Below are positions 1 to 64,000 of a stretch of 64,000 bases of DNA, in pieces (within the stretch, counting starts at the first letter, position 1; each line of letters starts with the position of its first letter). Made by a program: the position numbers and the translations under genes. Origin of the DNA: Deltaproteobacteria bacterium (GTDB taxonomy: Bacteria; Desulfobacterota; Syntrophobacteria; Syntrophobacterales; Syntrophobacteraceae). The notes beneath the pieces were generated by a model that was not told the origin of the DNA, did not search any database, and worked only from the letters and a program-made list of their open reading frames with translations. Location: positions 1 through 64,000 of the forward strand of contig JAAYVE010000028.1 in assembly GCA_012517315.1 (NCBI GenBank), written 5' to 3'.

Positions 1-222
1 CACCCTAGGGTGACAGTGCCCCGTGGCGCACACGGCGATCCCTGCCGTGAAATCCAAGAAGGTGTTCCCATCGGGGTCCCGGACCCAGACCCCGTCTCCG
101 GATTCGGCTACCAGAGGATAAATGCGGGTGTAGGAGGGGGATACGAACTCCTTGTCCACGGTGATCAGTTCCTTCGCCCTGGGACCGGGTAGGGAAGTCA
201 CGATGCGGGGGTGTCTTTTCAT
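1..222 (-). CDS. Class-III PLP aminotransferase (acetylornithine/4-aminobutyrate type), N-terminus only
   Basis: Partial gene: only the first 74 codons lie in the window and it runs off the left edge. The reading frame begins MKRHPRIVTSLPGPRAKEL and continues through DFTAGIAV and TGHCHPRV, which is the typical N-terminal region of fold-type I class-III aminotransferases (4-aminobutyrate or acetylornithine aminotransferase, especially the archaeal-like GabT branch). These are cytosolic pyridoxal-phosphate enzymes that move an omega-amino group to 2-oxoglutarate. The catalytic lysine and PLP-binding segments are beyond the edge, so substrate cannot be judged. The ATG is preceded by a strong GCAGGAGGAACC ribosome binding site. 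It lies 480 bp downstream of the CofD-like gene on the same strand and probably has its own promoter. Confidence 0.85.
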   Translation of the reverse strand, partial: MKRHPRIVTSLPGPRAKELITVDKEFVSPSYTRIYPLVAESGDGVWVRDPDGNTFLDFTAGIAVCATGHCHPRV

Positions 223-702
223 GGTTCCTCCTGCAGAAAAGGTACGCGAGGTGAGTGAGTAGCCGACAGAGAGGTCTCTCACAACCGGATGGAGGGCGGT
301 CCGCCATGACGGGTGAAGGAAGGGGCCGCCCATCCCGTGCTTCGGCCCGATCGTATGCATTTTATCACAGGATCCTCCATCGTGAGAAACCACGCAAACC
401 CATCAGGAAAGAGATGGCAGGGGAGGTATGGGCGCCGTCCCCTGCAGCTGGAAGGCCTGCCAGGGGGGAGAAAGGTGTTCGGAAGGGGATGGATCCGGCT
501 CAGAAGGGCAAAGCGCTGCGGCAGGATCAGGAGCTGTCCTCAGGCTGGACCCCATTTCCAGCAATCGCCCCGGGAGCAGGTCCAGAGTGAAGTTCGCATA
601 AGGCGGGATGGGGGAGGACCGGTCTATGGATGACAGGGAGGCGGTTTTGGATCCGGAATGGACCTTCATTGGAGGCTTCGGTTGGGACGAGCAAAGAAGA
701 TT
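223..702. other. Intergenic region, 480 bp, no recognised gene
   Basis: Short open frames exist on both strands but none has a convincing ribosome binding site or a recognisable product. The strand direction of the flanking genes implies that the promoter of the aminotransferase lies here; I could not pick a convincing -35/-10 pair. Confidence 0.5.
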
Positions 703-1905
703 TCACGTGAGAGACAGGAGGGCTTCCAGGAGAAGATCGGGGTCGAGGTAGGGGTGGCTTTTCTCCGTGACCAGCGGCACGTCCAGGATCTGGATTCCAA
801 GGTCCTGGATCCTGCGCAGGTGCAAGGGGGCGGGATAGTTGCCACCCTTTGAATCCAGGAGAATCGTGTTGAGGAGTGTGGTCGGTTCCGTCCGTCGGGA
901 GCAGTTCGCCTGGAGATAGTCCAGGAGGGTTCGCACCAGGTCGTAGAGGCCCATCCCCAGCTGCTCGGGGTCCTTGCCCAGGTTGGGAACATAGACCTTG
1001 GGGCGTTCCAGGGCTGCGACGGCATCGCCCACGCCTTTGGGGAGGGTGTTTGCAACGATGCTGGAATAGAAGCTGCCCATGGGATAGCAGATGAGGTGGG
1101 CTTCATGGATGCGGGCCTTCACCTTGTCCCGGATGTGGATTTCGGCGGGCCTTGGTTCCTCTGTTTCCCTGCTGATGAAGAGGCGCCGGATCGGGGATGG
1201 GATGGGAGGGGTTTCCTTCCCTGTGAAGAGATGCTGGCCCACCAGGACCGAGCCGTTTTCCAATTCCGCCACCAGGTGCAGGTCTTCGTTGACCACCGCG
1301 CAAACATCTCCACGCGCTTCCACCAGCTTGGAAAAGAGGTACACGACCGGATCCAGATGCCGGTCGTAGGCCAGGTATCCTCCCGTGAGAATCAGGTTTC
1401 CCACGCAGGCTCCCGAAGCATTGAAATGGTCGGGCATGTGGTCGGCGAAGACATGGAGGTGGCTCCGGACGATCTCCCGCATGGGATTGGGGATCCGGCG
1501 GATGAGGGGGTGGCGTCCGTCCAGGATGTGCTGCAGGACTTGGCGGGCTTCCCCGGCGAGAATCGTATCCGGAAGGCGATGGGCAAAGAGTTCGAAGATG
1601 GCGGGGTTTCCCCTCTCACCCTTGTCGGCTAGGGCCATGATGCGGTTGCGGATGTCCCCCACGGCGGGCATTTTGAAGGCCTTGCGCAGCGTTGCCGAGC
1701 TTCCCCCGGAATCAAAGGGGGTGACGATGTGGATGGAGTTGTGGGTGTATTCGATGAGCTTTTCGCTGAGGGTCCTCAAGGCTGTGCCTCCCGTGAAGAA
1801 GAGGACCCGGGGGCCGAGTTCGGGAGTCCGCCGGTAGAGAGCGAGCCTTCCCCGGTCGGGCAGGATCACAGACCGCGTGACACGGGCGGTGCGAATCATG
1901 GGCAT
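703..1905 (-). CDS. CofD/YvcK-family protein, GAK-system-like
   Basis: About 400 aa. The protein has an early FFTGGTAL glycine-rich turn, then VTPFDSGGSSATLR, AVGDIRNR, and later GSFYSSIV. These are hallmarks of the CofD/YvcK superfamily (2-phospho-L-lactate transferase for F420, or the YvcK/GlmR carbon-metabolism factor). The wording of the motifs and the length resemble the CofD-related proteins described with the GAK system (GAK-type ATP-grasp enzyme and XXXCH protein). I see none of the other GAK partners inside the window. Substrate and function are therefore unknown. Start chosen at ATG 1905 because GGAGAGGGTG lies just upstream; a TTG at 1941 would add 12 poorly supported residues. An F420 role is less likely because no other F420 genes are nearby. 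Confidence 0.7.
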   Translation of the reverse strand: MPMIRTARVTRSVILPDRGRLALYRRTPELGPRVLFFTGGTALRTLSEKLIEYTHNSIHIVTPFDSGGSSATLRKAFKMPAVGDIRNRIMALADKGERGNPAIFELFAHRLPDTILAGEARQVLQHILDGRHPLIRRIPNPMREIVRSHLHVFADHMPDHFNASGACVGNLILTGGYLAYDRHLDPVVYLFSKLVEARGDVCAVVNEDLHLVAELENGSVLVGQHLFTGKETPPIPSPIRRLFISRETEEPRPAEIHIRDKVKARIHEAHLICYPMGSFYSSIVANTLPKGVGDAVAALERPKVYVPNLGKDPEQLGMGLYDLVRTLLDYLQANCSRRTEPTTLLNTILLDSKGGNYPAPLHLRRIQDLGIQILDVPLVTEKSHPYLDPDLLLEALLSLT

Positions 1906-1989
1906 TCCCTCACCCTCTCCCTCCAGCCGGCCCCTTTTCAATTCGCGGCCGGGTTCTTCCTGACCCTGACAAATCGCAGGGGGACCCTG

Positions 1990-3351
1990 TCACTTCAAGC
2001 CGTACTTCTTGATTTTGTAGCGCAACATCCTCTCGCTGAGCCCCAGTTGCCGGGCCGCCTGGCTCTGGTTATACCCCGCCGCCTCCAGGGAGTCCCGGAT
2101 CATCCGGCGCTCCAGAGATTCCAACGCCTCTCTGAGGAGACCACCCTCTCCCTCCGCGCCGCCTTGCTCTTCGCACTCCACCTGGGGAAAAGGCAGGTCC
2201 TCCAACGAAATGACGGACCCCCGGGAGACCACTACGGCCCGCTCCATGATGTTTTCCAGTTCCCTCACATTGCCGGGGTAGTCGTATTTGAGGAGCAAGT
2301 CCCTCGCTTCCCGGCTCATGCCTTCCATGGGTTTGCGGTTTTCCCGGGCAAAGCGCTGGAGAAAATGGTCCAGGAGCACCGGGATGTCTTCCCGTCGTTC
2401 CCTCAGGGGGGGGATGTGCATGGTGACCACATTGATGCGGTAAAAGAGATCCTCCCGGAAAGAGCCCTCCTTCACCCGCAACTCCAGATCCTGGTGAGTG
2501 GCGCTCAGGATGCGGACATCCGCCTTGAGCGTCCTGTCCCCGCCCACCCGCTGGAACTCGCGCTCCTGCAGAAAGCGGAGCAGTTTCGCCTGGACCGGCA
2601 TGCTCAGTTCCCCGATCTCGTCCAGAAAAAGCGTTCCCCCGTCCGCCTGTTCGAACTTGCCGATGCGCCGCTGAACGGCACCCGTGAAGGCTCCCTTTTC
2701 ATGCCCGAACAGTTCGCTCTCCAGGAGCGTCTCGGGGATGGCCGCGCAGTTGACGGTGATGATGGGACGATCCGCTCTGGGACTCAGGCTGTGGATCAAC
2801 CTGGCGAAAAGCTCTTTCCCCGTCCCCGTCTCCCCCCGGATGAGAACGGTCGCCAGGCTGGGAGCGATCCGCCCGGCCAGGTTGATGAGTTCGGTCATCT
2901 TCCGGCTCCGGTGCCTGATGGTGTCGGAGGAGACCCCTTTCGCCTTCAGCTCATGGCGCAGCATTTGGTTTTCCCGGATCAGCCGGCGGCGATCGGCGAT
3001 GCGCGCGATGAGGATGGTCAATTCGTCCAGGTCTACAGGCTTGGTGATGTAGTCGGCGGCACCGGCCTTCATGGCGGCGACGGCGGTTTCGATGGTCCCG
3101 TAAGCGGTGATGATCACCGCATCGATCTCGGGATTGAGGCGCTTGGCCTCCCGGAGGACTTCGATTCCGTTCATGCCGGGGATCCGGTAATCGATGAGAA
3201 GGAGGTCGAAGGAACCTTGGGCCAGGAGTTCCAGGGCTTCCTCCCCCCTTTCGGCTTCGGCGATGCGGTGGCCCTCCTTCGCCAGGAAGTCCCCAAGCAT
3301 CTCCCGCTGGAAGCGTTCATCCTCAACGATGCAAATATCGAGGGAATTCAT
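1990..3351 (-). CDS. NtrC-family sigma-54 response regulator, ZraR-like
   Basis: 453 aa with the standard three-part layout. Receiver domain (about 1-120): acidic pocket near E10/D11, phosphoacceptor D54 in LLIDYRIPG, conserved K104. AAA+ domain (about 145-385): Walker A GETGTGKE at 173-180 and the sigma-54 contact loop GAFTGA at 220-225. The C-terminal Fis-type helix-turn-helix includes NQSQAARQLGLSERMLRYK. It would remodel sigma-54 RNA polymerase after phosphorylation. The start ATG at 3351 is chosen because the receiver begins there; in-frame DNA upstream overlaps the end of the kinase gene. The sensor kinase lies 55 bp upstream on the same strand. The divergent zraP-like gene carries a -24/-12 promoter, so it is the obvious target. 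Confidence 0.93.
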   Translation of the reverse strand: MNSLDICIVEDERFQREMLGDFLAKEGHRIAEAERGEEALELLAQGSFDLLLIDYRIPGMNGIEVLREAKRLNPEIDAVIITAYGTIETAVAAMKAGAADYITKPVDLDELTILIARIADRRRLIRENQMLRHELKAKGVSSDTIRHRSRKMTELINLAGRIAPSLATVLIRGETGTGKELFARLIHSLSPRADRPIITVNCAAIPETLLESELFGHEKGAFTGAVQRRIGKFEQADGGTLFLDEIGELSMPVQAKLLRFLQEREFQRVGGDRTLKADVRILSATHQDLELRVKEGSFREDLFYRINVVTMHIPPLRERREDIPVLLDHFLQRFARENRKPMEGMSREARDLLLKYDYPGNVRELENIMERAVVVSRGSVISLEDLPFPQVECEEQGGAEGEGGLLREALESLERRMIRDSLEAAGYNQSQAARQLGLSERMLRYKIKKYGLK

Positions 3352-3406
3352 GACAGCGGATCCCCGGGAAGGCTGGTTCGAAAAAGAGGCGTTCGGGCAG
3401 GCACCT

Positions 3407-5185
3407 TCATGCTTTCCCCTCTTCCTGCCTGGGGAGGAGAATTTCGAAGGTCGTTCCTTTCCCAGAGACACTCTCCGCGCGAATCTCTCCCCCGTGAGCC
3501 AGGACGATCTCCCGGGTGACGGCGAGGCCCAGCCCCGTGCCCTTATCCTTTGTGGTGAAAAACGGATCGAAAATTTGACCTTGCCGGGAGGCATCGATGC
3601 CGGGTCCCGTGTCCTCGATGCAGATGCTCACCCAGCTCTTCCCCAACTCGCGGCATGAGAGGGTCACCGCCCCACTCTCGGAAACGGCTTCCACCGCGTT
3701 GCGCAACACATTGAGCAGAGCCTGCTCCATTTTTCCGGCGTGCATGGAAACCCGCGGCAAAGGGGTACCCCAGTTCTTCTCGACGGTGACCCTCCTGAAC
3801 CCAGCCTCCGCCCGTGTGAGGAAAAGGACCCTCTCCAGCAGAGGTTCCAGCGGCTGATCCTTGAGTTCCATCCTGCTGCTTTGGGGTAAGGAGAGGAAGT
3901 CCTCCACGATACTGTTCAATCGCCTCACCTCGTCTCGGATGACCAGGGAAATCCGGTTGAATTCCTCCGCCTCCTTTGCGCCGGTGGGGGAGAATTCCCG
4001 CTGGAGCCGCTGGGCGGCAATGCTGATGGCGTTGAGAGGATTTCGGATCTCATGAGCCACTCCGGCCGCGAGGGTCCCCAGGGAGGAGAGGCGTTCCGCC
4101 CGGCGGAGTTGATCCTGCATGGCCTGCAATCTCCCGATGTGACGGTTTTGGGTCAAGTAAAGGATGGCCATAGCCACAAACCCGATGAGAACCATGACCC
4201 CCGTCCACAGAACGATGTGGCGGCGGTTTTTCGCAAGAAGCAAGTCCGTTCCCCGGGTTTCGATCCCTATTCGGGTGGTGCCGATGACCTTGCCGTCTTC
4301 GTGAAATGGAAAGGACATGCCCAGAAACCGGGTGTCACCCGCCTGCAGACAACGGCCGTCGAATGGTGGAGGGCGTTCCGGTTCCCCCGAACCGGGCCTG
4401 CAGTCCCTCAGTTCCAGTTCAGAAAGGCTTCCGGCCCGGACGAGGGTTTTTCCATCGGCGTTCTCCATGTGGAAATAGACCACGTCCCCCGTCGGTTGTG
4501 CTTCCTCCTCCAATGCGGACCGGATGGCGATCCTCCACACCCAGAATTGAAGGCCCCTGGTATCGAGAACCAGCACGACGGCCCCTTTGCCATCCTGCCT
4601 CGCGATTCCCACCGCACCGTCGGCGGCTTTGCCGCCTATGGCCTCCAGGAGGTGCACGGCGATCGTCCCCTTTCCTTCCGCAAGGGCTCTCATGCGGGGC
4701 AGGATTCCGGGGGGCAGGAAAGCCGCTTCAAGGGCGACGTTTCCCGGGTCCTCCAGGAAGACAATGTCCTTGAGGTTTTCCGATGCGGCCAATTCCGGCA
4801 GCGATTCCCGGAAACGGGGCTTTGTCCTGTCCTCTTCATCGATTTCCCGTGCAAGATGGAGGAGGCTATCGGCCAGGGATTCGTAAAGGCCAAAGGCTTC
4901 TTCGCCAGAGGGCGGCCCCCACGCCAATATCCCCGCTTCGCCAATCTCCGTGAAACGCCTGTATTTCTCAACGGCTGATTTTTCGATCAATTCCGCCACG
5001 TAGTGGGCTTTCGTTCGGAGTGCCTCCATGAGCAGCCCCTCAGTGCGCTTCAAGTCCAGCCTGCCCATAACGAAGAAGAGGGCCGCAAAAACGCAGAATG
5101 CGCAGATGACGGCCACCGGCTGGAGAAAAGGCCGCTGTGAACGCCACCCGGAAGGGAGGAAGGCATCGGCCCCTTTGGAGTTCAT
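3407..5185 (-). CDS. Membrane sensor histidine kinase, ZraS/NtrB-like
   Basis: 592 aa. Membrane segments at about residues 20-40 and 324-344 bracket a roughly 280-residue periplasmic sensor region with no clear known fold by eye. The cytoplasmic part has a dimerisation box with H378 in VAHEIRNPL, then the ATPase motifs NVLRNAVEA (N box), EDTGPGID (G1), FDPFFTTKDKGTGLGL (F and G2). It should autophosphorylate and pass phosphate to the downstream regulator. Gene order, architecture and the divergent LTxxQ protein gene match ZraSR-type envelope/metal stress systems. The sensor domain is longer than that of E. coli ZraS, so the signal need not be zinc. The start ATG has AAAAGGAACAC upstream. Confidence 0.92.
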   Translation of the reverse strand: MNSKGADAFLPSGWRSQRPFLQPVAVICAFCVFAALFFVMGRLDLKRTEGLLMEALRTKAHYVAELIEKSAVEKYRRFTEIGEAGILAWGPPSGEEAFGLYESLADSLLHLAREIDEEDRTKPRFRESLPELAASENLKDIVFLEDPGNVALEAAFLPPGILPRMRALAEGKGTIAVHLLEAIGGKAADGAVGIARQDGKGAVVLVLDTRGLQFWVWRIAIRSALEEEAQPTGDVVYFHMENADGKTLVRAGSLSELELRDCRPGSGEPERPPPFDGRCLQAGDTRFLGMSFPFHEDGKVIGTTRIGIETRGTDLLLAKNRRHIVLWTGVMVLIGFVAMAILYLTQNRHIGRLQAMQDQLRRAERLSSLGTLAAGVAHEIRNPLNAISIAAQRLQREFSPTGAKEAEEFNRISLVIRDEVRRLNSIVEDFLSLPQSSRMELKDQPLEPLLERVLFLTRAEAGFRRVTVEKNWGTPLPRVSMHAGKMEQALLNVLRNAVEAVSESGAVTLSCRELGKSWVSICIEDTGPGIDASRQGQIFDPFFTTKDKGTGLGLAVTREIVLAHGGEIRAESVSGKGTTFEILLPRQEEGKA

Positions 5186-5376
5186 GTGTTCCTTTTCCTG
5201 GAGTGGGCGATGAACGGTCGATTCCTGCCAAAGGACTTATCGTTCGCCAGTGTCCCCTCGATATGATCAATGCATATAGCAGATGGCTCCGTTACACTTC
5301 AATGGCAACGATTCAGAAAGGGGCCGAGGTTTCGGATAGCCCTTGCCTTGCCACCCTGAGGATTCCCTTTCCCCCC

Positions 5377-5487
5377 TCGACATTTCTCCCGAGTGGCCAG
5401 AAGAATCCGACATCCAGTGTCGAACCCACAATAGTTTGTTTTTAAACGAATAATTTCGATTTTGCCCATGAGCGGTTCGACATTTCT
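5377..5487 (+). promoter_or_regulatory. Candidate activator-binding repeats (UAS) upstream of the -24/-12 promoter
   Basis: The 11-base word TCGACATTTCT occurs at 5377-5387 and again at 5477-5487, exactly 100 bp apart. Between them, 5410-5424 is a perfect CGACA-N5-TGTCG inverted repeat sharing the CGACAT core. All three lie 105-230 bp upstream of the sigma-54 promoter, the usual distance for enhancer sites of NtrC-family activators. Binding by the adjacent ZraR-like regulator is inference. Confidence 0.5.
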
Positions 5488-5591
5488 TGCCGCATTCTTT
5501 GGCAGATGCAGGGATGCCGAACGCAGGGAACGAAACTGGGAACCTCGAGTCTCTTGGCCGTTACGGGTTCGACGGGAGCGGGAACCCCAGG

Positions 5592-5606
5592 TGGCATGGA
5601 TGTTGC
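5592..5606 (+). promoter_or_regulatory. Sigma-54 (-24/-12) promoter of the zraP-like gene
   Basis: TGGCATGGATGTTGC matches the consensus TGGCAC-N5-TTGC at every defined position except one (T for C at position 6). It has the invariant GG and GC with exactly 10 bases between them. Transcription would begin near 5617, giving a leader of about 55 nt before the ATG at 5674. The neighbouring regulator carries GAFTGA, which fits. Confidence 0.75.
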
Positions 5607-5673
5607 CCTCACTGTCGGTTGCGGTGGCGAGTGGTTGCGACCGCCGGAAGCATCACAACAGGGAGGTCAGGAA

Positions 5674-6132
5674 ATGAAAAAGTGGAGTGTGTTGATTGTG
5701 GCGTTGGTTTTCACGGCATCCAGTGCGTGGGCATTTCGTGGTGGTTGTGGCGCTGGACCGGGTTTAGGGAGCTGGATGAGCCCCTATCTTTCCAGTGAGC
5801 TGGACCTGACGGAAGACCAGAAGGCCCAGTTGCAGGCGAAGGAGGAGGCGTTGCAAACGGAGGTCAATCCCTTGCGCGATGAACTGTTCAGCAAGCGGAT
5901 GGAACTGAGGAGTCTCTGGACCCAGAACCCAATCGACGAGGCGAAGATCCTCGCAAAACAGAAGGAAATCCAGACGATTCAGAATCAGATTCAGGACAAG
6001 GTGACCCTCCACCGCCTGGAATGTCGGCAACTGCTGACCGCTGAGCAGCGGGAAAAGCTCGGGACCCTCCAAGGCCAGGGCAAGGGCTGGGGACGGCACC
6101 GAGGGATGAGGGGGAACTGCCCCAACAGGTAA
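5674..6132 (+). CDS. Periplasmic Spy/CpxP/ZraP-family LTxxQ protein
   Basis: 152 aa. An N-terminal signal peptide (MKKWSV, hydrophobic core, SSAWA cleavage region) is followed by an all-helical, highly charged domain with two LTxxQ motifs (LTEDQ and LTAEQ). This is the signature of the Spy/CpxP/ZraP group of periplasmic chaperones and stress sensors. The region after cleavage is rich in glycine and cysteine (FRGGCGAGPG) and the tail is basic. ZraP proteins bind zinc and feed back on ZraS, and this gene sits divergent to a ZraSR-like pair. GGGAGGTCAGGA precedes the chosen ATG; an in-frame upstream extension would lie across the -24/-12 promoter and lacks a signal peptide. An OB-fold-like gene follows after 27 bp. 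Confidence 0.87.
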   Translation: MKKWSVLIVALVFTASSAWAFRGGCGAGPGLGSWMSPYLSSELDLTEDQKAQLQAKEEALQTEVNPLRDELFSKRMELRSLWTQNPIDEAKILAKQKEIQTIQNQIQDKVTLHRLECRQLLTAEQREKLGTLQGQGKGWGRHRGMRGNCPNR

Positions 6133-6159
6133 TGGAGCGAATACGGAGAAGGAATCGCC

Positions 6160-6615
6160 ATGAAAACCATCAAAGCTTTAGTTGCTGTCACCGTGGTGTT
6201 GAGCCTCCTTGGAGCATCCCATGCTTTCGCACAGGGAAGGATGAGGGGTCGGGGAGGGGACGGGTGGAGTGCTGGGGGCCCTTACAACCGGATGTACAAT
6301 CCCGGCACTGTTGAAACGATTCAAGGAGAGGTTTTGGATGTGAACCGAACGGCCTCAATGCGGGGAATGTCCACGGCGGTGGTCTTGACGCTCAAGACCG
6401 ACAAGGAGAGCATTCCCGTCCATCTAGGGCCTTCCTGGTTCTTCAGCGATAAGGGGATCCCCGTGCGCGCCGGGGATTCTATCCAGGTGACAGGGTCACG
6501 GGTGAATTTCGACGGAAAGCCGGCGATCCTCGCAGCCAAGGTGAAAAAGGGTAGTGAGGTCATGGAGCTTCGGGACGCGAACGGCGTTCCCGCCTGGAGC
6601 GGACGGAGGCGCTAG
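6160..6615 (+). CDS. Secreted OB-fold-like small protein
   Basis: 151 aa with a clear signal peptide (hydrophobic run from residue 5, cleavage near SHAFA). The mature part has a Gly/Arg-rich stretch and then an apparent small beta-barrel: GTVETIQGEVLDVN, a central VHLGPSWFFSD, then GDSIQVTGSRVNFDGKPAILAAKV. This pattern is seen in periplasmic nickel/OB-fold-like domain proteins (YdeI-related and magnetosome MamS-like families). It follows the LTxxQ gene by 27 bp with its own GGAGAAGG site, so it is probably co-transcribed from the sigma-54 promoter and part of the same stress response. The exact ligand is unknown. Confidence 0.75.
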   Translation: MKTIKALVAVTVVLSLLGASHAFAQGRMRGRGGDGWSAGGPYNRMYNPGTVETIQGEVLDVNRTASMRGMSTAVVLTLKTDKESIPVHLGPSWFFSDKGIPVRAGDSIQVTGSRVNFDGKPAILAAKVKKGSEVMELRDANGVPAWSGRRR

Positions 6616-6683
6616 GGGACTCTCTTGAAGCCTGCCTTTGCGTTATGACCCGTTTCGCTTCAGTAGTCGATGATCTGCAAAAC

Positions 6684-6731
6684 GGGAACGGTTCCGTTCC
6701 CTTGACGGACGGCGGCCAACCCGGCCGCCGT
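6684..6731. terminator. Two tandem GC-rich hairpins downstream of the stress operon
   Basis: Hairpin 1 at 6684-6701 has a 7-bp stem (GGGAACG/CGTTCCC). Hairpin 2 at 6709-6731 has a 9-bp stem (ACGGCGGCC/GGCCGCCGT) with loop AACCC. No T-run follows either, so a canonical intrinsic terminator is not certain. The position, about 70 bp after the last stop codon, suits transcript-end or mRNA-protection structures. Confidence 0.4.
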
Positions 6732-7219
6732 ACTCCTTCGAAGACGCCTCCCGCCTCATGCAAGTCCGGACCTACACTATGACACGGATGTCTTGCCGAA
6801 ACCTTCCGCGATGCGACTGAAGGGGATGCCCGATTCCCTTCGCTGAGTGATGCATTTCCCTCTTGGTCCACAAGTCTTCTCACTCATTACCGGCCGGTGA
6901 AAGACCCGCTGTTGTGGGTGGCGCCGGGGCACTTGCCCGTGGGGAGGAATCCTGCTAACATCCCCCCCAACTCTCCAAAGAGGGGTTTTAGGTTGCCGAG
7001 CGCATGCCCACTGAGCAGTCTGGTTTCAACCTCTCCCGGGGACGCCCGGGGGACGCGCGGGTGAGTTCCTCTCTCACAGACGACTCTCCGGAATTCGCTG
7101 CAGCAGTTGTGAAAACTCGGAATCCTTTCAGGGGTCTTTGGAACGGAGAGGAAACGCCGCAGGCTTTCCCCGCCGGGGGTGCCACAAATACACGCCGATT
7201 GCCGCGAGGAGACCGCATC
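6732..7219. other. Intergenic region before the glycolysis cluster
   Basis: No convincing gene. Frames open through here run into the phosphofructokinase frame or antisense to it, but lack a ribosome binding site and family similarity. It presumably holds the promoter of the downstream cluster. Confidence 0.5.
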
Positions 7220-8506
7220 ATGGACGGAAACGATCTCGACTTCAGCATCGATCGCCTGGGGGAATGCCGGATTCCTTCGCCCATGGCCATTGCACATTTC
7301 GTGGAGGATGATGAGCGCATTTTGTATCACCACGACGCGAAAATCGTCCAGGCGTTTTTCAGTGCGGGCAAACAGCCTCCCTTTTTCGAGAAGGCGGGTC
7401 CCAGGGAGAAGATCTACTTCGACCCATGCAAACTCAAGTGCGGTATCGTCACCTGCGGGGGGATCTGCCCCGGCTTGAATGATGTCATACGGGCCATTGT
7501 CATGAGCCTTTTCCACCATTACGGAGTCCAGCACGTCTTCGGGTTTCGCTACGGATACGAAGGGCTTACCTACCGCCACAAACACATGCCCCTGGAATTG
7601 ACTCCCAAGTCCGTGGCCCGGATCCACGAGCAGGGGGGGACGATTCTCGGTTCGTCACGAGGACCGCAGGACGTCGGGGAAATGGTGGACACCTTGGAAC
7701 GTATGAACGTGGGAATGCTTTTCACCATCGGGGGAGACGGGACACTCCGGGGAGCCCAGGCCATAGCCCGCGAGATCGCCGCCCGAGGACTCAGGATCGC
7801 CGTCATCGGGGTTCCTAAGACCATTGATAACGACATCTCCTGCGTCCAGCGGTCGTTTGGGTTTGAGACGGCCGTGACGGAAGCGGGGGAGGCCATCGTT
7901 TCCGCACACACGGAAGCCACCGGGGCCCGCAACGGCGTCGGCCTGGTGAAGCTCATGGGAAGGGAATCGGGATTCATCGCCGCCTACGCCGCCCTTGCCT
8001 ACAATGATGTGAACGTTTGCCTGGTCCCCGAGGTTCCCTTCACTTTGGAGGGATTCCTGAAGATGCTGGAGGAGAGACTGGAGAGGAAGGGGCACGCCGT
8101 CATCGTGGCTGCGGAAGGAGCGGGGCAGGACTTGCTGCACAAGACGGGGGAGCGGGATGCTTCCGGCAATGTGCGGCTGGGAGACATCGGCCTCTTTCTT
8201 CGTGAACGGATCAGCGCCTATTTCAAGGGGGTCGGCAAAGAGATCAACCTCAAGTACATTGATCCCAGCTACACCATCCGGAGTGTTCCGGCCAATGCCC
8301 ACGATTCCGCCTTTTGCCTGATGCTTGGCCACAACGCCGTCCACGCGGGTATGTCCGGTAGAACGAATATGCTGGTGGGGGACTGGGGAGGAGACTTCAC
8401 TCACGTGCCTATTTCCAAGGCGGTGGCCAAGCGAAAGCGAATCGATCCGCAAGGCTGGCTGTGGAGAACGGTTCTCGCCTCCACGGGGCAGCCCATGGAC
8501 ATGTAA
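7220..8506 (+). CDS. pfkA: ATP-dependent 6-phosphofructokinase, plant/trypanosome-like group
   Basis: 428 aa; phosphorylates fructose 6-phosphate in glycolysis. The sequence CGGICPGLND near residue 79 opens the nucleotide site. GGDGT at 171-175 carries glycine where PPi-dependent enzymes carry aspartate, which indicates ATP use. PKTIDND at 199-205 carries the lysine typical of PPi-type and of the plant/trypanosome ATP-type enzymes, and supplies the catalytic aspartate. The MGRESGF motif for sugar-phosphate binding is also present. Length and an N-terminal extension of about 70 residues fit this long group, not the 320-aa E. coli type. The ATG at 7220 has GAGGAGA upstream; an in-frame ATG 72 codons earlier lacks support. 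Pyruvate kinase follows after 39 bp. Confidence 0.9.
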   Translation: MDGNDLDFSIDRLGECRIPSPMAIAHFVEDDERILYHHDAKIVQAFFSAGKQPPFFEKAGPREKIYFDPCKLKCGIVTCGGICPGLNDVIRAIVMSLFHHYGVQHVFGFRYGYEGLTYRHKHMPLELTPKSVARIHEQGGTILGSSRGPQDVGEMVDTLERMNVGMLFTIGGDGTLRGAQAIAREIAARGLRIAVIGVPKTIDNDISCVQRSFGFETAVTEAGEAIVSAHTEATGARNGVGLVKLMGRESGFIAAYAALAYNDVNVCLVPEVPFTLEGFLKMLEERLERKGHAVIVAAEGAGQDLLHKTGERDASGNVRLGDIGLFLRERISAYFKGVGKEINLKYIDPSYTIRSVPANAHDSAFCLMLGHNAVHAGMSGRTNMLVGDWGGDFTHVPISKAVAKRKRIDPQGWLWRTVLASTGQPMDM

Positions 8507-8545
8507 CTCCCTTGTTCGAGAAAAATCTTACTGGAGCAACATCAC

Positions 8546-9988
8546 ATGGCCCTCCCCTCACACAAGACGAAAATCGTCTGCACCATCGGCCCCGCCTGCG
8601 ATCACCCGGAAATCATCGAGAGGATGATTGGGGCGGGGATGGACGTGGCACGCCTCAACTTTTCCCACGGGGATTTCCCCACCCACAAGAGGCGCATTGA
8701 GCACGTCAGGGCGGCATCAAGGGCTGCGGGAAAGCGGGTGGCCATTCTGGCCGACCTGCCCGGCCCGAAAATGCGCATTGGAGAACTCAACCGGGAGCCG
8801 ATCGAGCTGCAGAGCGGCGATCCGTTCGTCCTCACCGTCGAGCCGATCGGAGGGGATGAGGGAAGGGTGTCCGTGAGCTACTCGGAGCTTCCCCGGGTGG
8901 TGAAACCGGGGGACACGCTCTTTCTCAACGACGGTTTGATCCAGCTGGAGGTGCTGAACATCCACGGCAACGAAGTCCGCTGCACCGTGATGGTGGGCGG
9001 GGAGTTGCGTTCCAGGAAAGGGCTGAACCTCCCCGGAATCCACTTGGGGATCCGTGCTTTCACTGATCACGACGGGGAGTGCCTCCGCTTCGCCATGGAC
9101 CATGGAGTGGATGCCGTCAGCCAGTCCTTCGTGGAGGGGGCGGAGGACATGGAGGCGGTTCGGAGCGCTGCCGCGTCCATGGGGTGCAACCCTTTTCTCA
9201 TCGCCAAGATTGAGCGCTCCCGGGCTCTGAACAACCTGGATGCCATTCTGGATGCATCCGATGGGATCATGATCGCCCGAGGCGATCTGGGGGTCGAAGT
9301 GCCCATCGAGCAGATCGCCCTGCTGCAGAAGCGACTCATGCGCAAAGCAAATCTCCTGGGAAAACCCGTGATCACGGCCACGCAGATGCTTGAGTCCATG
9401 GTGGAAAACAGGCGTCCCACCCGGGCGGAAGCGACCGATGTGGCAAACGCTATCCTGGACGGTGCCGACTGTGTCATGCTTTCCGGGGAATCGGCCATTG
9501 GAAAATACCCGGTGGATGCCGTGTCGATGCTCGCCCGCATTGCTGCTTCCATTGAACCGTTTCGGGACGGCGGCTCCATCGGTGAGGACTTGCGGGGAGT
9601 CCAAAAGGGGGGAATCCCAGATCTCCGGGATGTGATCGCTCACAGTGTCGTAACAGCCGTGGAGTGGGTTGACCCCGCTGCCGTTTTCGTCCCCACTCGG
9701 GGCGGAAACACGGCCCGCAGCATCACCCGGTTCCGCATTCCCGTCTGGATCGTGGCGGTGAGCGCCGAGGAAGCCACATGCCAGGGACTGGTCTTCTCCT
9801 ACGGAGTCCACCCCGTGCATCATCCCGACCATCCGGAGAACTGGCGGGAGTTTGTGGAAGCATGGATGCATTCCCATGGCGTTGAGGGAAAACATGTCGT
9901 TTTGACGGAGGGTCCTTCCAGGAAGAACCCGGGAACCAACAACCGGATGGAGATCATTGACTTGGACCGGAAGATCGCGAGGAACTGA
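8546..9988 (+). CDS. pyk: Pyruvate kinase
   Basis: 480 aa; converts phosphoenolpyruvate and ADP to pyruvate and ATP. Recognised by KIVCTIGPA at the N-terminus, RLNFSHG, LADLPGPKMRIG, the catalytic AKIER, the metal/substrate segment MIARGDLGVEVP, and ATQMLESM. The C-terminal allosteric domain includes a conserved TRGG segment. Barrel, B domain and C domain are all present at normal length. GGAG lies 9 bases before the ATG, and the gene is 39 bp downstream of phosphofructokinase, so the two irreversible steps of lower and upper glycolysis appear co-expressed. Confidence 0.96.
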   Translation: MALPSHKTKIVCTIGPACDHPEIIERMIGAGMDVARLNFSHGDFPTHKRRIEHVRAASRAAGKRVAILADLPGPKMRIGELNREPIELQSGDPFVLTVEPIGGDEGRVSVSYSELPRVVKPGDTLFLNDGLIQLEVLNIHGNEVRCTVMVGGELRSRKGLNLPGIHLGIRAFTDHDGECLRFAMDHGVDAVSQSFVEGAEDMEAVRSAAASMGCNPFLIAKIERSRALNNLDAILDASDGIMIARGDLGVEVPIEQIALLQKRLMRKANLLGKPVITATQMLESMVENRRPTRAEATDVANAILDGADCVMLSGESAIGKYPVDAVSMLARIAASIEPFRDGGSIGEDLRGVQKGGIPDLRDVIAHSVVTAVEWVDPAAVFVPTRGGNTARSITRFRIPVWIVAVSAEEATCQGLVFSYGVHPVHHPDHPENWREFVEAWMHSHGVEGKHVVLTEGPSRKNPGTNNRMEIIDLDRKIARN

Positions 9989-10111
9989 ACGGCGGCACCC
10001 CAGCCGGTGCAATGGGGGTCATCGGACGCGGCATCCGGTCCCGTTCACCTTCCCTTTTCTGGTGGAAGGCTTTTGGCGGATGGGGCGACGGGTCGGAGTT
10101 CGACGGAATAA

Positions 10112-12271
10112 ATGGCAACCTGCGTGGAGCTTTTGCCGATGATTATCGATGAAAGTCAAGGCCGCAATACTCTCTTGAACGGCACACAGCACGGTCATGC
10201 CATGATCAGCAAGCTTGGAACGTATCGCATCGTTGACGAATGGGAAAAGGAAGAAGGGGCTCCGTGGCCCCTCGGCGCCACCTGGGTGGAATCCCAGGGC
10301 GCATACAATTTTGCCCTTTTCTCCCGCCATGCCACCAACGTCACATTGCTCCTGTACAGGGAAGAAGATCCCAAAAGGCCAGTGCATGAGTATCCATTCC
10401 ATCCCATCCGCAACAAAACGGGACTCATCTGGCACTGCCTCGTTCCCGTGGAGCATCTCAGGGGAGCGACACTATACGGGTACAGGGTGGACGGGCCCCA
10501 GGATCCGTCCCATGGGCAGCGTTTCGATCCCCTCAAGGTTCTCCTGGATCCTTTTGCCCCTTCCGTTTTCTTCCCTCCCGGGTTCAGCCGACAGGCCGCT
10601 TCCAGGCCCGGCCCCAACGACGGCAAGGCTCCCCTGGCCTTCCTGCCGCCCCGCCGGCCCGTGTTCGACTGGAATTCCGACATCCACCCCCGACACACCC
10701 ATGACTGTATTGTCTACGAACTTCACGTGAAGGGCTTCACCGCAAGGGCGAACTCGGGAGTGAGTCCCGAGAATCGAGGGACCTTCGCCGGTTTGAAGGA
10801 GAAGATCCCCTACCTCAAGGATCTGGGGATCACCGTGGTGGAGCTGCTGCCCATCCACCAGTTCGACCCCCAGGAAGGCAATTACTGGGGCTACATGACC
10901 CTGAACTTCTTCTCCCCGCACAGGGATTACGCAGCGGGAGATCCCGTCCTGGAATTCCGGGAGATGGTGAAGGCGTTCCACCAGGCAGGGCTCGAGGTGT
11001 GGCTGGACGTCGTCTACAACCACACGAGCGAGGCTGGACCGGATGGCCCCACCTATTCTTACCGGGGCATCGACAACATGAGCTATTACCTGGTAAGGAA
11101 AGAGGACGGCAGTTACCTGGATGAGACGGGGTGTGGAAACACCACGAACTGCGCAAACCCCATCGTACGGGCTCTTATTCTCTCCAGCCTGGAGTACTGG
11201 GCCGAAAAGATGCACGTGGACGGTTTCCGGTTTGATCTCGCTTCCATCTTCACCCGCACCGCCGATGGCTCCATCAATACGCAGGACCCTCCGTTGATCG
11301 CCGAAATCGGTTTCATGGCGTATTTGCACGATCTCAGGCTCGTGGCCGAGGCATGGGACATCAACTGTTATCTCCTGGGAAGGAGCTTTCCCGGCCTCCA
11401 GTGGCGCCAGTGGAACGGCAAGTTCAGAGACGATGTGCGTTCCTTCGTGAGGGGGGACTCGGGCAAGGTGGGGGCCCTCATGCAGAGGCTTTACGGGAGC
11501 GACGATCTCTTCCCCGAGGGGCCAGTGGAAGTATACCGACCACACCAGAGCGTCAACTTCGTAACCGCCCACGACGGGTTCTGCCTCTACGATCTCGTCT
11601 CCTACAACGAGAAGCACAACGAGGCCAACGGACATGGGAACACCGACGGCACCGACGACAACCTGAGCTGGAATTGCGGGTGGGAGGGAGACATCGGGGC
11701 CCCCCGTGAAGTGCTGGATCTGCGGCGTCGGCAAATCAGGAACTTCTGCTGCATGCTCATGCTCGCCAACGGAACCCCCATGTTTTGTGCCGGGGATGAG
11801 TTCATGAACACCCAGCTGGGGAACAACAACCCGTACAACCAGGACAACGAAATCACCTGGTTGAACTGGGATCTCCTGGAGCAAAACAGGGACATGTTTC
11901 GCTTTTTCAAGCTCATGATCGCCTTCCGCAAGGCCCATCCCTCCATCGGAAGGAGTCGTTACTGGCGCGAGGACGTGAGGTGGTACGGCCCGAGCGGCGG
12001 TGTCGATTGGACCGATCGCTCCTATGCCCTCGCTTACTTCCTTTCGGGAAGTTCCGTGGAAGACAGCGACCTTTACGTCATGATCAACGGAGACCGGCAG
12101 GACCTGCTCTTCACCATTCAGGAGGGACAGAAGGGGGATTGGCTCCGTATGGTGGACACGAGTCTTGCAAGTCCCAAGGATATCATGGAACCGGGTGAGG
12201 GAGTGCCCGTTCGAAGCCTGCAATACAGTGTGAAAGCCCGGTCCGTCGTCGTGCTCGAGAGGCCCGCCTGA
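10112..12271 (+). CDS. glgX: Glycogen debranching enzyme, GlgX/TreX-type isoamylase
   Basis: 719 aa GH13 enzyme that cleaves alpha-1,6 branches of glycogen. The N-terminal CBM48-like domain (PWPLGATW, YNFALFSRHA, YGYRVDGP) precedes the catalytic barrel with VVYNHTSE, the nucleophile region DGFRFDLAS, acid/base region VAEAWD, and third acid region TAHDGFCLYD. It continues with CAGDEF and the NNPYNQDNEITWLNWD segment characteristic of GlgX/TreX. The first ATG at 10112 has only a weak purine stretch upstream; an in-frame ATG at 10202 begins closer to the conserved domain and could be the true start. The position between pyk and pgi ties glycogen breakdown to glycolysis. Confidence 0.93.
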   Translation: MATCVELLPMIIDESQGRNTLLNGTQHGHAMISKLGTYRIVDEWEKEEGAPWPLGATWVESQGAYNFALFSRHATNVTLLLYREEDPKRPVHEYPFHPIRNKTGLIWHCLVPVEHLRGATLYGYRVDGPQDPSHGQRFDPLKVLLDPFAPSVFFPPGFSRQAASRPGPNDGKAPLAFLPPRRPVFDWNSDIHPRHTHDCIVYELHVKGFTARANSGVSPENRGTFAGLKEKIPYLKDLGITVVELLPIHQFDPQEGNYWGYMTLNFFSPHRDYAAGDPVLEFREMVKAFHQAGLEVWLDVVYNHTSEAGPDGPTYSYRGIDNMSYYLVRKEDGSYLDETGCGNTTNCANPIVRALILSSLEYWAEKMHVDGFRFDLASIFTRTADGSINTQDPPLIAEIGFMAYLHDLRLVAEAWDINCYLLGRSFPGLQWRQWNGKFRDDVRSFVRGDSGKVGALMQRLYGSDDLFPEGPVEVYRPHQSVNFVTAHDGFCLYDLVSYNEKHNEANGHGNTDGTDDNLSWNCGWEGDIGAPREVLDLRRRQIRNFCCMLMLANGTPMFCAGDEFMNTQLGNNNPYNQDNEITWLNWDLLEQNRDMFRFFKLMIAFRKAHPSIGRSRYWREDVRWYGPSGGVDWTDRSYALAYFLSGSSVEDSDLYVMINGDRQDLLFTIQEGQKGDWLRMVDTSLASPKDIMEPGEGVPVRSLQYSVKARSVVVLERPA

Positions 12272-12330
12272 TGGGGCAGGGGCGGCGCGACGGCGTTCTG
12301 TGTTCCCATCAGCAGGATGCGAGGTGAAAG

Positions 12331-13995
12331 GTGCTTGCCAGGATCAACCCCACTCGGACAGTTGCTTGGAAGAAGCTCAAGGATCACTTTCGGCACATGA
12401 AAGCGAGGCGGATGGTTTCCCTGTTCCAGGAGGACCCGGAACGTTTCGCCAAGTTCTCATTCCGTTTCGAAGACATCCTCGTGGACTGCTCGAAGAACAT
12501 CTTGACGGACGAAACCATGGCCCTGCTGCTAGACCTGGCCCGGGAATGCGCTGTCGAAGACGCCGTCGAGCAGATGTTTTCCGGGGAAAAGATCAACGAG
12601 ACCGAGAACCGCGCGGTGCTTCACGTGGCCTTGCGCCACCGGGGGAATACCCCAGTGCGGGTGGATGGTGCCGATGTGATGCCCGGAGTGAAAAGGGTCC
12701 TCGACCACATGCGCAGATTTTCGGGGGAACTCCTCTCGGGAACCTGGAAGGGATACACAGGCAAGGCCATCACCGACATCGTCAACATCGGGATTGGCGG
12801 TTCCGACCTTGGTCCCTGCATGGTGACGGAAGCCCTCCGTCCTTACTGGAAGCCGTCCATGAGGGCCCATTTCGTATCCAACGTGGACGGGACCCACTTG
12901 GCGGAGACCCTCAGGAGGGTTTCCCCGGAAACCACCCTTTTCATGATTGCGTCCAAGACCTTCACCACCCAGGAAACCATGACCAATGCTCATTCGGCCA
13001 GACGGTGGTTCCTAGAGGCGGCAAGGGAGGAAGCATTCATCAGGCGCCATTTCGTGGCCATCTCCACCAACCGGGAAAGCGTGGTACGGTTCGGCATCGA
13101 TCCGGCCAACATGTTCAAGTTCTGGGACTGGGTGGGCGGCAGGTACTCCCTCTGGTCCGCCATCGGGCTTCCCATCGCCTGCACGGTGGGGTTCGAGAAC
13201 TTCGAGCAGATCCTGGAAGGAGGGTATGCCATGGACTGCCATTTCCGTGAGACCCCTCTCAACGGCAACATCCCCGTGAACCTCGCCCTCATCGGCATTT
13301 GGTACACGAACTTCTTCGGCGCTGAAACGGAGGCGATTCTCCCCTACGACCAGTACCTGTATCGATTCGCCGCTTACTTCCAGCAGGGCAACATGGAGAG
13401 CAACGGGAAGAGCGTGGACCGTAGCGGACGGAAAGTGAGATACCAGACGGGACCCATCGTCTGGGGTGAACCGGGAACCAACGGGCAGCACGCATTCTAT
13501 CAGCTCATTCACCAGGGGACGAGGCTGGTGCCCTGCGATTTCCTGGCCCCCGCGTTGAGTCACAATCCCCTAGGAGAACACCACTCCATTCTTCTTTCCA
13601 ATTTTTTTGCTCAGACGGAGGCCCTCATGCGGGGAAGGACAAGGGGGGAGGTGGCGGCGGATCTGAGGCGCAAAGGCCTTGAGGAAAAGGAACTGAAAAG
13701 AATCATCCCCTTCAGGGTGTTCCAGGGAAATCGACCGACCAACTCCATTCTCTTTCGCAAGCTGACCCCGCGGACTCTTGGGAGCCTCATTGCCATGTAC
13801 GAACACAAGATTTTCGTCCAGGGCGTCATCTGGAACATCTACAGCTTCGACCAGTGGGGAGTGGAACTGGGGAAAGAACTGGCGAGGAACATTCTGCCGG
13901 AACTGGAGGGCGACCGGGAGGTCACGGGCCACGATGCCTCTACCAACGGACTCATCAATGCCTTCAAGTCCATGCGAAGGAACCTTGCAGACTGA
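12331..13995 (+). CDS. pgi: Glucose-6-phosphate isomerase
   Basis: 554 aa; interconverts glucose 6-phosphate and fructose 6-phosphate. Family signatures are [44 protein letters not shown], the catalytic-glutamate region [42 protein letters not shown] and the C-terminal HDASTNGLI. The start is a GTG with GAGGTGAAAG just upstream; the conserved N-terminal helix begins soon after, so the GTG start is preferred. The gene lies 59 bp after glgX. Confidence 0.96.
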
Positions 13996-14098
13996 GAGAA
14001 GGACATCGGCCGTACAAACGGCTTCCCAAACCCGGAAGGAGAGGCGGGACACGCAACCCCGAAGGACGTTCCCTTTTCCTTATTGAAAAGGAGTCGAC

Positions 14099-14848
14099 AT
14101 GAAAAAGCTTGTCTTACTGCGTCATGGGGAAAGCGTGTGGAATCGGGAAAACCGCTTCACGGGCTGGATCGACGTGGGGCTGTCGGAAAAGGGGGTGCAA
14201 GAGGCGACGGAAGCGGGGCGCACGCTGCTGCAGGAAGGCTATATCTTCGATGCGGCCTATACATCCGTATTGGCTCGAGCCATCAAGACCCTGTGGATCG
14301 TCCTCGAGGAAATGGATCTCATGTGGATCCCCATCCACAACTCATGGCGCCTGAACGAGCGCCATTACGGGGCACTCCAAGGGTTGAACAAGGTGGAAAC
14401 CGTGGAGAAACACGGTCTCGACCAGGTCCAGGTCTGGCGGCGGAGCTACGACATTCGCCCCCCTGCCCTGACCCCCGACGACCCCCGGTATCCCGGAAGG
14501 GACCCCCGGTATGCAGGCCTGAACTCTAAGGATATCCCCCTCACGGAATGCCTTAAAGACGTCGTCGCCCGGTTTTTGCCTTACTGGAATGAAACCCTTG
14601 CGCCGGCGGTGCAGTCGGGCCGCAGGGTGCTGATCGCCGCTCACGGAAACAGCCTCCGCGCACTTGTGAAGCATCTCGACCGCATTTCCGACGAGGAGAT
14701 TGTGGGTTTGAACATCCCAACGGGCGTTCCGCTCGTCTATGAGTTGAACAACGACCTGACACCCATCCGCCACTACTATCTCGGAGATCCTGAAGCGGTG
14801 CGCCGGGCCACTCAGGCCGTGGCGGACCAGCTGAGAAGGACGAAATGA
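14099..14848 (+). CDS. gpmA: 2,3-bisphosphoglycerate-dependent phosphoglycerate mutase
   Basis: 249 aa histidine-phosphatase-fold enzyme interconverting 3- and 2-phosphoglycerate. The phosphorylated histidine lies in LRHGES (H9), followed by [10 protein letters not shown]. The substrate-binding segment is [15 protein letters not shown], and the second catalytic histidine is in [15 protein letters not shown]. The C-terminal FNIPTG-type segment reads [13 protein letters not shown]. Length is standard. AAAGGAGTCGAC precedes the ATG. It completes the pfk-pyk-glgX-pgi-gpmA set. Confidence 0.96.
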
Positions 14849-14906
14849 CAGGGATGCGGCCCGTCCGAGGTGTGCAGGGTTAGAATAGCAACCAGGATAA
14901 CGAACG

Positions 14907-15866
14907 ATGCTGGAAGCGATCCAGGAGGCACGACAGCGGCTCCAGGGACATGCCCACCGGACCCCTGTCATGACCTCGCGTACCATCGATCAGCAGGTGA
15001 ACGCCAAGGTCTTCTTCAAGTGCGAGAATTTTCAAAGGGGCGGTGCGTTCAAGTTCAGGGGCGCTTTTAACGCCATGTTCCAGCTTTCCGAGGAGGAAAA
15101 GGCCCGGGGAGTGGTCACCTACTCCTCGGGGAATCATGCGCAGGCGGTGGCCCTGGTGGGCCGAATCCTGGGAATCCCCACAGTGGTCGTGATGCCCGCC
15201 GACGCCCCCGCGGCGAAGCGATCCGCCACGGAAGGCTACGGGGCCACCGTGGTGGAGCACGACCCCGGCAAGACCAGCCGTGAAGCCATCGCACAGGCTC
15301 TTCAAAGAGAACACGGCTACACCATGATCCCTCCTTTCGATCACCCTAATGTCATCGCGGGGCAGGGAACCGCGGCCCTGGAACTCTTCGACGAGGTGGC
15401 GCATCTGGATCAGTTGCTGGTTCCGTGCGGCGGGGGTGGCTTGCTGAGCGGTTCCGCCCTGGCGGCGAAGGGGGTCTGTCCGGGATGCGCGGTGATCGGG
15501 GTGGAACCGGAGGAGGCCGATGACGCCAACCGATCCTTCCACGGGAAAACCCTCCATCAGGTCCACAATCCTCTCACCATCGCAGACGGACTGCGCACCC
15601 CGTCCCTTGGCAGGATCACCTTCCCTCTCATACTAAGCCACGTGGACGACATGAAAACCGTCTCCGAGGAAGCCATACGGGAGGCGGTCCGTGTTTTTTT
15701 CCACCGGATGAAACTCGTCGTCGAGCCTTCGGGTGCTGTCGGGCTTGCTGCGCTTCTGAGCGGGCGGGTGATCCCGGGCAACCGGGTGGGCGTGATGGTC
15801 AGCGGGGGCAATATCGACGGAACCGCCATGTGCCGGATTCTGTGTCCCCTGCAGCATCCAGAGTGA
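14907..15866 (+). CDS. PLP threonine/serine dehydratase, catabolic short form
   Basis: 319 aa fold-type II PLP enzyme. The Schiff-base lysine is K49 in GGAFKFRGA; SSGNHAQAVAL binds the substrate carboxylate; GGGGLLSG binds the PLP phosphate. No ACT regulatory domain follows, so it matches TdcB-like threonine ammonia-lyase or serine dehydratase/serine racemase and not biosynthetic IlvA. It would deaminate threonine to 2-oxobutyrate or serine to pyruvate. It follows gpmA by 58 bp and could be transcribed with it. The choice between dehydratase and racemase cannot be settled by eye. Confidence 0.85.
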   Translation: MLEAIQEARQRLQGHAHRTPVMTSRTIDQQVNAKVFFKCENFQRGGAFKFRGAFNAMFQLSEEEKARGVVTYSSGNHAQAVALVGRILGIPTVVVMPADAPAAKRSATEGYGATVVEHDPGKTSREAIAQALQREHGYTMIPPFDHPNVIAGQGTAALELFDEVAHLDQLLVPCGGGGLLSGSALAAKGVCPGCAVIGVEPEEADDANRSFHGKTLHQVHNPLTIADGLRTPSLGRITFPLILSHVDDMKTVSEEAIREAVRVFFHRMKLVVEPSGAVGLAALLSGRVIPGNRVGVMVSGGNIDGTAMCRILCPLQHPE

Positions 15867-15912
15867 CCGTCCTGGGCATGCTTCCCCTCTCTCTCTTACC
15901 CCAGCTTTTCCC

Positions 15913-15942
15913 TTGACAGCACAAAACCTCAACCGCTATAGA
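15913..15942 (+). promoter_or_regulatory. Candidate sigma-70 promoter for glyQ
   Basis: A perfect TTGACA at 15913-15918 is followed after 18 bases by TATAGA at 15937-15942 (4 of 6 matches to TATAAT). It lies about 130 bp upstream of glyQ in the gap after the dehydratase gene. Confidence 0.55.
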
Positions 15943-16072
15943 CGTATTCTTCCAATGGGATTTTGTTGGTGATATTGAGGAGTTCCTTTGCGCCCGCCGA
16001 GCGCTCGTCTTCCTGCCTGCTCGTTCCGGCTTTCGATATCGAAAAGAATGAAATCATACCAAGGAGCCGAGT

Positions 16073-16948
16073 ATGACATTTCAGGAATTGATCCTTTCGC
16101 TGGACAGATTCTGGTCCGAAAGGGGGTGTGTCGTTCAGCAGCCCTACGATCTGGAGGTGGGAGCCGGAACGTCCAACCCTGCGACCTTCCTCAGGGTACT
16201 GGGCCCCGAACCTTACCGGGTGGCTTACGTAGAGCCTTCCAGGCGCCCGACCGACGGCAGGTACGGGGAGAATCCCAATCGCCTGCAGCACTACTACCAG
16301 TATCAAGTCATCCTTAAGCCGTCTCCGCCCGATTCCCAGGGGCTCTACCTTGAATCCCTCAAGAGTTTCGGCATCGATCCGTTGGACCATGACATCCGGT
16401 TTGTGGAAGACGACTGGGAGTCCCCGACACTGGGCGCTTCGGGGCTGGGTTGGGAGGTCTGGCTGGACGGCATGGAAATCACCCAGTTCACCTATTTCCA
16501 GCAGGTGGGGGGAATGCAGCTGAGCCCCGTGAGCGTGGAACTCACATACGGGCTGGAACGGATCGCCATGTATCTCCAGGGAGTCAACAACGTCTACGAC
16601 CTCATCTGGAGCGGAAAAGTCACTTACGGGGACGTGCATCACAAGGGGGAAGTGGAGTGGTCCCATTACAACTTCCAGGAAGCCGACGTGGACATGCTCC
16701 TCAAACTCTTCAACATGTACGAAAAAGAGTCCCTGCGGCTCAACGAGCGTGGTTGGGTCCTGCCAAGCTATGATTACTGCCTCAAGTGTTCCCACGTTTT
16801 CAACCTTCTGGATGCGCGGGGGGCCATCAGCGTCACGGAGCGCACCAACTACATCGCAAGGGTCCGGAACATGGCCCGCCTCGTTGCCCATGCTTACGTG
16901 GCTCAACGGGAGCAGATGGGGTTTCCCCTCATGAAGAAGTGGGATTGA
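16073..16948 (+). CDS. glyQ: Glycyl-tRNA synthetase alpha subunit
   Basis: 291 aa catalytic class-II subunit of the alpha2beta2 glycyl-tRNA synthetase. Recognised from [12 protein letters not shown] at the N-terminus, [32 protein letters not shown], and [20 protein letters not shown], which are near-invariant in bacterial GlyQ. Length is standard (about 290-300). CAAGGAGCCGAG precedes the ATG. The beta subunit follows after 113 bp. Confidence 0.97.
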
Positions 16949-17061
16949 ACACCGGGAAACAGGGTTCAGGCGGCAGTTCCACCCGGGCTGCCTTGGAAGG
17001 TTGCGGGGGTGGAGCCGGTTCAATAGGTCATCGATGGAATTGCAACCCTATGGAGGAAACC

Positions 17062-19134
17062 ATGGGAGAAACCCTCTACCTTGAAATAGGAAGTGAAGAA
17101 ATCCCTGCGGGATATATTCGACCGGCCCTCGATGCCATGAGCATGGAAATGGTGCGGTTTCTCGACGACAAAAGAATCGCCCACGGAATCCCCTTCACCA
17201 CGGGAACGCCTCGCCGGCTCGTTCTCATGGTCCCTGACGTGGCCCCGGAACAGGAGTCCTGTACCATCGAGGTGTTCGGTCCTCCCAGGCAGGTGGCCTT
17301 TGATGAGAGTGGACGGCCCACCAAGGCAGCCGAGGGATTCGCCAGGGGACAGGGGGTGAGTGTGGAGGAAATCCGGATCAGGGAAACCCCCAAAGGCGAA
17401 TACCTGTGCGTGGTTCGGGAAGAGGCCGGCCTTCCCACGAAGGACCTTCTGGAAAAGATGCTGCCCGACTTTGTGGCACATATTCCTTTTCCCAAGTCCA
17501 TGCGCTGGGGCAGCCTGAGTGTCACCTTCGCCCGTCCCGTTCATACTCTTGTGGCTCTGCTGGGAAGGGAGACGCTTCGGTTCCAGTACGGTGACGTGGA
17601 GAGCGGAAACCGGTCTAGGGGGCACCGCTTCATGAGCCCTCAGTGGGTGACGTTCGTCGATTATCCCGCCTACGTGGGGGAATTGAAGAGACACTATGTC
17701 ATTCTGGACATGGAAGAAAGGAAGGGGCTCATCCGCGAGGGGATTCAAAAGGCTGCCCGAACCGTTGGAGGCAAGATCCTGGAGGACGAGGAACTGCTGG
17801 ACGAAGTGACCCAGCTGGTGGAGTATCCCCAGCCGCTGGTGGGTGAGTTTGAGGAAAAGTACCTGGAGCTCCCCCCGGAGCTGCTCATCACCGTCATCAA
17901 GAAGCACCAGCGTTATTTCGCCGTCACGGGGCAAAACGGTAACCTGCTGCGCTACTTCGTCACGGTGGCCAACACGGTTCCCAGGGATTTCCAGCTCGTG
18001 GCCGCAGGAAACGCCAGGGTGGTGAGAGCGCGTTTGGAGGATGCCCGGTTCTATTACCTGGAAGACCAGAAAACACGCCTTGAGGAGCGCACGGAAGCGC
18101 TGAAGGGTGTCGTGTTCCACTCCAAGCTGGGGACTAGCTGGGAGAAAGTGGAGCGATTCACACGCCTGGCGGAATGGCTTGCGGAACGAGTCGCGCCCGA
18201 CCGCAAAGCGGGTGTTCGGAGAGCGGCCTACCTGTGCAAAGCCGACCTGGTGACGGGCATTGTGGGGGAGTTTCCCGAACTGCAGGGAGTCATGGGGCGG
18301 GCCTACGCCAGGCTGCAGGGGGAACCGGAGCCGATTGCCCAAGCCATCTATGAGCATTACCTCCCAAACCGCGCAGGTGGTCCTATTCCCGAAGGGGTGG
18401 AAGGGGCGCTCCTCAGCATCGCCGACAAAATGGACACCATTGCGGGATGTTTCGGGGTGGGGCTGATCCCGACGGGGACGGCCGATCCTTTCGCTCTGCG
18501 CAGGCAGACCTTGGGCATCATCCGCATTGTCCTGGAGAAGCCCTTCCGTCTCTCTCTGTCCGAGTTGTTGGACCAGGCCCTGCCTCTCGTGGCACCTAAG
18601 ATGACGGAGCCGCAGCAGGCAGTGAGGGATGGGGTTCTAGAGTTTTTCAGAGGCCGCTTGCAGCATTATATTGTAAGCCAGTACGACTATCCGCCGGACA
18701 TCGTGGAGGCCTCTCTGGCTGTGGGCATCGACGATCTCGTGGTTGCGGACCACCGCACCCGGGCTCTGGCCGAGTTCAAGAAGCGGGCTGACTTTGAAAG
18801 CCTGGCCGCCGCATTCAAGCGGGTGGCCAATATCATCAAGGAACCGGAAACGATCCCTGTGAATCCCGATCTCCTCCATAGTGCGGCGGAGCAAGCACTT
18901 TTCGCGGCGCTCCGGGACACGGAAGGCGTTGTGGAGGAGTGTCTCATCCAGTCGGATTATGCCGGCGCCCTGGAGTCGCTGGCGCGTCTCAGGGGATTCA
19001 TCGACGCCTTCTTCGAATCGGTCCTGGTCATGGACAAGGACGATTCCGTCCGGCGAAACCGCCTGTCCCTTCTCACGCGAATCCACCGGATGTTTTCCGC
19101 CGTGGCCGATTTCAAGAGGATCCAGACGGCTTGA
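17062..19134 (+). CDS. glyS: Glycyl-tRNA synthetase beta subunit
   Basis: 690 aa. The N-terminus LYLEIGSEEIPAGYI is diagnostic, followed by FGPPR, RGQGV, MRWG, FARPVHTLVALLG, GHRFM, an HD-like central part with ADLVTGIVGEFPELQG and GRAYA, and TADPFALRR. The C-terminal half carries the anticodon-binding helical domain ending near LLTRIHRMFSAVADF. It recognises tRNA-Gly and is required for GlyQ activity. Start chosen at ATG 17062, directly after GGAGGAAAC; the frame is open further upstream but that part has no similarity to GlyS. Confidence 0.96.
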   Translation: MGETLYLEIGSEEIPAGYIRPALDAMSMEMVRFLDDKRIAHGIPFTTGTPRRLVLMVPDVAPEQESCTIEVFGPPRQVAFDESGRPTKAAEGFARGQGVSVEEIRIRETPKGEYLCVVREEAGLPTKDLLEKMLPDFVAHIPFPKSMRWGSLSVTFARPVHTLVALLGRETLRFQYGDVESGNRSRGHRFMSPQWVTFVDYPAYVGELKRHYVILDMEERKGLIREGIQKAARTVGGKILEDEELLDEVTQLVEYPQPLVGEFEEKYLELPPELLITVIKKHQRYFAVTGQNGNLLRYFVTVANTVPRDFQLVAAGNARVVRARLEDARFYYLEDQKTRLEERTEALKGVVFHSKLGTSWEKVERFTRLAEWLAERVAPDRKAGVRRAAYLCKADLVTGIVGEFPELQGVMGRAYARLQGEPEPIAQAIYEHYLPNRAGGPIPEGVEGALLSIADKMDTIAGCFGVGLIPTGTADPFALRRQTLGIIRIVLEKPFRLSLSELLDQALPLVAPKMTEPQQAVRDGVLEFFRGRLQHYIVSQYDYPPDIVEASLAVGIDDLVVADHRTRALAEFKKRADFESLAAAFKRVANIIKEPETIPVNPDLLHSAAEQALFAALRDTEGVVEECLIQSDYAGALESLARLRGFIDAFFESVLVMDKDDSVRRNRLSLLTRIHRMFSAVADFKRIQTA

Positions 19135-19235
19135 AAGGGTCACCACTGGAAGCGCGGCTAAAGGAGCGATGATCTCCTCCGACTTGATCCCTGTTCAGGA
19201 AAAATCGCTGCACGCCGGACCTACCCCCCGAGTTG

Positions 19236-19400
19236 CCCGCATGGGTGCGCCGGCATGATGCCGGGGAGAGATCGGTGCAATTCCCTTGTGCCTGCACCCG
19301 GCCGGAATTGAAGCACTTGCGGGAATTCGAAGGTTCCTCAGGCAGTGGAAAAGCCCTCCGGTTAGGCAGTCGCCCATTTCCGCGGAGTCACTGACAAGAT
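19236..19400 (+). promoter_or_regulatory. Structured leader upstream of the queuosine-type transporter, possible riboswitch
   Basis: The gap holds nested and competing pairings. GGGTGC at 19243-19248 pairs with GCACCC at 19294-19299, enclosing a CCGGC/GCCGG hairpin at 19250-19264. AATTCCC at 19279-19285 can pair with GGGAATT at 19321-19327. The order of short words (GGTGC, GGAGAG, CGGTGCAATTCC, GCCTGCACCCG, then GGAGTCACTGAC) loosely recalls a cobalamin riboswitch, but the B12 box and the CCGCAACTG core are not properly matched, and no preQ1-I motif is visible. A structured leader is supported by the pairings; the ligand is unknown. Confidence 0.3.
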
Positions 19401-19420
19401 TGAGGATGAGAGTTAAGGGG

Positions 19421-20122
19421 ATGAGCAGATCAACCGGTTCCCGGGACAACGGACAGGTCTCACTGTGGTTCGTCATTGTGACGGCGCTTTTTGTCACCTC
19501 CTTGCTCACCGCAAATGTCGTCGCCGTCAAGCTGGTGAGAATTTTCGGAGCGGTGTTGCCGGCCGGTGTCATTGTTTTTCCCATCAGTTATATCGTAGGA
19601 GACGTTCTGACGGAGGTGTACGGGTACTCACGGGCACGGCAGGTCATCTGGCTGGGGTTCTTTTGCAATGCTCTGTCCGTCCTGGCTATCTGGTGCGGAC
19701 AGGTGCTGCCGCCTGCTGATTTTTGGAAAGGGCAGGAGGCGTATGAGCAGATTCTCGGCTATACACCGAGGTTGCTGGCGGCATCCTTTGCTGCCTACCT
19801 GCTGGGGGAATTCGCCAATTCCTTTGTCCTCGCAAAGATGAAGCTGCTCACCAGCGGCAAATGGCTATGGACCCGGACCATAGGGTCGACCCTGGTGGGT
19901 CAGGGCCTGGATTCTCTTGTCTTCATCACCCTCGCCTTCGCCGGCAATATCCCCGTCGCAGCTCTGGTGGGAGTCACTGTAACCCAGTGGGTGGCCAAAT
20001 CCGCGTACGAAGCTGTTGCAACCCCTTTCACGTACTTGGCGGTGGGCTTCCTCAAGAACCGTGAGGGTCGGGACCCTTTCGATTACGAAACCGATTTCAA
20101 CCCGCTGGCCCTCTCCCGTTGA
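19421..20122 (+). CDS. Queuosine precursor transporter, YhhQ/VUT family
   Basis: About 233 aa integral membrane protein with six likely transmembrane segments. Family features: LLTANVVAVKLVRIFG, PISYIVGDVLTEVYGYSRARQVIW in the second helix, LGEFANSFVLAKMK, and DSLVFITLAFAG. These match the YhhQ/QPTR family that imports preQ0/preQ1 for tRNA queuosine synthesis. Two in-frame ATGs (19406 and 19421) are possible; both have purine-rich but poorly spaced upstream sequence, so the first residues are uncertain. tsaD follows after 25 bp and rsmA after that, so it heads an RNA-modification run. Confidence 0.87.
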   Translation: MSRSTGSRDNGQVSLWFVIVTALFVTSLLTANVVAVKLVRIFGAVLPAGVIVFPISYIVGDVLTEVYGYSRARQVIWLGFFCNALSVLAIWCGQVLPPADFWKGQEAYEQILGYTPRLLAASFAAYLLGEFANSFVLAKMKLLTSGKWLWTRTIGSTLVGQGLDSLVFITLAFAGNIPVAALVGVTVTQWVAKSAYEAVATPFTYLAVGFLKNREGRDPFDYETDFNPLALSR

Positions 20123-20147
20123 GCCTCCCTGGATCAGGAGTAACAGG

Positions 20148-21167
20148 ATGATTGTCCTGGGCGTCGAAAGCTCATGCGACGAGACGGCTGCCGCTATCGT
20201 GGAGGACGGCACACGGGTGCTCTCCGACGTGGTTTTCAGTCAAATCAGCGTGCACAGCCCGTACGGTGGGGTGGTACCGGAACTGGCTTCGCGCAAGCAT
20301 GTGGAGGCGATACTTCCCGTCATTGCAAAGGCTCTGGAGGATGCCCGCATCCCGAAGGAGCGTTTGGACATCATTGCCGTGACTCGGGGACCTGGGCTTA
20401 TCGGGGCCCTCCTCGTGGGGCTCTGTGCTGCCAAGTCCATGGCTTGGGCGCTGGGGAAGCCCCTTGTGGGAGTCAACCACCTGGAAGCTCACATGCACTC
20501 GGCTTTTTTGGGAAACAGCCCTTTGGATCGTCCCTTCGTCTGCCTGGTCGTTTCAGGCGGACACACGGCCCTCTATCTCGTGAATCCCGGAAAAGAGAAC
20601 CGCCTTCTGGGGTGCACGCGCGATGACGCGGCGGGTGAGGCCTTGGACAAGGCGGCCAAGCTCTTGAACCTGGGCTACCCCGGAGGCGCGGTCATCGACC
20701 GGCTGTCCGTCGATGGCAACCCCGCGGCTTTCCAGTTTCCCAAGGCGTACCTGGAGAAGGAATCGTTGGATTTCAGCTTCAGCGGCATCAAGACTGCTCT
20801 CGCCAACTTCGTGAGGCGCCATGGGTCTCCTGCCTCCGACGGGCAAAAGGGCGCCTATCGGCTCGAAGACCTGGCGGCGAGCTTTCAGGAGGCGATCGTG
20901 GAAGTGCTGGTGGACAAGACCATGCACGCCGTGGAGTCGACGGGGGTGAATGATGTGGCCATCGTGGGAGGGGTCGCCGCCAATGGCCGGCTGCGGTATC
21001 GCATGGTGGAGGAGACCGCGTGGCGCAGGGTGACCCTCCATATGCCCCTCTTGCGGTTTTGCACGGACAATGCCGTCATGGTTGCCGCGGCCGGCTATCA
21101 TGTGTGGAATCGCTTCGGGCCGTGTGAGAACCTTCTGGAACTGGACGCCGTTTCCCGCTGGACATAG
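20148..21167 (+). CDS. tsaD: tRNA N6-threonylcarbamoyladenosine (t6A) transferase
   Basis: 339 aa; transfers threonylcarbamoyl to A37 of ANN-decoding tRNAs with TsaB, TsaE and TsaC. Begins LGVESSCDETAAAI, which is diagnostic. Metal-binding histidines lie in NHLEAHMHSAF. Further motifs are VSGGHTALYLV, GEALDKAAKLL, FSFSGIKTAL and GGVAANGRLR. Length is standard. The start at 20148 begins at the conserved N-terminus with CAGGAG upstream. The gene is flanked by the transporter (25 bp) and rsmA (19 bp). Confidence 0.97.
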   Translation: MIVLGVESSCDETAAAIVEDGTRVLSDVVFSQISVHSPYGGVVPELASRKHVEAILPVIAKALEDARIPKERLDIIAVTRGPGLIGALLVGLCAAKSMAWALGKPLVGVNHLEAHMHSAFLGNSPLDRPFVCLVVSGGHTALYLVNPGKENRLLGCTRDDAAGEALDKAAKLLNLGYPGGAVIDRLSVDGNPAAFQFPKAYLEKESLDFSFSGIKTALANFVRRHGSPASDGQKGAYRLEDLAASFQEAIVEVLVDKTMHAVESTGVNDVAIVGGVAANGRLRYRMVEETAWRRVTLHMPLLRFCTDNAVMVAAAGYHVWNRFGPCENLLELDAVSRWT

Positions 21168-21186
21168 GCGGAATGCCGAGTCGCAG

Positions 21187-22050
21187 ATGTTCGTCTCTCC
21201 CAGGGAGTACTTTCGGCACAAAGATATCCGGCCCAGGAAGCGTTTCGGGCAGCATTTTCTTTCGGAGCCCTCCACTGCGGAGCGGATTGTGGAGAGTGCG
21301 GGCCTGGATCTCGCCGATGTGGCGGTGGAGGTGGGGCCCGGCCTCGGGGCCCTGACCGGTTTCCTTCTCCAAAGGGTTTCCCGCCTTCATCTGGTGGAAT
21401 TGGACCGGGACTTGGCCGCGTATCTCCAGGCCGGCGTTAGCGAAGCCGGTTGCCTGACAAGGGTCCACGCTATGGACATTCTCCGGTTCGATTTTTCTGG
21501 GTTGAGCATCCGGGAGGGGAGGCGGCTGGTGGTTCTGGGTAACCTCCCGTACAACATCAGCTCCCCCCTCGGTTTCCGATTGCTTGAGTCTTTCTCCGCC
21601 GTGAAACGTGGGGTTTTCATGGTGCAGAAGGAGGTGGGGGAAAGGTGGGCCGCAAAGCCCGGCGGGAAAGATTACGGCGTCCTCTCCGTCCTCTTCGGCA
21701 TCTACGGCCGGGTGACGCCCCTTTTTACCGTCGGTCCTGCCCAATTCTACCCCCCTCCCAGGGTGGAATCCCTTGTCCTCCGACTCGATTTTCACGAGGT
21801 TCCCCCGGCGGGTGCTCCACCTTTCCCTTTTACGCGCGGTTTGGTCAGCGCCGCGTTTCAGCAGAGGCGCAAGAGATTGCGAAACTCCCTCAAGGGATCG
21901 GGGTGGCGGGAAGGTCGCGACCCTGAGGATGCATTTCTTGCGGCGGGGATAGATCCGGGCAGGCGTCCGGAGACCCTGAGTGCCGAAGAATTTCTTGGCT
22001 TGTCCAAGGAATTGTTCAGGAGGCGGAGCAGAGACCTGAACCCCGGTTGA
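21187..22050 (+). CDS. rsmA: 16S rRNA dimethyladenosine transferase
   Basis: 287 aa SAM-dependent methyltransferase that dimethylates the two adjacent adenosines near the 3' end of 16S rRNA, a late 30S assembly checkpoint. Motifs: RKRFGQHFL at the N-terminus, VEVGPGLGALT (SAM site), VVLGNLPYNISSPL (catalytic motif IV), FMVQKEVGER, and the C-terminal helical domain with FQQRRKRLRNSL. It follows tsaD by 19 bp with only a weak Shine-Dalgarno, suggesting co-transcription. The convergent LysR gene ends 87 bp downstream. Confidence 0.95.
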   Translation: MFVSPREYFRHKDIRPRKRFGQHFLSEPSTAERIVESAGLDLADVAVEVGPGLGALTGFLLQRVSRLHLVELDRDLAAYLQAGVSEAGCLTRVHAMDILRFDFSGLSIREGRRLVVLGNLPYNISSPLGFRLLESFSAVKRGVFMVQKEVGERWAAKPGGKDYGVLSVLFGIYGRVTPLFTVGPAQFYPPPRVESLVLRLDFHEVPPAGAPPFPFTRGLVSAAFQQRRKRLRNSLKGSGWREGRDPEDAFLAAGIDPGRRPETLSAEEFLGLSKELFRRRSRDLNPG

Positions 22051-22137
22051 CCTCTGTTCTCGGACTTCTCAGAGAGCCACAGGACGACACGGACGTTCTG
22101 CAACTTGGCCTCGCGGGCATGTTTGGCGTACAATCGT

Positions 22138-23136
22138 TCAAAACGTGCCCCGGTGCTCCCGGTTCATGGATGCGGTAGGACTTTTTTTTTCGCGGTGGTT
22201 CACTCGCGGTGACGAGAAGGGAGGAGCCGAATAATTGTCCCGCACGCTGGCCTGCTCTTGGAAGTATTTGAGGAAAGCGGCGCAGAGGGGCGATGGCTGG
22301 CGGTTCTTCCTCTGTGCAAGGTAGAAGGAACGGGAAAGCTTCATTCCGTTGATGGGGACACCCACGAGGGTCCCCCGGTCCAGGTCTTCCGCCACCGCAA
22401 GGGAGGAGAGAATGGAAATCCCGATGCGGGCCTTGATGCCCTGGCGGACAGCTTCGGTGCTCCCCATCTCCGCAACGGCACTCAGCCGGGCCGGTGCGAA
22501 GCCATGGGATTCCAGGGCCTGATTCATGACCATGCGCGTTCCGGAGCCTCTCTCTCGGAGGATGAAAGGCTCCCCGGCCAATTCATCCGGGGCGACGTTT
22601 TCTCTCTTCGCCCATGGGTGCTCCGGGTAAACCACGAGGATCAGTTCGTCGGAGAAAATCTCTTCGAGGAGGATGCGCCGATCGTCCCACCGGACACCGA
22701 TCAGTCCTACCTCCAGGCTCCCTTCAATGAGTTTTTCGACAATTTCACCGCTTCCTCCGATCTTCAGGGTGACCAGGATGGAAGGGTACCTGGTTTTGAA
22801 AGAGCCGAGGATGGCAGGGAGGATGTACGTTCCGGGAATAGTGCTCCCCCCGATGAGGAGATGCCCCGAGAGATCCCCCTTGAACTTCTTGATGGCTTGA
22901 ACGGCCGAATTGCGGATGCGTATCAGGTCCCTGGCATACTGATAGAGGATTTTTCCTGCCGGCGTCGGAAGGACTTCGCGGCCGAGACGATCGACAAGCT
23001 TTTCGCCCAGCTCTTCTTCCAGGGCCCGGATGTGTTCGCTCACGGTGGGTTGTGTCAGGAAGACCGCCTCCCCGGCCTTTGTGAAGCTTTTCAGTTCGAG
23101 CACTCTGCAAAAGACTTCCAGTCGATGGATGTCCAT
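22138..23136 (-). CDS. LysR-family transcriptional regulator
   Basis: 332 aa. N-terminal winged helix-turn-helix (about 1-65; FTKAGEAVFLTQPTVSEHIRALEEELG) followed by a periplasmic-binding-like effector domain (about 90-295; IGGSTIPGTYILPAIL, FILRERGSGTRMVM). The wording resembles the LysR group annotated as selenium-metabolism-associated and the CbbR/CysB-like regulators; target genes are not evident nearby. The start at 23136 matches the LysR N-terminus MDIHRLEVF, with GAGGG close upstream. The last 35 or so residues form a low-complexity basic tail that includes an A9 homopolymer on the coding strand near 22182, a place where frame slippage could change the C-terminus. Confidence 0.88.
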   Translation of the reverse strand: MDIHRLEVFCRVLELKSFTKAGEAVFLTQPTVSEHIRALEEELGEKLVDRLGREVLPTPAGKILYQYARDLIRIRNSAVQAIKKFKGDLSGHLLIGGSTIPGTYILPAILGSFKTRYPSILVTLKIGGSGEIVEKLIEGSLEVGLIGVRWDDRRILLEEIFSDELILVVYPEHPWAKRENVAPDELAGEPFILRERGSGTRMVMNQALESHGFAPARLSAVAEMGSTEAVRQGIKARIGISILSSLAVAEDLDRGTLVGVPINGMKLSRSFYLAQRKNRQPSPLCAAFLKYFQEQASVRDNYSAPPFSSPRVNHREKKSPTASMNREHRGTF

Positions 23137-23234
23137 GGACCCTCTTTCCTTGTTCAGTGATCCGTTGTGAGCACAGGCTGAAAGCCGCTGACTCACAAAA
23201 GGCGCATCGCGGTGAAAGAAGGGGACGTCACGAT

Positions 23235-25283
23235 TCAGGATCCTGTGCCCGCACGGGCTTGTCCCCCTTGCAGCGAGTCGGCGTTACCCGCTCCCCGCAA
23301 TGGATTCTTGTCCTTCCAGTAGTCAAGCTCCAGTTCCTCCAATGCGAGGGAGGCCTGTTCCCATTCCCCCGTGAGCTGTTGGATACGCTCCTGGCATCGC
23401 TGATATTCACGCTGCAGCTCCTGCGCCAGATTCCCGTCCTGGTAGGTTGCGGGATCAGCGAGCCGGATGGCAAGGCTGTGCAGTTGGTCCTGGACGTTCT
23501 CCACGAGCGTCTCCAAACGGGTGATGGAGTCTTGTAATGGCTTCTTCAAACGATAGAACTCGTTTCGCCATTCCGCCTCGAGCCTTTTCTGGCCGGCGCC
23601 TTTCCTAGCCGGAGCATCCCTTCCTTCCGGGACACTCCCGTCCCCCTCAAGGCTTTCGACCAATGGAGAAGGAATTTCCAGCCTCTTCTTCCAGATGCTC
23701 TGGTAATCTTGGTAGTTGCCTGGAAAAAGGTGAATCGTCCCGCCGTGGATCACCAGGACCTTTTCGGCGATCCTGTCGATGAAATGACGATCGTGGCTGA
23801 TGAAACAGATGGTTCCGGCAAAGGCTTCCAGGGCTCTTTCCAGGACGTCCCGCGAAGGAATGTCCAGATGGTTCGTCGGTTCGTCGAGGAGGAGCACGTT
23901 GGGCCGCTGGAGGAGCAGCTTGCAAAGGATGAGTCTCGCCTTTTCTCCCCCGCTGAGGACGGACACTTTTTTCAGGACATCGTCACCGCGGAAGAGAAAG
24001 GAACCCAGCAAGTTCCGGAGGTTCGATTGGGACAAGTCGCCGGCGACGGAAGAGGCCTCATCGAGAACCGTCCAATCGTCCTTCAATTGCTCCCACTGGT
24101 GCTGGGCATAATAGCCGATGGAAACCTGGTGACCCACGAGTTTCTCTCCCGCCGTCAATGGTTCCACACCCGCAAGTATCTTGAGAAGCGTGCTCTTTCC
24201 CGCCCCGTTGGGACCCAGAAATGCAATGCGGTCTCCGCGTTCCACGAGCAGGTCGATCCCTGAATACACCGACTGTTCTCCGAAGGATTTGCCTGCGCCT
24301 CGCAGTTCTAGCACGCGCCTGCCCGACCTGGGGGGATCGGGAAAGGCGAAAGCCACGTGAGCTTCGCCATGAGCAATCTCGATCCGTTCGATTTTCTCCA
24401 GAAATTTCAATCGGCTTTGCACCTGCCGTGCCCTGTCCTTGCGGCAGCGGTTTCGATCGATGAACCGTTCCATCTGTTTGATGCGGTCGTGCTGGTTTCT
24501 GAAAGAGGCCTCGAGTATTTGCGTGCGGCGTTCCTTCTCTTCCAAGTAGGCGTCATAGTTGCCTGTGTATTCGTGGAGACTGCCCTGGTGCAGTTCCATT
24601 ATCCGACCCACAAGGGTGTTGATGAAGGCCCGGTCGTGGGAGACGAGCATGATGGCCGACGCTGTGGTCAACAGGTATTCCTCGAGCCACAGGAGTGAAT
24701 CCAGGTCGAGGTGGTTGGTCGGCTCGTCCAGCAGCAGGAGATCCGGCTCGGAAAGGAGAAGCCTGGCCAGTTCCAGGCGCATGATCCAACCGCCGCTAAG
24801 GGTTTCCACCTGGCGAATCAGGTCTGTTTCCTTGAAACCCAGGCCAGAGAGAATTTTGCAGGCGCGGGCCTCGAGATCGTATCCCCCCAGGTGCTCAAGG
24901 CGCTCGAGCAGGTGGTCATAGCGCATTGCCATCCGGCTGCTCCGCTCCGGATCGATCTCGACTGCCAGGGAAGTCTGAAGAGACTCCATTTCCAATCGGA
25001 CGGCGTTCACTTCACGGGCCGTATCCATGGCATGCATGAGAACGGACTTCCCCTTGAGGGGCGTCCAATGCTGGGGCAGGTATCCCAGGCGAAGCCCCTT
25101 GGATTTTGCGACACTGCCCGTATCGGGTTCCATCTCCCCGAGGAGGATGTGAAAGAGAGTGGTCTTGCCAGTCCCGTTCACTCCGATGAGCCCGATCTTT
25201 TCACCGGGCTGAATGTGAAAGGACACATTGCTGAAAAGTTCCTTCTTTCCCAGGAACTTGCTTACACCCCGCACGGCGATCAC
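23235..25283 (-). CDS. ABC-F family ATPase (EttA/Uup/YheS-like)
   Basis: 682 aa soluble protein with two ABC domains in one chain and no membrane segments. Domain 1: Walker A GVNGTGKTT, signature LSGGWIMRLELARLLL, Walker B LLLLDEPTNHLD. Domain 2: GPNGAGKSTLLK, LSGGEKARLILCKLLL, LLLDEPTNHLDIP. The linker between them is the charged inter-domain helix pair, and the last 90 residues are a predicted coiled coil as in Uup/YheS. ABC-F proteins act on the ribosome, some of them relieving stalls. The start is GTG with AGGAG nine bases upstream. The signature of domain 1 reads LSGGW instead of LSGGQ/E. Confidence 0.93.
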   Translation of the reverse strand: MIAVRGVSKFLGKKELFSNVSFHIQPGEKIGLIGVNGTGKTTLFHILLGEMEPDTGSVAKSKGLRLGYLPQHWTPLKGKSVLMHAMDTAREVNAVRLEMESLQTSLAVEIDPERSSRMAMRYDHLLERLEHLGGYDLEARACKILSGLGFKETDLIRQVETLSGGWIMRLELARLLLSEPDLLLLDEPTNHLDLDSLLWLEEYLLTTASAIMLVSHDRAFINTLVGRIMELHQGSLHEYTGNYDAYLEEKERRTQILEASFRNQHDRIKQMERFIDRNRCRKDRARQVQSRLKFLEKIERIEIAHGEAHVAFAFPDPPRSGRRVLELRGAGKSFGEQSVYSGIDLLVERGDRIAFLGPNGAGKSTLLKILAGVEPLTAGEKLVGHQVSIGYYAQHQWEQLKDDWTVLDEASSVAGDLSQSNLRNLLGSFLFRGDDVLKKVSVLSGGEKARLILCKLLLQRPNVLLLDEPTNHLDIPSRDVLERALEAFAGTICFISHDRHFIDRIAEKVLVIHGGTIHLFPGNYQDYQSIWKKRLEIPSPLVESLEGDGSVPEGRDAPARKGAGQKRLEAEWRNEFYRLKKPLQDSITRLETLVENVQDQLHSLAIRLADPATYQDGNLAQELQREYQRCQERIQQLTGEWEQASLALEELELDYWKDKNPLRGAGNADSLQGGQARAGTGS

Positions 25284-25612
25284 CGGTGTTCATCTCCTGA
25301 GGGCGCCGGACGCCCAACCGTTGATTGTCCTGACTGAAAAGGCATTCACCTCGGCTGTTGAAAGCCTATTCTAACTGCAAGAAGACCAAATTTCCATGGT
25401 GTGGGGGTGATGTTATGAATCAACAGGGCACAAATCCTCCCTATCTCCTCCCGGGAACTCTTGAAGCCCTAAGAACGGAAAGGGGAGGGGAAGAGGAAAA
25501 GCGTTTGTAGCCGCTGGAAAACGTGCTAAGAAAGGGGGCGTTCCAGTTCGGCAATTTCAAAACAAAGCGTCTTCCCGCGTTGGGACCTGATAAAGCAAAA
25601 CCGGAGTCTACT
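25284..25612. other. Divergent intergenic region with a possible 31-codon ORF
   Basis: The region separates the minus-strand ABC-F gene from the plus-strand HAD gene. It contains one short candidate frame at 25415-25510 (listed separately). No clear promoter was picked. Confidence 0.4.
25415..25510 (+). CDS. Possible 31-aa peptide upstream of the HAD gene
   Basis: ATG at 25415, TAG at 25508. The peptide begins MNQQGTNPPYLLPGTLEAL and ends with a charged ERGGEEEKRL. A GGGGGTG stretch lies 6-12 bases before the ATG. There is no recognised family. It could equally be chance; it is listed because start, spacing and composition are plausible. Confidence 0.2.
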   Translation: MNQQGTNPPYLLPGTLEALRTERGGEEEKRL

Positions 25613-26347
25613 TTGGGTTCGCAGTTCCTTCTGAAAGCGGTCGTGTTCGATTGTGACGGGGTGCTGGTGGATACAGAACCACTTCATTACCGCGCTTTCC
25701 AGGAAGTGCTTGTGCCCCTCGGCCTAGGCTTCGACTATGAACACTACCTAAAGCACTACATCGGCTTCGATGACCGGGACGCTTTCCTTGAGGCTTTTCG
25801 AGAGAGAAATCGCCCCGTGGACCTGGAAACGCTGGGGGGACTCATAGCCGCCAAGGGGAACGCCTTGCTTGGTATCCTCACTGCCGGGGTTCCCAGTTTT
25901 CCAGGGGTGCGTCCTCTCGTGCAGGATTTGGCAAGTGCGGGCATCCCGCTTGCCGTTGCCTCCGGGGCCCTTCGCAAAGAGGTCGAGCTTTTCCTGAGAA
26001 CCCTGGCAATCGAAAAAGCGTTTTCCGTCATCGTCGCCGCCGACGAAATCACCCGGAGCAAACCCGATCCGGAAACCTACCTTGTGGCCCTGGAACACCT
26101 CAGGAGAGAACACCCTTCCAGTCGTCTCGAAGCATGCCGCTGCATCGCCATCGAGGATACGCCGGCCGGCATTCAGTCAGCGAGAGAAGCCGGTCTTTTT
26201 GTCGTCGGGGTGACCAATTCCTTCCCCGCCTCCACCCTCCGGGATCATGCTCACCACGTGGTGGAAAGTCTCGCAGACCTGAACGGGGCCGCCCTGGACG
26301 AACTCCTAAGAGGGGAGGAGAAGAGGAGGGTTTTGTCGAGCGCATGA
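25613..26347 (+). CDS. HAD-superfamily phosphatase (beta-phosphoglucomutase/GS-like)
   Basis: About 244 aa. The catalytic nucleophile and acid lie in VVFDCDGVLVDTEPLH (motif I), motif II is VASGALRKEV, the lysine and acidic motif are KPDPETY and CIAIEDTPAGIQSAREAG. A helical C1-type cap lies between motifs I and II. This is subfamily IA, typical of beta-phosphoglucomutase, phosphoglycolate phosphatase and related small-metabolite phosphatases; substrate cannot be assigned. No ATG precedes motif I. A TTG at 25613 has GGAG six bases upstream and begins just before the first beta strand, so I chose it over a GTG at 25523. Confidence 0.82.
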   Translation: MGSQFLLKAVVFDCDGVLVDTEPLHYRAFQEVLVPLGLGFDYEHYLKHYIGFDDRDAFLEAFRERNRPVDLETLGGLIAAKGNALLGILTAGVPSFPGVRPLVQDLASAGIPLAVASGALRKEVELFLRTLAIEKAFSVIVAADEITRSKPDPETYLVALEHLRREHPSSRLEACRCIAIEDTPAGIQSAREAGLFVVGVTNSFPASTLRDHAHHVVESLADLNGAALDELLRGEEKRRVLSSA

Positions 26348-26414
26348 CAATTCCTGATCTCGGTCTCGAGGTTATGTGTCGTGTCTTCATGCTGAATCCC
26401 CAGCCAAATGGGTG

Positions 26415-27812
26415 ATGTTGACCATGTGGAAAGGCATAGCTCTTGGTACGTTGTTTTTTTCCATCCTTGTGGGTTTCGTCCAGGATGGCGCGACTGCCCT
26501 TGCCGTCGAAGGAGGTGGCGATCTTCCTGCCCAGCCCTTGACCCTCGAGCGGGCGGTTGATCTCGGACTGCAGCGCAACCGGACTCTCAAGGCCGTTCAA
26601 GAGGAACTGGAAGCTGTCGGCCAACAGGTGAGACAGGTCCGGGGGGATTTCTTTCCCAGGGTTGATTCCAGTTACACCATCACCCACTTGAAGGATGAAC
26701 CCTTTGCAACCCTGGGGATTTCAGGGGTTCCCGTGGTGGGAAGCCCGGAGTTTCCCACTGCCCCTCAAACCACCAACCGTTGGCAGGTGGAGCTGACCCA
26801 GCCCATCTTCACCGGTTTTGCCCTCACCTCCCGCTTCAATATCAGCAGGCTGGATTACAAGATCGCCCAATACAAAGTGGAAGAGACCCGACTCTCCATC
26901 ACCCGCGATGTGCGTTATGCCTTCCTGCAGGTTCTTCTCGGGGAAAAGCTCTTGCAAGTGGCGCGGGACAACGTGCAAAGCCTTGAGGTGCAGCGCCGGA
27001 ATGCCCAAGCGAACTTCCAGGAGGGTTTTGTTGCGCACAACGATGTCCTCAAGGCGGAAGTGGCTCTGGCCCAGGCTCGCCAGCGGGAGAGAGCCGCAGC
27101 CAAGCAGCTCGTGCTCCTGCGGTCCCGCCTCAATCAGCTCTTCGATCTGGATCTTCATGCAAGGCTGGAACTGGCCGAGGCCTCCTTTCCCCAACACCCT
27201 GTTCCCTCCCTTGAGGAACTCTATGCCATTGCGGAAGCAAGGCGGCCGGAACTCATGAGCGTGGAAACGTCCATCCAGCAGGCGGGTGAAGCCTTGACTG
27301 CCGCCCGCAGCCGCTTTTATCCACGCCTTTCGGCTTTCGCTCAATATTACCGGGAAGGGGAAGACTTCCTGGCCAGCGACAATCCTTTCACCAACAACGA
27401 AAACGCTGCCATTGGACTGAAGGTGGACTGGAACTGGTTTGAAGGGGGCAAGACCCAGGCTGCGACCCGGGAAGTTCTCTTCAAGCGCAAAGCCCTTGAA
27501 GAGCGGCTGAGGGAATTGAAGCAGCAGATCCGCATCCAGGTGGAGGACGCTTACGAACAATTGCAGGTCGCCAGGATGGACATGGAAGCCTCGGAAACCG
27601 CCCTGAGACAGGCCGAAGAAAACGAGCGCATGACCTCCATGCAATACAGGGAGCAGTTGGTTATTTTCCTCGAGGTCCTGAACGCACAAGTGTTCCTCTC
27701 CCAGTCCCGCGTAGACTACCACCAGGCGCGGTATGGTTATCATCTGGCCCTTGCGGATCTGGAGAGGGCCATTGGCGGACCTTTGCCGGAGAAGACCGGC
27801 GGTGGGAATTGA
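26415..27812 (+). CDS. TolC-family outer membrane efflux protein
   Basis: About 465 aa. Signal peptide (WKGIALGTLFFSILVGF), then two repeated outer membrane efflux domains: LTLERAVDLGLQRN and PSLEELYAIAEARRPEL begin the two halves, each followed by long coiled-coil helices. NWFEGGKTQA and the C-terminal LNAQVFLSQSRVDYHQARY segment are typical. It would form the trimeric exit duct for the EmrA/EmrB-like genes that follow. The start at 26415 (MLTMWKG) is preferred because the signal peptide begins there; MWKG at 26424 is equally possible. The upstream gene is a HAD phosphatase, 67 bp away. Confidence 0.9.
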   Translation: MLTMWKGIALGTLFFSILVGFVQDGATALAVEGGGDLPAQPLTLERAVDLGLQRNRTLKAVQEELEAVGQQVRQVRGDFFPRVDSSYTITHLKDEPFATLGISGVPVVGSPEFPTAPQTTNRWQVELTQPIFTGFALTSRFNISRLDYKIAQYKVEETRLSITRDVRYAFLQVLLGEKLLQVARDNVQSLEVQRRNAQANFQEGFVAHNDVLKAEVALAQARQRERAAAKQLVLLRSRLNQLFDLDLHARLELAEASFPQHPVPSLEELYAIAEARRPELMSVETSIQQAGEALTAARSRFYPRLSAFAQYYREGEDFLASDNPFTNNENAAIGLKVDWNWFEGGKTQAATREVLFKRKALEERLRELKQQIRIQVEDAYEQLQVARMDMEASETALRQAEENERMTSMQYREQLVIFLEVLNAQVFLSQSRVDYHQARYGYHLALADLERAIGGPLPEKTGGGN

Positions 27813-27963
27813 TGGGGAGACGGGTCCCCCCTCGAAGGTTCTGCCCATTCAGTGTCCCTCGGGCCCTGCTTCCGGCGGAACACGCGCCGGTCGGTTCACC
27901 CAGCTTGTCGAAAGGGGCCCGAACGGGCAGCTTGGGAACCAGAACGTAACCGGATGGGATGAA

Positions 27964-29247
27964 ATGGACGAAGCGAAGCAAACCGGCCCCCGAATGATTC
28001 CCGACAACAGGTTCCAGAAGGGGCACCTGAGATGGGTTTTCATCATCGTTCTGCTCGGGATTGCGGGTGGCGTTGCTTACTGGTGGTTCTTCATGCACAA
28101 CCGGGTGACCACCGACAACGCCTATGTGAAGGCGGACACGGCTCAGATCAGCGCCCGCATAGCCGGTTCGGTGCTGCGGATCCTGGTGGACAACGACTAC
28201 CCGGTGCAGACGGGGCAGGTCCTGGTGGAACTGGATCCCGCCGAGTACCGTGCCTTGCTGGACAAGGCGGAAGGAGCCTTGGCCCAGGCGGAAGCGGAAG
28301 TGCTGGCGGCGGAGGTGGCCGTGGCTGCGACGGATCTCCAGACCGCGGCCCAGGTGGAAGCGTCTGAATCCGCTCTGCAGGCTGCACGCGACAAGGAACG
28401 GGAAGTGCGCCACCGACTGGAAGAGATAGAGAGCAAGAGACTGGCCGTTCTGGCGGATTTGAAACAGACGGCAAGGGATTCTTCCCGCTTCGAGAATCTC
28501 TATCGGCAAGGAGCGGGCACCGAGCGGCAACAGGATCAGGCGATGACGGCCTTCAAGAAGGCTCGCGCCCAAACGGGCGCTGTGGACGCCGAACTGGCCG
28601 CGGCGAGGGCCGCACTGGCTGCCGTGTCCCAGGAGGTGGAGCGGGCCGCCGCCCAACTGCAGGTGGCCCGGAGCGATCGCTACCAGGTGGAAATTCAGCG
28701 CCACCGGTTGGCGGGGTTGAAGGGGTTGAGGGACAAACAGAAAGGGGAGGCGGATGCGGCCCGTCTCAACCTTTCATATTGCACCGTGGTTGCTCCCGTT
28801 TCGGGTTACATCGCCCAGAAAAGCATTCAGGTGGGGGACCGGATCCAGCCGGGGCAGCCCATCATGGCCGTGGTGCCTCTCCAGGATGTCTACGTAGAAG
28901 CCAACTTCAAGGAAACACAGCTGAGCCATGTGCGCTTGGGGCAGCCCGTCGTCATCAAGGCGGACATTTATCCGGGGCAGACCTACCGCGGGCGGGTGGC
29001 AGGGATCCGGGCCGGAACGGGGGCGAGTTTTTCACTCTTGCCTGCCGAGAACGCAACGGGAAACTGGATCAAAGTGGTCCAGAGAATCCCTGTGCGAATC
29101 AAGCTGGACCGCCCTCCGCCCCCGGAACGGCCCCTCGGCGTCGGGTTCTCATTGGAAGTGACCATAGATACCTCCGACAGGAGCGGGCCGGTTCTTATGG
29201 ATGAAATTCCCTACCCATCGGGCCGGGCATCCGCGCAAGAACCATGA
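27964..29247 (+). CDS. emrA: Membrane-fusion protein, HlyD/EmrA family
   Basis: 427 aa. A single N-terminal membrane anchor (WVFIIVLLGIAGGVAYWWFF, residues about 24-43) is followed by the barrel-sandwich strand TTDNAYVKADTAQISARIAGSV, a long alanine-rich coiled-coil hairpin (about 90-250), the second lipoyl half (TVVAPVSGYIAQKSIQVGD) and a beta-barrel region. This is the periplasmic adaptor linking an inner-membrane EmrB pump to a TolC duct. Its stop codon overlaps the start of the EmrB gene (ATGA), indicating translational coupling. Confidence 0.93.
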   Translation: MDEAKQTGPRMIPDNRFQKGHLRWVFIIVLLGIAGGVAYWWFFMHNRVTTDNAYVKADTAQISARIAGSVLRILVDNDYPVQTGQVLVELDPAEYRALLDKAEGALAQAEAEVLAAEVAVAATDLQTAAQVEASESALQAARDKEREVRHRLEEIESKRLAVLADLKQTARDSSRFENLYRQGAGTERQQDQAMTAFKKARAQTGAVDAELAAARAALAAVSQEVERAAAQLQVARSDRYQVEIQRHRLAGLKGLRDKQKGEADAARLNLSYCTVVAPVSGYIAQKSIQVGDRIQPGQPIMAVVPLQDVYVEANFKETQLSHVRLGQPVVIKADIYPGQTYRGRVAGIRAGTGASFSLLPAENATGNWIKVVQRIPVRIKLDRPPPPERPLGVGFSLEVTIDTSDRSGPVLMDEIPYPSGRASAQEP

Positions 29248-30818
29248 CCGCAGAAAGGACCCCCCCCCGAGTCAACAAGTGGCTTGTGGCCATGACGGTC
29301 ATGCTCCCCACGTTCATCGAGGTCATGGACACAAGCGTGGTCAATGTGAGCCTGCCCCATATCCAGGGAAGCCTGAACGCCGGCCTGGATGAAGTCACCT
29401 GGGTGTTGACCAGCTATCTCGTTTCCAATGCCATCATTATTCCCATCACAGGTTGGCTTGCGGGAATTTTCGGACGGAAGCGCTATCTCATCTTTTCCCT
29501 CGTGATATTCACCATCAGTTCCATCGTGTGTGGTGCCGCGCCTTCCCTGGAGATCCTGGTCCTTTTCCGCATCCTTCAGGGTTTGGGAGGGGGAGGTCTG
29601 CAACCTCTTTCCCAGGCGATCCTCCTCGAGTCTTTTCCCCCGAAGGAACACGGGATCGCCATGGCCGTCTTCGGCATGGGAGTGGTCATGGCTCCCATCC
29701 TGGGACCCGTGGTGGGAGGATGGATCACGGACAACTGGAGCTGGCGCTGGGTTTTCTATATCAACCTTCCCGCCGGAATCCTGGCCGTCGCCATGGCTGT
29801 CTTCTCTGTTCATGATCCAGCTTACATCCGGCGCCGCACTCTCCAAATCGATAAGTGGGGCCTCTTTCTTTTGACCGTTGGATTGGGTTGCCTCCAGGTC
29901 GTCCTGGACAAGGGGGAGAGGGAAGACTGGTTCAACTCCCAGTTCATCGTTGTGCTCGCGTCGGCCTCTGTCATCGCCCTCACCCTCTTTGTGCTTGTTG
30001 AGTTGCGGACAGCACATCCCGTGGTGAATCTCAGGGTCTTCAAAGATCGGAGTTTCGCCGCGGGAAACATCATCATGTTTGCTGGTTTTTTCTGTCTTTT
30101 CGGAAGCATCGTGTTGTTGCCCCTCTACCTTCAGAACCTCATGAGTTACACGGCCCTGTGGGCGGGGCTCGTCCTGGGTCCCGGGGGCGTGGCGAGCTTC
30201 ATCGTCATGCCCATCGCGGGAGTCCTCATGAAGAAGGGGGTCAATCCCAGGAACCTGCTGGCGGTGGGGTTGGCCATCTCGGCTTTATCCCTATGGCTCA
30301 TGTCGGGCTTCGCTCTGGACGGCAGCTTCATGACCTTCACCTGGCCAAGGGTGGTGCAGGCGGTGGGCATGGGTCTCTTTTTTGTTCCTCTCTCCGCAGC
30401 GACATATGTCGGGATCCCTAGGGAAGAAATGGGAAATGCCTCTGGGATTTTCAACCTCCTGCGCAACCTGGGGGGGAGTTTCGGAGTCGCCTTCAGCACA
30501 ACCGTTCTGGCGCAGAGAAGCCAAGTGCATCAAAGCTTCCTGGTGGAGAACATCACCCCTTACAACAAGGCTTTCCAAGTGTTTTACCACCAGGTGAGGG
30601 ACTGGTTTCAGATGCACCAGGCTCACTTGAACGTTCTTCCCGACACGGCCGCCATGGCCGTGATCTACCGAGAGGTGATCAGGCAGGCGAGCATGCTGGC
30701 TTTCAACGACACCTTCTGGCTCCTGGCCGTCGGGACCGCTATACTCGTTCCCCTGACTCTCGTCTTCAGGCGGGCCAAGGGGGCGGGGGGGCCATGGAAG
30801 GCATCCATTGAAGGATAG
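29244..30818 (+). CDS. emrB: MFS drug exporter, DHA2/EmrB family (14 TMS)
   Basis: 524 aa with about 14 hydrophobic segments. DHA2 features: VMDTSVVNVSLPHIQGSL in TM1, GWLAGIFGRKRYL (motif A-like), RILQGLGGGGLQPL in TM4 and GPVVGGWITDNWSWRWVF in TM5 (antiporter motif C). A periplasmic loop near residues 430-480 is typical of EmrB. It would export hydrophobic drugs, uncouplers or fatty acids by proton antiport with the two genes upstream. A run of nine C residues falls at codons 6-9. Confidence 0.93.
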   Translation: MTAERTPPRVNKWLVAMTVMLPTFIEVMDTSVVNVSLPHIQGSLNAGLDEVTWVLTSYLVSNAIIIPITGWLAGIFGRKRYLIFSLVIFTISSIVCGAAPSLEILVLFRILQGLGGGGLQPLSQAILLESFPPKEHGIAMAVFGMGVVMAPILGPVVGGWITDNWSWRWVFYINLPAGILAVAMAVFSVHDPAYIRRRTLQIDKWGLFLLTVGLGCLQVVLDKGEREDWFNSQFIVVLASASVIALTLFVLVELRTAHPVVNLRVFKDRSFAAGNIIMFAGFFCLFGSIVLLPLYLQNLMSYTALWAGLVLGPGGVASFIVMPIAGVLMKKGVNPRNLLAVGLAISALSLWLMSGFALDGSFMTFTWPRVVQAVGMGLFFVPLSAATYVGIPREEMGNASGIFNLLRNLGGSFGVAFSTTVLAQRSQVHQSFLVENITPYNKAFQVFYHQVRDWFQMHQAHLNVLPDTAAMAVIYREVIRQASMLAFNDTFWLLAVGTAILVPLTLVFRRAKGAGGPWKASIEG

Positions 30819-30930
30819 AGATGGGAGATTGCCATCCAGTCATTGAGAAATTGGCGATCGACCAGGACCGACAATCCCTGACATTGTTCAAAGTCCCTGT
30901 GAAATGGTCTTGAAAACAGGGGGAGGATTC

Positions 30931-32124
30931 ATGATTCAGGTTCCCATAAGCGATTTAGCGGGACGCATCGTTTCTCTACAGGCCCTTCTCATGAAAAACG
31001 AAGTGGATGCGGCCATTATTCGACAGAACGCTGACCTGTACTACTTTGCCGGGACCGTGCAGGACGCCCATCTCGTCATTCCCGCCAAGGGGCAGCCGCT
31101 TTTCCTGGTGCGGCGCGACGTCTCGAGGGCCGAAGCCCAGTCACCCATCCGACCCGTTATTCCCCTGCAAAAGCTCAAGGATCTAGCCCCACGGGTATCA
31201 GAAGCATGCGGAGGGGTTGTTCCCCGTCGCCTGGGACTGGAGCTGGATGTTCTCCCGACGAGCACCTTCTTTTTGTATGACGAAGAGATCTTCCCCAGGC
31301 AGGAACTGGTGGATGTGAGCGGAATGATCCGACAGGTGCGGATGATCAAGTCTGAATGGGAGATCCAGATGATGCGCCGGGCTGCGTCGATCTCGCAGGT
31401 GATTGCCGATACGGTTCCTTTGGTGCTGCGGGAAGAGATCACGGAATTGGAACTGAGCGCGGAGCTGGAGTTTGCGGCCCGGAAGGCGGGACACCTTGGA
31501 CTCATTCGCCTGAGGGGATTCAACATGGATATGTATTTCGGCCACGTGCTCTCAGGACCGGCGGCGGCCACGGGCGCGTATGGCGATATGCCTACGGGAG
31601 GCGAGGGCATGAGCCCCGCCTTTGGACAGGGGCCAAGTCTTCGGAAGGTGCGATCCGGGGAAATGGTGAACGTCGATACCATGGTGAATTTCAACGGCTA
31701 CCTCAATGACCAGACCCGCAACTACTGCATCGGTGAGCCCCCCGCGAGACTGAGAGAGGCTTACGATCTGGCCAGGGAGATCCACGGACGCTTCCGAAAA
31801 ATCGCACGGCCTGGAGCGGTGACTGGGGAACTCTATGAAGCGGTCTGGAACTGGGTGAAAGAGGCAGGATGGGAGGATTTCTTCATGGGCCACGGGAGTG
31901 GTCGGGTCGCTTTCATCGGGCATGGGTTGGGGGTGGAGGTGGACGAGTTCCCTTTTATCGCTCAGGGGCAGAAATTGACCCTTCAGGCGGGGATGACCTT
32001 TGCCTTCGAACCGAAGTTCATCGTTCCCGGGATGGGAATCGCCGGGCTGGAAAACACATACCTCGTGAGAGAAAACCAGTTGGAATCCCTCAATACGGCA
32101 ACGGAGGAACTGGTGATCGTCTAG
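30931..32124 (+). CDS. M24-family metallopeptidase (Xaa-Pro aminopeptidase-like)
   Basis: 397 aa. N-terminal creatinase/prolidase domain (about 1-150) and C-terminal pita-bread domain. All five metal ligands are visible: Asp in NVDTM, Asp in NDQTR 11 residues later, His in GHGLGVE, Glu in AFEPKF, and Glu in GLENTYLV. It should cleave X-Pro peptides or a related small substrate; M24 creatinase-like members cannot be excluded. The ATG at 30931 is preceded by GGGGGAGGA. No obvious operon partner; the nearest neighbours are an exporter upstream and a sugar dehydrogenase on the opposite strand. Confidence 0.9.
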   Translation: MIQVPISDLAGRIVSLQALLMKNEVDAAIIRQNADLYYFAGTVQDAHLVIPAKGQPLFLVRRDVSRAEAQSPIRPVIPLQKLKDLAPRVSEACGGVVPRRLGLELDVLPTSTFFLYDEEIFPRQELVDVSGMIRQVRMIKSEWEIQMMRRAASISQVIADTVPLVLREEITELELSAELEFAARKAGHLGLIRLRGFNMDMYFGHVLSGPAAATGAYGDMPTGGEGMSPAFGQGPSLRKVRSGEMVNVDTMVNFNGYLNDQTRNYCIGEPPARLREAYDLAREIHGRFRKIARPGAVTGELYEAVWNWVKEAGWEDFFMGHGSGRVAFIGHGLGVEVDEFPFIAQGQKLTLQAGMTFAFEPKFIVPGMGIAGLENTYLVRENQLESLNTATEELVIV

Positions 32125-32241
32125 ACTTTAGGTAGGGGGCTCTCCGGGGGGCATTCGGTCCAGCGATCACCCGAACGGCTGGAAAGCTCATGGAGCCCTG
32201 GGCCGGCAGACTCCGCAGGGCCACCCCGCATGAGTCGGCAA

Positions 32242-33939
32242 TCAAGCCCCGATTGATCTCTTTCGGCGCACCTCATCCTTGATTCGCTGGACCTGTCCGC
32301 GGCCCAGTCCTTTCACCTCGCACCCCAGTTCGAAATACTTCTGGATTTTCAAATCGTTGAGGATTCCAAAACAATCGACAACGGCCACGGGCCTACCGGC
32401 CATCTCCACGATTTCCTCAGGCTCAAGCTTGAGATAGGGTTCGTGGCGGACGGCAAAGACCACGGCGTCGGCATCCCGAAGGGCTTCGGGGATTTCTTGC
32501 TGTATCCGCAGTTCGTTCAGTCTGCTCTGATTACGGAAGAATCGGGACCAGGAATGTCCCGGAGCCGGATAGGTTTCCTGCTTCTCGAACTCCCACCAGT
32601 GTCTCACGTAGGGATCGTGAACCACCACCTCGGCGCCCATTTCGGTCAGTTTGCGCACCAGCAATTCAGATCCGCTGTAGCGGGTGTCCCCCACGTCTTC
32701 CCGGTAAGAAGCCCCGAGGAGGGCGATCTTACAGGCTGCCACGATTTTCCCCATGTTCCGCAGGGCGTCTCGCACAAGCTGCGTTGCGTGGATGGCCCGC
32801 GTATCGTTGATGTCGATGGCCAGCGGAGTGATCTTGAAAATATCGTCTTCAAAGCCCATGAGAGTCTGGTAAGCCCAGACACCCAGACCTCCGTCCTTTG
32901 GAAGGCAGTAGCCGCCGATTCCCGGTCCCGGGAAGATGATGTTGGAGTGAGTGGGGCGAACCCGGATGGCCTCGATGACCTTGATGAGATCCACACCGTT
33001 TCGCTCCGCAAAGATGCTCCATTCATGAAGAAAGGCAAGAATGGTGGCCCGATAAGAGTTCTCCACGATCTTGCAGGTTTCGCTTTCAATGGGACGGTCC
33101 AGAACGGTCAAGGGATACTGTGACACGTTGAGCACCTCTGAAAGGAACTTGCGCACCCTTCCCTTGGCCTTGTCATTGACCCCACTGCACACTCTCCAGA
33201 AGTCCCTGATGGAGGCAACGTAGTGTCTTCCCGGCATGACCCGCTCAAAGGAATGGGCAAGGAGGGGCTCCACATCTGTCAATTTCCTCTTCAGAAAAGC
33301 CTTCTTGAGGATGGGATAGGCGACATACTCCGTTGTGCCTGGGGGGACGGTGGTTTCGATGAGAACCAGGCATTCAGGGTGGATTCTTTCTCCGACGACT
33401 TTCAGGCTCTCCTCCAGGGCGGCGATGTCCGCATGACCCTGACGGACGTTTCCCAGGGTTTCCTTGAAATAATCGCACTGAACGTCCACCACCACCACAT
33501 CCGCAAGGCAGAGTGCATCGTAGGTGAAGGTGGCGGTGAGGGTCTGCTTTTGGAGGACGCAGCGTTCGATCATGGGCGCCACTTCAGGGTCCTCCGCCTG
33601 CACGGGGACCAAGCCGCGATTCATGTAATGGATCTTCCAGTAGGAGCGGGTAGAGGGGCGTTGCATCCCGATGACGAATTTCGTTGGTTGTCCAGTGGCG
33701 GGATCCACCGAGTCGGCAATCACTCCCGCCATGACGGCACCCACGAAGCCTACCCCCATGACGACCACGATTTCGCGACCCATGGTTCTCTGGGCGGCGG
33801 CAAGTTTCTCCAACCGCTTGAACTCGGCAACGTATTCCTCCTGACTCGGCAGCGGAAAAGTCTCCCCCGCAGGACATGTGGAAAAGCCACCTTCCCCGTT
33901 GACAACACCTGTTCTCGGTTCAATAACCCTTTTCCCCAT
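32242..33939 (-). CDS. Long nucleotide-sugar dehydrogenase (UDP-GlcA/ManNAcA dehydrogenase family)
   Basis: 565 aa, over 100 longer than typical members. The Rossmann NAD site is VVMGVGFVGAVMAG (after a roughly 50-residue N-terminal extension). The catalytic cysteine is in GIGGYCLPKDGG, and the C-terminal UDP-binding domain carries VAACKIALLGASYREDVGDTRYS. Internal insertions include a charged segment (WEFEKQETYPAPGHSWSRFF). It likely oxidises a UDP-sugar at C6 using NAD, though the extensions leave the substrate open. ATG 33939 has AAAGGAGAG at good spacing. A conventional UDP-glucose dehydrogenase is encoded elsewhere in the window, so this is not simply a duplicate. Confidence 0.85.
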   Translation of the reverse strand: MGKRVIEPRTGVVNGEGGFSTCPAGETFPLPSQEEYVAEFKRLEKLAAAQRTMGREIVVVMGVGFVGAVMAGVIADSVDPATGQPTKFVIGMQRPSTRSYWKIHYMNRGLVPVQAEDPEVAPMIERCVLQKQTLTATFTYDALCLADVVVVDVQCDYFKETLGNVRQGHADIAALEESLKVVGERIHPECLVLIETTVPPGTTEYVAYPILKKAFLKRKLTDVEPLLAHSFERVMPGRHYVASIRDFWRVCSGVNDKAKGRVRKFLSEVLNVSQYPLTVLDRPIESETCKIVENSYRATILAFLHEWSIFAERNGVDLIKVIEAIRVRPTHSNIIFPGPGIGGYCLPKDGGLGVWAYQTLMGFEDDIFKITPLAIDINDTRAIHATQLVRDALRNMGKIVAACKIALLGASYREDVGDTRYSGSELLVRKLTEMGAEVVVHDPYVRHWWEFEKQETYPAPGHSWSRFFRNQSRLNELRIQQEIPEALRDADAVVFAVRHEPYLKLEPEEIVEMAGRPVAVVDCFGILNDLKIQKYFELGCEVKGLGRGQVQRIKDEVRRKRSIGA

Positions 33940-34235
33940 TTGGAAGCTCTCCTTTGTCCATGCCGTGATGCCCGTTGGACGCAACTGTCCCAATGATCGG
34001 CTCTATGGAAAATCCGCCATAAACGACGGCTAGGAACGGCCCCCCATACACCATGCAAAACAAGCATGCAATCGGCCCATGCGACAAAAAACTTTTGTGA
34101 AAAGGCCACCTCTCTATAACCGGGGGAGCCAATCCCCCCTGTTGCCGTTTCCTTTGACATGTCCAGGTATTTTGACTAGGGAAGACAAGACGAGCAGCAG
34201 GTATCCACGCGGTCGGCATCGGACAGGAGGACGAC

Positions 34236-34652
34236 ATGGCAACCGTCTTGCACCAAGACCCCGAGAATTGGAAAAAGGAAATGGAACTCCTGTGGCGTCA
34301 GTTGCCCAAACCTTACAGGAACGAACACTCGGTGCGTCGAACATTGCAGTGTTTCCTTTACGGTCGCCTGAGAGAGGCCGGTTACCAGGTGATCGCCGAC
34401 TACATGCCTCCGAGGATTTCGGATCGGCCCATCGATCTCATCGCCCTCGATGATCAAATGGAAATCGTGCTCGCTGTCTGCCTGGATTCCCTTGTCACTC
34501 TTGCCGCAGTGAAGAGCCTCGGCAGTTTTGAATGTCATCGAAAGATCATCTTCACCATGTCCATTGCAGAGAAAAAGGTCCAGGAAAGCCGATTCTTTCT
34601 CAAACCGGACATCGAACACATCCACTTGCAGTCACCGGTGAAGGTTTTTTAG
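34236..34652 (+). CDS. Hypothetical protein with a degenerate nuclease-like pattern
   Basis: 138 aa, no recognised family. A helical N-terminus is followed by strand-loop-strand: AGYQVIADYM, RPIDLIALDDQ, MEIVLAVCLDSLVTLAAV. The spacing of an ID-Xn-E/V-x-K-like core recalls PD-(D/E)xK nuclease folds, but the usual acidic-x-Lys is replaced by AVC, so catalysis is doubtful. GGACAGGAGG precedes the ATG, a good ribosome binding site. It stands alone between the dehydrogenase and a large intergenic gap. The fold suggestion is inference from pattern only. Confidence 0.7.
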   Translation: MATVLHQDPENWKKEMELLWRQLPKPYRNEHSVRRTLQCFLYGRLREAGYQVIADYMPPRISDRPIDLIALDDQMEIVLAVCLDSLVTLAAVKSLGSFECHRKIIFTMSIAEKKVQESRFFLKPDIEHIHLQSPVKVF

Positions 34653-35366
34653 TTTTGACCCAGGCCACAAGGTGCACAGGGTTGAGGCCGATTCTTGTAC
34701 TTCCTTTCACTTTCCTCAACCGGGTTGACACGGGCCCAAAAATGTGAAAGTATTCTGCAGGGTTTTTCGGGTCCACCGGGGCCGACCAAGAAGTCCCCCA
34801 GGATGGAGTGGAGCTTCAATATAGGTCGAAAGGAGGTGAGATGCTGAGATTCCGGTGAGTTCATCTTCACGAAACCGATCATTCATCGTCGACCTCAAGC
34901 GCGTTCTGAATCGGCTGCTCGTGTTTTCCCAACCTCGCCTTCCGCTTCCGACGCTTTCTCAGGATCCGGGTGATTCGATTCATCCGATTTTGCCCGTTCT
35001 CTTGCTGACGCTGAAGCAATGGTAGTGACCTTTTTGAATCCGTCGCATTTCTTGGTCCAGGATTTTGTTCTTCCTGAAGGACGGCCCTTTCCCTCCGGGA
35101 AGGCGGCGCCCGGGATGTTGAACGCTGGTTTGGGAACCGAAGGGTTTTTCGCTCTGCCCATGGGGCTGTTTCTGCGGAACGGGCCCTGACGCATTGCATT
35201 TTTCATCCGGTTTCTCGTTTTTTTACTAGAGTTGTTGCGGAACTTCCCGATGAGTGTGCAGAGGAAGGGAATCCCTCGGTCTGCGTGTGAGCCAAGAGTT
35301 GATTTGCACTATTTTTCACAGAATGATGCTTGCTCTACCGATCTCATGTGCTGAAAGGAGTATCAA
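34653..35366. other. Intergenic region, 714 bp
   Basis: It contains a weak minus-strand candidate at 34895-35206 (listed separately) and presumably the promoter for the first OFA transporter. A TTGACA at 34725-34730 has no well-spaced -10. Confidence 0.4.
34895..35206 (-). CDS. Doubtful small basic protein
   Basis: 103 codons from ATG 35206. The product is rich in Lys, Arg, Pro and Ser (KNPSVPKPAFNIPG, TKSWTKKCDGFKKV, ending in an acidic EKASEAEGEVG stretch). No family is recognised and the upstream GAGAAACCGG is a weak ribosome site. Codon choice is not unreasonable for this genome, and no competing gene occupies the region, so it is recorded at low confidence. Confidence 0.25.
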   Translation of the reverse strand: MKNAMRQGPFRRNSPMGRAKNPSVPKPAFNIPGAAFPEGKGRPSGRTKSWTKKCDGFKKVTTIASASARERAKSDESNHPDPEKASEAEGEVGKTRAADSERA

Positions 35367-36608
35367 ATGGCTGATCAGGCTATTCCTCAGGCAACGATGC
35401 CCAGGTTTGTTCCTCTCATCGGCGGTATTCTCGGAAGTACCACTTGTGGATTGTTGCTCTATGCATGGAGCGTCTTCATCGCTCCTTTGAACAAGGAGTT
35501 CGGCTGGTCCCGTGCTGAGATTGCCCTTGCATTTGCCATCTGCTGTTTGGTTTTCGGTCTCGTCACCATCCCGGCGGGAAGATTCAGTGACAAAGTGGGC
35601 CCCAGGAAGGTGGTTCTGACAGGTGGAATCATCCTGGCCATCGGCTTTATCATGGCAAGCTACACCACATCCAAGCTGTGGCTTTACATCAGCTATGGTG
35701 TGATCGCCGGGTTCGGCGGCGGAGTTGTTTACCTTCCTCCCATTGCGACCGCGCCCAAATGGTGGCCTGACCGACGCGCCCTGGCAACAGGTTTCACTGT
35801 CGTGGGCCTAGGCCTGGGATCCTTCATCATGGGACCCTTGGCTACATGGATGTTCGCTCAGCCCAATATCGGATGGCGGGGCGTCTTCTTTTATGTGGGC
35901 ATCGCCATGGGAATCATGTGCATCATCGCGGCAATGTGCCTGCAAGTTCCTCCCGCAGGATGGAAGCCCGCCGGCTGGAGTCCCCCTGCAGTCCAGCCTG
36001 GAGCCGGTGCAGCCCACGGAAAGGACTGGACGCATGAGGAAGCGATCCGCACGCCCCAGTTCTGGATGCTCTATATCAGTTACTTTTGCGGATCGTTTGC
36101 CGGCCTTTTGGTCATCGGCCACATCGCCGCCCACGGAATTGACAAGGGGCTGGACAAGATGACCGCCTCATATGCTGTTAGCAGTCTTGCCATCGCAAAC
36201 GCGGCTGTCCGGGTTCTCATCGGGGCCATTGCTGACAAGCTCGGGACGAAGAAGTGCTTCCTGGGGGTGTTTATCCTGCAGGTGGCAGCCATGCTGTTGC
36301 TCTACCCGGCAGGTTCCAAGATTTTCTTCCTGGCCGTTATCGCACTGCTCATCGGCTGGAACTACGGCTCCATGTTCACCCTTTTTCCGGCGACCTGCCT
36401 GCAGTATTACGGTCCCAAGGCCCAGGGTGCCAACTATGGTCTGCTGTTCAGCGCATGGGGTCTGGCGGGCTTTGCCGGTCCTTTCGTTGGCGGGTGGTTG
36501 AAGGACACGTCGGGAACATACTATGTGCCTTTCATCGTGGGTGCCGTGGTGGTGGCCATTTCCGTCATCATCAGCGTCACGTTGAAGCCCCCTGTGAAGA
36601 GCAGCTAG
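35367..36608 (+). CDS. OFA-family MFS transporter (oxalate/formate antiporter-like), copy 1
   Basis: 413 aa, about 12 transmembrane segments. Features of the OFA family: [24 protein letters not shown] in the first helix pair, [13 protein letters not shown] (MFS motif A) and [26 protein letters not shown] in TM4/5. A charged central loop ([22 protein letters not shown]) precedes the second half. OFA members move oxalate, formate, lactate or other small carboxylates; substrate is not set by sequence. AAAGGAG lies close before the ATG. A second OFA gene lies about 810 bp downstream. Confidence 0.9.
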
Positions 36609-36886
36609 TGACGGGCTGAGAAGAGTCCTGATCAGGACAGGCGGAAGGGAGCGTGAATCCGGAAAGGTTCTCCTCCCTCCCGCCGCTGCTTCTCATCGTG
36701 CTTCACCCTCTGCAGATGTTGAACCCACCAGACATTCCATTTGCCAATTGTATGAAATATCACAGCTCTTGACACAACAGTTCCTTCATGCCATAAGGGA
36801 TATACGGTTGTGTGGTCCAACGCGGGGGAATCCACCGGGAATGAAAAGAAAGGAGGTGCGTGAAGAGAGAGGCAGATATAACGTAA

Positions 36887-36912
36887 GCCTGAAAATATTA
36901 TATATTCAAGGC
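36887..36912. promoter_or_regulatory. AT-rich imperfect palindrome, possible operator
   Basis: The 26-base sequence begins GCCTGAAAA and ends TTCAAGGC, with an ATATTATATA centre. Its outer GCC/GGC and GAA/TTC arms are complementary. Such symmetry suits a dimeric regulator site; no regulator is identified. Confidence 0.3.
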
Positions 36913-36941
36913 GTTGCTTCATATCCTCGTGGCGTTTTTCG

Positions 36942-36956
36942 TGGCACGCGAACAGC
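36942..36956 (+). promoter_or_regulatory. Possible sigma-54 promoter upstream of OFA copy 2
   Basis: TGGCACGCGAACAGC has a perfect -24 element and the GG-N10-GC spacing, but the -12 is CAGC in place of TTGC. It lies about 465 bp upstream of the gene, giving a long leader, so the call is weak. Confidence 0.25.
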
Positions 36957-37420
36957 CCCTGATCGAGTTCATCAGATGGTTTGAAAGCGGCGGTCAGTCC
37001 ATTCATCATCGAGTGAGCTCTTGTGAGTCATCCTCCCATCTGCTTTTTCCACTTGTCAAAACTAAAGAAATCTTCCTTCCTCCAATTGTGTGGTCTCATC
37101 TGACGTACTGAGTTTTTCCGACTCTTGATGCCCTTGTGATTGCGGTCTTCATGATAAGCAGCAAGATTCCGGCTGAAACAGGATGTAAGAAACCGCAGCA
37201 ACCGTGTGCATCCTTCCCGTCCCAGGGCGGAAGGTGATCTCTCCGGCGATTCCCCGAAGTGTGTTCTGCCTGATCAGCCAGAAACAGTATTCATCCCTCC
37301 ATTTTCGGCACACCATGTGTGGGACGGACGGTACCGCGTGCTGGCATATCAATTTTCGAGCCATGTTCCGGAAGGCCGAAAGTCCCCACGAATGCATTCA
37401 TCTTTTGAAGGAGGAACCCC

Positions 37421-38734
37421 ATGGCAGCACCATTAGAAAAAGTTCCAGCCAAAGCATGGGTGGTGACCTTTGCCGGCACTGCCGTGAACCTGTGCTTGGG
37501 TATTTTGTATGCATGGAGTGTTTGGGCCAAGGCACTCATCAATGTGGAGAAAGCGGGTCAGCCCATGACAGGTGTGAATGAGGGCTGGACCTATCTGACC
37601 AATGCTCAGGCGGCCACTCCGTTTTCCCTCTGCGTGATCATTTTCGCCCTCTTGATGATTCCTGGGGGGCGTATTCAAGATAAGTACGGGCCTAAGATCG
37701 GCGCCACGGTGGGAGGCCTTCTTGTGGCGGGCGGCTGCATTCTCTCCGGACTCATGAAGAGCTATGCCGGGCTCATCATCGGTTTCGGCATTCTAGGCGG
37801 GGCAGGAATGGGCATCGGCTACGCCGCCCCGACCCCTGCCGCTCTCAAGTGGTTCGGCCCTCACAAACGGGGTCTCATTGCCGGCCTCGTTGTAGGAGGG
37901 TACGGTGGTGCGGCGCTATACATCGCTCCCCTGGGGCAGTACCTGATTGACAAGATCAGCCTTTCCGGGAGTTTCATTTGGCTGGGAATTCTGTTCTCCG
38001 TGGTGATCATCATCGCAGGGCAGCTTCTGGCGTGGCCACCGGCGGGTTATGTTCCTCCCGCGGCTCCCGTGGCGCCTGGTGCAACTCCTGCCAAATCGTT
38101 GACCGCTGTGGACTGGGCGGGTTCTGACATGGTCAAGACCTGGCAGTACTATGCTTTGGTGATCATGTTCATCGGCACGACGCAATCAGGCCTTCTGGTC
38201 ATCGCCAATGCTGCAGGCATGCTGGCATCCACGGCGAAAGCCATCCCCTTTCTTGCAGCCAATGCTTGGATTCTTGCGTCTTACGGCGGGCTTGTCAACG
38301 CGGTGGGACGTGTGGGGACGGGTCTCTATTCGGACAAGATCGGCCGAGGCAACGCTTACACCCTCAACTGCCTCGTTTCAGCCTTGTGCCTTTTCGCCAT
38401 GCCTGCCATCATGAAATCGGGAAGCGTCTTCTTGCTTTTCCTCGCGGTGGGAATCGCCTACTGGCAGTACGGCGGTGGATTGGCCCTCATGCCTTCTTTC
38501 ACGGCTGACTTCTTCGGTCCCAAGAACCTTGGATTCAACTATGGTCTCGTGTTCATCGGGTGGGGTCTCGGCTTCTTCATGACGCGGCTCGGCGGAACCA
38601 TCAAGGACATCACCGGGAGCTTGGACTGGGCCTTCTATCTGTCGGCCATAGTTCTCATCATCGCGGTGATCTTGTGCCGCATCACCAAGAGACCTCAGGC
38701 TCCGAGCGAGATACTTGCCGCGTCGCGGACGTGA
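37421..38734 (+). CDS. OFA-family MFS transporter (oxalate/formate antiporter-like), copy 2
   Basis: 437 aa, about 12 transmembrane segments. Motifs: NLCLGILYAWSVWAKAL in TM1, GGRIQDKYGPKIGATVGG (motif A), GIGYAAPTPAALKWFGPHKRGLIAG, and GPKNLGFNYGLVFIGWGLGFF in the C-half, all typical of the OFA family. The insert after TM1 (NVEKAGQPMTGVNEGWTYL) is longer than in copy 1, and the two proteins are only distantly similar by eye, so they are probably not a recent duplication. GAAGGAGGAACCCC gives a strong start. Likely carries a small organic anion; substrate unknown. Confidence 0.9.
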   Translation: MAAPLEKVPAKAWVVTFAGTAVNLCLGILYAWSVWAKALINVEKAGQPMTGVNEGWTYLTNAQAATPFSLCVIIFALLMIPGGRIQDKYGPKIGATVGGLLVAGGCILSGLMKSYAGLIIGFGILGGAGMGIGYAAPTPAALKWFGPHKRGLIAGLVVGGYGGAALYIAPLGQYLIDKISLSGSFIWLGILFSVVIIIAGQLLAWPPAGYVPPAAPVAPGATPAKSLTAVDWAGSDMVKTWQYYALVIMFIGTTQSGLLVIANAAGMLASTAKAIPFLAANAWILASYGGLVNAVGRVGTGLYSDKIGRGNAYTLNCLVSALCLFAMPAIMKSGSVFLLFLAVGIAYWQYGGGLALMPSFTADFFGPKNLGFNYGLVFIGWGLGFFMTRLGGTIKDITGSLDWAFYLSAIVLIIAVILCRITKRPQAPSEILAASRT

Positions 38735-38860
38735 TGATGGCTTTCGGATGTGCAGTGAGGTTGAACAGATCCTGAAACCTTGGGGATACATCGTGGCCTT
38801 GGGCGGGGGGGCTCGGAGCTCCTCCCGCCGGCTGGGCCAGGTGACAAGGAAGAGAAATGA

Positions 38861-40330
38861 TTGGAGGCGGGCAAAAGGGAACTCCTCGCCCGCCTCCACC
38901 AATTGCTTCCCCTGCTTCCACGAGTCCAACCGAATCCAATGCCTCGAGTGCAAGCCGATCAAGTGCTCAGCGGGTTCCTGAGGCCCCCTTTCCCCATGCT
39001 TCCCGAGACGGTCCTTCTGATCAGCCCCATCGCCCAGCATGCAGAATTCCTGAGGGAGATTCTGACAAAACTGGCTCCCCAGGTAAATTTGACCCAGGTT
39101 TCCTCCTTGGGAGGGGTGGAGGCTGCGGCCAGGCAATCTTCGATCCTCCTCACGGTGCTCTACGCAGGGGGCGAAACAGGGATGTCGCCCCGGAGCATTT
39201 CAAAGCTCAAGAGCCTGCCCAAGCATCCTGGTCCCATCCTGGTGTTGCTGCCACCCGAGGAAGCAGCGAAGGTGAGAACCTTTCTCCGCGGGGGGGCGGA
39301 CGAATTCTGGCTTCTGCCCATGGACTCCATTGCCTTCCCACCCAGGCTGCTGGTTCTCATGGAGTGGGGACGGGCAGCTCTGGAAGAGGAGAGTTTTCAT
39401 GAGGAAACACCACCCCGGTTCTCCTTGGGCCGTCTTTTTCCGCTCCGAAAGCTTCGCTGCGCTGTGGGGAGGCTTGTTGCCCGGCAGCGTCTGGAAGGGA
39501 GCGGTGCAGGCGAGCTCAAGTCGGTTTTTGCCGGTAAGTGGCAGAAGATTCACCGTTTGGGATTCGGCAGCTTCGGGGAGGTGTGGTTGGTGAGGCGTCG
39601 GGGAAAGGGGCTGCAGGCTGTTGCAAAAATCCCTCACACCCCCAAACTGAACCCGCAATTCTTCCGGGAAGCGGCGATTCTCAAGCGCCTTTCGGCACAT
39701 CCCAGCGCTGTGAAGCTCCTCGAGGTATTAGATGAAGACCAGAAGGCCGTGATCATCGAAGAGTACGTGGATGGCTGCACCCTTCAGCAGTTGCTGGATG
39801 AGGGCATGGAAAGTACGGCCAAAGAGCGGGCATTCCTGGAACTTCTCGATTTTCTCGCATTCGCCCATGGGCACAAGATCATTCACCGGGACCTCAAGCC
39901 GGAGAACATCATCATCACCTCCGCCGGCAATGCGAGGCTTCTGGACTTCGGGGCTGCCAAGGATCTCACGCGCAAGAGCACTAGCAGTACGATCATTGGG
40001 TCCAGACCCTACATGGCGCCCGAGCAGATTTCCGGCAAAAGTGAAATCGGCAGCGACGTTTGGGCCATGGGAGTCCTTCTCTACACACTGGCCACGGGCC
40101 TTCTCCCGTTTTTTGACGACAACGAGAAGAACCTCATGGACATGATTCTGGAGTGTGATCCCGAGCCTCCCCGAGGCATAGATCCCTCTATTCCTGAAGA
40201 ACTTGAAGCGATCATTCTCAAATGCCTGCGCAAGAAACCGGAGGACCGGTACAGGAATGCGGGGGAATTGCGGGATGCCATTCAGCTTGCATTGCCCGGG
40301 TTCGGAGACGGATCCAGCCTTCCTTCATGA
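38861..40330 (+). CDS. Ser/Thr protein kinase with an N-terminal pseudo-receiver
   Basis: 489 aa from a TTG start (AAGGAAGAG upstream); an ATG at 38996 would remove 45 residues. Residues 48-175 resemble a response-regulator receiver (ETVLLISP, GPILVLLPPEEAAKVRTFLRGGADEFWLLPMD) but the phosphoacceptor aspartate position reads LLTVLYAG, so it is a pseudo-receiver. The Hanks-type kinase domain has its glycine loop at 233-241, catalytic lysine K256, HRDLKPEN from 342, DFG 362-364 and APE 386-388, all intact. No transmembrane segment or PASTA domain is seen, so it is cytosolic. It converges with the GNAT gene, overlapping by 6 bp. Confidence 0.85.
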   Translation: MEAGKRELLARLHQLLPLLPRVQPNPMPRVQADQVLSGFLRPPFPMLPETVLLISPIAQHAEFLREILTKLAPQVNLTQVSSLGGVEAAARQSSILLTVLYAGGETGMSPRSISKLKSLPKHPGPILVLLPPEEAAKVRTFLRGGADEFWLLPMDSIAFPPRLLVLMEWGRAALEEESFHEETPPRFSLGRLFPLRKLRCAVGRLVARQRLEGSGAGELKSVFAGKWQKIHRLGFGSFGEVWLVRRRGKGLQAVAKIPHTPKLNPQFFREAAILKRLSAHPSAVKLLEVLDEDQKAVIIEEYVDGCTLQQLLDEGMESTAKERAFLELLDFLAFAHGHKIIHRDLKPENIIITSAGNARLLDFGAAKDLTRKSTSSTIIGSRPYMAPEQISGKSEIGSDVWAMGVLLYTLATGLLPFFDDNEKNLMDMILECDPEPPRGIDPSIPEELEAIILKCLRKKPEDRYRNAGELRDAIQLALPGFGDGSSLPS

Positions 40331-40912
40331 AGGGACGGGGGCAGGGCCTTCCGGTTCGATCCAGCCTCTGTCGAAAAACGTGTGGATGTCGCAGACCATG
40401 ATCAGGATGTCCTGATTCTGATTGCGGCTGTCTTTCACAAGCTCCTCGATCACTGCCTTGCAGGCGAATCCGGCGTTTCGACAAGCGCGGATCGCCTTGA
40501 CGGAATCCAGGGGTACCTCGGCCCAGAGCTTTTCCAGACCGAGTTCGTGAGCGAGGACCACGAGTTCATTGAGCATGAGGGTAGCAAGTCCCAGGTCCTG
40601 GTATTGGGGTGCGACGACGATGCGGACCCTTCCGATGTGGCGTTTCCAACCGTGCGCGACCCTATGAAGCGTCGCATCGCCGACGATGGATTCCCCCACA
40701 AACGCCAGGAGGGGAAAGACCCTCTCATAATTGAGGTTTCTGCTCCACTCCTGGATCGTGCTCCGGTCCTTCACGTCGTGGCGCAACACGATGAGCTGGT
40801 CGTCGGGGATGCCCTGAAAGAAGCTGTAGAGAGCATCTTCATCCTCCTTCACCATGGGCCGTAGGATCACCTCCGTGCCGTTCTTGAGTCTGGCTCTTTT
40901 GCTGCCGAACAT
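40325..40912 (-). CDS. GNAT-family N-acetyltransferase
   Basis: 195 aa. The acetyl-CoA-binding motif region reads RIVVAPQYQDLGLATLMLNELV, with a Q-x-x-x-G-L/A loop, followed by LGLEKLWAEVPLDSVKAIRACRNAGF. The N-terminal part (NGTEVILRPMVKEDEDALYSFFQGI) is close to that of GNATs fused to acyl-CoA synthetases (Pat/Acs-like protein acetyltransferases), so protein acetylation is a reasonable guess. ATG 40912 follows GGAGGAAACTG. It lies 10 bp after the phosphoesterase gene, forming a pair. Confidence 0.88.
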   Translation of the reverse strand: MFGSKRARLKNGTEVILRPMVKEDEDALYSFFQGIPDDQLIVLRHDVKDRSTIQEWSRNLNYERVFPLLAFVGESIVGDATLHRVAHGWKRHIGRVRIVVAPQYQDLGLATLMLNELVVLAHELGLEKLWAEVPLDSVKAIRACRNAGFACKAVIEELVKDSRNQNQDILIMVCDIHTFFDRGWIEPEGPAPVPS

Positions 40913-40922
40913 CAGTTTCCTC

Positions 40923-41672
40923 CTAAACTCCCTCTGCAAGACGCCGTGCAAGGTATTCGGGAAGGCCCGCCTCTCGGATCTTTCTCTGGGCTTTGCGGAT
41001 GTCGTAGGGAGCAGTCTTGAACGTGATGACTTCAGCATCGGAGTCGAAAATGAGATAGTGAGCGTGATTGTTTTTCTGCCTTGGCTGGCCGACGCTTCCC
41101 GGGTTGATCAGGTAACGTTTACCGTCTTCAATGGAGAAGCCGGGCGGGATGGCGGCGGGGGAAAAGACTTTCCCCCGCTCGTCCTTGATCCAAACCTTCT
41201 GCAAGTGAGTGTGTCCGAAAAAACACACCCGAATGCCTGGATACTTCCTCTGGAGCAGATTGAAGACCCGTTTTGCCTGGAAGGCATGCAGAATATAGGA
41301 TTCTGCATTCTCCGGTGTTCCGTGACACAGGAGGTATGAGGAGAGGAGAACCCGGTTCCTGGGCAAACTTTTCAGGTATTGCCTGTCCCCGTCGGTGAGT
41401 CTTTCGGCGCTGTACTGGAGCGCTTCGTAGGCGAGGACGTTGAAGCTTTCCGCCACCGCGGGTTCCAGGACCGCCAAGTCGTGATTTCCAAGAACCGACT
41501 GCATCCCTTCTTCACGCACGAGCAGCAGGCATTCCCTGGGATTGGCGTTGTAGCCCACAAGATCCCCCAGTTGCACCAAGCCGGCTACCCCTTCGGCTTT
41601 GGCTTGGCGAAGCACCGCCTCCAAGGCTTCCAGGTTCCCGTGGATATCCGAAAGGACCGCAATTCTTGGCAT
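40923..41672 (-). CDS. Calcineurin-like metallophosphoesterase (YfcE/MJ0936-like)
   Basis: 249 aa. The dimetal signatures are all present: LSDIHGNLEAL, GDLVGYNANP, GNHDLAV, LLCHGTPE and FFGHTHLQK, with NPGSVGQPR near the end. These small cytosolic enzymes act on phosphodiesters or protein phosphoserine. The PPP-like hydrolase lies next to the protein kinase and acetyltransferase genes, which invites but does not prove a regulatory link. The helicase gene upstream on the same strand ends 71 bp before this gene starts. Confidence 0.88.
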   Translation of the reverse strand: MPRIAVLSDIHGNLEALEAVLRQAKAEGVAGLVQLGDLVGYNANPRECLLLVREEGMQSVLGNHDLAVLEPAVAESFNVLAYEALQYSAERLTDGDRQYLKSLPRNRVLLSSYLLCHGTPENAESYILHAFQAKRVFNLLQRKYPGIRVCFFGHTHLQKVWIKDERGKVFSPAAIPPGFSIEDGKRYLINPGSVGQPRQKNNHAHYLIFDSDAEVITFKTAPYDIRKAQRKIREAGLPEYLARRLAEGV

Positions 41673-41742
41673 CAGATGGAACCCGTTCGATCCCTGAGAC
41701 TATTCGGGCGGAAGATGGCCTTGAAGAGAGTCGACAAACAGG

Positions 41743-44460
41743 TCACTCCACAAGTACCGGCTCCCTGAGGATGAGCTCGATTGCCTGACGTGCGGACTGA
41801 GCCAGGCGAGGGTGGGTTTCCGAAAGGGATTCGATCTGTCTCAAATGGTCTGCAGTGCGCAGGATGACCATGGCCAAGTCCCCTTCATCCATCCCGGAAA
41901 TCTCCCGGACACTCTCCCAGGAGGCTCCCCTTGCCCAATGGCTCACGGTGACCACTGTCCAAAACGCAAGGGGCGGTGTTGCAAAGCCTGCGGTCTTCAA
42001 CTGATCCCTCAGGGGCTGAAGGCTCTGGAGCATCTTGAAAAACGGTTTTGCAAGGTCGGGATACTTCCACAAGAGACTGGAAAGCTGGATGTCCCCGTGG
42101 CGCTCCCGGTCCATGACGAAAGGAGCCAGCAGCGCAGCCAACATTTCCGGATCGTCCGGAGGAAAGACGCCCTTTCGGATCCCATCGGAGATGAGAAGGG
42201 GCTGGTCCAGCCTCAGTTTGCAGGCCCAAAGGCCGTCGGCCGTCAAATTGCCATCGGCCTCCACGTACCCTTCCTTCTGCAGGATCTCGTAGTGCCGGAG
42301 GAACGCTCGCCACAGCTCTTCCTGAATGGTCCGGACTCGGACCCGGAATAGCAAGTAGGTCTGCAAATCGTCCGTAAACGGGTGTGCGGTGGATTTCTGA
42401 CAAGGGCCATAGAGCTGGCATGCATCGCAGGGCATGGCCGCCTTGAGTTCCAGAAGCTTGGCAAGCTCAACGGCCGTGTTCTGCGCAGAGGCCGACCCGC
42501 GACTGTCTCCCCTGACATTCTCCCGCTGCGCGGACTCCTGTGAAAACGTGGTGATGAGGTTTTCCCACTCCCGTTTTCGATTGAGAGAGGGGATATCTGC
42601 CAGTCTCTCTCCCAGTCTGTGGATGCGCTTGAAATCGACGGAGTGGGTCCTCACCCGGCCGCGGCGGGAGCGCAGAGGGTGGGCGAGTCGAACCGAAACC
42701 ACCGACTGCCTTTCCACCTGGGGTGCGATGACCACATAGGGCGTGCCCCTTCGGCTGTAAAAGAGGCGCCCCGGGGTCAGGCTGCCGTAGAAAGAATCGG
42801 CGGATGCCTGTTTCTTCCAGAGCCGGCGTGTCTTCTTGATCTGTTCGGTCAAAGCGGCATACTGGGCCCGCACTTCCTCAAGTCTTTCGAGGGAACCGCA
42901 AGCCATGTCCGGCAGCCACTGCTCGAGGTTCTTCTCCAGGACTTGAAATGCCCCCGTCACCTGAGCCTCTTCCTTGATGTTCTGATAAGTGGCGAGGGAG
43001 GAGGAGAAGAGTTCCCTGATCTCCTCCGGTTTGTGGGACAAAAGGAGATTCAGTACCATGGAGAAGTTCACACGGATCCGGCTCAAGATGGGGTCCGGTG
43101 GAGAACGGAGGAGGTCGTGGATCAGCTGTGGATTTTGATATGGGCCCGGGAGCACGAGGACGAACCCGATCTCGTCCATACCTCGGCGACCGGCGCGACC
43201 CGTCATCTGGAGAAGGTCCGTCGCCCTGAGATCCACGAATTCCCTGCCGTTGAAACGATCGCTCTGAAAGATGACCACGGTCCGGGCCGGAAAGTTCACC
43301 CCTGCGGCAACGGTGGAAGTGGAAAAAATGGCATCCAGCTTCCCCTCCTGCATGAGTTTTTCCAGGAGAAGCTTCCAGTGGGGGAGTTGTCCACCGTGGT
43401 GAGCTCCTACGCGGGCTGCCTTCAGAATGCCCAGATGCTGATGGTGGCGCATGAAGGGATACTGTTTCAGGAGGGAGTTGAGACGGGTGTTGAACCCGTC
43501 TCTCTTGACCGCGGGTTTTTCACTTCTTTGGGTCACACAGAGGCTGATAGCTTTTTCACAGTCCGCCCGGGATTTCAGAAAAAAGATTGCGGGAAGGAGG
43601 TTTGCCTGCCGCAGGGCGTCCATGATCTGGGGAATGTTCGGGAGTTCTTTACGAGACAGAGTTCTCGTCTCCACCATGCGGATCTTCGCGAGCATTCCCC
43701 GACGCGTGCTCAACGGGCTCAGTTCTCCGTTGGGAAAAAGGAAAAGAGGGTAGAGAGGCACCGGTCGTTCGTATGCCGCAACCCACCTGCAAGGGGTTCC
43801 CCTCAGCCACTGGAGCCATGAAGCAATTTCATCGGCGTTCTGAATGGTGGCGGACAGGAGAAGGAGCTTCACGCGGGCAGGGAGGTAAATGAGAACCTCC
43901 TCCCACACCACTCCCCGATCTTCGTCTCCCAGGTAATGGGCTTCGTCCAGGACAACTAGGTCCACTTCCAGGTCCTCACCCCGGTGCATGGCGTCGTAGA
44001 GCTGGTTGCGGAGTATCTCGGTCGTTCCAACGATCACTGGGGCCTGTGCGTTCTCTTTACGGTCCCCCGTGAGGATGCCGACGCTTTCGGGGCCGAAGAT
44101 CCCCGAAAACTCCTCGTACTTTGCGTTGGAGAGCGCTTTCAGGGGAGAGGCGTACCAGCTGCTGCCTCCATCAAGATAGGTCTTGCGTATGGCTTCGATG
44201 GCGATGTAGGTCTTACCGGCGCCGGTGGGCGCGGTGACGAGTACATCTGCATCGGCCAGGGCCTCCAGTGCTTCCTCCTGGAAAGGATCTGCGACGAAAG
44301 GCCTCGGCTCGGGCACTCGGATTCGATTGAGGACAGGGTGGAGATTCCGATGTATCTTCAAGGTAAAGGGGGTCTGACCCTTTCGAGGCGCACGGGTGGA
44401 CGATTCCCTGGTCTTGGTGCGGTGTCTGACCCCGTTTGTCGTTGGAAAGATTTTTCCCAA
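41743..44460 (-). CDS. Ski2/HelY-like DExH superfamily 2 helicase
   Basis: 905 aa. RecA-like core: Q-like PDPFQEEAL, Walker A APTGAGKT, SPLKALSNAKYEEF, GTTEILRNQLY, DEAH in VVLDEAHYL, SATIQNADEI, then domain 2 with STSTVAAGVNFPARTVV and QMTGRAGRRGMD. The C-terminal part resembles DSHCT/HelY proteins and includes a CX2CX5C cluster (CDACQLYGPC) in the place where HelY has a Cys-rich element. It probably unwinds structured RNA. The first 33 residues are read from REP-like DNA, and a TTG at 44361 may be the ancestral start. TTG 44460 has GGAAG upstream. Confidence 0.9.
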   Translation of the reverse strand: MGKIFPTTNGVRHRTKTRESSTRAPRKGQTPFTLKIHRNLHPVLNRIRVPEPRPFVADPFQEEALEALADADVLVTAPTGAGKTYIAIEAIRKTYLDGGSSWYASPLKALSNAKYEEFSGIFGPESVGILTGDRKENAQAPVIVGTTEILRNQLYDAMHRGEDLEVDLVVLDEAHYLGDEDRGVVWEEVLIYLPARVKLLLLSATIQNADEIASWLQWLRGTPCRWVAAYERPVPLYPLFLFPNGELSPLSTRRGMLAKIRMVETRTLSRKELPNIPQIMDALRQANLLPAIFFLKSRADCEKAISLCVTQRSEKPAVKRDGFNTRLNSLLKQYPFMRHHQHLGILKAARVGAHHGGQLPHWKLLLEKLMQEGKLDAIFSTSTVAAGVNFPARTVVIFQSDRFNGREFVDLRATDLLQMTGRAGRRGMDEIGFVLVLPGPYQNPQLIHDLLRSPPDPILSRIRVNFSMVLNLLLSHKPEEIRELFSSSLATYQNIKEEAQVTGAFQVLEKNLEQWLPDMACGSLERLEEVRAQYAALTEQIKKTRRLWKKQASADSFYGSLTPGRLFYSRRGTPYVVIAPQVERQSVVSVRLAHPLRSRRGRVRTHSVDFKRIHRLGERLADIPSLNRKREWENLITTFSQESAQRENVRGDSRGSASAQNTAVELAKLLELKAAMPCDACQLYGPCQKSTAHPFTDDLQTYLLFRVRVRTIQEELWRAFLRHYEILQKEGYVEADGNLTADGLWACKLRLDQPLLISDGIRKGVFPPDDPEMLAALLAPFVMDRERHGDIQLSSLLWKYPDLAKPFFKMLQSLQPLRDQLKTAGFATPPLAFWTVVTVSHWARGASWESVREISGMDEGDLAMVILRTADHLRQIESLSETHPRLAQSARQAIELILREPVLVE
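44368..44434. repeat. Pair of REP-like GGTCTGACC words at the helicase N-terminus
   Basis: GGGGGTCTGACCC at 44368-44380 and GTGTCTGACCCCG at 44422-44434 are two near-copies of the GGGTCTGACCC core, 54 bp apart, in the same orientation. Words of this kind are common in RAYT-associated REP sequences of proteobacteria. They fall inside the predicted first 33 codons of the helicase gene. Confidence 0.5.
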
Positions 44461-44677
44461 GAGGCTTCCTTATTGATGCAATAATTGGCAAAAGAGGATG
44501 TTTCGACGGATGCCGCCCTTTCGACGGGCAAAACGTTCCCGCCGGCAGGAATGCACCAATCTCATGTCCGTTGAACGGATGGAAAGCAAAATATGATTGT
44601 CTGAAAACTCAAAGCAATTTCAGTATATAACAGGAATCTCACCAAAACAAAGATCTTGTAATGGAAGGTGTGCCTTT

Positions 44678-45136
44678 ATGCCCGACGAAAGAACACGAAA
44701 TCCGTTGCCGCCGGCCTGGCACGTAGCCCGCCTCAGAGTGCCCCTCTTCGAGGTGGACCTGGGACAGGCGGTCTACCATGGAAACGTACTCCATCTTTTC
44801 GAACTCGCCAGAGAGGAGTTCCTGAGAGAATTGCAGTATCCATACCGCAGGTTCATGGAGGAGGAAACCCATCTCGCCGTTGTGGAACTCTCATGCAGCT
44901 ATCGCCGTCCCCTCCGCTACGACGACCTGATCCAGGTACATACGGCGGTGCCGCAGTGGCGCACGAGGAGCCTCGTTTTTTCACAGGCCATCTTTCGGGA
45001 GGAAGGCAATGGGAAATCTTCATTGTGTACGCAGGCAAGGCTTCACATGGTGTGCATCCGGTTCTCGGGCCGACCCACAGTTCTGCCGCCGGAATTCGTC
45101 GAACGCCTCAAGCGTCACCCCCTGGCATCCAGGTGA
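44678..45136 (+). CDS. Hot-dog fold acyl-CoA thioesterase, 4-HBT family
   Basis: 152 aa. The hot-dog motif reads FEVDLGQAVYHGNVLHLFELAREEFL, with the catalytic Asp in VDLGQAVYH at the 4-hydroxybenzoyl-CoA thioesterase position. It hydrolyses acyl-CoA, as in YbgC of the Tol-Pal system, though no tol genes are near. ATG 44678 follows GGAAGGTG. It is convergent with the aconitase gene, 127 bp away, and its neighbour upstream is the divergent helicase. Confidence 0.85.
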   Translation: MPDERTRNPLPPAWHVARLRVPLFEVDLGQAVYHGNVLHLFELAREEFLRELQYPYRRFMEEETHLAVVELSCSYRRPLRYDDLIQVHTAVPQWRTRSLVFSQAIFREEGNGKSSLCTQARLHMVCIRFSGRPTVLPPEFVERLKRHPLASR

Positions 45137-45263
45137 TCCCGCTCAGCGCTTGTCCCACCCTGGTCCATGATCCGCGGTTTGCCTTGTCGGGGCTGCAGAG
45201 CTCAAACCGATGCCTGCCGCAGGGTCTTCAGCATTGCTTCAAGTGAGGGCTCTTGCCGTATCC

Positions 45264-47978
45264 TCAACGTTTCAGCAGGTTTCGCAGCGTCGTGGGCAGG
45301 ATGCCGCCGTTCTTGAAGTAGCCCAGCTCCACTGAGGTATCCAGTCGGCAATGCACTCTGAAGGCAATCCTCCTGCCCTCAGGGGTTGCCGCTTCCACGT
45401 CCAGTTCCTTCCCCGGTGCCAGATCCTCTACGATGCCCGGGAATGCGTAAAACTCTTCTCCGGTGAGCCCAAGCGAGGCGGCGGAGGAACCGTTGGGAAA
45501 CTGGAGGGGAAGAACTCCCATTCCGATCAGGTTGCTCCGGTGGATGCGCTCGTAGCTTTCCGCAATGACGGCTTTCACACCCAACAGAGAGGGGCCCTTG
45601 GCGGCCCAGTCGCGACTGCTGCCGGCCCCGTACTCTTTGCCGGCCAAAACGATGAGGGGCGTTCCCTGGGCGCGGTATCGCCGGGCCGCTTCCCACACCG
45701 TTGTGATTTCACCGGTGGGAAAATGCCGGGTGAATCCCCCCGTCACTCCCTCCACCAGCCTGTTTTGCAGGCGGATATTGGCGAAGGTTCCCCGTGTCAG
45801 GACTTCGTGATTCCCTCTCCTTGCGCCGTATGAATTAAAATCCTCCGGACGCACTCCCTGGGAAATGAGGTATCGACCCGCCGGACTGTCGGGTGGAATG
45901 ACCCCCGCCGGGGAAATATGGTCTGTCGTCACAGAATCCCCCAGCATGAGCAACACCCGGGCACCCGCGATTTCCTGCAACGGTGGTGCTTCGGGAGTGA
46001 AGCCTTCGAAGAAGGATGGGCGCCTGATGTAAGTGGACTCCGGGTTCCATGGGTAAAGTCCTCCCTGGGGAACCGGAAGGTTCTCCCAGAAGGAGTTCCC
46101 CGCGAAGATCTCCTGGTACTCTTTAATGAAGAAGTCCTTTGTCACGGTTGCCGAAACCAGGGCGTCGATCTCTCGGTCCGAAGGCCAAAGTTCCTCGAGA
46201 AATACAGGTTTCCCATCGGAACCGGTCCCGATGGGCTCCCTTTTAAAGTCGATGGAGATTTTTCCCGCCAGGGCGTAGGCCACCACGAGAGGTGGCGATG
46301 CCAGGTAGTTTGCTTTCACAGCCCCGTGGATCCTTCCCTCAAAGTTGCGGTTTCCGCTGAGGACTGCAGTGACCACGAGATTTCCGTCCCTCAATGCCTC
46401 CGCCACTGCACCGGGGAGGGGTCCGGAGTTTCCGATACACGTGGTGCATCCGTATCCCACCAGGAAGAAGCCCTGTTCTTCAAGGGGCTTCAATAACCCC
46501 GCCTGCTCCAGGTAATCGGTGACAACGCGGGAGCCGGGGGCCAGGCTGGTCTTCACCCACGGCTTGGTCCGAATTCCACGCTGGAGAGCGTTTCGGGCGA
46601 GGAGTCCCGCAGCCATCATCACGGTTGGGTTGGAAGTGTTGGTGCAGCTGGTAATGGCTGCGATCACTACTGTCCCTTGTTCCAGAAGGCATTTCGAGCC
46701 TTCCAGTGAAATAAGGTGCGTCTCTTGTTCGTCTCCTTCCTGCAACGCAAAACCCCATTCGCTTGGGGGCTTGCGGAGGGTTTCCCGAAAATTGGTGGGG
46801 ACCTGGGAAAGGGGAACCCTTTGATTGGGCCGCTTAGGGCCGGCAACGCAAGGCTCCACCAAGCTCAGATCCAACATCACCAAATCGGAGAAAAGCGACG
46901 CACTGCCCGCTTCGGAGCCGAAAAGACCCTGTTCCTTCGTGTAGGCCTCCACCAGCTGGATGTGTTCCTCGTCACGCCCCGTGAGTCTGAGATATTGGAG
47001 TGTTTTGTCATCCACGGGAAAAAAGGCCGCGGTTGCCCCGAACTCCGGAGACATGTTGGCGATGGTCGCCCGATCGGGCAGGCTCAAACTCCCCAGGCCA
47101 GGTCCGAAGAACTCGACGAACTTGCCCACCACCTGGCGATGGCGAAGCAGCTCTGTCAAGTGAAGCACCAGGTCCGTGGCCGTAATGCCGCAAGCGAACC
47201 CGTTTACGAGTTTCACGCCGATGACCTCAGGAATGACCATGAAGTAGGGCTGTCCGAGCATGACGGCTTCGGCCTCGATACCGCCGACCCCCCACCCCAG
47301 GACTCCGAGGCCATTGACCATGGTCGTGTGGGAGTCCGTTCCCAGGACCGTGTCCGGATAAGCCATGGGATGTCCTTCAGCGTTTGCCGTGTCTATCACC
47401 CTGGCAAAGTATTCCAGGTTCACCTGGTGAACGATTCCCCGCCCGGGAGGGACAACCCGGAGATTCTTAAAAGCCTTTTGTGCCCAGCGAAGAAGAGCGT
47501 AGCGTTCCCGGTTGCGCTCGGACTCAAGCCTTTCATTGTGGGCCAGGGCCCCAGGTTTCCCGAAGGCATCCACCTGGATGGAATGGTCAATGACCAAGTC
47601 CGCCTGGATAAGGGGATTGATCTGGTCGGGGTCACCCCCCCACGCCACAAAGGTGTCCCTCATGGCGGCGAGGTCCACAATGGCAGGAATGCCCGTAAAA
47701 TCCTGCAAAATGACACGAGAGGGTTTAAAAGGAATGTCCCGATTCCCAGCGCCGACTGCGGGACTGGAAAGGAGAAACTCAATGTCTTCACCAGTCACTT
47801 GTGAACCATCCTCGCTTCGCAGCAGGTTCTCCAGGAGAATCTTGATGGAACAGGGGAGCTGGCCTGTATGAGTCCATCCTCCCTTTTCCAGTTGTGCCAG
47901 ACGGTGATAACGGTATTGTTTTCCCCCCACGGTAAGGGTCGATTCTGTGCCAAAGCTGTTCTTGAACAAAACTGACAT
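45264..47978 (-). CDS. acnA: Aconitate hydratase, AcnA/IRP1 type
   Basis: 904 aa; interconverts citrate and isocitrate with a [4Fe-4S] cluster. The AcnA/IRP1 lineage is shown by SFGTESTLTVGGKQY at the N-terminus, DFTGIPAIVDLAAMRD, ITSCTNTSNPTVM (first cluster cysteine), GYGCTTCIGNSGPLP (other two cysteines), and GKEYGAGSSRDWAAKGP in the swivel domain. Full length. AGGAGTCTTTCCCC precedes the ATG. It is divergent to a UDP-glucose dehydrogenase, with a 391-bp gap between. Confidence 0.97.
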   Translation of the reverse strand: MSVLFKNSFGTESTLTVGGKQYRYHRLAQLEKGGWTHTGQLPCSIKILLENLLRSEDGSQVTGEDIEFLLSSPAVGAGNRDIPFKPSRVILQDFTGIPAIVDLAAMRDTFVAWGGDPDQINPLIQADLVIDHSIQVDAFGKPGALAHNERLESERNRERYALLRWAQKAFKNLRVVPPGRGIVHQVNLEYFARVIDTANAEGHPMAYPDTVLGTDSHTTMVNGLGVLGWGVGGIEAEAVMLGQPYFMVIPEVIGVKLVNGFACGITATDLVLHLTELLRHRQVVGKFVEFFGPGLGSLSLPDRATIANMSPEFGATAAFFPVDDKTLQYLRLTGRDEEHIQLVEAYTKEQGLFGSEAGSASLFSDLVMLDLSLVEPCVAGPKRPNQRVPLSQVPTNFRETLRKPPSEWGFALQEGDEQETHLISLEGSKCLLEQGTVVIAAITSCTNTSNPTVMMAAGLLARNALQRGIRTKPWVKTSLAPGSRVVTDYLEQAGLLKPLEEQGFFLVGYGCTTCIGNSGPLPGAVAEALRDGNLVVTAVLSGNRNFEGRIHGAVKANYLASPPLVVAYALAGKISIDFKREPIGTGSDGKPVFLEELWPSDREIDALVSATVTKDFFIKEYQEIFAGNSFWENLPVPQGGLYPWNPESTYIRRPSFFEGFTPEAPPLQEIAGARVLLMLGDSVTTDHISPAGVIPPDSPAGRYLISQGVRPEDFNSYGARRGNHEVLTRGTFANIRLQNRLVEGVTGGFTRHFPTGEITTVWEAARRYRAQGTPLIVLAGKEYGAGSSRDWAAKGPSLLGVKAVIAESYERIHRSNLIGMGVLPLQFPNGSSAASLGLTGEEFYAFPGIVEDLAPGKELDVEAATPEGRRIAFRVHCRLDTSVELGYFKNGGILPTTLRNLLKR

Positions 47979-48369
47979 GGGGAAAGACTCCTTAAGAATC
48001 GTTGGGCTGGCGCAATTCTCCCAAACGGACGTTTCATGGAGGTGTGGGAGTAGACTTCCCTTCGGCCGCCGTGGCCTCCCTTGAACTCATCCAATTAGCA
48101 TTAACTGATTTGATTGTGGGCAGAAAGTGGAAAGTTGCGCCGCACAGAAGACGGATATGCAGGGTGATTTCCTCTCTTTTTGCCCAGGGGATGCCACCGG
48201 GACAGGAACCGGTGGGTGAGGGAGGCGGTTTGCCGTTGAGGTTTTGTCCCATACGCTTTACAATTGGCGACCCGAAAAGGCGGAGACGTGTGTGAAGCAA
48301 GAAGAGCGGCCGCCGAGACCGCCCTGAGATTGAGAGGATCCATGCCACTGAGGAAGGACGGAAGATCTT
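47979..48369. other. Divergent promoter region between acnA and ugd
   Basis: 391 bp, no gene. It holds an inverted repeat at 48194-48215 (CCACCGG, 8-base loop, CCGGTGG) about 155 bp before ugd, which could be an operator or a leader hairpin. No definite -35/-10 was found. Confidence 0.45.
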
Positions 48370-49695
48370 ATGAAAATAGCCATGATAGGAACGGGTTACG
48401 TTGGGCTAGTGACCGGAGTCTGCTTTGCGGAGTTCGGTCATGAGGTGACCTGTATCGACACCGACGAAGAGAAGATCGCCCGGCTTCAAAGGGGCGAGAT
48501 CCCCATCTATGAACCGGGGCTGGATTCAATGGTGGTAAAGAATGTTCAGGCGGGGCGACTCATTTTCAGCAAGGAGTTCACCCCTGGGGTTCCTGAGGCG
48601 CAGGTGGTCTTCATTGCCGTTGGGACGCCGGCTTCCCGCCGAGGCGACGGGTACGCGGACCTCACTTACGTCTATGAAGCGGCCCGCCGGATCGCTCCTC
48701 ATTTCAGGGACTACACGGTGGTGGTGAACAAGAGCACGGTGCCGGTGGGAACAGCCAGACAGGTGGCCCGGATCATCTCGGAAACCAACCCGGCCGCGTC
48801 GTTCGATGTGGCGAGCAACCCGGAATTTCTGAGGGAGGGGGCCGCCATCAGGGACTTCATGCACCCGGACCGGGTCGTTCTTGGTGTGGATTCCGAGAAA
48901 GCCGAGGAGGTTCTCAAGACCATTTACCGCCCCCTTTACCTCATCGAGGTCCCCTTCGTCATCACCAACATCGAAACGGCCGAACTGACGAAGTATGCCG
49001 CCAATGCCTTCCTCGCCACCAAGATCAGTTTCATCAATGAAGTGGCCAATCTTTGCGAAGAGATCGGTGCGGATGTCCAGGATGTTGCCAGGGGAATCGG
49101 GCTGGACGGCCGAATTGGCAAGAAATTCCTCCATGCGGGGCCAGGCTACGGGGGATCCTGTTTTCCCAAAGATACCCAGGCGCTGCTCCGCATCGCCCAG
49201 GAACATGGGGTTGCATGCCGCATTGTGGAAGCCGTGGTGGAGGTGAACGCCGCTCAGAAGGCCCGGATGGTGCGAAAAATCCGCCAGGCCCTGGGTGGGA
49301 ACGAAGCGGGCAAAACCATCGCGATCCTTGGGCTCTCCTTCAAACCGGAAACGGACGACATACGGGATGCTCCGTCCCTGACCATCGTTTCCACACTCAT
49401 GGAGCACGGGGCCATCATCAGGGCTCACGATCCCCAGGCGATGAGGGAAATGGCCAGGGTGCTCCCTCAGGCACACTACTGCTTAAATCCCTACGAGGCC
49501 TGTGAAGGGGCCGACTGCGTTGTGCTCCTCACCGAATGGAACGAGTACCGTGCGCTGGATCTCCTGCGGATCAAGGCAGCCTTGAAAGAGCCTGTCTTTG
49601 TGGACCTGCGAAATGTCTATCGCCCGCTGGCGATGAGACAGCTGGGTTTTGAGTACTACAGCGTCGGTCGAGCCGTGAGGAAAAAAGGGCAGTAA
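48370..49695 (+). CDS. ugd: UDP-glucose 6-dehydrogenase
   Basis: 441 aa; oxidises UDP-glucose to UDP-glucuronate using two NAD. The Rossmann site is MIGTGYVGLVTGVCFAE, then IDTDEEKIARLQRGEIPIYEPGL. The catalytic cysteine lies in GPGYGGSCFPKDTQAL. The central helix has ETAELTKYAANAFLATKISFINEVANLCE and the C-terminal domain has LGLSFKPETDDIRDAPSL. Normal length. A glutamine cyclotransferase-like gene follows after 15 bp. It likely supplies a uronic acid for surface polysaccharide. Confidence 0.95.
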   Translation: MKIAMIGTGYVGLVTGVCFAEFGHEVTCIDTDEEKIARLQRGEIPIYEPGLDSMVVKNVQAGRLIFSKEFTPGVPEAQVVFIAVGTPASRRGDGYADLTYVYEAARRIAPHFRDYTVVVNKSTVPVGTARQVARIISETNPAASFDVASNPEFLREGAAIRDFMHPDRVVLGVDSEKAEEVLKTIYRPLYLIEVPFVITNIETAELTKYAANAFLATKISFINEVANLCEEIGADVQDVARGIGLDGRIGKKFLHAGPGYGGSCFPKDTQALLRIAQEHGVACRIVEAVVEVNAAQKARMVRKIRQALGGNEAGKTIAILGLSFKPETDDIRDAPSLTIVSTLMEHGAIIRAHDPQAMREMARVLPQAHYCLNPYEACEGADCVVLLTEWNEYRALDLLRIKAALKEPVFVDLRNVYRPLAMRQLGFEYYSVGRAVRKKGQ

Positions 49696-49710
49696 GGGGG
49701 GGGCCGCAGT

Positions 49711-50583
49711 TTGAAAGGAAAGAGGTCATCCGAACGCCCCGCTTCCTGTTGGACCATCCTGATTGCTGCCCTGGAGCTTTCTTTCTTCCTGATATGGGCC
49801 CCGTTCATGGCGGCAGACCGATTGCCCTTTGGCCAGGCGAGGGCTTCTTCACCTGAAGATGGTGGCGGAAAGGGGGGAAGCACGCCCCCCGCTCCATCGG
49901 ACCATTTCAGAGTCGTTCGTGTCTATCCCCACGATCCTCAAGCCTTCACGCAAGGTCTTGTTCTTGCCGATGGCGTCCTGTTCGAAAGCACGGGAATCCG
50001 AGGCAGATCCACCGTGCGTAGGGTCCATCTGCAAACGGGGAAGGTTCTCCAGTCCCGTTCCCTCGATCCCAGATATTTCGGGGAAGGCTTGACAGCTTGG
50101 CAGAACCGGTTGATCCAGCTCACCTGGACATCGGGGGTGGCATTTCTGTGGAATCAAGAAAGCCTCGTCCTGGAGGATGAACTGCCTTACGAGGGGGAGG
50201 GATGGGGCATCACCAACGACGGTCGCTTCTTGATCATGAGCGACGGAACTGCCACCCTGCGTTTTCTCGAACCCGCCACCTTCCGGGAGGTAAGGACCAT
50301 CGATGTCCGGGACCAGGGAAAACCAATCGCCAATCTCAATGAACTGGAATACAGGCGCGGCGCGGTTTATGCTAACATCTGGGGACAGGACCGCATCGCA
50401 AGGATATCACCCCAGTCGGGAGAAGTCCTGGGATGGCTGGACCTCAGTCCTTTGCGCAGCGCCATGGGTCCTGTCCAGGGCCTCGATGCCCTCAATGGCA
50501 TCGCTTACGACCCCGAAAGTGACCGCCTTTTTGTCACAGGAAAGCTGTGGCCGCGTCTTTTTGAACTTCAAGTGTCTCCATGA
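49711..50583 (+). CDS. Secreted glutaminyl-peptide cyclotransferase (bacterial/plant type)
   Basis: 290 aa. A long signal/anchor (WTILIAALELSFFLIW) leads to a beta-propeller domain with repeats such as YPHDPQAFTQGLVLADGVLFESTG, YFGEGLTAW, YEGEGWGIT, LNELEYRRGAVYANIWG and LNGIAYDPESDRLFVTGK. These match the family that converts N-terminal glutamine to pyroglutamate. It acts outside the cytoplasmic membrane. The start is a TTG with an eight-G run just upstream (49694-49703 region), and it follows ugd by 15 bp, so both are probably one transcript. Confidence 0.88.
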   Translation: MKGKRSSERPASCWTILIAALELSFFLIWAPFMAADRLPFGQARASSPEDGGGKGGSTPPAPSDHFRVVRVYPHDPQAFTQGLVLADGVLFESTGIRGRSTVRRVHLQTGKVLQSRSLDPRYFGEGLTAWQNRLIQLTWTSGVAFLWNQESLVLEDELPYEGEGWGITNDGRFLIMSDGTATLRFLEPATFREVRTIDVRDQGKPIANLNELEYRRGAVYANIWGQDRIARISPQSGEVLGWLDLSPLRSAMGPVQGLDALNGIAYDPESDRLFVTGKLWPRLFELQVSP

Positions 50584-50638
50584 ATGTTTGGTCCGCTGCA
50601 GGCCATGGACCCATGGGCAGGTTGGCGGTTCGTGGCTG

Positions 50639-53494
50639 TCAATCTGACGAACCGGGCTCTTTGAGAAATCGTTTCAGGTTCTCGAGAATCTCCGGAAAAT
50701 GGTCTCTGCTCAACCGGATCCCCACCGCTCCAATGACGGAATGGCGCCTGTAGGGATCGACCTCGAACTGCCAGGGACGTACAGGAATCTCCTGGCCTGA
50801 CCCCTTCAGGAACCCCTCGAATTGCTTTACCTGGGCACAGAGCCTCTCGTATTCCTCTTCGCCGTGCAGGACTCCTTCCAGTTCCCCGAAGGAGCATCTC
50901 CCGAAAATCAGCAGGCAATCACCCGTCGGTCGTTCACCCGAAACTTCCTCCTTGATCATGAAGTCGGGATACGGGGCGAAAAAGGGATCCACATGGTAGA
51001 GTTCAAGGAACTCCTCCCTGGGGATCATTTCCTGGAGATTCAGGGGACATCCGTGGCGGCACTGATCCAGAAAAGTTCGCAAGTATCGGCATATGATGTC
51101 GAAATCCACTTCGGAAATAGAGAGTCCGATGCTTACGATGCGGGCATGCCCCTGCCCCAGGGGGGGTTCCCCCTGGACCAGCCGGATTCGATCATGGAGT
51201 CCTGGGTTCACCTGGGCCAGATAGCTGAGGAATTGTCGTGCGAAAACCTCCTTTTCCGCATAGTTGAGAGTGCCGGGTCCGATCTGGAGCTTGTCCAGGT
51301 CCTCGCCATACTCGAAATTGCTGGCGAGAATGAGATGGTAGCGATCGGCGGCTTTCATCACGTGAAAGCCGTCCTGTTCGAAGCCGCGCACGAGGCTCAT
51401 GGTACGGTTCTTGATAAAAATGTCTCGGATAACGTCGTTTTCCGTCTCACCCCGCTGACGGGCCTGCAGGACCATGAGTTCATGCACCCAGTGGGTCCTC
51501 CAGGTGGTGCAGAGCATGAGTGTACGGATGATTTTCTGTATCTCTGACCCCAAGTCTTTACCAGTGTAGCGCAGGACGGGATCGAAGCGGAAGTCCTCAA
51601 GGTGCACATCCTTGAGTTGAAGGACGCGCAGGCGATCTTTTTCGGGAATGTAACCGAGATAATTTGCAAAAGCCTTCAGCATTTCGCTTTGAGTGGGAAG
51701 ATCCTGCCCCTCCCGGAGATTTTTCTCCATCTGCTGATAGCGTTCCAGTTCCAGTTCCCATTCGTAGTGGATGTCCACGAGAGTGGAATAGTCATACTTG
51801 TCGTAGCCCATGGAGTCGAACTGTTCCCTCAGAAACTCCCAGTCCACGTAAAGCTTTTTCTGGATCCTTCTGTCCACCAGAAAGTCCGCACGAGCAGTAC
51901 TTCCCAGGATTCCCCGCTCACCGTCGATGAAGACTCTTTTTCCAAGATATTCAAAGAGGCTGCTTTGAGGGTTGAGCACGATCTCGTTGCTCTTGTGAAA
52001 AACGAGGGGTTTACCGTCGGCGTCCACCGTATTGATGAGGTAAGGCTTGGAATATGCCACCGCTGAAACGGCTTCATGGCCCGTCGTGTTGCCGTCGTAA
52101 CGAACGATGCCCTTGATCTGGGGATGGTTGACGGCAACGGTGTTCTCGCCGTAAGGGCGCTTGCGGAGCAGGATGACCGATTCGCCTTTTCGAGCCAGTT
52201 CCAGGGCATCCTCCGTTCCGAAAACGAGAATGCCCGCTTCTGCGCTGTCGGTAATGGGGATGCCGCGCGCCAGCACCCGGTAGTCCCTGAAATCTTCGGC
52301 GAGGATTTTCTCCGGTTGCTCCAACGCCTTGTTGATCACCATGGATGCCTGCTGAATGCTGGTCTTCCCCTCGTCCACAAAATCCCACATGGCTCGCACG
52401 GTGCCATTGGAGGTCATCCGCAGGGGTCTTCTTTGGAGGAGGTAGAGTTTTCCGTTTTCCACGGTGAATTCCATGTCGAGAGGCCTTCTGGCCCGTGCTT
52501 CGAACTTTTCGCGCACCAGCATCAGCTGCTCGTAGATGGAAGGGAAGCGCTCCCTGAGGTCCATTGCCTGCATCAGGCGTTTGCGGAGCTTTCCTGAAAC
52601 GATCTTGTCGCACTGGACCTTGGGAGCCCACTCGATGATGGGGCAGTTGGCTCCAGTGCGCGGATCCCGGGTGAAGAACACCCCGCTGAGGCAGTTGGTT
52701 TCATTGAGATTCCCGAATACCATCTCCTGGATGACCACGGCGGTTCCCATCTCTTCGAGGGACTCTCCATGGTTCTTCTGCCGGCTGCGGCGGGCTTCCA
52801 CGGCGGGCGGGGCCGAATTGGACGCGAAAACCGCCTCAATTGCGTTCCGCAGTTGGTTTGTCAGGTCATATTCGAAGCCCGGTGGAAACCGGGGGTGAAG
52901 CGCCTCCGCCAGCACTTCTTTGAACGAACGGATGAGACCTCGAACCAGGGGGACGGAAAAGGTCCCTTCGTCGCCGGCTCCCTTGATAATGCGATAGAAA
53001 TGCTCGTAGGGGATATCCAGCACCACTTCACCGTACATGCGGATGGCCGTGAGATAGGTCGTGAGGATCACACTTGCATCGTCCCCCGCGTGGATGAGAG
53101 CTTCCACCACCTCATCGTTGAGTCCTACGTTGAGCACGGTCGCAATGGCCCCGGGAAGAGAGATGGGAGCTCCACCCCGCACGGCCACGATGAGAGGCCT
53201 GTTGCCGCTCAGGTCTCCAAACTTCCTCCGGCGTCTGGACTCCAGGGAGGCCAATTCTTTAAGGACCGACTGGAAAAGGTGGTCGGGCAGAGTGTCTCCG
53301 GCTTCCCTGTACAGCTTCCAACAGTCGGTCGAAAGGATGAAACCGTCGGGAACGGCTACTGCCTCCTCCATCCCTGGAAAGAACTCCCTTATGTGCTGGT
53401 AGTCCTCGACGAGCTTGGCCCCCTTGGCCCCAAGTCTTTCCACCTGCGTTGGATCCGCGTTTTCGAATGCGACAACAAGTGTGTCTCCCGCCAT
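50639..53494 (-). CDS. PPDK-like protein with ATP-grasp and phosphohistidine domains but no PEP/pyruvate barrel
   Basis: 951 aa. Residues 1-360 match the nucleotide-binding domain of pyruvate phosphate dikinase: VAVRGGAPISLPGAIATVLNVGLNDE with R106 in the RSG position, and ENGKLYLLQRRPL closing it. Residues 440-530 match the swivelling phosphohistidine domain, with DGNTTGHEAVSAVAYSKPYLI giving H473 where PPDK has its catalytic histidine, though the flanking residues differ from TSHAAVVAR. The remaining roughly 420 residues show no TIM barrel or its cysteine motif and no recognised fold. It could phosphorylate itself but lacks the usual acceptor site. ATG 53494 follows GGAGGGTGGC. Confidence 0.78.
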   Translation of the reverse strand: MAGDTLVVAFENADPTQVERLGAKGAKLVEDYQHIREFFPGMEEAVAVPDGFILSTDCWKLYREAGDTLPDHLFQSVLKELASLESRRRRKFGDLSGNRPLIVAVRGGAPISLPGAIATVLNVGLNDEVVEALIHAGDDASVILTTYLTAIRMYGEVVLDIPYEHFYRIIKGAGDEGTFSVPLVRGLIRSFKEVLAEALHPRFPPGFEYDLTNQLRNAIEAVFASNSAPPAVEARRSRQKNHGESLEEMGTAVVIQEMVFGNLNETNCLSGVFFTRDPRTGANCPIIEWAPKVQCDKIVSGKLRKRLMQAMDLRERFPSIYEQLMLVREKFEARARRPLDMEFTVENGKLYLLQRRPLRMTSNGTVRAMWDFVDEGKTSIQQASMVINKALEQPEKILAEDFRDYRVLARGIPITDSAEAGILVFGTEDALELARKGESVILLRKRPYGENTVAVNHPQIKGIVRYDGNTTGHEAVSAVAYSKPYLINTVDADGKPLVFHKSNEIVLNPQSSLFEYLGKRVFIDGERGILGSTARADFLVDRRIQKKLYVDWEFLREQFDSMGYDKYDYSTLVDIHYEWELELERYQQMEKNLREGQDLPTQSEMLKAFANYLGYIPEKDRLRVLQLKDVHLEDFRFDPVLRYTGKDLGSEIQKIIRTLMLCTTWRTHWVHELMVLQARQRGETENDVIRDIFIKNRTMSLVRGFEQDGFHVMKAADRYHLILASNFEYGEDLDKLQIGPGTLNYAEKEVFARQFLSYLAQVNPGLHDRIRLVQGEPPLGQGHARIVSIGLSISEVDFDIICRYLRTFLDQCRHGCPLNLQEMIPREEFLELYHVDPFFAPYPDFMIKEEVSGERPTGDCLLIFGRCSFGELEGVLHGEEEYERLCAQVKQFEGFLKGSGQEIPVRPWQFEVDPYRRHSVIGAVGIRLSRDHFPEILENLKRFLKEPGSSD

Positions 53495-54021
53495 GCCACC
53501 CTCCGTTCCATGAGCAGTGGGAACAAGAGTCCAGCCCCGAAGGATTCTTCCTGTCGTGTGCGTCTGCAATGCATGTAAAACCCATCTGATTATACACACG
53601 GATTCCTCCCCCAGGAAAACGAATATGCCCCTCATAGACGTGACCTGCCTTTTAGTGAGACGGAGACGGCAACATGTTGCTAAATAACGGCTTCCTATTT
53701 GCCGATATACCCCATTGAGAACAGACCGCAGGGCCATTGGCACACGTTGGGACAGGTGGCTCCCATGGCATTCCCCGGCTGGTTTTCCCATTCCGCTTCC
53801 AGTCCGGGTCTTCCCAAGGGAGAGGAGATGGGGATGCCGGAAAGCTGGTCAATAGCCGGAGGGTTTCAATGACCCGGGCTGCCGTCAGCAACCCCTCATC
53901 TCGATGCCTTGCGTCAGGTCGAATGGCCGAAAAACCGAGGGGTGAGAAGAACCAACGGTCCTGGAAAACCGGGGTCACATGGAGCCAAGAGATTTTTTGC
54001 GCGTGTCAGCAGGAGTCAAGC
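53495..54021. other. Divergent intergenic region before the HDOD gene
   Basis: 527 bp separate the PPDK-like gene and the HDOD gene. A plus-strand frame runs open through part of it into the HDOD gene but the family N-terminus starts at 54022. No other feature was recognised. Confidence 0.45.
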
Positions 54022-54909
54022 ATGATCAGGGAACTCAATGACCACGAGGTGAATGCTCTTCACTACGAACTGCTCTTGAAGGACATTGTCGCCACCGCTG
54101 AAAAGCTGCCACCGTTTCCGGACATCGTATGGAAGGTCATGCCCCTCATTCGCAACATGGCACCTATCGAAGAGATCGAAAAAGTGATCAGGTTCGACCA
54201 GGTCATCACGGCGAGGGTCCTTACGCTGAGCCAGTCAGCGTATTACGGCAGGAGGAGCAAGATCTCATCTCTTCAGGATGCGATACTCGTCTTGGGGGGG
54301 CAGAGACTCGTCCAGGTGATCATGATTGCCTGTGCGGCCAGATACTTCCAGGGGAGCGTTTCGGGATATAATCTCAACGAGAGGGAACTATGGGAGCATT
54401 CTGTAGCTACCGCTTTGGTCTCGGAGAAACTCGCCCGCAGGCTCAGACTGAAAAAGGCCTTGACCATTTACACTGCTTCTTTGCTGCATGACATCGGCAA
54501 GACTGTCCTGGACCTCTATGCAAAGATTTACCTTCATTCGTCCCTGAGCGAAATCACCAACGACGGGATTGATCTCATCGACATGGAGCGAAAGGCCCTG
54601 GGCATCGGCCACCAGGAACTGGGAGAACTCATTGCCCGCCGGTGGCAGTTTCCCCCTGAGGTGGTTCTCGCCATCGGCCACCATCACTCCCCCGACAAGT
54701 CCCCAAGCGACAAGGATATCGTGACGGCGGTCTACATCTCCAACGCGATCGTCAACGGGGCGAAACGGGATGAGAACGGACACGAATCTGTGCGTCTCGA
54801 CGAGGATCCCTACTTCATCCGCATGGGCGTTGACCGGGCCATGGTCGACAGATTCCATGGAGAACTGGAGAAAGACATGGAGGAGATCAGACTGTTCCTC
54901 CGGGGTTGA
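54022..54909 (+). CDS. HDOD-domain signalling protein
   Basis: 295 aa, essentially one HDOD domain: KLPPFPDIVWKVMPLIRN, IEKVIRFDQVITARVLTLSQSAYYGRRSKISSLQDAILVLGG, SVATALVSEKLARRL, and HD-type histidine pairs ASLLHDIGKTVLD and AIGHHHSP. It keeps the HD pair that many HDOD proteins lose, so it may retain some metal binding. Such proteins act as signalling or regulatory modules, often linked to c-di-GMP and motility. The ATG 54022 follows AGGAGTCAAG. The downstream gap leads to the radical SAM gene on the other strand. Confidence 0.9.
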   Translation: MIRELNDHEVNALHYELLLKDIVATAEKLPPFPDIVWKVMPLIRNMAPIEEIEKVIRFDQVITARVLTLSQSAYYGRRSKISSLQDAILVLGGQRLVQVIMIACAARYFQGSVSGYNLNERELWEHSVATALVSEKLARRLRLKKALTIYTASLLHDIGKTVLDLYAKIYLHSSLSEITNDGIDLIDMERKALGIGHQELGELIARRWQFPPEVVLAIGHHHSPDKSPSDKDIVTAVYISNAIVNGAKRDENGHESVRLDEDPYFIRMGVDRAMVDRFHGELEKDMEEIRLFLRG

Positions 54910-55047
54910 CTCGTTCCGCCGAAGCAAGGGGGGAGAGATCTCCAGGGCTTCCGCATTTCAAACGGTAATTGTGTTGGTTCTCAGAGAAGTCATCCTGCCA
55001 ATGCGCCAAGCCCCGCACCGGATTCTTCATCCCGCGTTTCCTGCCCT

Positions 55048-56580
55048 TCACGTTAATAAAGCATCCTGGCGACAAAAGAACGGGGCATGGCTTGAAGTGA
55101 AACAGATGGGGTCGTTTCGCAGGATTGGTGCGATAGCGGAGTGCCTCTTGAATTCTTTGTGGAGAAACCGCCGCACTTGGCTTCGTCCCCATCCGGAAGG
55201 GTGGATAAAGCGGGAATAGAGGGAAAGATCCTCCTCCCCGCTTTCGTCTCTCCGGTGTGTCGCTGCTTCAGGGGAATGTCTGGGAAGATTGAAAAGGGCG
55301 AGGTTCAGGAAATGGATGTGGCTGGAGTGAGCAACCGTGTAATCCAAAGTCTTTCGGGCCGCTTCCAGCGTCTCCGATGGTGTCCCGAAGAGGAGGTAGA
55401 TATATGTGCCGATTCCGCTCTCCGCGAGGTTTTTGATCGCCCTGGAAGCCGCTTCCAGGGCGATTCCCTTTTGTTCCAGATCCAGCACCCGTTGGTCCCC
55501 TGATTCAAGACCCAGTTGCAACATGACACATCCCGAGCGTCTGAGGGCAAAGCAGAATTCGCGATCTTCCAGCCATCGGGAAAAACGGGCAAACCCGTAC
55601 CAGGGAACCCCGGGGGGATGAGCTGTCATTTTTTCCATGAGGGCGGGGCTGATGGCGTTGTCCACCAGGTGGATCAATGCCGGTGAGTGTCTTCGCGCCA
55701 GTTCCTGCAAATCCGCCGTGACCCTTTCGGGGGGTATGGGCAGGTAGGGGGTCTGTTCCGCCCTTTCCGGGCAGAAGGAACAGCGGTTCCAGTAGCAACC
55801 TGAAGATGCGCTGTATGGAATGATTCGCCCTGGGGCCAAGTAGTCCTCCAATGGAAGGGAACGGTAGTCGACCCTCCAGTTCACCTGCTTCACGTCGGAT
55901 CCGACGGTGAGTGTGACGAGGGGCGTTTCCCCCGGGCCCGCTACCATGTGATGCACGAGCCCCTCGAATGGGTTTCTCCAGCTAGGCGCACTGATCCAGG
56001 AGGTGACCAGGCCACCTCCCAGCAGCAGGGGCAGAGAGGGTGCGAGCTTTCGCAGAACCCCCACCATGGCGAAAGTGGGCAATGCCTGGCTGAGATAATT
56101 GAGGGAAATCCCCACTAATGAGGGATTCTCTCGCTCCAGGAGTGGGGGCAGGGACCTCGCCAGGAAGGGGTAAAAGACGTTCCGTTGAGGCTCTTCCGCC
56201 ACCGCGATGAGATCCCGGCTTTTCACGGGCGAGAAGCTCGCATCTTCATAGTTGGTGAGCGATAGGTTGACTCCCCTTTTTAGGGCGTGTTGCTGCAACA
56301 GTCGGTTGAGGTCGGAAACGGCCCGCGTGTAGCGGCTCCTGTCCAAGGGAGAATGAACGCCCCTCACACAATCCAGATTGTATTGAACATGACGACCCGC
56401 CCTGGCCGTCCATCGGTCCCCGGACACTTCGGGCTGTTGAAGGAGGTTCAGGAGACCTTCCAGGTTTGCGTCCCAGACAGTGCAGCGAACCCCGTGGGAA
56501 TGGAGGGTGCCCTGCAGCCTCGCAATGCCCGGCGGAGGCTCAGAGGGTCTCACAACAGGAGGGTTGATCAACAAGACCAT
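55048..56580 (-). CDS. B12-type radical SAM protein with CX4CX2C motif
   Basis: 510 aa. The N-terminal 190 residues resemble a B12-binding domain in layout (LLINPPVVRP, NPSLVGISLNYL, LPLLLGGGLVTSW). The radical SAM domain starts at SASSGCYWNRCSFCPE: cysteines 262, 267 and 270 give CX4CX2C, not the usual CX3CX2C. Later LGLESGDQRVL and GIGTYIYLLFGTPSET are normal for the class. Substrate unknown. The start ATG directly follows the stop of acdA (0-bp gap), so the two are likely translationally coupled. The C-terminus has no extra known domain. Confidence 0.85.
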   Translation of the reverse strand: MVLLINPPVVRPSEPPPGIARLQGTLHSHGVRCTVWDANLEGLLNLLQQPEVSGDRWTARAGRHVQYNLDCVRGVHSPLDRSRYTRAVSDLNRLLQQHALKRGVNLSLTNYEDASFSPVKSRDLIAVAEEPQRNVFYPFLARSLPPLLERENPSLVGISLNYLSQALPTFAMVGVLRKLAPSLPLLLGGGLVTSWISAPSWRNPFEGLVHHMVAGPGETPLVTLTVGSDVKQVNWRVDYRSLPLEDYLAPGRIIPYSASSGCYWNRCSFCPERAEQTPYLPIPPERVTADLQELARRHSPALIHLVDNAISPALMEKMTAHPPGVPWYGFARFSRWLEDREFCFALRRSGCVMLQLGLESGDQRVLDLEQKGIALEAASRAIKNLAESGIGTYIYLLFGTPSETLEAARKTLDYTVAHSSHIHFLNLALFNLPRHSPEAATHRRDESGEEDLSLYSRFIHPSGWGRSQVRRFLHKEFKRHSAIAPILRNDPICFTSSHAPFFCRQDALLT

Positions 56581-57975
56581 TCAAATGGCCCTACTCATGA
56601 ATTGGCGGCACTTGGCAAGAATGGACAGTGCCTCGAACGGTTGCTCGATTTCAGGAAAAGTGGCAACGCCTCTTGGTTCCAGGTAGGCTTTGCATTCCTC
56701 GTTGTATCTGCGGTCTCCGCTGAAGGAGACAAGAACCGGTTTGCCCGGGTACCGGCGGGCTAGGTCAACAAGGAAATCGTAGGAAGGAATTCCCGTATCC
56801 TCGGTCAGCATGAGGATCGTGACCACGGCGTCCACATTAGGATCCCCGAGCACTGCCTCCATCCCTTCCCGGTAGCCGAATTCAACGCCTTTGACGGAGG
56901 CGGCGGCCCAAATGTCGACGGGGTTTCTCATGCGAATGAAAGGGGGGCTGATGTCCTGGAGCCTTCTCACTGTTTTGGGGTCGAGTTCCGGTATCTGCAA
57001 TCCCAAGCGCACGCAGTGGTCGGCCAGGGAGACCAGCATGGCCCCCGATGGAGCAAGAAAAGAGATGCGGCTGCCTTTGGGAATGGGCGCCATGGAAAGG
57101 GCCTTGCCTGCTGAAACGAGATGGGAGTATTCCCAGATGCGAACCACTCCGGCCTGGCGGAAAAGACCGTCCACCAGGCGGTCCTCTGCGGCCATTGCTG
57201 CCGTATGGGCGACGGCCGCGTGCTTTCCCGCTTCGGTGGAACCGCTTTTGAGAGCGATGACCGGCTTGGAACGGGTCACGTTCCTAGCGACCTTTAGAAA
57301 GGCTCGCGGCCTCTTGATGCTCTCCAGGTACATGATGATGCCGTGGGTTTCTGGGTCCTCGCCGAGGTATTGAAGGGCGTCTGTTTCATCGATATCGATT
57401 TTGTTGCCCAGACCAACGACGCGAGCGACACCGAAATGTTCCGCCGTGAGAATGTGTTTCATAGTGTGGGTGGCGAAGTTTCCTGTCTGAGCGATGTAGG
57501 AGACCTTGCCGCGCCGGATCTTTCCCAAAGGGAAAAAAGTGGAGGTGAAACGGTGCGGTGTGGAGGTGTGGCCGGATGTGTTGGGTCCCAGCACCCGCAT
57601 GCAGTATTTCGTGACGATTTTTTCAATCTCCTGCTGTACTCTCGCGCCGGCTTCATCGACTTCCGCAAAACCGCCGGCCGAGAGCACCGCATGCCGGATC
57701 CCCATTTTGCCACATTCTTCCAAAGCCTTGGGCGTATCCCCCGCAGGGAGGATGATGACGGCAAGATCGATGCCCGGGGGGAGTGAAGCGATGGAGGGCT
57801 GCACAGGAATTCCCAGGATTTCTCCCCCCTTGGGATTCACCAAGTACAGAGAGCCCTCATACCCATTAGCGACAATATTTCGGATCACCTCATGGCCGGG
57901 CTTTCCCGGGGTTGCCGAGGCTCCGACGACGGCGACTGCCGATGGTTCGAAAAAGGCTGCGAAATGTCCCTTCAT
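56581..57975 (-). CDS. acdA: Acyl-CoA synthetase (ADP-forming), alpha subunit
   Basis: 464 aa. CoA-binding domain first (PSAVAVVGASATPGKPGHEVIRN), then two succinyl-CoA-synthetase-like ligase domains. The phosphohistidine lies in KHAAVAHTAAMAAED at H257, matching the active-site position known for the Pyrococcus alpha subunit. It would make ATP and an organic acid from acyl-CoA with AcdB, a typical energy-yielding step in anaerobes. GGAGAAAGACC precedes the ATG. The ATP-grasp beta subunit lies 46 bp upstream and a radical SAM gene abuts the stop. Confidence 0.92.
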   Translation of the reverse strand: MKGHFAAFFEPSAVAVVGASATPGKPGHEVIRNIVANGYEGSLYLVNPKGGEILGIPVQPSIASLPPGIDLAVIILPAGDTPKALEECGKMGIRHAVLSAGGFAEVDEAGARVQQEIEKIVTKYCMRVLGPNTSGHTSTPHRFTSTFFPLGKIRRGKVSYIAQTGNFATHTMKHILTAEHFGVARVVGLGNKIDIDETDALQYLGEDPETHGIIMYLESIKRPRAFLKVARNVTRSKPVIALKSGSTEAGKHAAVAHTAAMAAEDRLVDGLFRQAGVVRIWEYSHLVSAGKALSMAPIPKGSRISFLAPSGAMLVSLADHCVRLGLQIPELDPKTVRRLQDISPPFIRMRNPVDIWAAASVKGVEFGYREGMEAVLGDPNVDAVVTILMLTEDTGIPSYDFLVDLARRYPGKPVLVSFSGDRRYNEECKAYLEPRGVATFPEIEQPFEALSILAKCRQFMSRAI

Positions 57976-58021
57976 GGTCTTTCTCCATCCGTTCTCTCAA
58001 CAGCTCACTTGCCTGGGAGGA

Positions 58022-58696
58022 TCATGAACTTGCTTTGAGGACGACGAGGGCGTCCACGGCAACGGGATTCCCGTCGGGACGAATCTTGAGGGGGTTGATG
58101 TCGATTTCCGCCACTTCCGGATGCTGCATTCCAATTTCTCCCAAGGCGACCAGCGTTCGGGAGAGCGCATCCATGGCTACGGCACTCTCTCCCCTGAGAG
58201 AATTCAGGATCTTTCGGGTTCGTATCTCCGAGGCCATTTCTATCGCAGCCCCCACGGTCAAGGGCGCAAGCCGGAACACCGTGTCCTCGAGAATCTCCGT
58301 GAGGATTCCTCCCAACCCGAACATGACGCACGGCCCGAAAAGGACATCTCGAATGAGGCCGCATACAAGCTCTCGGCTCCCCGGAACCATTTCCTCCACC
58401 AGCAGGCATTCACAACCGGGTATGTTGAGAAGTCTCTCCGCCTCCTTTCGAACCGCATCCTCACTTCGCAGGTTGAGAGCAACCGCCTCCAGCTCCGTCT
58501 TGTGGAAAAGAGAGGTCCCCGCAGCTTTGAGGACGACGGGAAAGCCCAGACCCGCTGCGGATGAAACGGCCGATTCGGCGTCCATCGCCACCTGTTCTTG
58601 GTTCACGGGAATGCCGTAGGCTTGAAGCAACTGCTTGGATTCGTGCTCGGTGAGAGCTGGGCGTCCTCGGCTCAAGGCTTCTTTGATGAGATCCAT
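58022..58696 (-). CDS. acdB: Acyl-CoA synthetase (ADP-forming), beta subunit
   Basis: 224 aa ATP-grasp subunit that pairs with AcdA. Features: LTEHESKQLLQAYGIPV at the N-terminus, LGFPVVLKAAG, LFHKTE containing the conserved phosphate-shuttle histidine (H65), LVEEMVPGSREL, GPCVMFGLGGILTEIL and VAEIDINPLKI. Start chosen at ATG 58696 because an ideal GGAGGAGG lies just upstream; the earlier ATG at 58708 has only a weak site. It begins 42 bp after the small secreted-protein gene and is followed by acdA after 46 bp. Confidence 0.92.
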   Translation of the reverse strand: MDLIKEALSRGRPALTEHESKQLLQAYGIPVNQEQVAMDAESAVSSAAGLGFPVVLKAAGTSLFHKTELEAVALNLRSEDAVRKEAERLLNIPGCECLLVEEMVPGSRELVCGLIRDVLFGPCVMFGLGGILTEILEDTVFRLAPLTVGAAIEMASEIRTRKILNSLRGESAVAMDALSRTLVALGEIGMQHPEVAEIDINPLKIRPDGNPVAVDALVVLKASS

Positions 58697-58738
58697 TCCC
58701 TCCTCCATGGCTATTTCCGCCCCGATGGAACGTGAGGC

Positions 58739-59005
58739 TCAAAAATCGTTGAGTTGGGTCTTCTTATGTTTGTTTCCCTTGCGGGTCTTGATTTCTTGAG
58801 AGCCTTCATAGCCCTTTGCTTTTCCCTTAAAAACGTTCTTTCCCGAATAACTGCGGTCTGAATGGCTGTGATAGAGGATTCCGTCGTCGGAGTATCCTCC
58901 TCCGTGGCCAATGCCACCCTTCTTGGCCTGAGCCGTCGAAGGGACTGAGAACAGACAGGTTACGAGAAAAGTTGTGAGGATGATAAGGATCATGCTCTTC
59001 TTCAT
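58739..59005 (-). CDS. Small secreted Gly/His-rich protein
   Basis: 88 aa with a signal peptide (ILIILTTFLVTCLFSV, cleavage near STAQA). The mature segment KKGGIGHGGGYSDDGILYHSHSDRSYSG is rich in glycine, histidine and tyrosine, followed by a strongly basic tail (KTRKGNKHKKTQ). The His and Tyr spacing suggests metal or surface binding, but no family is recognised. ATG 59005 follows AGGAGAG. It is 42 bp upstream of acdB on the same strand and may share its transcript. Confidence 0.6.
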   Translation of the reverse strand: MKKSMILIILTTFLVTCLFSVPSTAQAKKGGIGHGGGYSDDGILYHSHSDRSYSGKNVFKGKAKGYEGSQEIKTRKGNKHKKTQLNDF

Positions 59006-59306
59006 CGATTCATCTCTCCTAAAAGCACTCCACCAAATGACTTGCCCGAATACCGTCGATCCAGTGCCCGTGGGTGCTCGTTCGCGCCGTGGGACAAGGT
59101 TTGAGTGAGGGCTGCCGCAATCGACGGAGCAACTGGGGGCCACCATGGATCCGATTATGTGCGACAAAGAGGTGCATGGCAAGAGAGGATGAGGGGTGAG
59201 GGATATCCCTTGGCGACAGCACTTCCCCTCAAAAAGAATAAGCTCGCAAGGCGAGCTTATGGAAAGCAAAAAAACCGGGACAGGCAATGAGTTGGCACTG
59301 ACGCTT
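59006..59306. other. Intergenic region between rpsT and the small secreted gene
   Basis: 301 bp, no gene supported. It holds the rpsT terminator at its rpsT end (listed) and probably the promoter for the downstream minus-strand genes. Confidence 0.5.
59230..59260 (-). terminator. Intrinsic terminator of rpsT
   Basis: A perfect 10-bp stem (ATAAGCTCGC / GCGAGCTTAT) with a 3-base loop at 59238-59260 is followed on the minus strand by TCTTTTT. It lies about 45 bp past the rpsT stop. Confidence 0.8.
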
Positions 59307-59585
59307 CTAGGAACTTTGCTTCGCCAGGATGGAGTTAACCCGCAGAGTCAAACGGGAGATCTTACGTGAAGCCGTGTTGGAATGGATCACTTTCTTTGAG
59401 GCGGTCTTGTCGATAATGCTGATGGCTTTTTTCAGGCGCGCTTCCACCGTCTCCCGAGGACCGCCGGATAGAACTTCCATCACGTCCTTGATGGCATTCT
59501 TCATACGAGTCTTTCTCGCCCGGTTGCGCATACGCCGTGCTTCGCTCTGCTTCGCCCTCTTGATGGCCGACTTGTGATTCGCCAA
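59307..59585 (-). CDS. rpsT: 30S ribosomal protein S20
   Basis: 92 aa, binds 16S rRNA early in 30S assembly. The sequence ANHKSAIKRAKQSEARR is diagnostic, followed by RNRARKTRMKNAIKDV and the C-terminal helix ending in VNSILAKQSS. Start: TTG at 59585, preceded by GAAGGAGAAGTCAC, because mature S20 normally begins ANHKSA; an ATG seven codons upstream lies inside this Shine-Dalgarno stretch. E. coli rpsT also uses UUG. The gene ends before a strong terminator and stands upstream of nothing on its strand for 300 bp. Confidence 0.96.
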   Translation of the reverse strand: MANHKSAIKRAKQSEARRMRNRARKTRMKNAIKDVMEVLSGGPRETVEARLKKAISIIDKTASKKVIHSNTASRKISRLTLRVNSILAKQSS

Positions 59586-59787
59586 AGTGACTTCTCCTTC
59601 TGTCAATCGTTTGTCCCGACCGTCACTGAGGGACGGCTACAAGTTTCTTTTGTAGGAAAAAATCTTCTAACTGTATTTCATCACCCAGTCAAGCACTTAT
59701 TCCAGTCATTCACTGGGGGGTGTTTGCCGTTGAGGAAGGCAACGGGGAGATTCCTCTCTCCCTCAGTGTTATGCCGGAGCCAGGGGG

Positions 59788-60255
59788 TCACTGGACCTCC
59801 AGAATCTCGAAGAGCCTCACGCCCTTGGGCGTCTGCACCTTCACCTCGTCACCCTCCTCTTTGCCGATGAGAGCTCTCCCAAGGGGCGACGCCACGGAGA
59901 TGGTTCCTGCCTGAACATCCGCTTCGAAGGGTCCCACCAGTTTGTACTTAGTGACATCGTTGGTCTGCAGATCCTCCATCATGACTGTGCTCCCGAACAT
60001 CACCTTGCCGTTGTCGTGGTTGGAAGGTTCGATGATCTCGCACTGGGCCAGTCTGGAGGTGAGTTCCTGGATCCGTCCTTCGATGAGCGCCTGTTTTTCC
60101 TTTGCGGCTTCGAATTCCGCATTTTCAGTGATGTCTCCGTGTCCCCGTGCCTCCTCGATGGCTTTGATGACAGCCGGCCTTTCATCCCTCTGCAACCTCA
60201 GCAGTTCGCTTTTGAGTTTTTCGTAACCCTCTTTGGTGATCGGTACTCTCTCCAT
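59788..60255 (-). CDS. greA: Transcription elongation factor GreA
   Basis: 155 aa. The N-terminal coiled coil (MERVPITKEGYEKLKSELLRLQ, ARGHGDITENAEFEAAKEKQALIEGRI) carries the acidic tip residues of Gre factors, and the C-terminal FKBP-like domain includes VSPLGRALIGKEEGDEV. It restarts backtracked RNA polymerase by stimulating transcript cleavage. GAAGGGAGAATTCC precedes the ATG. It lies 202 bp upstream of rpsT on the same strand. Confidence 0.97.
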   Translation of the reverse strand: MERVPITKEGYEKLKSELLRLQRDERPAVIKAIEEARGHGDITENAEFEAAKEKQALIEGRIQELTSRLAQCEIIEPSNHDNGKVMFGSTVMMEDLQTNDVTKYKLVGPFEADVQAGTISVASPLGRALIGKEEGDEVKVQTPKGVRLFEILEVQ

Positions 60256-60468
60256 GGAATTCTCCCTTCAAGAAGCAGTTGGCAGATCATTTAACGGGTA
60301 TGGAGGACTCTGTCAAGGCGCATGAGGCGGAAGTCCGGTCATTGGAGCCCACTGCTCACCGGGACGCCCCAGATTGGAAGGGCGACAAATCCCTTTCTCA
60401 ACTCCAATCAGTTTATGGTATATAGATATGATTTTGAAAACTTCGGCTATACCCACAAGGGGAAACTC

Positions 60469-61407
60469 ATGCCATTCAAGAGGAAGGATCTCCTCGGAAT
60501 CCGCGATTTGGAGGCACATGAAATCGAACACATTCTCGACCTCGCTTTTTCCCTGAAGGAGATCAATACGAGGCCCATCAAGAAAGTCCCCACTCTGCGC
60601 GGCAAGACAGTGGTGCATCTGTTTTACGAGCCCAGCACGCGAACGAGAACGTCTTTCGATGTTGCTGCCAAGCGGCTGAGTGCAGACACGTACTCCATCA
60701 CTGCGTCCACCAGTTCCATGGTCAAAGGCGAAACGACGCTGGACACCTTGAAGAACCTCGAGGCCATGAAACCGGACATTTTCGTGATCCGTCACTCGGC
60801 CTCCGGTACTCCTCACAGGTTGGCCCAGCGGACATCCGCCTCCGTGATCAACGCTGGCGACGGCATGCATGAGCATCCCTCCCAAGCCTTACTCGACATG
60901 ATGACCATCCGGGAACACAAGGGGAGAATCAAGGGCCTCACTGTCCTTATTTTGGGCGACATCGCTCACAGCCGGGTGGCGCGGTCCAACATCTGGGGGC
61001 TTTCCAGGATGGGAGCGAAGGTCGTCGTCTGCGGCCCCACCACCCTAATCCCCATGGGAATCGAGCAGATGGGTGTGGTGGTGAGCTATCGGTTGGAGGA
61101 TGTGATTGCTGCTGCGGATGTGATCATGGTCCTCCGCTTGCAGACGGAGCGCATGCAGCAGATGCTTCTCCCTTCCCTGCGTGAGTATGCCGTGTGCTAC
61201 GGATTGAACGCCCAAAGGCTGGAAAGTGCCAAACGTGATGTTCTGGTCATGCATCCCGGACCCATCAACCGGGGAGTGGAAATCAGCCCGGAGGTGGCGG
61301 ACGGGCCGCGATCCGTCATCCTTGATCAGGTCACCAATGGAGTGGCCGTGCGCATGGCGCTGCTGTACTTGCTGGGACAGCGGTACGAAGCCGGCCCGGA
61401 GAATTGA
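60469..61407 (+). CDS. pyrB: Aspartate carbamoyltransferase catalytic subunit
   Basis: 312 aa; second step of pyrimidine synthesis. Carbamoyl-phosphate motif [18 protein letters not shown], aspartate loop [11 protein letters not shown]-type [33 protein letters not shown]. Start ATG 60469 follows AAGGGGAAACTC; a frame extends 49 codons upstream without support. No pyrI-like regulatory gene is adjacent. pyrC follows 80 bp later. Confidence 0.95.
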
Positions 61408-61487
61408 AAAAAGCTCGAGCCTGTTGGAAAGGACGCGATAGGGGTCACCCGGAGAGGGATTCCAAGACGTACAGGAAGGCCGCAGGC

Positions 61488-62780
61488 ATGCAGAATTTTT
61501 TGTTCCGAAGGGGACGGGTCATCGATCCGGCGAGAGGGATAGACCAGGTGGCCGATGTGCTGGTGGTCGACGGCAGGCTTATGGATATTCAGCCGGATCT
61601 GAAGATCGGCATGGACTGGCTTGCCAACGTACACCAGTTCGACATGGACGGAAAGTGGATCGTGCCGGGTATGCTGGACATGCACGTTCACCTTCGGGAG
61701 CCGGGTGAGGAGTACAAGGAGACCATTGCCTCGGGAACCCGTGCTGCCGTGGCGGGCGGCTACGCAGGGGTGGCCTGCATGCCCAACACCAAACCGGTGA
61801 ATGATACTGCGGCGGTGACCCAATTTATCCTTGAAAAGGCGCGGCAGGAAGCGGCATGCCATGTTTTTCCCGTGGCGGCCATAAGCCGCGGTCTTCAAGG
61901 GGAACACCTCACGGAGTTCGGAGAACTGAGGGAATCGGGGGCTGTGGCGGTCACGGATGACGGGCGGCCGGTCATGAATAGCCTTCTCATGCGCAGAGCT
62001 TTGGAGTATGCGAGGATTTTCGACCTGCTGGTCATCAGTCACGCAGAGGATCTGGCGCTGGCTGAGGGCGGACTCATGAACGAAGGGCCCATCTCCACAC
62101 TCCTTGGACTCCGTGGCATACCCAACGCGGCCGAAGATGCCATGGTTGCCCGGGACATACTTCTCGCGGAACTGACCGGTGGGAGGCTCCACATCGCCCA
62201 TGTGAGCACGGCAGGTTCGGTGCGTCTGGTTCGGGATGCCAAGAAGCGGGGGGTGCCGGTGACGGCGGAGACGGCCCCGCATTATTTCACCCTGACGGAT
62301 TCGGAGCTTCTTTCGTTCGACGCTGTGTTCAAGGTGAACCCTCCCCTGCGCAGCGCCGAGGACAGGGAGAGCGTGCGGGAAGGGCTTGCCGATGGAACCA
62401 TCGATGTCATTGCCACGGACCATGCCCCTCACAGCCTTCTGGAAAAGGACACGGAGTTTGAATACGCCGCCAGCGGGATGATCGGGCTGGAATCGGCCCT
62501 GCCCCTGGTCCTTGAGTTGGTGCGCTGTGGGGTACTGGATGCTTCGAAAGCCATTTCCAAAGTCACCTGCAACCCTTCGAAAATCCTAGGTGTTCCCATG
62601 GGAACCCTGAATCCGGGGAAAGCGGTCACCTTGACGGTCATCGATCCCAAGGTGGATTACATTCTCGATTGCAAGTCGTTTGAATCCAAGAGTCGAAACT
62701 GCCCCTTCCACGGCCGCCAAGTGCAGGGAAGGGTTGAACTGACCCTCGTAGAAGGAAAAATAGCGTATTCAAGGAGCTGA
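61488..62780 (+). CDS. pyrC: Dihydroorotase
   Basis: 430 aa amidohydrolase, third step of pyrimidine synthesis. Zinc motif DMHVHLREPG, GYAGVACMPNTKP, further histidines in ISHAEDLAL and HIAHVSTAGS, and the catalytic Asp in TDHAPH. This is the longer type I-like family common outside enterics. Start ATG 61488 has AGGAAGG upstream; a TTG 28 codons earlier overlaps the pyrB stop (TTGA) but the added residues look non-family. A response regulator gene begins 10 bp later. Confidence 0.94.
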   Translation: MQNFLFRRGRVIDPARGIDQVADVLVVDGRLMDIQPDLKIGMDWLANVHQFDMDGKWIVPGMLDMHVHLREPGEEYKETIASGTRAAVAGGYAGVACMPNTKPVNDTAAVTQFILEKARQEAACHVFPVAAISRGLQGEHLTEFGELRESGAVAVTDDGRPVMNSLLMRRALEYARIFDLLVISHAEDLALAEGGLMNEGPISTLLGLRGIPNAAEDAMVARDILLAELTGGRLHIAHVSTAGSVRLVRDAKKRGVPVTAETAPHYFTLTDSELLSFDAVFKVNPPLRSAEDRESVREGLADGTIDVIATDHAPHSLLEKDTEFEYAASGMIGLESALPLVLELVRCGVLDASKAISKVTCNPSKILGVPMGTLNPGKAVTLTVIDPKVDYILDCKSFESKSRNCPFHGRQVQGRVELTLVEGKIAYSRS

Positions 62781-62790
62781 TTTCCGAGCA

Positions 62791-64000
62791 ATGCAGAGCA
62801 ACCAACCCAAAGTCCTCGTGGTGGATGACGAGTACAGTGTGCGGGAACTTCTCGAGATCATGCTCGAGATGGACGGATACGAAGTGACGTGTGCGGAGAC
62901 GGGAAAGCAGGCGTTGGATGCCATCCGCCGCCAAGAATTCGATCTGGTCATCACTGACATCCGGATGGAGCCCATCAATGGCCTGGAGGTGCTCAAACAG
63001 GTAAAGACCGTCTCTCCCCGCACAGTGGTCATCATCATATCGGCTTATGCCAGCACGGAAACAGCTGTGGAAGCCATGAACGAGGGAGCATACGACTATT
63101 TGCCGAAACCCTTCGACATGGAGGAGATGAGGGCGGTCATCCGCCATGCACTCCAGTCCAAAGGGGAGGCGGGTGCAGGGGAGACGACCAAGGAGGGTCC
63201 ACTCTATTTTGGTTGTCTCATCGGGGAGAGTCCCGCCATGCGGAAGGTATACGACCTCATCAAGCGCATTGCGGGCACGGGCAGCAATGTGCTCATTACC
63301 GGCGAGAGTGGAACGGGGAAGGAGTTAGTGGCGAAGGCCATTCACCGGCAGAGCCCACGGAAGGACCTCCCTTTCGTGGTGGTGAACTGTGGAGGAGTCC
63401 CTGAGTCTCTTATTGAAAGCGAACTGTTCGGTTACAAGAAGGGGGCCTTCACCGGCGCGGCCACCAATCGCATGGGGCTGGTGGAAGCGGCCCAGGGAGG
63501 GACCCTTTTCCTGGACGAAATCGGGGAGCTTTCCCCGGTGCTCCAGGTGAAGCTCCTTCGCCTGGTCCAAGAGAAAACCATCAAAATGATCGGCGGCAAC
63601 GAGGACATTCCGGTGGATGTGCGAATCCTTTCGGCCACCAATCGGGATCTTGAAAAAATGGTCATCGAAGGGACATTCAGGGAGGACCTTTATTACCGTC
63701 TTAACGTTCTGCCCATCAGAATCCCCCCCCTAAGGGAACGAAAAGGCGACATTCCCATCCTGGCCCATTATTTTCTGAACAAGTTCTGCAAGGAGTTCGG
63801 CAAGCAAATCCGGAAAATCTCCTCGTATGCCATGGACATTCTCAACAACTATGAGTTTCCAGGAAATGTGAGGGAGTTGGAACACATCATCGAAAGGGGG
63901 GTTGCCCTCGAGGCTTCCAGTATCATTCTCCCCGACAGCCTCACCCTGTCCTCCTACAAGAGAAGCCGCCATCCTTCGAGCCAGCCGCGGGAGGCTTCCC
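62791..64000 (+). CDS. Sigma-54 response regulator, PilR/NtrC type (cut by window end)
   Basis: At least 403 aa visible. Receiver domain with acidic pair VVDDE, phosphoacceptor D56 and K106. AAA+ domain with Walker A GESGTGKE at 171-178 and GAFTGA at 218-223, so it should activate sigma-54 RNA polymerase. The C-terminal DNA-binding helix is past the edge. The nearest AAGGAG lies 14 bases before the ATG at 62791, a loose spacing. The GESPAMRKVYDLIKRIAGT segment resembles PilR. It begins 10 bp after pyrC, an unusual partner; its kinase may lie beyond the window. Confidence 0.88.
   Translation, partial: MQSNQPKVLVVDDEYSVRELLEIMLEMDGYEVTCAETGKQALDAIRRQEFDLVITDIRMEPINGLEVLKQVKTVSPRTVVIIISAYASTETAVEAMNEGAYDYLPKPFDMEEMRAVIRHALQSKGEAGAGETTKEGPLYFGCLIGESPAMRKVYDLIKRIAGTGSNVLITGESGTGKELVAKAIHRQSPRKDLPFVVVNCGGVPESLIESELFGYKKGAFTGAATNRMGLVEAAQGGTLFLDEIGELSPVLQVKLLRLVQEKTIKMIGGNEDIPVDVRILSATNRDLEKMVIEGTFREDLYYRLNVLPIRIPPLRERKGDIPILAHYFLNKFCKEFGKQIRKISSYAMDILNNYEFPGNVRELEHIIERGVALEASSIILPDSLTLSSYKRSRHPSSQPREAS

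Follow-up and report, generated by a model that had tools for sequence, protein, structure and literature searches.

The PPDK/PEP synthase superfamily makes new kinases by swapping or dropping the acceptor domain, and its known targets so far are rifampin, phenols and regulatory partners. PPDK itself converts ATP, Pi and pyruvate into AMP, PPi and PEP and back. RPH, which binds rifampin, has the domain order ATP-grasp, RIF-binding and C-terminal swivel (PMC4844700), and HpeHI, which binds hydroxyphenylethanones, consists of two proteins (PMC12167813). In M. tuberculosis, VadK (Rv1127c) is a PPDK derivative that lacks the barrel and terminates at the end of its swivel domain; it autophosphorylates the histidine of that domain and has enzymes of the methylcitrate cycle among its interaction partners (PMC13400623).

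The window analysed here, the whole of a 64,000-nucleotide stretch of DNA from a deltaproteobacterium of the Syntrophobacteraceae, encodes a protein of this superfamily, hereafter the window protein. The gene and the features of its head half are as follows:

50639..53494, minus strand: the whole gene, 951 amino acids plus stop (reading frame, orthologues)
52385..53494, minus strand: PPDK-type ATP-grasp region, residues 1-370 (Pfam PPDK_N, TIGR01828, hhalign, PDB alignment, invariance)
51923..52297, minus strand: swivel (mobile phosphohistidine) region, residues ~400-524 (weak Pfam PEP-utilizers match, hhalign to PPDK)
52076..52078, minus strand: codon of H473, the predicted phospho-histidine, in the motif T-x-H-E-A-V-S-A-x-A-Y (orthologue invariance, PPDK alignment)

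The window protein shares with PPDK (TIGR01828, EC 2.7.9.1) the same ATP-grasp and swivel over residues 1-489, with the catalytic residues kept, but differs from it in lacking the PEP-utilizers_C barrel, in an unrelated tail of 427 residues and in an altered swivel motif. Like VadK, it is derived from PPDK, has no barrel and retains the swivel histidine, whereas it adds a conserved extra domain of 427 residues past the swivel. An ATP-grasp region combined with a phosphohistidine swivel is likewise common to RPH and to HpeHI / PpsAB / CreHI, in which the acceptor domain is a non-pyruvate one; in contrast to RPH and HpeHI, the swivel of the window protein lies mid-protein (~400-524) with the tail after it, all in one chain, and the RPH family model NF041857 gives a trivial 17.4 bits (cut-off 999). 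PEP synthase (PpsA; TIGR01418) has the ATP-grasp and swivel of the superfamily in common with the window protein, which again differs in having no barrel and scores 32.1 bits against a TIGR01418 cut-off of 739.75. On balance we favour, with modest confidence, an origin from PPDK in which the pyruvate/PEP barrel gave way to another acceptor domain, the result being an ATP-driven phosphohistidine dikinase.

The orthologues start at the same methionine as the 951-residue window protein or at a nearby one. Pfam recognizes PPDK_N in the window protein with an E-value of 3e-25 (89.5 bits against a cut-off of 27) and, below threshold, the mobile domain PEP-utilizers (19.3 bits, cut-off 23.1), and at an E-value of 10 it gave no domain beyond these two. 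The PPDK equivalog model TIGR01828 (NCBIfam) covers residues 6-487 only (E 5e-83), with a score of 279.5 bits that lies far below its cut-off of 843. When 21 orthologues were compared with 8 canonical PPDKs in hhalign, residues 1-489 aligned with 100% probability and the match ended there, and the solved PPDK chains among PDB sequences match residues 10-480. In these alignments, from which all PPDK residue numbers given here were counted, H473 pairs with the catalytic histidine of the solved PPDKs, residue 455 in 9pzl_A. The residues K24, R106, D340, E342, Q354, R356, T471 and H473 are all invariant in the orthologue alignment; we equate them with K22, R92, D321, E323, Q335, R337, T453 and H455 of clostridial PPDK, presumably with the roles generally ascribed to these in PPDK. 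Thus the sequence-only reading of this locus, which had proposed a complete PPDK-type ATP-grasp domain, is borne out at every ATP-site residue checked. The same reading had noted a retained histidine in an altered motif, TTGHEAVSAVA, and both observations hold: all 23 family members retain H473, its neighbours T471, E474, A475, V476, S477, A478 and A480 are invariant in the orthologue alignment, and the residue following H473 is Glu, where PPDK has Ala. Near the PPDK nucleotide site hhalign pairs the PPDK segment GEYLINAQGEDVVAG with IEWAPKVQCDKIVSG in the window protein; as residues near this site are altered, ATP use by the window protein is a prediction. Judged from these conserved positions, H473 is probably autophosphorylated.

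The head half is followed by a region in which we found no trace of the barrel:

50642..51922, minus strand: C-terminal domain of no known family, residues 525-951, replacing the PEP/pyruvate barrel (no Pfam, PDB or PPDK-barrel match; kept in 23 genomes)

PF02896, the PEP-utilizers_C barrel, had no match in the window protein even at an E-value of 10 in Pfam, and a profile comparison of the tail with the 8 canonical PPDKs gave a probability of 1.9%. The genome's own two PPDKs, used as a positive control, return PF02896 at E-values of 7e-84 and 4e-81, which shows that the barrel test works. We therefore rule out a barrel hidden by divergence on the strength of the Pfam search at E 10 and hhalign, with the PPDKs of the same genome as control, and at the level of sequence the barrel is absent, in agreement with the earlier reading, which had also estimated a C-terminal region of about 420 residues. 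The tails of the 23 family members yielded no Pfam family beyond single weak matches, and the tail profile had no match among PDB sequences. Three more swivel proteins of the genome lack the barrel (L001, L002 and L003), but the tail showed no similarity to them, and a tail shared with these was rejected.

The anatomy of the tail was approached through structure prediction, profile comparison and residue invariance, which define three parts:

51374..51877, minus strand: tail segment predicted to be helical, residues ~540-707 (AlphaFold2 tail model, pLDDT mostly 60-85 here)
51056..51367, minus strand: first predicted beta-alpha-beta-beta-alpha module, residues ~710-813, with R771/E776/H783/G790 (AlphaFold2, profile comparison, invariance)
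50657..50959, minus strand: second predicted beta-alpha-beta-beta-alpha module, residues ~846-946, with R906/E911/H918/G925 (AlphaFold2, profile comparison, invariance)

The AlphaFold2 model of the tail, built from an alignment of four rows (the window protein, L009, L010 and L011 only), is of moderate to low confidence, with a mean pLDDT of 65.8 and a pTM of 0.59; that of the full-length protein is poor (mean pLDDT 43.8). In this model the tail appears to comprise a helical region, in which W665, T667, H668, W669, H671, D687, D691 and N696 are invariant, and then two similar modules. The pattern R-x4-E-x6-H-x6-G is invariant in both modules, such that R771, E776, H783 and G790 of the first recur 135 residues on as R906, E911, H918 and G925 of the second. 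A profile comparison of the two modules gave a probability of 68% and a score of 30, against a baseline in which unrelated segment pairs reach 19 at most; the single pair that scored 22 reflects this very repeat. The matched spacing of invariant residues is attained by ~8% of letter shuffles, so that taken alone it is only suggestive of an internal repeat; the case for duplication is made mainly by the profile comparison and the matching predicted secondary structure, and we regard an origin of the modules by duplication as likely, not proven. Foldseek searches with the tail model against PDB and viral models returned nothing at an E-value of 0.001 or better. VIA-align gave only matches with Z < 7, which we distrust; most of them are ACT-like pairs or fragments of the small domain of PLP enzymes, and RPH does not figure in these rows. 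Among these matches, the paired modules weakly resemble the ACT-type regulatory domains that aspartokinases carry in tandem (Z ~4.5-5.9).

The family comprises 23 full-length members including the window protein, the others being 55-81% identical to it, and these fall in three bacterial families of one class of anaerobes. The tail profile matches 23 of the 56 genomes of this class, and among ~395 genomes sampled from the phylum none outside the class was matched; viral contigs and plasmids yielded no relative, and the named records among the close relatives belong to Syntrophobacteraceae and a deltaproteobacterial MAG. A tree built on residues 1-490 unites the family in a single clade (100/100) with a long stem, and the branches inside it broadly track the three bacterial families, as would be expected of mostly vertical descent accompanied by losses. 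Identity to the window protein is 49-78% in the tail as against 56-82% in the head, and ~101 of the 427 tail residues are invariant as against ~152 of the 524 in the head, those in the tail including 9 Arg, 6 His, 7 Glu and 6 Asp. Across seven pairs dN/dS was estimated at 0.05-0.13 in the head and 0.06-0.13 in the tail, values that are rough because several pairs are near saturation at synonymous sites. The whole protein is under strong purifying selection. A tail almost as well conserved as the ATP-grasp half and bearing so many invariant charged residues looks more like an active site. In one genome (G022) an orthologue survives only as a frameshifted stretch covering its first 107 residues (L106:917-1172, minus strand), immediately downstream of a POR-like gene that is itself intact. 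Fragments in another genome (G014) were rejected as family members, as they are a canonical PPDK broken over three frames (L107:1-1354, minus strand), either a pseudogene or the result of assembly errors.

The window genome encodes two complete PPDKs besides the window protein, which is thus not needed as a PPDK. The gene is solitary in the window, with a divergent HDOD gene upstream (53737-54909, plus strand) and a glutamine cyclotransferase gene downstream that faces it; elsewhere in the window (55048-57975, minus strand) a radical SAM gene adjoins a gene for an acyl-CoA-ligase-type alpha subunit. The family gene is solitary in most genomes too, and across the family we found neither a stable gene neighborhood nor a partner gene that is consistently adjacent. 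Five genomes of genus g7 have, immediately upstream and in the same orientation, a gene for a 1294-residue pyruvate:ferredoxin-oxidoreductase-like protein, and a different POR-domain gene precedes the family gene in genus g4 (G012). The 1294-residue protein (e.g. L072:5686-9567, minus strand; 345 bits against a PFOR cut-off of 911) is common to two lineages of the class and is also found in genomes without the family gene, and the window genome holds no full-length copy, only short weak matches. We rejected this neighbor as a functional partner, as the two genes are not co-distributed and it persists beside the broken family copy mentioned above. A NuoEFG-type cluster found upstream in several genomes was likewise set aside, its genes being divergent and sharing no operon with the family gene. 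In single genomes a complete PPDK lies two genes downstream of the family gene (G009), and a formate-tetrahydrofolate ligase gene lies close to it (G031). Together the neighbors hint vaguely at pyruvate and C1 metabolism and are mutually inconsistent.

Several barrel-less swivel kinases are present in the window genome. One of 1453 residues on contig C54 (L102:1772-6130, plus strand) carries PPDK_N and the swivel at its C-terminus, without the barrel, preceded by ~950 N-terminal residues that have no Pfam match, and matches to it recur in open frames of ~1400-1580 residues in most related genomes. Contig C14 carries a PPDK_N and swivel protein of 1259 residues fused to a DSP-type phosphatase domain (L104:5012-8788, plus strand) and, ~50 kb from this fusion, a barrel-less pair with PPDK_N and swivel of 883 and 892 residues (L103:2555-5203, minus strand, and L103:12670-15345, plus strand).

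By homology with PPDK and its relatives, the ATP-grasp half of the window protein would bind Mg-ATP and hand the beta-phosphate to H473. The phosphorylated swivel would then turn to the C-terminal domain for transfer of the phosphate; the acceptor would most likely be a small anionic metabolite, bound through the invariant Arg, His and Glu residues that the helical part and both modules provide. A small-molecule acceptor is favored by the position of the tail, which sits where PPDK has its acceptor domain, by its enzyme-like conservation and by the precedents of RPH and HpeHI. The window protein thus probably phosphorylates something other than pyruvate. A bolder and tentative proposal is that it represents a new dikinase family, in which an acceptor domain of unsolved fold, formed from a duplicated module with paired R-E-H sites, takes phosphate from the PPDK-type swivel to yield a phosphorylated metabolite that is not a known product of the superfamily.

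An unlikely but serious competitor is a regulatory phosphodonor in the manner of VadK, in which H473 would be autophosphorylated and act on partner proteins, the tail serving as a docking or sensing domain. The barrel-less architecture and protein partners of VadK provide the precedent, and a sensing tail would fit the weak likeness of the modules to tandem ACT-type domains; yet VadK stops after the swivel, whereas here a tail of 427 residues comes close to the catalytic head in conservation, the ACT-like Z-scores lie in a range reached by unrelated folds, and a consistently adjacent partner gene is missing. It is improbable that pyruvate or another 2-oxo acid is still the substrate, with the new tail serving instead of the barrel. 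The POR-like and POR-domain genes upstream in g7 and g4 and the full PPDK downstream in G009 might be taken to favor such a substrate, but the POR-like gene occurs without the family gene, survives next to its broken remnant and has no full-length copy in the window genome, which has two full PPDKs of its own, and the catalytic barrel is gone.

More improbable still is that the protein senses ATP or energy charge in a regulatory role, binding the nucleotide without net phosphate transfer, an option raised by the sequence-only reading. An ATP site that is kept while some surrounding residues are altered would suit it, but a pure sensor needs none of the acidic pair, lysine, arginines and histidine that are all invariant, and no consistent regulated partner is apparent; the idea gained no positive support, the conservation and invariant charged residues of the tail being more suggestive of an active site. 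Finally, the missing barrel and the broken copy in G022 could suggest a PPDK remnant, whether decaying or chimeric, or else an error of assembly, an explanation with hardly any probability left and excluded by the 23 open members in three bacterial families and their low dN/dS (0.05-0.13). The earlier argument that the retained H473 speaks against a dead remnant thus stands, and neither of the findings that could have overturned that reading, PF02896 in the tail or loss of H473 in homologues, was observed. The dikinase with an exchanged acceptor domain remains our preferred interpretation.

Dikinase chemistry of this kind is known, whereas neither the acceptor domain nor the domain arrangement is described in the literature searched, in which we found no account of a PPDK head joined to an orphan tail. 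Such genes should not be annotated as PPDK. The window protein would represent a further exchange of the acceptor domain, in which one class of anaerobes keeps an orphan domain of ~427 residues under strong selection. The identity of its acceptor would reveal a new phosphorylation step and test the limits to which the swivelling phosphohistidine can be reused.
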